26,568 bases of DNA, taken from a virus. Location: the IMG/VR virus record IMGVR_UViG_3300006916_010289, positions 1 through 26,568 of that record; one strand, written 5' to 3'. Of the stretch, positions 1 through 26,568 are shown one piece after another. Made by a program: the position numbers and the translations under genes. The notes below the pieces were generated by a model. It saw nothing but the letters and a program-made list of their open reading frames with translations. It made no database searches and had not been told where the DNA came from. The stretch's first letter is position 1. Every line of letters begins with the position of its first letter.

Positions 1-87
1 CATTTAATACACCCCCCACTCATCTTACGTTTGCAATATAATTGTGTTATACATATACACTGCTTAGTAATCTTCTATACTTCTTTG
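1..87. repeat. Left copy of an 87-bp exact inverted repeat
   Basis: Positions 1-87 are the exact reverse complement of 11402-11488; the match breaks at 88 versus 11401. It may extend left beyond the window. This copy contains the last seven codons and stop of the leftward gene ending at 64. It may be a true inverted repeat bounding an 11.3-kb segment or a contig-end assembly or amplification chimera. Confidence 0.95.
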
Positions 88-873
88 ACCCCAAGCTTGT
101 AGCATTGCATCTCTTCTTGGTTTCCAATTTTGTCTATTGGCGTGAGTAACAGCTACACCTATAATCTTTTCATATTCTACAGGTAGGTTCTGCTGTAGTT
201 TAGCAAGATAATCACCCCAGTGGTAGAATTTGCTAGCCCCTTGGTAATTCATATGCTCCCATTTTTTTTCGCTAAAGTTATACATATCACGGTAAAGTAA
301 GGGCTCTCTTGCGTGATAAACATCATTGTCATACTCTTCTTTGTGATAAGTCATAAACTTATACGGCACAAGATAACTTAAGCTCATATAGTTGCCTTTA
401 TTCTCTGCAACAACGTGCCTAAATGTATCTTGAACATCTTCGAAGTTTCGCTCATAGGTATACTTTGTTTGCCAATACCATAACAAATACTTCAACGTGC
501 TTGGTTTCCAAACTGATACGCCGATACCCGGCATAACATAAACAACAAATTTTGCTTCGTGCTGTGGGTTTATCAATGCACCCGGTGTTGGTGGCTTTAA
601 TTGACCACCGCTAAATTTAAATTCTGCAACTTCTAAAGCTACATTGCCAGTTTCACAAGCTCTTGCATCTAGCTTTACTTGTATAGAAGTATCGCCAATA
701 AAAGCATCTATACCTTTTACTCTGTCTAATGTATCACCTTTAAGAGTTGACTTATACTCGCCATCCATAATACCCATAGTGCACATTGTATCTATTACAG
801 CTTCACCTAAGTCACCTAAGACAAGTGATTTGTAAAATTCGTGTAGTGGTTTACCAGTTTCTTCATTTTCCAT
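64..873 (-). CDS. PD-(D/E)XK nuclease-like protein
   Basis: A 269-residue protein if started at the ATG at 873; an in-frame ATG at 894 is an alternative and lies closer to the -10 at 914-909. Near the N terminus it shows a Glu in a helix (GEAVIDT, E24), then GIDAF (D56) and IQVKLD (Q65, K67), the spacing of a PD-(D/E)XK fold with E...D...QxK. That fold is used by many restriction-like and recombination nucleases. The C-terminal 170 residues are not recognised. It is transcribed divergently from the glycosyltransferase at 924. Its last seven codons lie inside the inverted repeat, so the true C terminus is uncertain if the repeat is an assembly artefact. Nuclease activity is inferred from motif only. 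Confidence 0.6.
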   Translation of the reverse strand: MENEETGKPLHEFYKSLVLGDLGEAVIDTMCTMGIMDGEYKSTLKGDTLDRVKGIDAFIGDTSIQVKLDARACETGNVALEVAEFKFSGGQLKPPTPGALINPQHEAKFVVYVMPGIGVSVWKPSTLKYLLWYWQTKYTYERNFEDVQDTFRHVVAENKGNYMSLSYLVPYKFMTYHKEEYDNDVYHAREPLLYRDMYNFSEKKWEHMNYQGASKFYHWGDYLAKLQQNLPVEYEKIIGVAVTHANRQNWKPRRDAMLQAWGQRSIEDY

Positions 874-908
874 AATATTTACTTTAGCATACATTAGAAA
901 AAAAATCA

Positions 909-916
909 AGTATAGT
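909..916. promoter_or_regulatory. Overlapping divergent -10 boxes
   Basis: TATAGT at 911-916 (plus) and TATACT at 914-909 (minus) share four bases. The plus ATG at 924 lies 7 nt after its box, so that mRNA would be leaderless. Neither strand has a clear TTGACA. Confidence 0.45.
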
Positions 917-923
917 AATAAAT

Positions 924-1670
924 ATGGATATAGCAGTAGTGATACCAACTCTAAACGAAGAGCTGAATATCAGAAACACAATCAAGATGATGCCCTCGTT
1001 AGTCGATGAGATTATTGTCGTCGACAGTGGTTCAACAGACAGAACGCAAGCTATCTGTGAAGATATGGGTGTGCAGTTTTACTTTGCAAAGGATATTGAA
1101 CCCAGTCAAGGTCATCACTTAGGCAAAGGTGAGAACTTATGGAAGTCTCAATTTGTCACTGACTGTGACATCATTTGTTATATAGATGCTGACTTGTTTA
1201 CTATAAATCCGACTTATGTTGAAAGCTTGGTGAGTCCTTTAATGATTCAGCCTAAAACAAAATTTGTTAAAAGTTATTTCGATAGAAGTCATACGCCTTA
1301 CGGTGGTCGAGTAACTGAATTGACGGCTAAGCCTTTACTCAGTGTTTTCTATCCCGAGTTGACTCAGATACATCAGCCGCTCAGTGGTCAAGTTGCAGCA
1401 TATAGAGAAGTTCTACAGTATTTAAAATATCCAGTTGATTATGGTGTAGAGATTTCTCACTTGATTGACATCTACAAATCTTTCGGCATAGATTCTATTG
1501 AGCAAGTATTTTTAGGCAAGGTAGGTCATAGGAATAGAAACTTAGAAAGTTTGATACCTACGGCTGAAAGTGTCACAAACATAATTATGGACAAAGCATT
1601 CGAACACGGCTTAATTGAAACTAGATTTGTCACTGACATAATCTACAGAAGTCCTTCCATTAACATTTAA
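924..1670 (+). CDS. GT-A glycosyltransferase resembling glucosyl-3-phosphoglycerate synthase
   Basis: A 248-residue GT-A fold protein. It has the motif order of GpgS/MpgS-type enzymes: PTLNEE (8-13), VDSGSTD (33-39), GKGENLW (67-73), the metal-binding DAD (88-90), GGRVTEL (127-133), PLSG (152-155), YGVEI (173-177) and GHRNRNL (201-207). The known family moves glucose from a nucleotide sugar to 3-phosphoglycerate on the way to glucosylglycerate, a compatible solute and methylglucose polysaccharide precursor typical of mycobacteria and other Actinobacteria. The phage protein is shorter than the cellular enzymes, mainly at the ends. The acceptor could differ, for example a virion or DNA component. 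The family call is firm; the substrate is inference. Confidence 0.8.
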   Translation: MDIAVVIPTLNEELNIRNTIKMMPSLVDEIIVVDSGSTDRTQAICEDMGVQFYFAKDIEPSQGHHLGKGENLWKSQFVTDCDIICYIDADLFTINPTYVESLVSPLMIQPKTKFVKSYFDRSHTPYGGRVTELTAKPLLSVFYPELTQIHQPLSGQVAAYREVLQYLKYPVDYGVEISHLIDIYKSFGIDSIEQVFLGKVGHRNRNLESLIPTAESVTNIIMDKAFEHGLIETRFVTDIIYRSPSINI

Positions 1671-1718
1671 CATTCTGTTAACACACTTGGCGTTCCGAGA
1701 TGCTACAGTTAAGAACTT

Positions 1719-1877
1719 ATGAATTATTTAGAAATGATAGCGTATGGAACAGCCAGTAATAAAACTATAGAACAAATTACTTATGGCAAATCTAAGAGGT
1801 CGAAGAATCTTCGTAGTCTCGAACCCTTGAAATTGGGAGAACCTTTGTTTCATTTAACCGTAGACGACCTACCCTAA
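1719..1877 (+). CDS. Possible small ORF overlapping the convergent gene
   Basis: A 52-codon ATG-initiated frame in the gap after the glycosyltransferase. Its last 86 nt run antisense over the 3' end of the leftward gene ending at 1792. Only a weak purine-rich stretch precedes the ATG. The product is basic in the middle and unrecognised. It may be spurious. Confidence 0.25.
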   Translation: MNYLEMIAYGTASNKTIEQITYGKSKRSKNLRSLEPLKLGEPLFHLTVDDLP

Positions 1878-2382
1878 ACTTATAAATTCTTCTCGCTTTA
1901 TCTGCAATCATTTTATTTAACTTGTAGGTGTTTTTAAAGGCGATTGATTCATCATCTTTAGGAATAAGCAACCCAGTTGATTGAGTTTGCTTTCTTGCTG
2001 CAGGCAATTCTTTCCAGTCACCTTTTGTATATTGATGGTCAATAGTTTCTTTCAATAAAGGTAAATCAAATAGATGCACTTCATCGGCATTGATATCTAC
2101 AAACAAAACGAAATCTGCAATAGAAGTCATCAACCTAGATTCTTCATCATCTTCTATCAGTGGCAAGAATATCTTATCGTGTGGTTCCGGGTTACCAAGA
2201 ACTAAACAGTAATAAGGAATATTTTGTTTGTTCAATATAAATAAGTCCACCCCATCGTCGACTAACTTTGCACTAGAACCATAATCATAAGTTTCATAAC
2301 CAACTTGATATTTAAAAAATAGATAGCCTATCTCTGATAGCCAGTATTTATTTTTTCTTACTAAGAGTTCTGAATTTTCCAT
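1792..2382 (-). CDS. Hypothetical protein
   Basis: A 196-residue protein from the ATG at 2382, which lies inside the end of the upstream gene (22-nt overlap), implying translational coupling. The longer frame to 2418 would overlap more without a better ribosome site. Alternating hydrophobic strands and acidic turns in the first 120 residues suggest a compact alpha/beta domain; the C terminus is basic (ARRIYKFRVGRLRLNE). No family recognised. Confidence 0.75.
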   Translation of the reverse strand: MENSELLVRKNKYWLSEIGYLFFKYQVGYETYDYGSSAKLVDDGVDLFILNKQNIPYYCLVLGNPEPHDKIFLPLIEDDEESRLMTSIADFVLFVDINADEVHLFDLPLLKETIDHQYTKGDWKELPAARKQTQSTGLLIPKDDESIAFKNTYKLNKMIADKARRIYKFRVGRLRLNETKVLPISRVRDYEDSSTS

Positions 2383-2867
2383 CCACAAGATGATACCGCA
2401 GAAACGAAGTCTTGCCAAGTATCTTCAGAATCATCATCTTTTTGCGGCTGACCGAATTCAATCCATATTGCGAACAGGTCATCATACTCACTTGGGTTAA
2501 GTAAGAAACCTATAACATCTTCTATGTCTTGTAAAACATCTGTGTCTCTGAGAGCTACAACAAAAGAAGTGAGTTCTGTATATCTGTTTAAGACTTCTTC
2601 AAACTTTCCCATCAAAGATTTTTGAGCCCACTTTTTTTGCTGCGATAAAACTGCATCTATAGCAAGAAAGATTTGTTGACCAACAATATAAGAGGCTTCT
2701 TCAACTGGTGTTGATTCATCTACAAATTGTTCTTCTAAGATTGCGTAATAGTTTGATGGGTCAATAAAGTTCATTGGGCATTCTGATTGATGCTTAGACA
2801 CAGATAAGTTCACTGTGCAGAATTCGCACATTTGGTCGGGGCTAAATAACTCTTCCGGGTTAAACAT
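2361..2867 (-). CDS. Hypothetical protein with a C2HC zinc-finger-like N terminus
   Basis: A 168-residue protein from the ATG at 2867, which sits exactly 6 nt after a TATACT -10 box (2879-2874), the leaderless arrangement used elsewhere in this window. A longer frame to 2909 exists but would start upstream of that -10. Residues CEFC...HQSEC form a C-x2-C...H-x3-C zinc-knuckle-like pattern. The rest is acidic and probably helical. It is the first gene of a leftward pair, divergent from the main rightward operon. Function unknown. Confidence 0.7.
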   Translation of the reverse strand: MFNPEELFSPDQMCEFCTVNLSVSKHQSECPMNFIDPSNYYAILEEQFVDESTPVEEASYIVGQQIFLAIDAVLSQQKKWAQKSLMGKFEEVLNRYTELTSFVVALRDTDVLQDIEDVIGFLLNPSEYDDLFAIWIEFGQPQKDDDSEDTWQDFVSAVSSCGWKIQNS

Positions 2868-2902
2868 AGTCTTAGTATAATCGAAAAAATAATACATAAC
2901 AT

Positions 2903-2931
2903 TTGACAAAAAATATATATTGTATTAGAGT
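2903..2931 (+). promoter_or_regulatory. Sigma70-type promoter of the main rightward operon
   Basis: TTGACA (2903-2908), 17-nt spacer, TAGAGT (2926-2931). It precedes a strong AAAGGAGGT ribosome site and the GTG at 2962. Confidence 0.75.
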
Positions 2932-2961
2932 AGTAATAACTACAATAAAAGGAGGTATCCC

Positions 2962-3297
2962 GTGGATACTAATTTCGTGCCCCATAGGGTAGAAAGATTA
3001 CCCGAGAAAACTCGAGTAAAACCATCGTCTGCTGTATTTACTGCTGACGTTATAAGTATGATGCAACAAAATCCAAGTGATTGGTTCTGTGTATCAAAAG
3101 TAGAAGTGCCTAAAGATATAACTCGTAAACAGATGAATAGTCTGAGAGCAGGTTTATATTCAAAAGCACAATATAGAAAAATTCGATATAACCCATTAAT
3201 GGAATATACCGTAAGACTAGCTGAAGAAGATAATGGAAATTATTTATCTTTGTTTGTCCGACTACAAGGAAATGAATTCGATTTTCGTGGAAATTAA
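2962..3297 (+). CDS. Hypothetical protein, first gene of the replication/recombination operon
   Basis: A 111-residue protein starting at GTG, chosen because AAAGGAGGT lies just upstream and the promoter is only about 30 nt away. It is rich in basic residues between 60 and 85. No recognisable domain. It overlaps the next gene. Its position at the head of an operon with Rad52/ERF, SSB and an HTH replication protein suggests a nucleic-acid role, by context only. Confidence 0.8.
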   Translation: MDTNFVPHRVERLPEKTRVKPSSAVFTADVISMMQQNPSDWFCVSKVEVPKDITRKQMNSLRAGLYSKAQYRKIRYNPLMEYTVRLAEEDNGNYLSLFVRLQGNEFDFRGN

Positions 3298-3805
3298 TAG
3301 AGACAAGTTAGTTGAATTACTTCTACTTGCTAAGAATCAGAGAATTCAATATGGCGAGGAAGAAGAACTTGACCTTGACGAGTATGGAGGGATGACAGCT
3401 GAGGAATTAGTTTTACTCAGAGATGAAATCGATTTACTCACAAAAGATGCAAGAACATTAAAAAGATGGATTGATGACAGAATCAGAGGTCTTCTCACTA
3501 ATAAAGTTATGAGATTTGGTGAGAGAGTTTTCAGAGGTAGGAATGCTTCTAAACTTGTGCCTTATGATAGTGATAAGATAATTGACTTCCTCGGTGACGA
3601 TTGGAAGAAGGCTGTCCGTCCAGCTTTTAGGGTTACAGCAATAAAAGCAATTGCTGAAGAAAGAGGATTAGATTCAAAAGTTATAGTAGAATCTTTATTT
3701 GATAGAGTTGAGACTGAAAACTTAGAAGTCAATCCTCTAGACAGGAGTCCGAAGTTTATACAAGAAAAACTGTCAGACTCAGATAATATAATAGTAGACA
3801 TATAA
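3272..3805 (+). CDS. Hypothetical protein
   Basis: A 177-residue protein from the ATG at 3272; an in-frame ATG at 3233 gives a longer overlap with the previous gene. A helical, charged N-terminal half (residues about 30-75) is followed by a segment with GDDWKKAVRPAFRVTAIKAI. No family recognised. It sits directly upstream of the annealing protein with a 12-nt gap containing AGGAGA. Confidence 0.8.
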   Translation: MNSIFVEINRDKLVELLLLAKNQRIQYGEEEELDLDEYGGMTAEELVLLRDEIDLLTKDARTLKRWIDDRIRGLLTNKVMRFGERVFRGRNASKLVPYDSDKIIDFLGDDWKKAVRPAFRVTAIKAIAEERGLDSKVIVESLFDRVETENLEVNPLDRSPKFIQEKLSDSDNIIVDI

Positions 3806-3817
3806 ATAGGAGACAAT

Positions 3818-4252
3818 ATGAGTAAAGAGACAAAAGTCACTAGCTTGTTGAGACTTGCTAAGCAATTCCCACCACAGTTAGTGTCTACAATCAAAAAAGG
3901 CAACAGAGAAGAAGACTATATAAATCACTCTGTTATCGCACAAAGATTGCTACAGGTCGTCGGTCCATATGACTGGGACTTTACTGTAATCTATCAAGGT
4001 GATAACCCTATCGCTGTTAAAGGAACGCTTACCGTCGATATAGATGGCAAGACAGTTTCTATTGCAGGGGCAGGAACGCCACAAAACAATAAAGAAGATA
4101 TCGGTGAACAAATTAAAAAGATGGAATCTGATGCTTTTAAAAGAGCGGCTTCAAAAATTGGTGCAGGTCTACACTTGTGGGCTCAAGAACAATACTTCCT
4201 CTTCGCCAATCTACTCAATGAGTTAGAATTGAGCAAAGACGAGGTTAACTAA
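3818..4252 (+). CDS. Rad52/ERF-type single-strand annealing protein
   Basis: A 144-residue phage recombinase. Phage annealing proteins of the Rad52/ERF group bind single-stranded DNA and promote pairing of complementary strands during recombination-dependent replication. The diagnostic stretch is ESDAFKRAASKIGAGLHLW (residues 103-121), preceded by a beta-rich core (about 52-88) with a GAGTPQN turn. The start has AGGAGACAAT upstream. The stop overlaps the next ATG (TAATG). SSB and nuclease-like genes follow, so this looks like a recombination module. The exact subfamily (Rad52, ERF or RedB-like) cannot be fixed by eye. Confidence 0.8.
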   Translation: MSKETKVTSLLRLAKQFPPQLVSTIKKGNREEDYINHSVIAQRLLQVVGPYDWDFTVIYQGDNPIAVKGTLTVDIDGKTVSIAGAGTPQNNKEDIGEQIKKMESDAFKRAASKIGAGLHLWAQEQYFLFANLLNELELSKDEVN

Positions 4253-4956
4253 TGGACGACCTCGAAGAAGGTTTTGAGGTTAAAACAGGGTTTAGGTTTA
4301 TGGTTGTTCCCAAGTGGATTCTCGAAAGAGATTCTAAAGGGAACGCCTTAGGCTCTTCTGCAGTTCACGTTTACACAGCTTTAGTTAGTTACGCTAACAA
4401 AGACTTAAATTGTTTTCCAAGTCATTCAACATTGGCTGATTTGGTAGGCAAGAGTGTGAGCTCAGTAAGAAGAGCTTTAGACGAGCTTAAAGGATTCGGT
4501 GCCATTCAGTGGAAAGGTAGAGGAGATGGAGAACAACAAAGTTCTAATCTTTATTACTTACCACACGAACGTGGTGCAGAGTTTGAAGCCCCAGTAGAAG
4601 ACTATCAACAAGCTGAGACAGGTGATGGCTTTATGATACCGGAAGGTGTTCAGAAGAATCACAAAGATGAAGCATATGTTTTTGCTTTAGGTGAATTGTT
4701 TGGGCAACCCAAGACAAGTAAGCAGTGGGCAAGATACAGAAATGTAGCAAAAGAAATTGCACCACACGCAACCACACCTAAAGATGTCAAAATAGCCTTT
4801 GATAAGTATCCGAAGTTTATGCCAAAAGGAACAACTAGAACGTTGGAAGCCCTAGGCAAACACTTCCAAACTTTGATGCAGGTTGAGACTGACAAAACAG
4901 TTGACACTCTCAATAGACTTGAATCTTTGAAGTCAGAAAATATTGTGGAGTTTTAA
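4252..4956 (+). CDS. Helix-turn-helix replication initiator-like protein
   Basis: A 234-residue protein whose ATG overlaps the previous stop. Residues 36-84 form a winged HTH: an SAVHVYTALVSYAN helix, a CFPSHSTLADLVGKS turn and a VSSVRRALDELKGFG recognition helix, followed by a beta wing (IQWKGRGDGEQQSSNLYYL). This is the N-terminal arrangement of phage replisome organisers (DnaD/RepA-like). The C-terminal half is helical and ends in an acidic tail. Likely binds an origin; the origin itself is not identified. Confidence 0.7.
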   Translation: MDDLEEGFEVKTGFRFMVVPKWILERDSKGNALGSSAVHVYTALVSYANKDLNCFPSHSTLADLVGKSVSSVRRALDELKGFGAIQWKGRGDGEQQSSNLYYLPHERGAEFEAPVEDYQQAETGDGFMIPEGVQKNHKDEAYVFALGELFGQPKTSKQWARYRNVAKEIAPHATTPKDVKIAFDKYPKFMPKGTTRTLEALGKHFQTLMQVETDKTVDTLNRLESLKSENIVEF

Positions 4957-4977
4957 AGATGTCATCTCAAATTATGG

Positions 4978-4983
4978 TATAAT
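4978..4983 (+). promoter_or_regulatory. Extended -10 promoter inside the operon
   Basis: TGG-TATAAT, a perfect -10 hexamer with an upstream TGn, 8 nt before the ATG at 4992. No TTGACA. It would give an almost leaderless internal transcript. Confidence 0.5.
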
Positions 4984-4991
4984 AGTAAAAG

Positions 4992-5540
4992 ATGGCAGGA
5001 CAAATCACACCAAAAAATAATAACGCGTGGGACCCCGAAAATGAATCTTGGGACGAATACAAGGTTCGCAGAAGTGAGGGTAAGATGGGAACAGGTCAAC
5101 CAAATTCTCAAAAGAACGCTCGTGGTCTATGTCCAAATACAGACAAGCCTAAACGTGGTTGCGATTGTAGGACTTGTATAAATAGAAGGAATAGGTCTAA
5201 GGGAAGACGAAAGCAAAATATGGTTCGTAAAAAATTAGGTATTCCGGATAGAAAATTCCACGGTGCAGATGCACACGAGGAAAATTGGAGGTCTGCAGTT
5301 CGCATAGAAGTGAAAGCAGGTCAACAAGTAGGACCTATATCAACCCGGTTCAAGAAAGCAGAAGCCCAATCTTGGGAAAACGTTAAGAACATAGAGGGTG
5401 GTAAAGGTAAACCATTTATGATGGTGGCTATGCCCGACGGAGAGACTGACGGTATAGTTCTATTTCGACTTTCACAGTTGAAGGAAGTCGTTTTAGGTAT
5501 ATTAGAAAATTGGGAAAATCCCGAGGAAGATAAATATTAG
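4992..5540 (+). CDS. Cys-rich basic protein with a nuclease-like ExK motif
   Basis: A 182-residue protein. The N-terminal third carries four cysteines (C47, C57, C59, C62; KRGCDCRTCINRR) and a very basic stretch (64-81), likely nucleic-acid or zinc binding. Residues 91-110 contain GADAHEENW followed by RIEVKAG, a D...ExK pattern compatible with a PD-(D/E)XK nuclease or Holliday-junction resolvase-like fold. The C-terminal part is beta-rich. No ribosome site is visible; a TATAAT box lies 8 nt before the ATG. It sits between the HTH replication gene and SSB. Nuclease function is inference. Confidence 0.65.
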   Translation: MAGQITPKNNNAWDPENESWDEYKVRRSEGKMGTGQPNSQKNARGLCPNTDKPKRGCDCRTCINRRNRSKGRRKQNMVRKKLGIPDRKFHGADAHEENWRSAVRIEVKAGQQVGPISTRFKKAEAQSWENVKNIEGGKGKPFMMVAMPDGETDGIVLFRLSQLKEVVLGILENWENPEEDKY

Positions 5541-5548
5541 GAGATAAA

Positions 5549-6073
5549 ATGCCAGTAAGCGTAGTAACACTACAAGGAAATCTAACAAATGTCGAAATGA
5601 CAACAGGAAACACAGGTTCAGCCTTCACTAAAGCATCTTTAGCCGTAAGCGGTGGTAAAGATATGAATGGTGAAGACAAAGAAACATTGTGGTTCAATGT
5701 AAAGGCTTGGGGAGATTTAGCAGAAAATATTGCTGAGACTTTTCAAAATGCTCAAAACCAAGGTGAAAAATCCTTTAGAGCAATAGTAACAGGGAAAATA
5801 GTTCCCGAAGCATGGGAAGATGCAAACGGTAATAAGAGAACAACTACAACTGTATTTGTAGAAGATATAGGTGTATCTCTTAAGTATTCTAAAGTTGGTA
5901 GCATAAATAAATCTATGAACCCAATGAATAGTGCCAAAAGCTCTGCCGCTTTTTCACAAATGAAAAAAGGTAGCGACATACCGGCACCGGCACCAAAAGC
6001 AGAAGTAACTGCTGATGCTGCACCATCTGCACCAACTGCTAATGAAGACGGAGGAAGTGAGGTTCCATTTTAA
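5549..6073 (+). CDS. ssb: Single-stranded DNA-binding protein (SSB)
   Basis: A 174-residue protein with an N-terminal OB fold (about 1-113), including VTLQGNLT, TLWFNVKAWGDLAENI and FRAIVTGKIVPEAWEDANG, then a disordered Ala/Pro-rich linker and the acidic tip DGGSEVPF. That tip is the conserved partner-recruiting C terminus of bacterial SSBs. It coats single-stranded DNA at the replication fork and works with the annealing protein upstream. AGGAG precedes the ATG. Confidence 0.92.
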   Translation: MPVSVVTLQGNLTNVEMTTGNTGSAFTKASLAVSGGKDMNGEDKETLWFNVKAWGDLAENIAETFQNAQNQGEKSFRAIVTGKIVPEAWEDANGNKRTTTTVFVEDIGVSLKYSKVGSINKSMNPMNSAKSSAAFSQMKKGSDIPAPAPKAEVTADAAPSAPTANEDGGSEVPF

Positions 6074-6303
6074 TGGGATGGTTTAGAAAATTAGGTAAAA
6101 CAAATGATGCCCCAAAGCTAACTGCAATAGAGCAAGCTTGTGCTGATAAAGGTATTGATTTGGATAAGTTAATTAAGAAGAGCAAGGTTTCTGCAAACAC
6201 TGTAAGTAAATACAATGTTATGGATGCAAAGATTCCAACAGGGACGTTGAACAAGTTAGAAAAAGTGTTAGGCAAAGGTTCTTTAAGTAGTGCCTCAAAG
6301 TAA
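6073..6303 (+). CDS. Small helix-turn-helix protein
   Basis: A 76-residue basic protein whose ATG overlaps the SSB stop. Residues 29-68 (DLDKLIKKSKVSANTVSKYN, then PTGTLNKLEKVLG) look like a short XRE-type HTH. It is a probable DNA-binding regulator, coupled to SSB translation. Confidence 0.6.
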   Translation: MGWFRKLGKTNDAPKLTAIEQACADKGIDLDKLIKKSKVSANTVSKYNVMDAKIPTGTLNKLEKVLGKGSLSSASK

Positions 6304-6535
6304 TATCACTTTAGACGATTTGATGGGTGTCAATGAAGTGGCTACCTTTTTACAAGTAACGCCAAATTTGGTGTCAGCTTGGATTAAAAGAAATGTTATG
6401 CCACTTCCCGACACTACTTTAAATGCCGGGAGAACTCTAATTTGGACAAGACAAACAGTAGAAGACTGGGCAACAGCTACTGGTAAGATGCCTATGAGCA
6501 GAACACCAGTTTGGGTGAAGCCAAAGAAGGGATAA
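6290..6535 (+). CDS. MerR/excisionase-like HTH protein
   Basis: An 81-residue protein starting at GTG, 14 nt inside the previous gene. Residues about 12-58 (GVNEVATFLQVTPNLVSAWI, then LIWTRQTVEDWA) fit the winged HTH of excisionase and MerR-like small phage proteins. No integrase is in the window, so an excision role is not supported. Confidence 0.6.
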   Translation: MPQSNITLDDLMGVNEVATFLQVTPNLVSAWIKRNVMPLPDTTLNAGRTLIWTRQTVEDWATATGKMPMSRTPVWVKPKKG

Positions 6536-6536
6536 G

Positions 6537-7031
6537 ATGGATAAACGAACAATTATTAACCCCGGAGCTTACTCAATCTTTATCAGACAGATGGTAAGAG
6601 ACGATGGATTGTCAATTAATGAAATAAACAGAGGTATCGGTTGGAATGATTACTATGCCAACACACTTCTGAAAGACAATAAAATGCCTACATTCAACAA
6701 CTGTCTTAAAGCAGAGGCATATTTTAAAGAATACTTTATGCGAAGTAATAAATTTAAAAGACATTTAAGAAAAACTATACAAGTTTACGAACCAATTGAT
6801 GTTATTGATTGGCTCGAATCAGAATGTGACGACCAAGACTTATGGCTAGCAGGTATGAGTCAAGACAAAGGCAACTTTCTTAAATCCGATATGGCATCTC
6901 TCGAAACAGGAGAGATTCTTTTTAAGAAGTTAATGCTATTTACAATAAATATAGATAGATATGAAGATTCACCAATAGGTGATTACATTGGATTATCAAT
7001 GGAAGAATATGAAAGAGGTGAAGTAGGATGA
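6537..7031 (+). CDS. Hypothetical protein, possible HTH N terminus
   Basis: A 164-residue acidic protein starting one base after the preceding stop. The first 55 residues (SIFIRQMVRDDGLSINEINR, then WNDYYANTLLKDNKMPTF) resemble the helical layout of an XRE domain. The C-terminal half is unrecognised. It overlaps the ParB-like gene by 4 nt. Confidence 0.7.
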   Translation: MDKRTIINPGAYSIFIRQMVRDDGLSINEINRGIGWNDYYANTLLKDNKMPTFNNCLKAEAYFKEYFMRSNKFKRHLRKTIQVYEPIDVIDWLESECDDQDLWLAGMSQDKGNFLKSDMASLETGEILFKKLMLFTINIDRYEDSPIGDYIGLSMEEYERGEVG

Positions 7032-7672
7032 GCGAAGACAAAGTAGGCATTCAATTTACAAAACTTTCTGAGATTGCTGAGGCAGACGTAAATCCAAAAG
7101 ACCACGACATAGGTGCAATACACGAATCTATGAACAGGTTTGGTTTTACCTCACCACTACTTATGAATGAAGCTACAGGGAAACTTGTTGCAGGTCACGG
7201 TAGAGTGGAAGCCTTAACTCAGAAAAAACAATTTAACGAAGACCCCCCAGCAAATATAAATGTTGATGAAGACGGAGACTGGTTGATACCAATTATCCGT
7301 GGTGTCTCATTCAAAGATGAGAACGAAGCTCAAGCATACTTGTTAGCAGATAACAGATTAGTAGAGCTTGGTGGTTGGAATACAAATGTTCTTTTAGAAG
7401 AACTTGAAAAATTAGCAGAGGCAACTGACTTGAGTGGAACTGGTTTCGACCAAGCTGACATTCAGCAAATGTATGACGATATGGAAGCGTCAATAGACGA
7501 AGGTGAAGATAAAGGGTTGCCAATGGGTAAACCATCTTATGAGATAGTGTTTGACGATGAAACTCAACAAGCACAGTTTTATTCTTTCGTTAGATGGCTT
7601 CAAGATAATTATGATGGTGAAACAATCGGAGAAAGATTTTTTCAGCACATAGAAATGTGTATGGGGGAATAA
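7028..7672 (+). CDS. ParB-like nuclease-domain protein
   Basis: A 214-residue protein. The ParB/sulfiredoxin-like N-terminal domain spans about 8-120, with SPLLMNEATGKLVAGHGRVE (the GHGR box at 56-59) and QAYLLADNRLVELGGW. Phage members are usually not partition proteins; some act as nucleases or ATPases, and others pair with PAPS-reductase-like proteins. This one lies two genes upstream of such a protein, and a second ParB-like gene lies downstream. Confidence 0.8.
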   Translation: MSEDKVGIQFTKLSEIAEADVNPKDHDIGAIHESMNRFGFTSPLLMNEATGKLVAGHGRVEALTQKKQFNEDPPANINVDEDGDWLIPIIRGVSFKDENEAQAYLLADNRLVELGGWNTNVLLEELEKLAEATDLSGTGFDQADIQQMYDDMEASIDEGEDKGLPMGKPSYEIVFDDETQQAQFYSFVRWLQDNYDGETIGERFFQHIEMCMGE

Positions 7673-7896
7673 TGAGTGATTTTGAATATCAATTATTAGA
7701 TAAAGAAAAAAAATTAGAAATCTTAGACAGACAACTTCTAGAGATGGAAGTGCAGAGATTTAGTCTTGAGATGTCTGAGCCTAGTAGATTACAAGGTGAA
7801 CCACAGCAATATACCCAATGGCAAGCAGCAATGTTACAGTTTGATACAGGTATAGACAAGTTACGTAAAGCTAAGTTAAAAACGGAAAATGGCTAG
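7672..7896 (+). CDS. Small coiled-coil protein
   Basis: A 74-residue protein from the ATG at 7672, which overlaps the preceding stop (TAATG). Heptad-like charged helices (LLDKEKKLEILDRQLLEMEV) suggest a coiled coil. It overlaps the PAPS-reductase-like gene by 8 nt. Possibly an adaptor in the ParB/PAPSR cassette; function unknown. Confidence 0.65.
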   Translation: MSDFEYQLLDKEKKLEILDRQLLEMEVQRFSLEMSEPSRLQGEPQQYTQWQAAMLQFDTGIDKLRKAKLKTENG

Positions 7897-9016
7897 ACAA
7901 AAAGGTTTCATTGAGGAGAATGTTTATGAAGAAGCTAAGAAACGTATTCATCATATTTATGACACTCACGACAATGTTAACATTGCTTACAGCGGTGGCA
8001 AAGATTCTACCGTCATCCTTAACCTCGTTTGGGAAGTCGCTCAAGAAAGAGGACTAGACTCAATCGATGCTCATCATAGAGATGAAGAATTGAATCCGGG
8101 ACTGATACTTGATAATGTAAAGTATTACTTTGACCAACCTTGGTGCAATATGACGTGGTATGCACTACCAAAGAATGGTTCTTTCTTCTGTTTAGGCGTA
8201 ACTAAGCAAATAACTTACTGGGACCCAAGTGGAGAAAGAGAATGGCTAAGACCTAAACCCGAATGGGCTGAGACTTTAAATGATAGAACAGAAGTCTTAG
8301 GTCGACACGGCTATGACCAAATCATTACTGATACTTATCCTAAAGGTAAAGTAGCAATAATAAATGGTATCAGAGCTGAAGAAAGTTTAGTTCGTTACCG
8401 TTCAGTAGTAAATAAGATTACTGACAACTATATTGTAAGCTCTAGTTTAGATAGAACTAGATTAGCTAAGCCAATATATGACTGGATGGAAAATGATGTA
8501 TTTAAATACTTTCACGATAATAACTTAAGATACTCAGCTTGGTATGAGCAACAATTATGGAGTGGCGACGGACTTAGGGTTGCACCACCATTAATCGCAG
8601 AATCTATGAAGACTATAGACAAGTGGGCACAGATGGACCCGGAGTTTTATAACAGGTTAACTGATATATTCCCCGAGGTAAGAGCACACGAAAGATACAA
8701 GGGCACGATAAGCGACGCACACATTTATAAAGAATATGGTAAAGATATGGAAGGTGTCAAGCAATGGATTGAAGCCAATGTTGACCCGGAAGACTCTGTT
8801 TATCCAAGAATGCTGCAGAAGTGGAAAGCTGTAAAGCGTTTAACTGAAACACAACCGGAGAGATATTTACCGGGAGGCACAGCAGAGTGGGTGTTAAAGC
8901 ACTTTGTTACTGGCAAAATCATACACGGTGATATTTATCCAATGACTACACAGGAAATACGACAAAAATACGGTAGAAAGAAACCGAAAATTAATAAGAA
9001 TAGGAGAAAGAAATGA
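7889..9016 (+). CDS. PAPS reductase-like PP-loop protein (IbrA-like)
   Basis: A 375-residue protein of the phosphoadenosine-phosphosulfate reductase family. The PP-loop AYSGGKDST is at 33-41, followed by DAHHRDEELNPG and, later, INGIRAEESLVRYR. True sulfate-assimilation enzymes carry a C-terminal catalytic Cys motif (ECGLH) that is not seen here, so sulfonucleotide reduction is unlikely. Many phages and islands carry this long form next to a ParB-like partner (IbrA/IbrB), where the role is unsettled but may involve nucleotide activation or regulation. The basic C terminus (YGRKKPKINKNRRKK) suggests nucleic-acid contact. It overlaps both neighbours. Confidence 0.82.
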   Translation: MARQKGFIEENVYEEAKKRIHHIYDTHDNVNIAYSGGKDSTVILNLVWEVAQERGLDSIDAHHRDEELNPGLILDNVKYYFDQPWCNMTWYALPKNGSFFCLGVTKQITYWDPSGEREWLRPKPEWAETLNDRTEVLGRHGYDQIITDTYPKGKVAIINGIRAEESLVRYRSVVNKITDNYIVSSSLDRTRLAKPIYDWMENDVFKYFHDNNLRYSAWYEQQLWSGDGLRVAPPLIAESMKTIDKWAQMDPEFYNRLTDIFPEVRAHERYKGTISDAHIYKEYGKDMEGVKQWIEANVDPEDSVYPRMLQKWKAVKRLTETQPERYLPGGTAEWVLKHFVTGKIIHGDIYPMTTQEIRQKYGRKKPKINKNRRKK

Positions 9017-9246
9017 TGGATTTGTTTTTCAAATCAAAATCTAAACAGGCATACAGACTTACTATGGTCAAGCAAGAATACCTTGACTACCTAAATGGAT
9101 GGATTGGTAAGCTCGAAACTAAAATATATAAGATGGAATCACGTAAGCACAATACAGATGAAATTAAAGCTCTTAGAAACAATCTAAGGATTTTAAAGAC
9201 TTGTGCTAAAACGTTTAAAGGAATAAGTTCTAATTATGAGCAATAA
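9013..9246 (+). CDS. Small basic helical protein
   Basis: A 77-residue Lys-rich protein, starting within the stop of the PAPS-reductase-like gene and preceded by AGGAGAAAG. Two long charged helices are predicted by eye. Unrecognised. It overlaps the next gene by 11 nt. Confidence 0.7.
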   Translation: MMDLFFKSKSKQAYRLTMVKQEYLDYLNGWIGKLETKIYKMESRKHNTDEIKALRNNLRILKTCAKTFKGISSNYEQ

Positions 9247-9418
9247 GTATCTATTTCATTCGTTAGAGTTTGTAAAGACAGATGAAATCTCTGTGTTCTC
9301 TATTCTCAATGGGGAATCTCTAATAGTTAATATTGGTAGCGAGGGATTAGAAGTAGAGTTCAATGACCAAAGAGTTCATAAAATGAGTTGGGAGGAGTTA
9401 GATACAAATGGCAGTTAA
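9236..9418 (+). CDS. Small hypothetical protein
   Basis: A 60-residue acidic protein, beta-rich by residue pattern. It overlaps both neighbours by about 11 nt, typical of this tightly packed operon. No family recognised. Confidence 0.65.
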   Translation: MSNKYLFHSLEFVKTDEISVFSILNGESLIVNIGSEGLEVEFNDQRVHKMSWEELDTNGS

Positions 9419-9776
9419 TGATTATTATTGGGAACTTGCAGAACTTAACCCCGATGCAGTTGTTTATGAAGAATTCGAATCAGCGTATATGGGTATTGCT
9501 AAAAGGGTAGGTTTAAAGCCAGTTGCTATGTATGACACTGAAACAATCATCAACACTATTGGTTTTAACTTAATGCAAGACAAAGAGTTTATGGAAAATC
9601 TCGAGAAGGACCATACAGAGGAGCAAGATAAGATAGAAGCTCTTTATGATGAGGCAAGTCAACACTTTGACTTCAACATTGCAGGTGGTATCTTCGGTGA
9701 AGATAACGAGAATGGACCTATATTCTTGCAGATGCCCGACGTAAACTTTGATGAAAGGATAGAAGAAGATGAGTAA
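9408..9776 (+). CDS. Acidic hypothetical protein
   Basis: A 122-residue strongly acidic protein ending DERIEEDE. GGAGGAG is 16-22 nt upstream, inside the previous gene. Unrecognised. It lies within the ParB/PAPS-reductase cassette. Confidence 0.7.
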   Translation: MAVNDYYWELAELNPDAVVYEEFESAYMGIAKRVGLKPVAMYDTETIINTIGFNLMQDKEFMENLEKDHTEEQDKIEALYDEASQHFDFNIAGGIFGEDNENGPIFLQMPDVNFDERIEEDE

Positions 9777-9867
9777 AAGATTCAGAAAAGAGCAGCACCA
9801 GTGGACTCAAGAGATAAATTGGAATACCTCTTTACCTAAATACGGTGAGAGTGAAAAGAAAAAATGA
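9769..9867 (+). CDS. 32-residue basic peptide
   Basis: A short frame filling the gap between two real genes: it overlaps the upstream stop by 8 nt and the downstream ATG by 4 nt (ATGA), with GAAGAAG as ribosome site. The product is Lys/Arg and Gln/Trp rich. The perfect coupling on both sides supports translation. Confidence 0.55.
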   Translation: MSKRFRKEQHQWTQEINWNTSLPKYGESEKKK

Positions 9868-10409
9868 GTATATTCGAAGACCAGCCAATAAGTAATGTAG
9901 TTTGGAAACTAGCTAGTGAGTTAGACCCTAACGATTACAACCCAAACAGAGTTCTAACAGATGAGTTTAGAATATTAGCTTTGAACATTCAAAGATTCGG
10001 ATGGATACAGCCAATACTTATAAACAAGAACAACATCATTATTGATGGTTTTCATAGATGGAAACTTGCTCAAGACAGTAAAGAACTTTATAAAATGTTC
10101 AGCGGCAGAGTTCCTTGCGTTGTTATGGACTTAGATGATAGGGAAGCAATGCTACTTACCATCAGAATAAACAGAGCTAAGGGCGTTCACGAGGCTAGTT
10201 CTATGGCAAAGATTGCAAAGAAACTAGTAAATGAGTTCGGAATGACACCAGCTAACCTACAAGAAGAGCTTGGTATGGGCGGCAGAGAGGTCGAATTGTT
10301 ACTTGCTGACACTGTATTCGTCATAAAAGAGATAGATAAATGGCAATACTCTAAAGCTTGGTATCCATATGAAGACAAAAAGAAGTATGGCAACAGTGAC
10401 GTTAACTAA
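9864..10409 (+). CDS. Second ParB-like protein (IbrB-like)
   Basis: A 181-residue protein with the ParB core LALNIQRFGWIQPILIN (38-54) and the DGFHRW box (61-66), then a helical C-terminal part with an HTH-like segment (FGMTPANLQEELGMGGREVE). It resembles IbrB-type partners of PAPS-reductase-like proteins. It differs clearly from the ParB-like protein at 7028, so the cassette carries two distinct ParB folds. The ATG overlaps the preceding stop. Confidence 0.8.
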   Translation: MSIFEDQPISNVVWKLASELDPNDYNPNRVLTDEFRILALNIQRFGWIQPILINKNNIIIDGFHRWKLAQDSKELYKMFSGRVPCVVMDLDDREAMLLTIRINRAKGVHEASSMAKIAKKLVNEFGMTPANLQEELGMGGREVELLLADTVFVIKEIDKWQYSKAWYPYEDKKKYGNSDVN

Positions 10410-10791
10410 ACAGCAGATACTTAAGATACTTAAACGCAAGGTAGAAAGCCACAACAAAAGGTTTGAGTTTATCTCGGGCAAGAAAGCAGACTTCTACACA
10501 CTGAGGATTGTATTTTCACGTGGGTATGAAGCAGAAGAAATGTTTGGTGAAGACAATGAGAACAAAAAAATTAAAGCAGGCTTCAGAAGAGTAAAGTATT
10601 TCTTGTATCTAATGAGAAACGGTTACCCGGCAATGACCTCTGACTTAAGTGCAGAAGAAGATTTTCACATACTACCTAAAGGTCACAGAATGAAAGCAGA
10701 CTGGGAGACTTTTCATAGACCCGAGTTTGATTACTTTATCGATACAGAGACTTCATTCGACAACTATATGAACGTATTCGAAGAAGAATAA
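10387..10791 (+). CDS. Hypothetical protein
   Basis: A 134-residue protein from the ATG at 10387, with AAAGAAG just upstream; an ATG at 10369 would be six codons longer. It overlaps the end of the ParB-like gene and closes the operon. Mixed charged and aromatic; no family recognised. Confidence 0.75.
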   Translation: MATVTLTKQQILKILKRKVESHNKRFEFISGKKADFYTLRIVFSRGYEAEEMFGEDNENKKIKAGFRRVKYFLYLMRNGYPAMTSDLSAEEDFHILPKGHRMKADWETFHRPEFDYFIDTETSFDNYMNVFEEE

Positions 10792-10810
10792 AAGATTTAC
10801 CTAAGATAGC

Positions 10811-10838
10811 TTGACAAACTGGAAAATCGTGGTATTGT
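10811..10838 (+). promoter_or_regulatory. Sigma70-type promoter
   Basis: TTGACA (10811-10816), 16-nt spacer, TATTGT (10833-10838), with GAGGGAGA ahead of the ATG at 10868. Confidence 0.7.
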
Positions 10839-10867
10839 GATAGAGACAATCAATAGAGGGAGACATA

Positions 10868-11401
10868 ATGCAATCTGTAAAGGTTGACGTTAAAGAAGAT
10901 ACAGTAAACATAAGAGACATTTGGCTAAAGAACGCCGAAAAAGCTAAAGAATTTGGTGGTAAAAGATTTCTTGGGTTTACAGAAAAAGGCGCTGAAGTAT
11001 GGGTTTCATATCTTTTAGATTTAGAAACTGGTTCTTTGACTGCCAAGTCATCACACGATTTTAGTGCATTGATGTATGAAGAAGCACAACTTGCTACAGC
11101 AAGAGTTACCGTTCCTAGAAACAAGGTTCAAAGAACCTCAACAGAGAGAATGGTTAGAGCTAATGCTAAAAACGCAGGTGGTAAAGTAACACTATTTACT
11201 TTGAGTTATATTCAAAGGTTATTAGATATGATAGATGGTAAGAACCCTAGGGCATTCGTCAAAGGTAAACCAACTACCTTACTTATGAATTACCTAGCAG
11301 GTGCTATCTATGAGGGTGACCTAGATGAAGAAAATGGTTTCACTTTTAGACAAGCTATAGAAGTAGCAAAGCTACCCGAAGGTGAATACTTTATAGTCTA
11401 A
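10868..11401 (+). CDS. Hypothetical protein with its own promoter
   Basis: A 177-residue protein with a good promoter and ribosome site. Residues 1-80 contain FLGFTEKGAEVWVSYLLDLE; the C-terminal half is helical with FTLSYIQRLLDMIDGKNPRA. Unrecognised. Its stop is immediately followed by the right copy of the inverted repeat. Confidence 0.8.
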   Translation: MQSVKVDVKEDTVNIRDIWLKNAEKAKEFGGKRFLGFTEKGAEVWVSYLLDLETGSLTAKSSHDFSALMYEEAQLATARVTVPRNKVQRTSTERMVRANAKNAGGKVTLFTLSYIQRLLDMIDGKNPRAFVKGKPTTLLMNYLAGAIYEGDLDEENGFTFRQAIEVAKLPEGEYFIV

Positions 11402-11488
11402 CAAAGAAGTATAGAAGATTACTAAGCAGTGTATATGTATAACACAATTATATTGCAAACGTAAGATGAGTGGGGGGTGTATTAAATG
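11402..11488. repeat. Right copy of the 87-bp inverted repeat
   Basis: Exact reverse complement of positions 1-87, beginning on the base after the stop of the gene at 10868. Here it carries a non-functional copy of the last seven codons of the leftward gene at 64 (reading QRSIEDY on this strand). Confidence 0.95.
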
Positions 11489-11551
11489 TTCGTTGCCCGA
11501 ATCTAAATAAGCCCCCTACCTAGTCTGCACATAAATTTTTTTATTTAGTAG

Positions 11552-11580
11552 TTGACAAAGTATACAAGGTATGTTATAGT
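11552..11580 (+). promoter_or_regulatory. Strong promoter for a small RNA
   Basis: TTGACA (11552-11557), 17-nt spacer, TG-T-TATAGT (11575-11580). No coding frame follows. Confidence 0.8.
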
Positions 11581-11586
11581 TATTAC

Positions 11587-11731
11587 TATAAGGCTGAACG
11601 GCTAGTTCAAAAGGGTAAGACCGTTCGTGATTTCTTCCAAAGAAGAGAGAGCATCCCCTGCTTTATTGGGTCCAATCCTATGGAGAGGAGTCTAGGGACA
11701 ATAGGGGAGGGGTCCGTTTTTATTTTCCAAT
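11587..11731 (+). ncRNA. Structured small RNA ending in a G/C-rich hairpin and U-tract
   Basis: About 145 nt from a strong promoter, with no plausible ORF. Helices read directly: GAACGG/CCGTTC, TCTTC/GAAGA with a CAAA loop, then CCCCT...AGGGG extended by ATTG/CAAT and TCC/GGA, followed by a T-rich tail (GTTTTTATTTT). Its CCCCTGCTxxATTGxxTCC core and GGAGTCTA recur in the leftward RNA at 17900-18074. No known family recognised. Confidence 0.55.
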
Positions 11732-11739
11732 CAAAAAAA

Positions 11740-11996
11740 ATCTGAATTCCAAAGTCGTCCAAATTTTAAATTTCAAAAATCTAAATCTATACTTTAGATA
11801 GAGGTCCGGACTATTTTCTAGTCACTAATGCCCAATGGATTAAAAAGGTTCCGGACATTATTGGGAATCTTAATGCAAATGGGAATCTAAACCTAAACTT
11901 TATATCTAGATTTTGGAGTTGGTAAATTTTGGTAAAAGTTCCGGGAGCTCCGTGGAGTATAGGATTTAACTCAAAAAAGAAATTAATTGTATTGAT
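11740..11996 (+). other. Non-coding region with TCCGGAC motifs
   Basis: No convincing ORF. It contains GGTCCGGAC near 11810 and GGTTCCGGAC near 11850, and a 3' stretch GGATTTAACTC-AAAAAAGAAATT that closely matches one at about 13831. Both matching stretches precede a TTGACA promoter. It may be part of the transcript starting at 11587 or a DNA-binding region. Confidence 0.4.
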
Positions 11997-12025
11997 TTGA
12001 CAAATGTCCTACTTTCTGTTAAGTT
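11997..12025 (+). promoter_or_regulatory. Promoter of the small-ORF cluster
   Basis: TTGACA (11997-12002), 17-nt spacer, TG-T-TAAGTT (12020-12025). The leader carries GAAAGG before the ATG at 12058. Confidence 0.75.
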
Positions 12026-12057
12026 ATTAATACAAGATAAAACAGAAAGGTTAAAAA

Positions 12058-12240
12058 ATGAAATACACATTGGCTGAACTTAATAAAAAGTATCAAAGTA
12101 AAGATATCTTTATTAACGCCACTATGGTTCCATCTTTTAATTGGTCTACTAGAGGTATCAAAGAGTTCACTATTAAGACTAGTAGTGTATGCCGGGAAAA
12201 CTTTGAGACATTAGAAGCCATTAATAGAAGACATAACTAA
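12058..12240 (+). CDS. Small hypothetical protein
   Basis: A 60-residue protein, first of a run of tiny genes behind the promoter at 11997. Unrecognised; basic and Ser/Thr rich. CAGAAAGG is the ribosome site. Confidence 0.7.
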   Translation: MKYTLAELNKKYQSKDIFINATMVPSFNWSTRGIKEFTIKTSSVCRENFETLEAINRRHN

Positions 12241-12252
12241 GAAAGGCAGACA

Positions 12253-12324
12253 TTGATTAGATTGTTATTAGCAATAATAGACGGACAGCAAAGTGAAGAA
12301 AAGGAAAACAATGAAGACATATAA
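12253..12324 (+). CDS. Possible 23-residue peptide with a TTG start
   Basis: A TTG-initiated frame with GAAAGG upstream, filling the space between two better small genes. A hydrophobic N terminus (LIRLLLAII) is followed by an acidic tail. Weak evidence beyond its spacing. Confidence 0.3.
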   Translation: MIRLLLAIIDGQQSEEKENNEDI

Positions 12325-12336
12325 GGAGAAAAAATA

Positions 12337-12462
12337 ATGCCTAAGTTAAAAACATATAAGATATTAGTAAAATTTGATGCGACTGACGAAAAAGACGCAG
12401 AAGATTTCGTTTACGATATGCAACCAAAAGATTGGTTAGAACATTTAGAGGAGGAAGAATAA
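12337..12462 (+). CDS. 41-residue acidic protein
   Basis: Starts after AAGGAGAAAA. The sequence (YKILVKFDATDEKDAEDFVY) suggests a short beta-alpha unit. The last codons (GAG GAG GAA GAA) encode Glu and also form the ribosome site of the next gene, whose ATG overlaps this stop. Confidence 0.7.
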   Translation: MPKLKTYKILVKFDATDEKDAEDFVYDMQPKDWLEHLEEEE

Positions 12463-12635
12463 TGGCAGATATCACAGAAGTATTAGATGAGTATTGCGAA
12501 AGTGTTTATGGTCATACTAATTGGGGATATACAAGCACATACTCTAAAGAAGAACTATCAGATAAATCTAAGTATGACCTTGAATTAGATAACAGTATTG
12601 TTATTTGGTATGAGGCATTAAAGGAGGAAGAATAA
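12462..12635 (+). CDS. 57-residue acidic protein
   Basis: The ATG at 12462 overlaps the preceding stop (TAATG) and uses the GAGGAGGAAG at the end of the previous gene. It ends in KEEE, again encoding a GGAGGAAG site for the next gene. Function unknown. Confidence 0.75.
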   Translation: MADITEVLDEYCESVYGHTNWGYTSTYSKEELSDKSKYDLELDNSIVIWYEALKEEE

Positions 12636-12778
12636 TGGCTATATATGCAAAGTTTGATTTCAACGTTTATATTGAAGTTCAAGATATCAATGATAGTAAT
12701 GAGATTAAAGACGCAGTAATTGACTGGTGGACTAGCACAACAGACTTACCGGACTATGAAATATTAGAGGAGGAATAA
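12635..12778 (+). CDS. 47-residue acidic protein
   Basis: TAATG overlap with the previous gene. A beta-rich N terminus (YAKFDFNVYIEVQD) resembles that of the protein at 12337 in layout. It ends LEEE, encoded by GAGGAGGAA, the ribosome site of the next gene. Confidence 0.7.
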   Translation: MAIYAKFDFNVYIEVQDINDSNEIKDAVIDWWTSTTDLPDYEILEEE

Positions 12779-12918
12779 TGCAAGCTGAATATTTTATTCA
12801 CGAAGTTATTGTGTCAGATAGTAAAGGTAAATTATATAATTTTAATAGTGATTATATGAACGAAAACTTTCAAGTTACTGAATACGATACCTTGACACCA
12901 ATAGAGGAGGAAGAATGA
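12778..12918 (+). CDS. 46-residue acidic protein
   Basis: TAATG overlap with the previous gene. It ends PIEEEE, encoded by GAGGAGGAAGAA, which serves the next ATG (overlap ATGA). Unrecognised. Confidence 0.7.
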   Translation: MQAEYFIHEVIVSDSKGKLYNFNSDYMNENFQVTEYDTLTPIEEEE

Positions 12919-13040
12919 AAGAACATTTAACAGAAGTTGTTTGGGAAGATATATTTGGTAACGAAGTCAAAAGAGACTTTTATGACTTAAGAAGTCCAGC
13001 TGAAAAAAAACTTTCTAAAGAACTTGACAAAAATAAATAA
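12915..13040 (+). CDS. 41-residue protein closing the tiny-ORF cluster
   Basis: Overlaps the preceding stop by 4 nt. The C terminus is Lys-rich (AEKKLSKELDKNK) instead of Glu-rich, consistent with no gene following. Its last codons contain the TTGACA of the next promoter (13024). Confidence 0.65.
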   Translation: MKEHLTEVVWEDIFGNEVKRDFYDLRSPAEKKLSKELDKNK

Positions 13041-13051
13041 TCTGTTAAGGT
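13024..13051 (+). promoter_or_regulatory. Promoter of a structured RNA
   Basis: TTGACA (13024-13029), 16-nt spacer, TG-T-TAAGGT (13046-13051). No ORF follows. Confidence 0.55.
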
Positions 13052-13057
13052 GGATTA

Positions 13058-13260
13058 CATAAGGTTAAGAAATTAACTTTATACAAGCTATTTATGTAGG
13101 ACGAGAGGAACCTTAGGGTGATAAAATTTCTAGGAAACTAGACATTCAAAGTCTGTAAGTAGCTTGTAGCACATAATAAAGGTTGGTAGTTCATTACTAC
13201 CTAGACACGAAACAACTAAACGCAGACCTCGTTAATTGTGTGTTACAAGCTATTTATGTA
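13058..13260 (+). ncRNA. Structured RNA with two competing repeat arms
   Basis: Non-coding. An exact 17-nt direct repeat, TACAAGCTATTTATGTA, occurs at 13082-13098 and 13244-13260. Between them TAAGTAGCTTGTA (13156-13168) can pair with either copy (13 pairs including one G-U). Additional hairpins: TCTAG/CTAGA with a GAAA tetraloop and GGTAGT/ACTACC (around 13184-13200). The mutually exclusive pairings suggest a switch-like or attenuating structure. The next promoter starts right after the second copy. Confidence 0.5.
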
Positions 13261-13265
13261 ATGAC

Positions 13266-13294
13266 TTGACATAGTGCCAAGACTATGTTATAGT
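13266..13294 (+). promoter_or_regulatory. Strong promoter with a symmetric spacer
   Basis: TTGACA (13266-13271), 17-nt spacer, TG-T-TATAGT (13289-13294). The spacer contains a perfect inverted repeat ACATAGT-gccaag-ACTATGT (13269-13288), a possible operator. Confidence 0.75.
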
Positions 13295-13300
13295 AATTAT

Positions 13301-13860
13301 ATTGATAGCGTGAAGTTATCACGCACGGCAACATTTCTTCTGAATGGATACATTCGTTAGGAAATGTGGTTATGTGAGAGACAAACTAGGGAGAATTACT
13401 AGGGGAATATGCTTTCTGCTCGGGTGAGACCGGGACTCACGGAGAGCGACGAAGGAGCCGGCACCTCGAGGGGTGGAGAACCGGAGCACCTAGCCAGTAA
13501 AAAGAGACAAAGAATTGACTTTGTTAACATTCTGTAGATGACTTGAGAGTTGCAGGACACCTTGGGTAACTGAGGTCGGCTGAGATTAAGCCATTAGGTA
13601 AGAGAGAGAATGTTATGGGAACGCCCCACTAAATCTGCGAGTTTCCGAAAATGGGAATGTTTGTGTAAACCGTATAGGTCTCATTCTGTGTAAAAAGAGT
13701 TGGAGGGTGAAAGTAACGGGTTCATCTGAATATAACTCAAGTGATAACTCCACGGTATCAATAAAACGGTCCGGACCCTCTTAAGTGAGGTAATGGTCAG
13801 ATACTGGAGGCTGGAATCTAACTGGAGACTGGATTCAACTCCAAAAAGAAATTAGGTTAC
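13301..13860 (+). ncRNA. Large structured non-coding RNA, first unit
   Basis: About 560 nt behind a strong promoter, with no plausible coding frame. Clear helices: GCGTG/CACGC (about 13308-13324); a stacked hairpin ACATTTC/GAAATGT enclosing GAATG/CATTC with a GATA loop (about 13331-13367); GTGAG/CTCAC (about 13424-13439); and a long-range 9-bp helix TAACATTCT (13525-13533) with AGAATGTTA (13607-13615). GGTCCGGACC lies near 13759. Near the 3' end are two imperfect copies of ACTGGAGxCTGGAxTC. It may be read through into the next unit. No known RNA family could be assigned; RNase P and group I intron cores are not visible. Confidence 0.6.
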
Positions 13861-13865
13861 AGAAT

Positions 13866-13894
13866 TTGACAAGTTATTCAAAACCTGCTAACTT
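13866..13894 (+). promoter_or_regulatory. Promoter of the second large RNA unit
   Basis: TTGACA (13866-13871), 17-nt spacer, TG-C-TAACTT (13889-13894). Confidence 0.6.
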
Positions 13895-13900
13895 GGTTAT

Positions 13901-14518
13901 ATATTCAATACGAACTTGAAATAGTGGTTCTGAGGATATTAAGAAAATTTGGCTTTTTGACAACAGAATATTTATATCAAACTTTAGCAAGATAATTTTA
14001 AGAGTTGGCTCGTAAAGTGTCCATAGTCTCGAAAAGAAACCTCTTGTTCGCTATGTTTTAAGAATTGTGAGAATACTAGTTAGGACCACAAGAAACCTAC
14101 TACCTCTAGCAACAATGTGAGCTTATCGGAAACTACCTGCACAGAGTAAGAGAGGAAACTCTCAGTTGCAACTAAACAGCTCTAAAGATTGTCTTACTAA
14201 AGTTTGGTAATCGAATATAAATGGATTACTAATTTGGATACTGGAGAGACTGTGCGAGGCAGTTAGTCGACAAGAGCCCCCTCAGAAAGTATCCATAGTT
14301 TTAAAGGTCAAAGGGTGATGACATAGCAATGAGGTGGAAAGCCAATCGTGTGTGTTGCTGTGTAGCTCTACAAAAAGGAAACTGTGAAGGACACACGACT
14401 GTGCAGTTTCTCGTTAAGGGAAATAGTGTCGGAGCTTGAGATTCCAAGTTGGTAAATAGCTCCTCAATGGACACAAACTTGGATTCCCTTTAATCCTACT
14501 TTGTGAAATTTTTCACAA
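13901..14518 (+). ncRNA. Large structured non-coding RNA with a 3' pseudoknot domain
   Basis: About 620 nt without a plausible ORF. Helices: CATAG/CTATG around 14022-14055; GAGAG-GAAA-CTCTC (14150-14163); TGGTAATC/GATTACTA (14205-14212/14224-14231); GGATACT/AGTATCC (14236-14242/14288-14294); GAAACTG/CAGTTTC (14378-14384/14404-14410). The 3' domain is closed by AAGGGAA/TTCCCTT (14416-14422/14484-14490) and holds GTGTC/GACAC and GGAGCT/AGCTCC. The loop of the latter, TCCAAGTT (14443-14450), pairs with AACTTGGA (14476-14483), forming a pseudoknot. It ends with hairpin TTGTGAA/TTCACAA (14501-14518). Size, phage context and GNRA loops recall the GOLLD/ROOL class of giant phage RNAs, but membership is not shown. 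Confidence 0.65.
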
Positions 14519-14544
14519 GGATATAAAATAAATCTTAAATAAAG

Positions 14545-14572
14545 TTGACATAGTTTTAAATCTTGTTAAATT
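14545..14572 (+). promoter_or_regulatory. Leaderless-type promoter
   Basis: TTGACA (14545-14550), 16-nt spacer, TG-T-TAAATT (14567-14572), ATG exactly 6 nt later at 14579. Confidence 0.7.
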
Positions 14573-14578
14573 GGAAGT

Positions 14579-14722
14579 ATGCAAAAACATAAACTAACAT
14601 TCTACACACCACAGAGTTGGGTTTACTTATTCAGTATCCCTACAAGCTCTATGCGTGTAGAAAACTTCCTAATAAACACATTAGGTCGTTATCTTATGTT
14701 CTCGAAAGACATTAGGTCCTAG
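14579..14722 (+). CDS. 47-residue protein, leaderless start
   Basis: The ATG lies 6 nt after the -10 box, so translation would begin at the mRNA 5' end; GGAAG is too close to act as a normal ribosome site. Unrecognised product with a hydrophobic/aromatic centre (WVYLFSIP). After the stop, GTGTGGA...TCCACAC (about 14735-14763) forms a hairpin. Confidence 0.55.
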   Translation: MQKHKLTFYTPQSWVYLFSIPTSSMRVENFLINTLGRYLMFSKDIRS

Positions 14723-14788
14723 AGACGTGGGGCAGTGTGGAGCCTTTCAACAGAATCCACACACGATGAAAAAAATTTTCAATAAGAG

Positions 14789-14816
14789 TTGACAAAGATT
14801 ACAGAAAGATTAAAGT
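14789..14816 (+). promoter_or_regulatory. Leaderless-type promoter
   Basis: TTGACA (14789-14794), 16-nt spacer, TAAAGT (14811-14816), ATG 6 nt later. Confidence 0.7.
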
Positions 14817-14822
14817 AAGAGT

Positions 14823-15110
14823 ATGAATATTAAAAAAACTATAAAACAAAAAGGGGGTGTGAAAATGTCCGAACAAACAATAGACAAGCGTTTCGTTTGC
14901 AAAACTTGTTCCATGGTAACCAAATCAAATGGTTACTGTAACAATGGTCATAAAGTTGTTAGCTCAAGAGCTTTGCTCAAGAGTATGTTCTTTGATAATA
15001 CAGATAATACAACTCTGTTATTAACAAATAACGGCAACTTCGACAATAGCTATAGTTTGCAATCCGACTTCGAGGAAGCCGGTTACTTACTAGACGCTTT
15101 GCGCGAATAG
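14823..15110 (+). CDS. Small zinc-ribbon-like protein with two possible starts
   Basis: 95 residues from the leaderless ATG at 14823, or 81 residues from the in-frame ATG at 14865, which has a GGGGGTG ribosome site. CKTC...YCNNGH (CxxC then C...H) suggests a zinc ribbon in the first half; the acidic C terminus ends EEAGYLLDALRE. Both starts may be used, giving forms that differ by a Lys-rich N-terminal tail. Function unknown; a DNA- or RNA-binding role is possible. Confidence 0.75.
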   Translation: MNIKKTIKQKGGVKMSEQTIDKRFVCKTCSMVTKSNGYCNNGHKVVSSRALLKSMFFDNTDNTTLLLTNNGNFDNSYSLQSDFEEAGYLLDALRE

Positions 15111-15184
15111 GTCCATTTGCTTTGAACGGGGTTCGCTGTTACCTGTCAACAGAAAACAGCTCCAAATATTTTTTTATTTAATCC

Positions 15185-15213
15185 TTGACAAGTAGAACAT
15201 TATTTGTTAGGGT
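15185..15213 (+). promoter_or_regulatory. Promoter of the DUF2958 operon
   Basis: TTGACA (15185-15190), 17-nt spacer, TG-T-TAGGGT (15208-15213). Confidence 0.7.
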
Positions 15214-15219
15214 TAAAGT

Positions 15220-15353
15220 ATTAACCGACAAGCTAGGAGTAAAAATCTTAGGACTAGAGACTGAAAGTTTCGGGAGAGGTGGGAAACCATAACTTATAAA
15301 CCTCTTAAATACCCGAGGAGTAAGTCAAAGGTATAAGGACCTAGCAGGTTAAT
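15220..15353 (+). ncRNA. Structured 5' leader
   Basis: It starts at the predicted transcript start and ends before AAAGGAG. Closing helices ATTAACC/GGTTAAT (15220-15226/15347-15353) and CTAGG/CCTAG (15233-15237/15340-15344) enclose CGGG/CCCG (15271-15274/15312-15315) stacked on AGAGGT/ACCTCT (15275-15280/15300-15305). This is riboswitch-like architecture ahead of a gene; no known class recognised. Confidence 0.5.
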
Positions 15354-15381
15354 AAAGATTAACAAAACAAAAGGAGACACG

Positions 15382-15696
15382 ATGAAGTTAGTAACCAAAG
15401 AACTTGAAAACAAGTTCCCCGAAATATACGAGACACAAAGACAAGAGGACCCAATAGTGCAAGCGAAATATTTTTGCCCGTGGAATAATTGGACTTGGTA
15501 TGCGACAGAGTTTGATAAAGAAGAGGGAATCTTCTACGGACTTGTAGCAGGTCACGAAGTTGAATTAGGATACTTTGACCTTGAGAGCTTTGAAATAGTA
15601 ACAGGACCATTTGGAATGAAAGTAGAGAGAGACCTTTACTGGACACCAACAGCTTTAAGCGAAGTAGAGAAGATGGAAAGGGAAGCACGTGGATAA
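15382..15696 (+). CDS. DUF2958 family protein
   Basis: 104 residues. The stretch DPIVQAKYFCPWNNWTWYAT, then EFDKEE...FYGLVAGHEVELGYFDLESFE, and ERDLYWTPTALSEV matches the DUF2958 family, small proteins frequent in plasmids and phages with unknown function. A structured leader and AAAGGAG precede it. It overlaps the next gene. Confidence 0.75.
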   Translation: MKLVTKELENKFPEIYETQRQEDPIVQAKYFCPWNNWTWYATEFDKEEGIFYGLVAGHEVELGYFDLESFEIVTGPFGMKVERDLYWTPTALSEVEKMEREARG

Positions 15697-15829
15697 CATA
15701 AACTACGACCTTATAGGAACAATCTTTATATCCATTATGGCTACAAAGTTTGTTTGGGATTTTCAAGGTTGGGCTGAGAAGTGGATTAGCCGAGCTGAAA
15801 GAAAGTATAAAAGTTATTTGACAAAGTAA
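15689..15829 (+). CDS. 46-residue membrane-associated peptide
   Basis: A GTG start with AAAGGGAAG upstream, overlapping the DUF2958 stop. A short hydrophobic segment (LIGTIFISIMATKFVW) near the N terminus could span or lie on a membrane; the remainder is basic. Its last codons contain the TTGACA of the next promoter. Confidence 0.5.
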   Translation: MDNINYDLIGTIFISIMATKFVWDFQGWAEKWISRAERKYKSYLTK

Positions 15830-15846
15830 CAATACTTTGTTAGATT
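15818..15846 (+). promoter_or_regulatory. Promoter with a symmetric spacer
   Basis: TTGACA (15818-15823), 17-nt spacer, TG-T-TAGATT (15841-15846). A perfect inverted repeat ACAAAGT-aacaat-ACTTTGT (15821-15840) fills the spacer, the same geometry as at 13269. Confidence 0.7.
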
Positions 15847-15877
15847 GGTATTAAGACAAACAGAAAGAAGGACGAAA

Positions 15878-16108
15878 ATGAACAGACCGATATTTGAAAT
15901 CGCAAAAGACATTAGGAACGATTGGACAAACGCTAGCCCATATGCTTTACCTTATTTGGAGGCAATGGACGAGCTTGACTCCATAGAAGACAGATACATA
16001 TTTGATAGTGCAAAAAGCGTTGTTAGATATTTTCTCGCTAACGCTACACCTTGGAAAGGGGAAGTTGCTAGGGAGATTAAAAAAGAACTAAAAGATATGG
16101 TTGCTTAA
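15878..16108 (+). CDS. Hypothetical protein
   Basis: 76 residues from the ATG at 15878 (GAAGGACG upstream); a longer upstream frame would begin before the ribosome site. Helical, with an even balance of acidic and basic residues. Unrecognised. Confidence 0.7.
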   Translation: MNRPIFEIAKDIRNDWTNASPYALPYLEAMDELDSIEDRYIFDSAKSVVRYFLANATPWKGEVAREIKKELKDMVA

Positions 16109-16133
16109 CGGCACCGGAAACAAAAGGAAAACA

Positions 16134-16481
16134 ATGAATAAAGAATTACAAAAATACTGGGACGCTTTTATATTAAGCGACCTAGTAGATAAGAACAGGA
16201 ACAAAAGTGGATACGTAAGTCCACACAACATAGGTTATGGATTGTTTAGGCACACAGTTCGCAATGCTGTTAACACAGTCCCTAAAGATTTAAGGGACGA
16301 ATACCTACAGACATTTGTAAACAAAGACCTTACAAAGATAACTAAATGGTATAGAGAGTCCAAGGCTAAAGAGTGGAGACGTTATTCTAAAAAGAATACT
16401 ATCGACAAGAATAAGTCCTACCACTTGAATGGATACAAAGATATCCCTTACAAAGATAGACCGGGATTCGAATATAAGTAA
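16134..16481 (+). CDS. Basic hypothetical protein
   Basis: 115 residues from the ATG at 16134 (AAAGGAAAAC upstream). Rich in Lys, Arg and Tyr, especially at the C-terminal third (KAKEWRRYSKKNTIDKNKSY), which suggests nucleic-acid binding. No family recognised. A terminator follows. Confidence 0.7.
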   Translation: MNKELQKYWDAFILSDLVDKNRNKSGYVSPHNIGYGLFRHTVRNAVNTVPKDLRDEYLQTFVNKDLTKITKWYRESKAKEWRRYSKKNTIDKNKSYHLNGYKDIPYKDRPGFEYK

Positions 16482-16536
16482 TTAACATCCGGGGGTAAGG
16501 ATTTTGTTTTTGTTTTGCCGAGCCCCCAAGTATTAA

Positions 16537-16588
16537 GTAGGAATTAAACCCATCCAGTGAGGTGGGTATTCCTACAAAGTTTTTTTTA
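16537..16588 (+). terminator. Intrinsic terminator
   Basis: Stem GTAGGAAT/ATTCCTAC (16537-16544/16568-16575) continued by ACCCA/TGGGT, then AAAG and eight T residues. Confidence 0.8.
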
Positions 16589-16596
16589 AAATTGAC

Positions 16597-16627
16597 TTGA
16601 CAAAGAATAACTTGTCACTAGTATATT
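16597..16627 (+). promoter_or_regulatory. Promoter, near-leaderless
   Basis: TTGACA (16597-16602) and TATATT (16622-16627), spacer 19 nt, longer than usual. The ATG is at 16632. CTTGTCACTAGTA between the boxes recurs at about 17627 before another small gene. Confidence 0.5.
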
Positions 16628-16631
16628 ATAT

Positions 16632-16970
16632 ATGAACGAAAACAAAACAGAAAAAGAGGTAACAATGACTAACTTAAACGACGCTATCGAAACTTATATG
16701 ACTACTGCACCAGTAACAATGACTATGGTTTTCAACGTTGAAAACAAATCATTCACAACAGGTGAAACTGTTGAGGGTGCTTACACAGTCAGCGAATTGG
16801 TTAACGCCATGAGCAGACAACCACAAGAATCCATCTCACAAGCTATCGATGTTTTAGCTCAACTTACAGCGATGAACGATGAGCGATACGATATGGCTTA
16901 TTGGTCAAACGTGGCTACTGCTGTCTTAGGCATAGAGAATGCTCAAGACGAAACCGGCGTAAATCTTTAA
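16632..16970 (+). CDS. Hypothetical protein with dual starts
   Basis: 112 residues from the near-leaderless ATG at 16632, or 101 from the in-frame ATG at 16665, which has AGAGGT upstream. The beta-rich N-terminal part (TMTMVFNVENKSFTTGETVE) is followed by helices. No family recognised. Codon use is GC-richer than that of neighbouring small ORFs. Confidence 0.7.
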   Translation: MNENKTEKEVTMTNLNDAIETYMTTAPVTMTMVFNVENKSFTTGETVEGAYTVSELVNAMSRQPQESISQAIDVLAQLTAMNDERYDMAYWSNVATAVLGIENAQDETGVNL

Positions 16971-16979
16971 AAGGTAAAA

Positions 16980-17168
16980 AGCTACTGGGTAACTGGTAGC
17001 TATTCCTTTAAATCCCGGAACTATCGAACATATGTTCTATCCAAAGGTTCCGGACCCTATCAAAAGGAGCCAATGACACCTCCAAGACTTAGGCGCGGAT
17101 TGTGACTAAGTCAACTCCAGTGGACGTCCACTATTCACAAGCTTGTGCACTTGTGAAATAATGGAGTT
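16980..17168 (+). other. Non-coding hairpin-rich region
   Basis: Hairpin AGCTAC-tgggtaactg-GTAGCT (16980-17001), GGTTCCGGACC near 17040, GACTTAG/CTAAGTC (about 17083-17112) and a three-way junction: AACTCCA/TGGAGTT (17113-17119/17162-17168) enclosing the palindrome GTGGACGTCCAC and TTCACAAG/CTTGTGAA. It separates rightward from leftward genes and may end both transcripts or be an RNA. Confidence 0.5.
17025..17037. promoter_or_regulatory. LexA/SOS-box-like palindrome
   Basis: CGAACATATGTTC, matching the Gram-positive SOS-box core GAAC-N4-GTTC. No promoter overlaps it, so regulation is unproven; it may be only a hairpin element of the surrounding RNA. Confidence 0.35.
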
Positions 17169-17170
17169 AT

Positions 17171-17344
17171 TTAATTGTTTTGAGTTAGAGCATATAAAGT
17201 ATCCTCTAATTCGCTAGCAAGCGAATAGAGAATGTCATCATATGTAGCTTGGCTGATGATTTGCTCATCAGTAGCAGTAGCGAGTGCTGAGGACAGTGCC
17301 TCTGCATCTCGTAGCAAGTTGTGTAATGTAATTTGCTTTTTCAA
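17171..17344 (-). CDS. 57-residue protein with a TTG start
   Basis: Leftward frame from TTG at 17344, chosen because AAAGGAGGT lies immediately upstream. Ala/Leu/Glu-rich helices (LLRDAEALSSALATATDEQI) suggest a small helical bundle. Unrecognised. It lies downstream of the gene ending at 17401. Confidence 0.6.
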   Translation of the reverse strand: MKKQITLHNLLRDAEALSSALATATDEQIISQATYDDILYSLASELEDTLYALTQNN

Positions 17345-17376
17345 GATGACCTCCTTTCTTTCTTTCTCTGTCTTAT

Positions 17377-17403
17377 CTATAGAACAAGAGTTTTTTAAAT
17401 TTA
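17377..17403 (-). promoter_or_regulatory. Shared leftward promoter-like motif, copy 1
   Basis: On the minus strand: TAAATTTAAAAAACT, 6 nt, CTATAG. An identical arrangement occurs at 17574-17600. It differs from the TTGACA promoters and may be another promoter class. Confidence 0.4.
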
Positions 17404-17565
17404 CGGTAAATCCATTAATTTTTTAACAATTATTAAATCTGCTAATTGTTGCCTTATGTAATCATTGCTTGGATTCTTTTTCTTACTAGCGTCATCAATC
17501 ATCTCCAATATAAGTTCAATGCTTGGCTCTCTTGGTTCAATTACTTCTATTTTTATTTCGTTCAT
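17401..17565 (-). CDS. 54-residue hypothetical protein
   Basis: From the ATG at 17565, 8 nt after CTATAG on the minus strand. The N terminus is beta-like (EIKIEVIEPREPSIELILEM), followed by a charged helix. A longer frame to 17634 begins upstream of the promoter-like motif and is less likely. Unrecognised. Confidence 0.6.
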   Translation of the reverse strand: MNEIKIEVIEPREPSIELILEMIDDASKKKNPSNDYIRQQLADLIIVKKLMDLP

Positions 17566-17573
17566 ACTTATAC

Positions 17574-17600
17574 CTATAGGGGAAAAGTTTTTTAAATTTA
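17574..17600 (-). promoter_or_regulatory. Shared leftward promoter-like motif, copy 2
   Basis: Minus-strand TAAATTTAAAAAACT, 6 nt, CTATAG, with the ATG of the following gene 8 nt on. Confidence 0.4.
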
Positions 17601-17648
17601 GCCAATATTCCAAAAAAAATAAAAAACTTGTCACTAGTAACTTATGTA

Positions 17649-17882
17649 ATGAAAAACATTATAAAAATCTTAGTGACCGATATAAAGGAACTAAGTAGCC
17701 TACACAAGCAAGCGTTAACCATCTTTCACGACAATTATGAAAGATACGATTTTATTATGACTGCTGTCTCATTTCTATTATTTGCGATGGGATTTGTCTT
17801 AATAGGTCTTAACTTTCAAATTACAGGAAGGTTAGTTACAGGGCTTGCTCTCTACTCATTCTTTTGGTGGTCTACTTACTAG
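17649..17882 (+). CDS. Small two-helix membrane protein
   Basis: 77 residues from the ATG at 17649; a TTG at 17628 is an alternative. Two hydrophobic segments (IMTAVSFLLFAMGFVLIGL and ITGRLVTGLALYSFFWW) suggest two transmembrane helices with the N terminus basic and cytoplasmic. Size and topology would fit a holin-like or superinfection protein, but no lysis genes are nearby and the role is unknown. It is a lone rightward gene among leftward ones. Confidence 0.55.
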   Translation: MKNIIKILVTDIKELSSLHKQALTIFHDNYERYDFIMTAVSFLLFAMGFVLIGLNFQITGRLVTGLALYSFFWWSTY

Positions 17883-17899
17883 ACCATCAGAGGAAATAG

Positions 17900-18074
17900 C
17901 TCCAGCCCAACGAGGTTTAGCTCCCTAGATAGGGAGCATTGCCTTGGGTAAGTGTTCAAGGAGATAATCCAAATGCTTAGGAGGGCAAGGAGAGGCACGG
18001 TTTAGACTCCTATATGGAACTTCCAACTCCTATGGATACAATGGAGCAGGGGAGCCCATCATTTTTTTTCTTAT
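17900..18074 (-). ncRNA. Leftward structured small RNA
   Basis: Transcribed from the minus promoter at 18109-18081, with no good ORF. Its core CCCCTGCTccATTGtaTCC and TATAGGAGTCTA match the rightward RNA at 11587-11731. GCTCCCT-agat-AGGGAGC (17920-17937) is a strong hairpin near its 3' end. Confidence 0.5.
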
Positions 18075-18080
18075 ATTAAA

Positions 18081-18109
18081 ATTCTAGTCCATATAAGAAT
18101 TGTTGTCAA
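18081..18109 (-). promoter_or_regulatory. Leftward promoter
   Basis: On the minus strand TTGACA (18109-18104), 17-nt spacer, TAGAAT (18086-18081). Confidence 0.7.
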
Positions 18110-18111
18110 GC

Positions 18112-18297
18112 TTATTCCTCGAAATACTCGTAATTTCTTTTATAGTCGTAAGCGCTATATCCATTTAGTTTGAAAAATGTTTTATTAAAAATTCTTCGAG
18201 CTAAATTGTAGAGCTTTATCTCCAAGGAGGTTTCCCTCCTGTCGAGCTTTTCCATTATCGCTAACATTAAATTGTTTATTATTTTATACATTGTCAT
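18112..18297 (-). CDS. 61-residue basic protein
   Basis: From the ATG at 18297, with GAGGGA upstream and a 14-nt overlap with the preceding gene. Helical and basic; C terminus Tyr-rich (DYKRNYEYFEE). Unrecognised. Confidence 0.65.
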   Translation of the reverse strand: MTMYKIINNLMLAIMEKLDRRETSLEIKLYNLARRIFNKTFFKLNGYSAYDYKRNYEYFEE

Positions 18298-18613
18298 ATC
18301 CCTCAAATCCCATCTCGTGAAGTTTTGCTTTACAGTGGTCAGTGAACTCGCCGTCCTCTGTAATCCATCCGTAATCCATAACGTCTTGCACAAGGTTGGA
18401 CCTTTCTTCATTAATTTCTAAAAATGCTTTTACTTTTTTATTTTCTGCTTTACGGATAAGAGTTCTCATAAACATAAAGACTTGTTCATTGTTAAGGTTC
18501 CCCTCAACAAAAAGGTCTTCCATTATTTTTAAGAAGTTGTCCATTGATGGATGTTTGTCGTGGTCCATCAAGTCCAAGTTCACATATCCTTGATAACTTT
18601 TTATTTGGTTCAT
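18284..18613 (-). CDS. Hypothetical protein
   Basis: 109 residues; the ATG directly follows the stop of the gene upstream (TAAATG). Charged helical sequence with VFMFMRTLIRKAENKKVKAF. No family recognised. Middle gene of a leftward operon. Confidence 0.7.
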   Translation of the reverse strand: MNQIKSYQGYVNLDLMDHDKHPSMDNFLKIMEDLFVEGNLNNEQVFMFMRTLIRKAENKKVKAFLEINEERSNLVQDVMDYGWITEDGEFTDHCKAKLHEMGFEGYDNV

Positions 18614-18826
18614 TTAGAAACCGTGCTCCTTTCTGAGCTTAGTAATTCCCTCGTTAAAAGTATGAGCGTTGGCATCTTCCAAGGCAAGTTGAAAAATGTC
18701 GGTTATCATAGTTGGGTTCCATTCTGTAAGTTTTGAAATCTCACAGCCTAAGTCCATTAATATTTTTTCTAGTGTTGTGGAGAATTCAATCTTCACATCC
18801 ACTTTAGTGTTTTCTGTTTGTTCCAT
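18614..18826 (-). CDS. 70-residue acidic protein
   Basis: Preceded by AAAGAAAGGT on the minus strand. Acidic, probably helical (TTLEKILMDLGCEISKLTEW). Unrecognised. It belongs to the leftward operon that starts with the Cys/His protein at 18981. Confidence 0.7.
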   Translation of the reverse strand: MEQTENTKVDVKIEFSTTLEKILMDLGCEISKLTEWNPTMITDIFQLALEDANAHTFNEGITKLRKEHGF

Positions 18827-18855
18827 TGTTTTACCTTTCTTTGGAAATCTTAGAC

Positions 18856-18981
18856 TTACAAATTAATGTAAGTCCAAGTTCCTTTGTGGGCTTTAAAGTT
18901 GTGGTGGCTGTTCGCATCTTTTGTATCGCTATAAGCACCACACTCACACTTATAGGTTGATAATGTTTCTTTGTTTTCCAT
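18856..18981 (-). CDS. 41-residue Cys/His zinc-finger-like protein, leaderless
   Basis: The ATG at 18981 lies 6 nt after TAGATT of a minus-strand promoter. YKCECGAYSD followed by SHHNFKAH gives a CxC...HH...H pattern, a plausible single zinc finger. It heads the leftward operon. Confidence 0.6.
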   Translation of the reverse strand: MENKETLSTYKCECGAYSDTKDANSHHNFKAHKGTWTYINL

Positions 18982-18987
18982 AATTTA

Positions 18988-19015
18988 AATCTAACAGGTT
19001 CGTGGATTTAGTCAA
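18988..19015 (-). promoter_or_regulatory. Leftward leaderless-type promoter
   Basis: Minus strand TTGACT (19015-19010), 16-nt spacer, TG-T-TAGATT (18993-18988), ATG 6 nt later. Confidence 0.7.
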
Positions 19016-19033
19016 GGATATTTCTTCTTTTTT

Positions 19034-19092
19034 TTATACATAGTTTATGCAGGAATAGGGTCCTTTATACATTTTTATGTATAATTATACAT
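19034..19092. repeat. TTATACAT repeats in the divergent control region
   Basis: TTATACAT at 19034-19041, 19065-19072 and 19085-19092, and inverted at 19077-19084. Two copies form the palindrome TATACAT-tttt-ATGTATA. They lie between the leftward operon promoter and rightward promoters, so they are operator candidates. The rest of 19016-19291 has no gene. Confidence 0.5.
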
Positions 19093-19171
19093 TTAGTCCA
19101 ATATAGCTCCTATACACCTTTAAACGCTCTCCTTGAAGACTGCATTCATCCTTTAACGGTTAGCCACTTGC

Positions 19172-19200
19172 TTGACAAACACCCCTTAAAACGCAATTAT
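19172..19200 (+). promoter_or_regulatory. Possible rightward promoter
   Basis: TTGACA (19172-19177), 17-nt spacer, AATTAT. The weak -10 makes this uncertain. Confidence 0.35.
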
Positions 19201-19291
19201 GAGCATACAATATATAGTGGTATAATCCAACCAAATCCCTAGCATAGGAATATCATTTGTCAAGTATCCAATAAAATTATTTCAAAACCAT

Positions 19292-19319
19292 TTGACAAAC
19301 TTCCAACCTCTGTTATAGT
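19292..19319 (+). promoter_or_regulatory. Promoter with very short leader
   Basis: TTGACA (19292-19297), 16-nt spacer, TG-T-TATAGT (19314-19319); the ATG is 15 nt after the -10. Confidence 0.75.
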
Positions 19320-19334
19320 TATATTGTTACTTAA

Positions 19335-19547
19335 ATGAAAGCGAAAAACAAAATGGATATTAAAAAATTAGTTGAAGAGAAGGAAGCAAGACTGGAGAAA
19401 CTCCAAGGAGACTGGAGACAACTTCTTGAAATCGGAAAATTGGACCCAAAACAAGCAAGAAAATTGATGAGAATTAAAAAGGAATGTTCTGAACTCGGGT
19501 TAGCGATTTCCGTGGGTAAAGAACTTTTAGAAGAAGAAAAAATCTAA
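19335..19547 (+). CDS. 70-residue coiled-coil protein
   Basis: From the first ATG at 19335 after a strong promoter; a second in-frame ATG at 19353 follows six codons later. Long charged helices (VEEKEARLEKLQGDWRQLLE) suggest a coiled coil. A hairpin follows. Unrecognised. Confidence 0.65.
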   Translation: MKAKNKMDIKKLVEEKEARLEKLQGDWRQLLEIGKLDPKQARKLMRIKKECSELGLAISVGKELLEEEKI

Positions 19548-19558
19548 AGTTCCAAGCT

Positions 19559-19576
19559 GGAGGTTATAAAACCTCC
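19559..19576 (+). terminator. Possible terminator hairpin
   Basis: GGAGGTT-ataa-AACCTCC, 12 nt after the stop of the coiled-coil gene. No T-tract follows directly, so termination is uncertain. Confidence 0.4.
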
Positions 19577-19625
19577 TGTATCCAAATAATCCAAGGAAGT
19601 TCCAAAAAAAAACTTTCTAAATAGA

Positions 19626-19654
19626 TTGACAAAGTTCCAAGGTTGTGTTATAGT
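19626..19654 (+). promoter_or_regulatory. Leaderless-type promoter
   Basis: TTGACA (19626-19631), 17-nt spacer, TG-T-TATAGT (19649-19654), ATG 6 nt later. Confidence 0.75.
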
Positions 19655-19660
19655 TTTATT

Positions 19661-19810
19661 ATGAAAAAGACAATAACAAAAGAGGAGTTAGAAATCCTAA
19701 TAGATGATGAAATAAATAACTTAAATAATTTCGGTATCGATTATGACTATAAGTCCTTATTAAAAAACTATCTAAAAGAGTATGAAATAAAAGGAGAAAA
19801 CAATGGATAA
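19661..19810 (+). CDS. 49-residue protein, leaderless start
   Basis: The ATG is 6 nt after the -10 box. Acidic and Asn-rich (ILIDDEINNLNNFGIDYDY), unrecognised. It carries the AAAGGAG that serves the next gene, which it overlaps by 8 nt. Confidence 0.65.
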   Translation: MKKTITKEELEILIDDEINNLNNFGIDYDYKSLLKNYLKEYEIKGENNG

Positions 19811-20087
19811 AGCATTTGTAAAAATGGTGGAAGATATTAACAGTATCGAAGATTGGAGAATTGCTTTTGGTATTCTCAAGGAAAGAAGAAGAGTCCTTGA
19901 AAGTAAAATCAAAGACAGTTTCGAGATTGGTGACAATGCTGAAATAGAATACAAAGGAACCACATATGTTGGAGTTATTCAAAAGATAAATCCAAAGACT
20001 GTAGTTCTTAAGGTCCCCGATGTCGGGACCTTTCGTTGTAGCCCATCTATATTAACCCTCGTTGAAGAGTGGAAGATATTAATGTAA
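19803..20087 (+). CDS. Protein with a C-terminal SH3-like beta-barrel
   Basis: 94 residues with AAAGGAG upstream. The N-terminal half is helical. From about 42 the pattern GDNAEIEYKGTTYVGVIQKI, then NPKTVVLKV...GTFRCSPSILT, resembles the small KOW/SH3-like barrels often seen in phage and plasmid accessory proteins. Translation is coupled to the 49-residue leader gene. Role unknown. Confidence 0.65.
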   Translation: MDKAFVKMVEDINSIEDWRIAFGILKERRRVLESKIKDSFEIGDNAEIEYKGTTYVGVIQKINPKTVVLKVPDVGTFRCSPSILTLVEEWKILM

Positions 20088-20099
20088 AGTTATCAAGAA

Positions 20100-20127
20100 G
20101 TTCCCCGAGCAAATAAACTTGGGGAAT
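20100..20127. terminator. Possible terminator hairpin
   Basis: GTTCCCCGAG-caaataaa-CTTGGGGAAT, a 10-pair stem including two G-U pairs, immediately before the next promoter. No long T-tract follows. Confidence 0.45.
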
Positions 20128-20130
20128 AAC

Positions 20131-20158
20131 TTGACAAGGTTTATTCCTGTGTTAGAAT
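20131..20158 (+). promoter_or_regulatory. Leaderless-type promoter
   Basis: TTGACA (20131-20136), 16-nt spacer, TG-T-TAGAAT (20153-20158), ATG 6 nt later. It drives the small ORF and the tRNA-like element. Confidence 0.75.
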
Positions 20159-20164
20159 TCTCTT

Positions 20165-20233
20165 ATGAGAACAACAAAACAAATAGAAAAAATGGAGAGA
20201 AGAGCTGAGGCTTTCTCTTCCAAAAAAAAATAG
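20165..20233 (+). CDS. 22-residue peptide upstream of the tRNA-like element
   Basis: A leaderless ATG exactly 6 nt after the -10. The product is basic and helical (TKQIEKMERRAEAF) and ends in KKK. Its stop lies 13 nt before the tRNA-like 5' end, so both share one transcript. It may be a real peptide or a leader that delivers ribosomes to the RNA. Confidence 0.45.
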   Translation: MRTTKQIEKMERRAEAFSSKKK

Positions 20234-20246
20234 GACTTAAGATTCC

Positions 20247-20328
20247 GGGGCTGATAGGTAAGCTCCAGTAAGTAGGAATAACTCCTGCCTGTTGGAGAAC
20301 TTGGGTTCAATTCCCAACAGCTCCACCA
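20247..20328 (+). ncRNA. tmRNA-like/tRNA-like element with encoded CCA
   Basis: 82 nt. The acceptor stem GGGGCTG/CAGCTCC (7 pairs) has G3-U70, the alanyl-tRNA synthetase identity pair, followed by A and CCA. The T-arm TTGGG-TTCAATT-CCCAA is canonical. The 5' GGGGCTGA and 3' CAGCTCCACCA ends are those of bacterial tmRNA. No standard D-arm or anticodon arm fits: CTCCAG can pair with TTGGAG around a 23-nt loop, or CTCC with GGAG. There is no room for a tmRNA coding domain. It could be a tmRNA mimic, a degenerate tRNA-Ala, or an integration site copied from host ssrA. Confidence 0.6.
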
Positions 20329-20353
20329 CGTTCCAAATAAAGTTTGAATTTAG

Positions 20354-20381
20354 TTGACAAATATTATACTTGTGTTATACT
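20354..20381 (+). promoter_or_regulatory. Leaderless-type promoter
   Basis: TTGACA (20354-20359), 16-nt spacer, TG-T-TATACT (20376-20381), ATG 6 nt later at 20388. Confidence 0.8.
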
Positions 20382-20387
20382 ATTCTT

Positions 20388-20906
20388 ATGAAAACAAAAA
20401 CTGGAGATAAAATGAATAACGAAAGAAACTACAACAATTCCGATGGAAGTTTTAACAGAGAGAAGTGGTTGAATTGGATGAACGAGGCTATCCAAAGCAT
20501 TCCGTTTATTGGAAGTTGGACTGGTCACACAGTTAAAGTTGTTAATCAAGTTGATAAAAAGATTAATTGGACTTTTTCTTCTGACCACGCGAAGAATAAT
20601 CCACACACTGTTGATTACCCTACATTCCACAAAGACACAAGGTTTGAGGTTTGGGACGAAGAGAAAGGTTTCGTTGATTGCTTGACTTCACCTAGTAACT
20701 ACGTTAGGGATGAAATGGAAGTTGACAAAGTAACACTGTTTAAAATTAGTCCAATCAAATGGGGTCCATACGTTAACTATAAGTTTTTAGTTCTCTACCC
20801 TAATAAAGAATGGAGATACTTAGGTTTGTGGGAGTTTGACTCTTACGGCTTAAAGAAATATGTTCCCTATGCTATCCAAGCCCAGTTGAAAAAATTAGGC
20901 GTATAG
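20388..20906 (+). CDS. Hypothetical protein with dual starts
   Basis: 172 residues from the leaderless ATG at 20388, or 164 from the in-frame ATG at 20412 with TGGAGA upstream. Trp-rich and beta-rich (GSWTGHTVKVVNQVDKKINW). No family recognised. The eight-codon N-terminal extension (MKTKTGDK) would be present only on leaderless translation. Confidence 0.75.
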   Translation: MKTKTGDKMNNERNYNNSDGSFNREKWLNWMNEAIQSIPFIGSWTGHTVKVVNQVDKKINWTFSSDHAKNNPHTVDYPTFHKDTRFEVWDEEKGFVDCLTSPSNYVRDEMEVDKVTLFKISPIKWGPYVNYKFLVLYPNKEWRYLGLWEFDSYGLKKYVPYAIQAQLKKLGV

Positions 20907-20936
20907 GTCCGCGTAGAAAAAAATATATTTAAGTCC

Positions 20937-20965
20937 TTGACAATTCTTACACACTGTGTTATACT
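20937..20965 (+). promoter_or_regulatory. Leaderless-type promoter
   Basis: TTGACA (20937-20942), 17-nt spacer, TG-T-TATACT (20960-20965), ATG 6 nt later at 20972. Confidence 0.8.
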
Positions 20966-20971
20966 ACTCTT

Positions 20972-21244
20972 ATGAGTAAAAATAAACGACTATCAAATTA
21001 TATTGAAGATATGAATCACTGGAGAAAGTTCCGTGGAGAGGGGCTCATAGATATGGACAACATCGGAAGTTATGTTGAGGATGTCTTTGACAGTTTACTT
21101 TCCAACCTTTCACCCGAGAATATCCATAGCGATGGCGAGGCATCCCGTAGTGAAGTCAACGCGCGTTATAGATATCTTTCAGCGGTGTATGAGGAGTTAA
21201 AGGAGCTTGGGTTTGACCATACAGATATGAAATACTATCTATGA
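20972..21244 (+). CDS. 90-residue protein, leaderless start
   Basis: A leaderless ATG with no ribosome site. Helical and acidic (YLSAVYEELKELGFDHTDMK); unrecognised. A terminator follows about 40 nt downstream. Confidence 0.7.
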   Translation: MSKNKRLSNYIEDMNHWRKFRGEGLIDMDNIGSYVEDVFDSLLSNLSPENIHSDGEASRSEVNARYRYLSAVYEELKELGFDHTDMKYYL

Positions 21245-21284
21245 ATTTGGCAACCTCCATTGCTAACAATTAAATAAACAATAT

Positions 21285-21313
21285 CCCTAGTTGGGTAACT
21301 GGCTAGGGTTTTT
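21285..21313 (+). terminator. Intrinsic terminator
   Basis: CCCTAG-ttgggtaactgg-CTAGGG followed by five T. The loop core TGGGTAACTG also occurs in the hairpin at 16980. Confidence 0.75.
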
Positions 21314-21476
21314 GTTCGTCCAGTGGAGATTGAGTGGAGGGGCTCCTAAGCTGTTCTGTAAAAGGTAGGGTCCTAATGGAATCGCTAAGGCATAATTAAT
21401 TGTGGGCTCCAGTAGCATTGAGAATGGATATAAAGTTATTAGGGGTAGGGGCACTATTTGCCTTGTGTTTGAAAAC
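21314..21476. other. Non-coding gap between convergent genes
   Basis: No ORF with a credible start. G-rich on the plus strand, with GAGGGGCTCC near 21336 and GGGCTCC near 21402. No convincing promoter or terminator beyond the hairpin at 21285. Confidence 0.4.
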
Positions 21477-21710
21477 TTACTCTTCTTCTAAGACTGAATT
21501 TTTTATTTTTTCTAAATTTTCGATTAACCATTTAAGATACGTGTCATCTACATACATTGCATTTTCTTCGAACATAGTAATCGCGGCTTCACTCTCATCT
21601 ATGGCTGTTAATAGCCTTAAGCACTCGTGAACTAACTGTCGTCTTTCAAGACTGTGTATCATATCTATGACATAAACATTGTTCTGACTCTTTACTTGCA
21701 TCTCACTCAT
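21477..21710 (-). CDS. 77-residue acidic helical protein, leaderless
   Basis: Minus-strand ATG at 21710, 7 nt after TATACT. Helical with many Glu (CLRLLTAIDESEAAITMFEE) and an acidic end (SVLEEE). Unrecognised. Divergent from the terminase-like gene. Confidence 0.7.
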   Translation of the reverse strand: MSEMQVKSQNNVYVIDMIHSLERRQLVHECLRLLTAIDESEAAITMFEENAMYVDDTYLKWLIENLEKIKNSVLEEE

Positions 21711-21843
21711 ACTGGTAAGTATACATCTATTTTTGATGTTTTTGAACCTTTACTAGCCCTCTTTTGCCTACGATTAATGTATCGCAGAGTGTCATGTGAC
21801 CTTATGAAACCGTCTCATATTTATCTGTTAGAATTATATACAT

Positions 21844-22245
21844 ATGGCAGAACGAGGCAGACCAAGTAAGCTAACAGCAGAGCTCACAAAGAACATATGC
21901 AAGTGGTTAAATCACGGTATGTTTATTGAAGATGCAGCTCGAATGGTTGGTATTCATAAATCAACATTGTATCGATGGATTGAACAAGGTCGTAAAGATA
22001 GAGAAGAAGAAATCACTAGTTTGTATGGTGATTTTTGCGACGCTATAGAGCTTGCTAGAGCTCAAGCTGAGGGTGTTTATCTTAACTCAATTAAGTCTGC
22101 AGCAGCTCGTGGTCAATGGCAGGCAGCAGCTTGGTGGCTAGAGCGTTCTTTCGAAAAATGGACTAAACCTAACAAGGTTGAAATAGGTGGTTCTGATAAA
22201 GAACCCGTCAAAGTTCAGATTAAATATAGTGGTGACAAGAAGTAA
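21844..22245 (+). CDS. Phage terminase small subunit-like HTH protein
   Basis: 133 residues. The N-terminal GRPSKLTAELTKNICKWL, the HTH IEDAARMVGIHKSTLYRWIE (28-47) and the later GQWQAAAWWLERSFEKWTKP give the layout of small terminase proteins, which recognise the packaging site and help the large subunit load DNA. A TAGAAT box lies upstream without a clear -35. No large terminase follows within the window, which is unusual, so a different HTH regulator role cannot be excluded. Confidence 0.65.
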   Translation: MAERGRPSKLTAELTKNICKWLNHGMFIEDAARMVGIHKSTLYRWIEQGRKDREEEITSLYGDFCDAIELARAQAEGVYLNSIKSAAARGQWQAAAWWLERSFEKWTKPNKVEIGGSDKEPVKVQIKYSGDKK

Positions 22246-22690
22246 AGTTTAGGGTCGCCCGCCGATGCCTAATGAATCAATGTCACTTGAAATGACACCA
22301 TAAATCACCTTTTTTTACTGTTGCCCTTTTGGGCAGGGGGTATTCTACACGTTTTGATGCTGTGTCCCACACTTATTGTCGGTATATTAAGTTGTTTATA
22401 GTATTTACTATAGCATATAAGGGGTATTTTGTCAAATAAGATGGTGGTATTACGCAAAAAAATTTCGCCGACCTCCGGTATGGTAATAGACCTTATAACA
22501 ACGGTGTTGCGGGGCTGCAGGGGTTCTTTTCCCCTTTGTAGACTGTTCGCACAGAGAACTGGACGCCCTTGTATTCATTGCTGAATTAGGGCTTAACCGA
22601 CAATAAAGGAGACTATGACTTAACAATCTAGAAAGATTAAGAAAGTCATCTCTTACTTTAATAATAGCATACTATATCTAGTGTTTTATT
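22246..22690. other. Gene-free region with promoters and hairpins
   Basis: No ORF of convincing size. Hairpins: TGCCC-tttt-GGGCA near 22322, AGGGG/CCCCT near 22519, and a nested ATGACTT...AAGTCAT with AATCT/AGATT inside (about 22615-22650). AAAGGAG precedes a two-codon ATG ACT TAA. It may encode RNAs on both strands. Confidence 0.4.
22407..22435 (-). promoter_or_regulatory. Leftward promoter with palindromic -10
   Basis: Minus strand TTGACA (22435-22430), 17-nt spacer, TATAGT (22412-22407). The palindrome TATAGTATTTACTATA (about 22397-22412) also offers TATAGT to the plus strand, with TTGTCG 16 nt upstream. No ORF follows on the minus strand. Confidence 0.6.
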
Positions 22691-22695
22691 GCAAA

Positions 22696-22821
22696 CATAC
22701 CATATAGTGTGTTCATAGGTGACCATACCATATGTAGTATGTTCATAGGTGAACAGGGGGGTGTTCGTATATGAACAGGGGGTCGCTCATATGTGAACAG
22801 GGGGGGTGCTCATATATGAAC
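22696..22821. repeat. Palindromic iteron array
   Basis: Five 14-bp near-palindromes of consensus GYTCRTAKRTGAAC at 22711, 22741, 22763, 22785 and 22808. The last three intervals are 22-23 bp, about two helical turns, with G-run spacers (CAGGGGGGT). CATACCATAT occurs at 22696 and 22724. This is typical of an operator cluster or replication-origin iterons upstream of the HTH gene at 22973. Confidence 0.7.
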
Positions 22822-22908
22822 AACGAACTATACCTATATAACTAAACCTAATAACTATACCTACTTAACTACTTAGAGAGAGCTAGTAAAGAAATACTTG
22901 TAGAAGAG

Positions 22909-22937
22909 TTGACAAAGCCGAAGTTTTTTGGTATGGT
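22909..22937 (+). promoter_or_regulatory. Promoter of the HTH gene
   Basis: TTGACA (22909-22914), 17-nt spacer, TATGGT (22932-22937), with AGGAGAG before the ATG at 22973. Confidence 0.7.
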
Positions 22938-22972
22938 GTTTATACCGACAATTAAATAGGAGAGTGATAGTT

Positions 22973-23377
22973 ATGTTAAATGACTACCGATACAAAATAA
23001 CCCAAGAGCAGATTGAAGCAGCACGAGAACTTCGTGCCACTGGTTTGTCTCAACAAAAGGTTGCTGACCAATTAGGTCTGACTAGAAATCAAGTTCAGTA
23101 TTGGACCAATGATGCAAGTCGTGAAAAGCAACGAGAAAAAAATGCCAAGTATAATAACTGGGCTAATATGACTGACGAGCAAAAAGCTAAGAAGTTAGCT
23201 ACTGATTATAAAAAGAGAAAAGAGAACTGGAAAGAAACTCCAGCATCTTATCTAAAACATTCAGTGCATTCTGCTAAAGCAGAAACTAGAAGTAACCGAC
23301 ACACAGTGTTAGGTATGGATATTGCTGATGCTGAAAGAGCAACTCAAAATCGCCCTAACAAGAAAGTAGATTATTAA
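22973..23377 (+). CDS. HTH DNA-binding protein
   Basis: 134 residues from the ATG at 22973. A helix-turn-helix occupies about 12-46 (ARELRATGLSQQKVADQLGL, then TRNQVQYW), of the resolvase/sigma-like type. The remainder is very basic (KKRKENWKET, KAETRSNRH). It lies just downstream of the palindromic array, which it may bind, as a regulator or replication factor. That link is inferred from position. Confidence 0.75.
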   Translation: MLNDYRYKITQEQIEAARELRATGLSQQKVADQLGLTRNQVQYWTNDASREKQREKNAKYNNWANMTDEQKAKKLATDYKKRKENWKETPASYLKHSVHSAKAETRSNRHTVLGMDIADAERATQNRPNKKVDY

Positions 23378-23378
23378 T

Positions 23379-23774
23379 ATGAAACACAATGTTATATTGA
23401 AAGAAATTAGAAAAATAGATGATATTGAAATTGAAGAGATAAACTCTGAAGATACAAAATATCTTATAAAAGGTTCTGTGCCTTTGTATTCAATCGATAT
23501 GGTTGAACTAAACAAATGGTATACAAAATGGCTCAAGGATTTAACAAAGCTTGATAACTATGGAACAGAGTATTTTGAAACTATTTATCCCGAGCAAATT
23601 CGTGGGTCAGCTTTAGATGCCATAGAAAATTTTATATTGGAAAATCTAGACTTAAAAGATTTGCTAAGTAGTTTTTCTTTTTATAGTGATTTTAAAATTG
23701 TTTGGTCCTCTACCTACTTATACTCAGCTTCTGTTGGATTTGAGCTAGAGATTGCAGACGTAGCACCTTTTTAA
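23379..23774 (+). CDS. Hypothetical protein
   Basis: 131 residues, starting 1 nt after the HTH gene, so the two are co-transcribed. Aromatic and acidic, with VELNKWYTKWLKDLTKLDNY. No family recognised. Confidence 0.7.
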   Translation: MKHNVILKEIRKIDDIEIEEINSEDTKYLIKGSVPLYSIDMVELNKWYTKWLKDLTKLDNYGTEYFETIYPEQIRGSALDAIENFILENLDLKDLLSSFSFYSDFKIVWSSTYLYSASVGFELEIADVAPF

Positions 23775-23780
23775 TTTTGG

Positions 23781-23789
23781 TGTTATACT
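23781..23789 (+). promoter_or_regulatory. Extended -10 promoter
   Basis: TG-T-TATACT, no clear -35. It lies just upstream of the structured leader at 23794. Confidence 0.5.
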
Positions 23790-23793
23790 AAAA

Positions 23794-23912
23794 ATACAAC
23801 TGTAGGAATAGAGTGCAAGGAGAGCTTGCGACGGCTAGATTTTAGTAGGTTAGTTTCACACAGCATATACCCTACTGTAGTTTACTAGTTCATTGAACAC
23901 CTAAAGTTGTAT
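23794..23912 (+). ncRNA. Structured 5' leader RNA
   Basis: An 8-bp closing helix ATACAACT/AGTTGTAT (23794-23801/23905-23912) begins at the predicted start site and ends just before AAAGGAG. Inside are GCAAG/CTTGC and AGTAGG/CCTACT (23844-23849/23871-23876). Riboswitch-like; family unknown. Confidence 0.5.
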
Positions 23913-23930
23913 CAGATAAAGGAGATATTT

Positions 23931-24206
23931 ATGAGTATATGGAACGATGATGATATAAAAGATGGCTTTGAATTTCTTGACAGTATGGAAGAAATTTCAA
24001 CGACAGTTATGGAAATCAAAGTTTTAAGCGCAGCTGTAAAAATGGCTAAAGAAAGAAACAAGAATACTGAAAACGATTTACTATTAGCTGGGCTATCAGA
24101 AACTTTAGAGAAGTCTATAGAGAAGTTCGAGAGTTTGGAAAGTATGTCTAAATTATTTGTTGAACTTTACAGAAGCTCACTAGCTTTAGGGTATGACTAT
24201 GAATGA
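23931..24206 (+). CDS. 91-residue acidic protein
   Basis: ATG at 23931 after AAAGGAGATATT. Acidic helices (FLDSMEEISTTVMEIKVLSA). Unrecognised. It follows a structured leader and overlaps the next gene by 8 nt. Confidence 0.7.
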   Translation: MSIWNDDDIKDGFEFLDSMEEISTTVMEIKVLSAAVKMAKERNKNTENDLLLAGLSETLEKSIEKFESLESMSKLFVELYRSSLALGYDYE

Positions 24207-24333
24207 GAAAGCAGCAGATAAAAAAATTAAAAGAAATCTAGAACACGCTGCAGCAATGATTATGTGTTGGATACCTAAAGAAAAAAGAAATCAATATTTA
24301 AATTACTTCTACTCGCTATTTAACGACGAATAA
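24199..24333 (+). CDS. 44-residue basic protein
   Basis: Overlaps the preceding gene by 8 nt. Basic N terminus (KAADKKIKRN), then a hydrophobic/aromatic half (AAAMIMCWIPKE). Unrecognised; supported by tight packing between two genes. Confidence 0.5.
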   Translation: MNEKAADKKIKRNLEHAAAMIMCWIPKEKRNQYLNYFYSLFNDE

Positions 24334-24347
24334 AGGAAAAGGAGACA

Positions 24348-24743
24348 ATGTTAGCTAAAGACAATGACAGAATGCTGGAGGTTTCATTCGAACAAATAGA
24401 ACATCACGGCAACTCTATGGAAATGGTAAGGTCATTTGAGTCAGAACTTGAACACTATAATAATGTAGTTTTTGGTAGAACTCAATCACCAGTATCAGAA
24501 GGTATTTCTACAATGTATGAAATCAGTGTTGCTTATTACGCAAGAGCAAAAGAGATAGAAATGTATTGCAAGAAGTTTGAGAGTGGTATAGATGTTGGAA
24601 AGACAAGACACCCACTATATAAGTTTAGAACCGGTCAGCTTAATGTATTTATTGAGATGATAAAAGAACTTACTAAACTTGGTAGTAGAAGAATAACTGT
24701 AGCTCAAATGATGTTACAAGAGGATTTAAGAGACCAACTATAG
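24348..24743 (+). CDS. Hypothetical protein
   Basis: 131 residues after AAAGGAGAC. Helical with several Met and Glu; central SPVSEGISTMYEISVAYYAR. No family recognised. Last gene of its operon; a structured RNA follows within 5 nt. Confidence 0.7.
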   Translation: MLAKDNDRMLEVSFEQIEHHGNSMEMVRSFESELEHYNNVVFGRTQSPVSEGISTMYEISVAYYARAKEIEMYCKKFESGIDVGKTRHPLYKFRTGQLNVFIEMIKELTKLGSRRITVAQMMLQEDLRDQL

Positions 24744-24747
24744 TTTA

Positions 24748-24974
24748 GGTGGGTTACGTCCTTTCGCGCGTTTGAGAAGTCCTTCGAGTATCTACTGGGC
24801 TGTTGAGCAGCAAGTGGTTAAGTAACTGCAAGGGTAAACATTGTTCCTGTCATACTTATTTGGATAGGTTCCCGACATAACCGGACGGGTATAAGGCAAA
24901 GGATGGAGCCTAGGTTAGAGAAAATCTAATCTGTGTCGCAAGACTGAGGCAGACGCGAATTAGAGTAGCCCACC
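24748..24974 (+). ncRNA. 227-nt structured RNA with a 10-bp closing helix
   Basis: GGTGGGTTAC (24748-24757) pairs with GTAGCCCACC (24965-24974) and is followed by ATTTTT. One pair is U-G on the plus strand but would be A-C on the minus, as is one in GGTTAGA/TCTAATC (24913-24919/24925-24931), so plus is the transcribed strand. TTCGCG/CGCGAA (24763-24768/24954-24959) continues the closing domain. GGTT/AACC and CCCG/CGGG at 24867-24889 interleave as a small pseudoknot. No ORF, no known family recognised. Confidence 0.6.
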
Positions 24975-24978
24975 ATTT

Positions 24979-25320
24979 TTAAGAACGTGAACCACCGTCA
25001 TACCAAAGTGCGTGTCCTTTATCTACCATTTTTTCGTTGATATCTACACCGTCTATCATTAGTGTCCCTAGAACTCTACCGTATTTACCAGTTCCGTGTG
25101 ATTGCATTTCAACTTCTGCATCTTCTAACTCTTCTATGAGCCAATCTTTCGCAGCCAGCCCTCGTTTTTTCTCTTCCAAATCTCTTGTTCGTGATTCCGG
25201 AGCATTAATACCCATAAGTCGAACACGACATTTATGCCACACATTGAAACCCAAATCAATTCTAACATCTACTGTATCCCCATCTACTACTCTTAAAATC
25301 TCTATTTTGTAATAAAACAT
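24979..25320 (-). CDS. Staphylococcal nuclease-like (thermonuclease) protein
   Basis: 113 residues from the ATG at 25320, 7 nt after TATACT; the longer frame to 25425 starts upstream of that promoter box. The SNase fold shows RVVDGDTVDV (D13, D15), RLMGINAPES (R34, E42) and GKYGRVLG (R82), matching the catalytic and calcium-binding residues of the family, which hydrolyses DNA and RNA phosphodiesters. There is no signal peptide with this start. Plausible roles are host DNA degradation or nucleotide recycling. Confidence 0.85.
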   Translation of the reverse strand: MFYYKIEILRVVDGDTVDVRIDLGFNVWHKCRVRLMGINAPESRTRDLEEKKRGLAAKDWLIEELEDAEVEMQSHGTGKYGRVLGTLMIDGVDINEKMVDKGHALWYDGGSRS

Positions 25321-25352
25321 TACTCTTAGTATAGCTTTCTGTCCTACCGCCG

Positions 25353-25361
25353 TGTTATAGT
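25353..25361 (+). promoter_or_regulatory. Extended -10 promoter
   Basis: TG-T-TATAGT without a clear -35, upstream of ATAGGAGA and the ATG at 25391; divergent from the nuclease gene. Confidence 0.5.
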
Positions 25362-25390
25362 AGTTACCCATAACAGAATAGGAGAACCAT

Positions 25391-25654
25391 ATGGAAAGTT
25401 GTATAGACAACAAAAAGATAAACAAGAAAATAAAATCGACAATAGCTCAATGGTCTAAAGCTCATAAAGCAAGACTTGATGACATAGAAAATAACTTTGC
25501 TTATTACTATGAAGGTGGTGTAACAGAAGACTACACTAGCGTAGATTTTGATTTTGAAATGTTAGATAATGATAAAGCTCAGTTGCAGAAATTTGTAGAT
25601 GAAATGAAATATGCAATTGATAGATTAGAACATACATTAGATACCGTTAAGTGA
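25391..25654 (+). CDS. 87-residue coiled-coil-like protein
   Basis: AGGAGA precedes the ATG. A basic N terminus (KKINKKIKSTIAQWSKAHKA) is followed by acidic helices (EMLDNDKAQLQKFVDEMKYA). Unrecognised. A clear terminator lies 90 nt downstream; the gap between has no gene. Confidence 0.7.
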   Translation: MESCIDNKKINKKIKSTIAQWSKAHKARLDDIENNFAYYYEGGVTEDYTSVDFDFEMLDNDKAQLQKFVDEMKYAIDRLEHTLDTVK

Positions 25655-25740
25655 TAGACTGTAACTGTCTACGGTAAATGCCATAGTGAGGATTCTGTGT
25701 GAAGATGATAACCCCTACTATTAAGCAAATACTTACAGAG

Positions 25741-25768
25741 AACCCCTCACAAAGAGGGGTTTTCTTTT
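25741..25768 (+). terminator. Intrinsic terminator
   Basis: AACCCCTC-acaaa-GAGGGGTT followed by TTCTTTT. It serves the rightward gene at 25391 and also lies just beyond the leftward Lys-rich peptide. Confidence 0.9.
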
Positions 25769-25829
25769 ACCTTTTTCGCTTTTTAGGCTTTTTAGGTTTT
25801 TTCTTAGGTTTATACATTCCGTATCCCAT
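25767..25829 (-). CDS. 20-residue Lys/Pro-rich peptide
   Basis: Minus ATG at 25829 overlaps the glycosyltransferase stop (TAATG), with GGAGAG upstream. After MGYGMYK the product is only Lys, Pro and Arg, a type of tiny basic protein common in phages. It could bind nucleic acid. Confidence 0.5.
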   Translation of the reverse strand: MGYGMYKPKKKPKKPKKRKR

Positions 25830-26568
25830 TAGCGCTCTCCTTGTCTCGACAACTTTTTAATATGCTTCCTATAGAGAATCTCATCTTTCCCATCCATAAG
25901 ATGCTTAGCTTCTTGACGTGTTAGGTATTCTGTAAAAGGTTTTCTGCGTCCCTTATCTTTTATATGCTTGTCATATAGATGACAGATAATCGGTCCTTTA
26001 ATATTTGGGAAAAGTAATTTAAATCCAGCTTTCTTAAGATAGACTGTCTGCAACGGCTCTTCTGCAAAGAATATTGCTTCTTCTACTAAACAAGGATTCT
26101 TACCCCATTCAGAAGTTCCGAATGCAAAGTTAGCACAGAACTTATCTATATCTATGTATTCTCTTCTGTCATCATTTATAGGTTCGTCTATCCAGTTATC
26201 AGTGTATTTGATATATGTTCTAAGATTTTTTTCTATTCTTGGATATCTGAACTTTCCATTGCCTACCGGAACTCTTTGATTGTTTACATACTGGTATTGA
26301 CCAGCATAAGCTGTAAGTATTGTCATAGGGTCTTTAGGGTGTATGTTTATAAGTTTCTCATCCCAATGTGGTGCAAACCAAGTATGGCTATCTATTTGTA
26401 ATACCCAGTCTTGTCCATCATACATATCGTTAACAACTTTTCTTTGCTTGCCTACACCAAGTAGTTCTTTCTTCAGCTCTATAGTTACTAATGTATATTT
26501 AAATTCTGCTTTGATTGTAGCAAGTGCATCTAAAAGTCTTTCTCTGTGTTTATCTTCGCTATACATTA
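25829..26568 (-). CDS. GT60-type GlcNAc transferase-like glycosyltransferase, 5' end cut
   Basis: At least 245 residues, open to the window edge. The stretch GKQRKVVNDMYDGQDWVLQI and the motif DSHTWFAPHWDEKLI match the Skp1-type polypeptide GlcNAc-transferase family (GT60), where the Asp-Ser-His motif binds metal and sugar nucleotide. Family members begin with an ISIASYRD-like segment that is missing, so the true N terminus lies beyond 26568. Such genes in marine and freshwater phages are thought to glycosylate virion proteins or surface polymers. The stop overlaps the ATG of the Lys-rich peptide. Confidence 0.75.
   Translation of the reverse strand, partial: MYSEDKHRERLLDALATIKAEFKYTLVTIELKKELLGVGKQRKVVNDMYDGQDWVLQIDSHTWFAPHWDEKLINIHPKDPMTILTAYAGQYQYVNNQRVPVGNGKFRYPRIEKNLRTYIKYTDNWIDEPINDDRREYIDIDKFCANFAFGTSEWGKNPCLVEEAIFFAEEPLQTVYLKKAGFKLLFPNIKGPIICHLYDKHIKDKGRRKPFTEYLTRQEAKHLMDGKDEILYRKHIKKLSRQGER

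Follow-up and report, generated by a model that had tools for sequence, protein, structure and literature searches.

A 26.6-kb phage fragment from IMG/VR (26,568 nt, hereafter the window) carries a genuine and previously uncatalogued RNA family, as judged by comparison with homologues, and its key part is the segment at 13976-14208, termed domain 1 (Table 1). We consider this segment probably to be a structured RNA that stands alone and acts in trans, from a family specific to phages and carried by actinobacterial tailed phages, with an outer clamp, an invariant rod surface and a dimer contact. This reading draws on a fold that is conserved, on the RNA's occurrence in three related groups of phages, and on the absence of both an ORF and a constant downstream gene. 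The original prediction, made from the window alone, had placed a structured non-coding RNA, possibly of a new family, at 13901-14518, and both proposals have held, with covarying helices in homologues, no conserved ORF and no Rfam match. The covarying helices were found in the 5' half of that region, where comparison supplies the strong evidence for a structured RNA.

Table 1. Positions of the RNA features and reference genes in the window
Feature	Position	Strand	Remarks
Promoter-like site of RNA-C	13866-13894	+	TTGACA, 17 nt, TAACTT (weak -10); identical in L005; uncalled by consensus scan
RNA-C, putative primary transcript, ~620 nt	13900-14525	+	placed behind promoter-like site; ends inferred
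Domain 1, conserved RNA family	13976-14208	+	covariance model (R1) score, covariation; 233 nt in window, 233-256 nt in relatives
Outer helix P1, 5' strand	13976-14007	+	29 pairs, formed with 14177-14208
Inner rod, 5' strand (GGCTCGTAAAGTGTCCATAGTCTCGAAAAG...)	14008-14036	+	predicted to pair with 14122-14147
Inner rod, 3' strand (...CTTATCGGAAACTACCTGCACAGAGT)	14122-14147	+	
Junction hairpin GAGAG-GAAA-CTCTC	14150-14163	+	double-sided changes in 5/5 pairs; all cells (100%) paired
Conserved palindrome AGTTGCAACT	14164-14173	+	L019: GTTCGAAC; L018: GGTTGCAACC; putative dimer contact
Outer helix P1, 3' strand	14177-14208	+	
Domain 2, add-on 3' domain	14310-14525	+	only window and L005
Domain 2 helices	14321-14330/14354-14363; 14377-14384/14404-14411	+	
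42-nt segment completing the predicted pseudoknot	14438-14479	+	absent from L005
3' terminal hairpin ATCCT..TTGTGAAATTTTTCACAAGGAT	14493-14522	+	kept in L005; uncalled as terminator
RNA-B, second conserved structured RNA, ~460 nt	13302-13761	+	own promoter 13266-13294 (TTGACA-17-TATAGT)
tmRNA-like RNA, 82 nt, tag-less	20247-20328		~6 kb from RNA-C
Terminase small subunit (terS/TerS)	21844-22245		

The domain-1 family comprises eight distinct phage contigs in three related groups. A pattern from the 5' half, CTTATCGGAAACTACCTGC, matched five further phage contigs in IMG/VR, and a second, GGCTCGTAAAGTGTYCA, added L023, the only true homologue among its extra matches, the others being mostly coding or unrelated (L022, L024-L030). 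The alignment consisted of the window, L005, the five CTTATCGGAAACTACCTGC contigs and L023, all eight sequences being distinct. The covariance model built for domain 1, R1, recognized the eight contigs at 218-248 bits (E 1e-54 to 1e-61; window 217.9 bits), and its next matches were generic hairpins at about 20 bits or less; those at 13155-13257 belong to the adjoining RNA-A and do not represent a second copy. Four separate exact-pattern scans of IMG/VR from different places in domain 1 returned the same family. Three matches in a scan of genome contigs (L032-L034) were not supported by R1, and L053 proved to be coding. In the annotated phage genomes of INPHARED, blastn found no match to the window block or to a homologue RNA, so that metagenome comparison is the main way into this family; searches of the literature returned no description of it. 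The window possesses all features of the family, namely the P1 helix, the junction hairpin, the invariant rod and the palindrome.

The fold combines a three-way junction with a long outer helix and an inner rod of invariant sequence. RNAalifold assigned 60 consensus pairs to the eight sequences, 31 of which show double-sided changes that keep the pair, compared with 18.8 +/- 2.3 in shuffles (0 of 500 reached the observed count), and the covariation score was 0.461 against 0.172 +/- 0.018 (again 0 of 500). Pairing was present in 93.1% of cells, versus 34-43% when partners were slid. In P1, double-sided changes affect 22 of the 29 pairs, with 88.7% of cells paired; its sequence differs in almost every member while pairing is nearly always kept, as in L018, where TTTAGAGACTTTCAGAGGA pairs with TCCTCTGAAAATCTCTAAA. 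Because pairing and not sequence is kept, the outer helix may serve as a clamp only. The junction hairpin likewise varies, from GAGAG-GAAA-CTCTC to GGGG-TTAACG-CCCC and other forms, and the window's version confirms at least one of the many GAAA-loop hairpins initially proposed for the region.

The inner part behaves differently. Two blocks are invariant or nearly so in the eight sequences and are predicted to form an irregular rod, a pairing based on thermodynamics and invariance and not on covariation, which cannot reach the rod because it does not vary. In all members, 66-74 of the 79 rod-block positions are identical to the window, whereas the TerS proteins of the same phages share 43-45% or 63% of amino acids with the window's TerS, and the ArdC-like proteins share 24-30% between groups. 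Near-invariance of the rod alongside such protein divergence points to unusually strong purifying selection on an RNA surface. Selection of this kind would be expected if the rod's internal loops touch a conserved host component, and these loops may form the surface recognized by a conserved partner, which is most likely a protein or RNP of the host. Few phage RNA families combine strong covariation with near-invariant blocks across phages whose proteins are about 25-60% identical.

Invariance could alternatively reflect a short coding sequence, since in L017, L019 and L021 the segment ATGGCTGTAGAAGTT... reads MAVEVIEKLARKVS... behind an in-frame ATG, giving about 30-63 codons, and the frame reads ARKVSIVSKRN in most members. 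The same frame, however, has no start in the window, L005, L018, L020 and L023, and it meets an early stop in most members and a frameshift in L023. Moreover, the block is near-invariant at all codon positions with no third-position variation pattern, the helices covary, and no Pfam match was obtained, making a coding origin highly improbable. The initial statement that the region has no ORF is correct for the plus strand of 13901-14518, where none of at least 50 aa occurs; the one ORF listed there is on the minus strand (14301-14474, 57 aa) and looks spurious.

The window has replication genes at its left (replication initiator, SSB, ParB-like), and related contigs encode a two-domain terminase large subunit (TerL) and, in one contig, WhiB. 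The terminase genes (TerL/TerS) and WhiB thus mark the phages bearing domain-1 RNA as tailed phages that infect actinobacteria. From 13.0 to 14.8 kb the window is almost without coding sequence and contains several RNA-like stretches, some with their own TTGACA-type promoter. The domain-1 RNA could instead be a cis-acting leader (a riboswitch, attenuator or processing element) of a downstream phage gene, as it stands before small genes both in the window and in members of the G006/G008/G010 group. Nevertheless, the next gene is convergent in L018, L020 and L023 (ArdC-like/IrrE-like metallopeptidase), and in L018 the RNA is followed by a hairpin, AGAGCAGG..CCTGCTCT, with seven T, the loop of which is too long for the scan used; both facts argue against the RNA being a leader of that gene. 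In L020 the outer helix's own 3' strand leads into eight T, the next gene in G008 (KTSC) has its own TTTGCA/TATAAT promoter in between, and downstream genes vary from group to group. A leader function is consequently unlikely.

In every case the domain-1 RNA is on the same strand as the terminase genes, with terS a few kb away, and its conserved segment is self-complementary. These features would suit an oligomeric packaging-type RNA acting with the terminase after assembly through self-complementary loops, as in phi29 pRNA, a phage RNA that self-assembles through loops. The likeness would be confined to loop self-assembly, with no relation apparent in sequence or position. Several kb and many genes separate the RNA from terS, standard TerS and two-domain TerL proteins are present, and no domain-1 copy was seen in the related groups G004 and G005, whose sequences are fragments; a packaging role therefore appears very unlikely.

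Within the favoured interpretation as a trans-acting RNA, self-complementarity may serve dimerization. An exact palindrome, GUUGCAAC (14165-14172), lies just 3' of the junction hairpin, with GUUCGAAC in L019, and all members have one form. Longer forms are AGUUGCAACU, in the window and four other members, and GGUUGCAACC, in L018, where a flanking A-U pair is exchanged for G-C; the outermost pair is lost in L019 and L023. The change from GUUGCAAC to GUUCGAAC in L019 is a double change that preserves the exact palindrome, and because the two central bases are unable to pair inside one hairpin, it is most simply explained if selection has maintained pairing from one copy to another. This single double change, in L019 alone, together with one A-U to G-C extension, suggests that the palindrome is a self-pairing dimer contact, through which two RNA copies may join. 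The family offers a short, testable RNA (~235 nt) whose invariant surface is defined and for which the predicted dimer contact is precise.

The complexes formed by GOLLD, ROOL and OLE are held together in part by symmetric kissing contacts (PMC12286853), and the self-complementary contacts proposed here resemble the kissing loops reported for GOLLD and ROOL. Together with the phage context and the size, this likeness could suggest a diverged ornate RNA of either type, a kinship that the original prediction had suggested and for which Rfam covariance models gave no match. At gathering thresholds, cmscan of the window and seven homologue loci returned no GOLLD, ROOL or other match for RNA-C, and at E<=5 neither GOLLD nor ROOL was matched in 11300-15400, L050 or L049. 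Within the block, low-score Rfam matches to snoZ118, mir-9437 and part of a plastid intron were attributed to chance. Like GOLLD, which forms a homo-oligomeric nanocage, RNA-C is a large structured phage RNA for which self-pairing contacts are plausible; GOLLD members, however, are often longer than 800 nt, and their 3' region is conserved throughout (PMC12286853), whereas the part conserved here in eight contigs is 233 nt and 5', its 3' part being lineage-specific, the opposite of the GOLLD pattern with its variable 5' region. GOLLD also often lies beside tRNA islands, whereas ARAGORN found no tRNA, and hence no tRNA array, in the window, but only the odd tmRNA-like RNA listed in Table 1. With ROOL the RNA shares phage encoding, an ornate structure and possible homo-oligomerization, but the domain-1 fold is simpler (one outer helix, one hairpin and one rod), and in place of ROOL's multiple covariation-supported pseudoknots RNA-C has a single proposed one, in a segment absent from L005. 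Descent from GOLLD or ROOL is accordingly extremely unlikely. OLE RNA provides a parallel as an RNA-only dimer built from conserved symmetric contacts, but is bacterial, mostly from Bacillota, and ~600 nt long, with no match in the window.

If transcribed as a unit, RNA-C would consist of a 5' leader, conserved domain 1, a linker, domain 2 and a 3' hairpin. The preferred model would give the domain-1 RNA a promoter of its own; against this, several copies have promoters that are weak or uncalled. The promoter first proposed for this RNA contains a perfect TTGACA at 13866-13871, but at the right spacing only a poor -10 element (TAACTT, 13889-13894), and the consensus scan did not call this promoter. 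On the plus strand before domain 2, no other promoter was called except a weak one at 13877. A shared 5' element, TTGGCTTTTTGAYA, occurs at 13948-13961 of the window and upstream of the RNA in L018, L020 and L023, about 50-60 nt before the invariant GGCTCG block.

The closest different relative is L005 (contig IMGVR_UViG_3300025070_003546), 88-91% identical across the region. In the window the linker measures ~100 nt; that of L005 is ~325 nt long and contains an open frame of ~56 codons with no Pfam relative. The domain-2 helix at 14377-14384/14404-14411 has two compensatory pairs between the two sequences, with the remaining pairs invariant; two extra matches of a domain-2 pattern, GATGACATAGCAATGAG, in L013 and L014 were protein-coding chance matches. 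Domain 2 was not seen in the other groups, and the window lineage may have gained this 3' domain of ~200 nt; the terminal hairpin is a possible 3' end of RNA-C. Within this domain, the original prediction had emphasized a pseudoknot between TCCAAGTT (14443-14450) and AACTTGGA (14476-14483), and these partners and the flanking GGAGCT, AGCTCC, GTGTC, GACAC, AAGGGAA and TTCCCTT segments are all present as named. The emphasis itself was misplaced, as the pseudoknot needs the 42-nt segment absent from L005 and conservation lies in the opposite half of the region. The missing 42 nt, between GGAGCT and TTGGATTCCC, remove TCCAAGTT, AGCTCC, GACAC and the AAC of AACTTGGA, whereas AAGGGAA/TTCCCTT and an alternative partner of GGAGCT, AGCTCT (14364-14369), are kept in both sequences. 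Given this loss and the retained alternative pairing, the pseudoknot would be at best a lineage-specific ornament. The claim that complementary segments exceed chance is sound for the whole 618 nt (31 inverted 7-mers versus 17.5 expected, P 0.016; MFE -157 versus -142.9 +/- 6.1 in shuffles, z -2.3) but marginal for the 3' domain taken alone (z -1.15, P ~0.03-0.05).

RNA-C has company in the non-coding block, and because the neighbouring RNA-A and RNA-B have relatives in other phages, its region is one element of a conserved RNA cluster. RNA-B has homologues in L049, L050 and L047, with 108 consensus pairs, 44 of them changing on both sides, and 91% pairing versus 33-40% when slid; with no Rfam match, it represents, on this comparative evidence, a second, larger new RNA family. 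Further along the window, the tmRNA-like RNA scores 43.4 bits against the tmRNA model (E 5e-15), just under the gathering score of 47. It has a 5' GGGGCUGAU, the acceptor GGGGCUG/CAGCUCC, a G3-U70 pair, a T-arm and CCA, with one simple P2-like hairpin in place of the tag frame and pseudoknots and no mRNA-like domain, and is conserved with compensatory changes in L049 (13942-14023), L050 (3673-3754) and L047. Phages with complete tmRNAs are known (PMC9004378); no description of this minimal tag-less form was found. This RNA could be a decoy for AlaRS/SmpB. That the genomes with domain-1 RNA also bear a second new RNA and a tmRNA-like RNA of minimal form suggests that phages of actinobacteria use RNA to take over their hosts. 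It is conceivable, although we hold this only tentatively and think it rather doubtful, that the homodimerising rod RNA of domain 1, the 460-nt ornate RNA-B and the tag-less mini-tmRNA form a conserved actinophage kit of trans-acting RNAs that together manipulate translation or transcription in the host, a conserved factor of which would be titrated by the invariant internal loops of the rod.

Several further observations concern the surrounding sequence. Segments resembling TTACAAGCTATTTATGTA recur in the non-coding RNA-A (~13036-13260), which has relatives in L049 (9999-10165) and L047. A leader module of ~60 nt (GAAGCYTCCAYAATGAGCGATGAGGTA.A.ATGGACGCTCGGCTTC) with a potential pseudoknot is found in L049 (12300-12370) and, on the minus strand, just upstream of RNA-B in L047; in G008 and G010 it stands ahead of the domain-1 RNA, in G006 ahead of RNA-B. 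An exact inverted repeat links positions 1-87, at the contig start, with 11402-11488 of the window. In the related contig of L004-L006, the block from 11402 to ~16990, including the ncRNAs, is present twice as inverted arms of ~5.7 kb each around a ~12 kb unique segment, the arms differing at one position; the window lineage therefore probably carries two copies of each RNA, to judge from this arrangement. A non-coding stretch at 15138-15330 is conserved in L049, and another after terS, at 22596-22874, is conserved in L047 and L050 and is possibly a packaging site or RNA. Finally, ~240 nt of non-coding sequence at 24740-24980, with GGTGGG/CCCACC brackets followed by a T-run, looks like another structured RNA.
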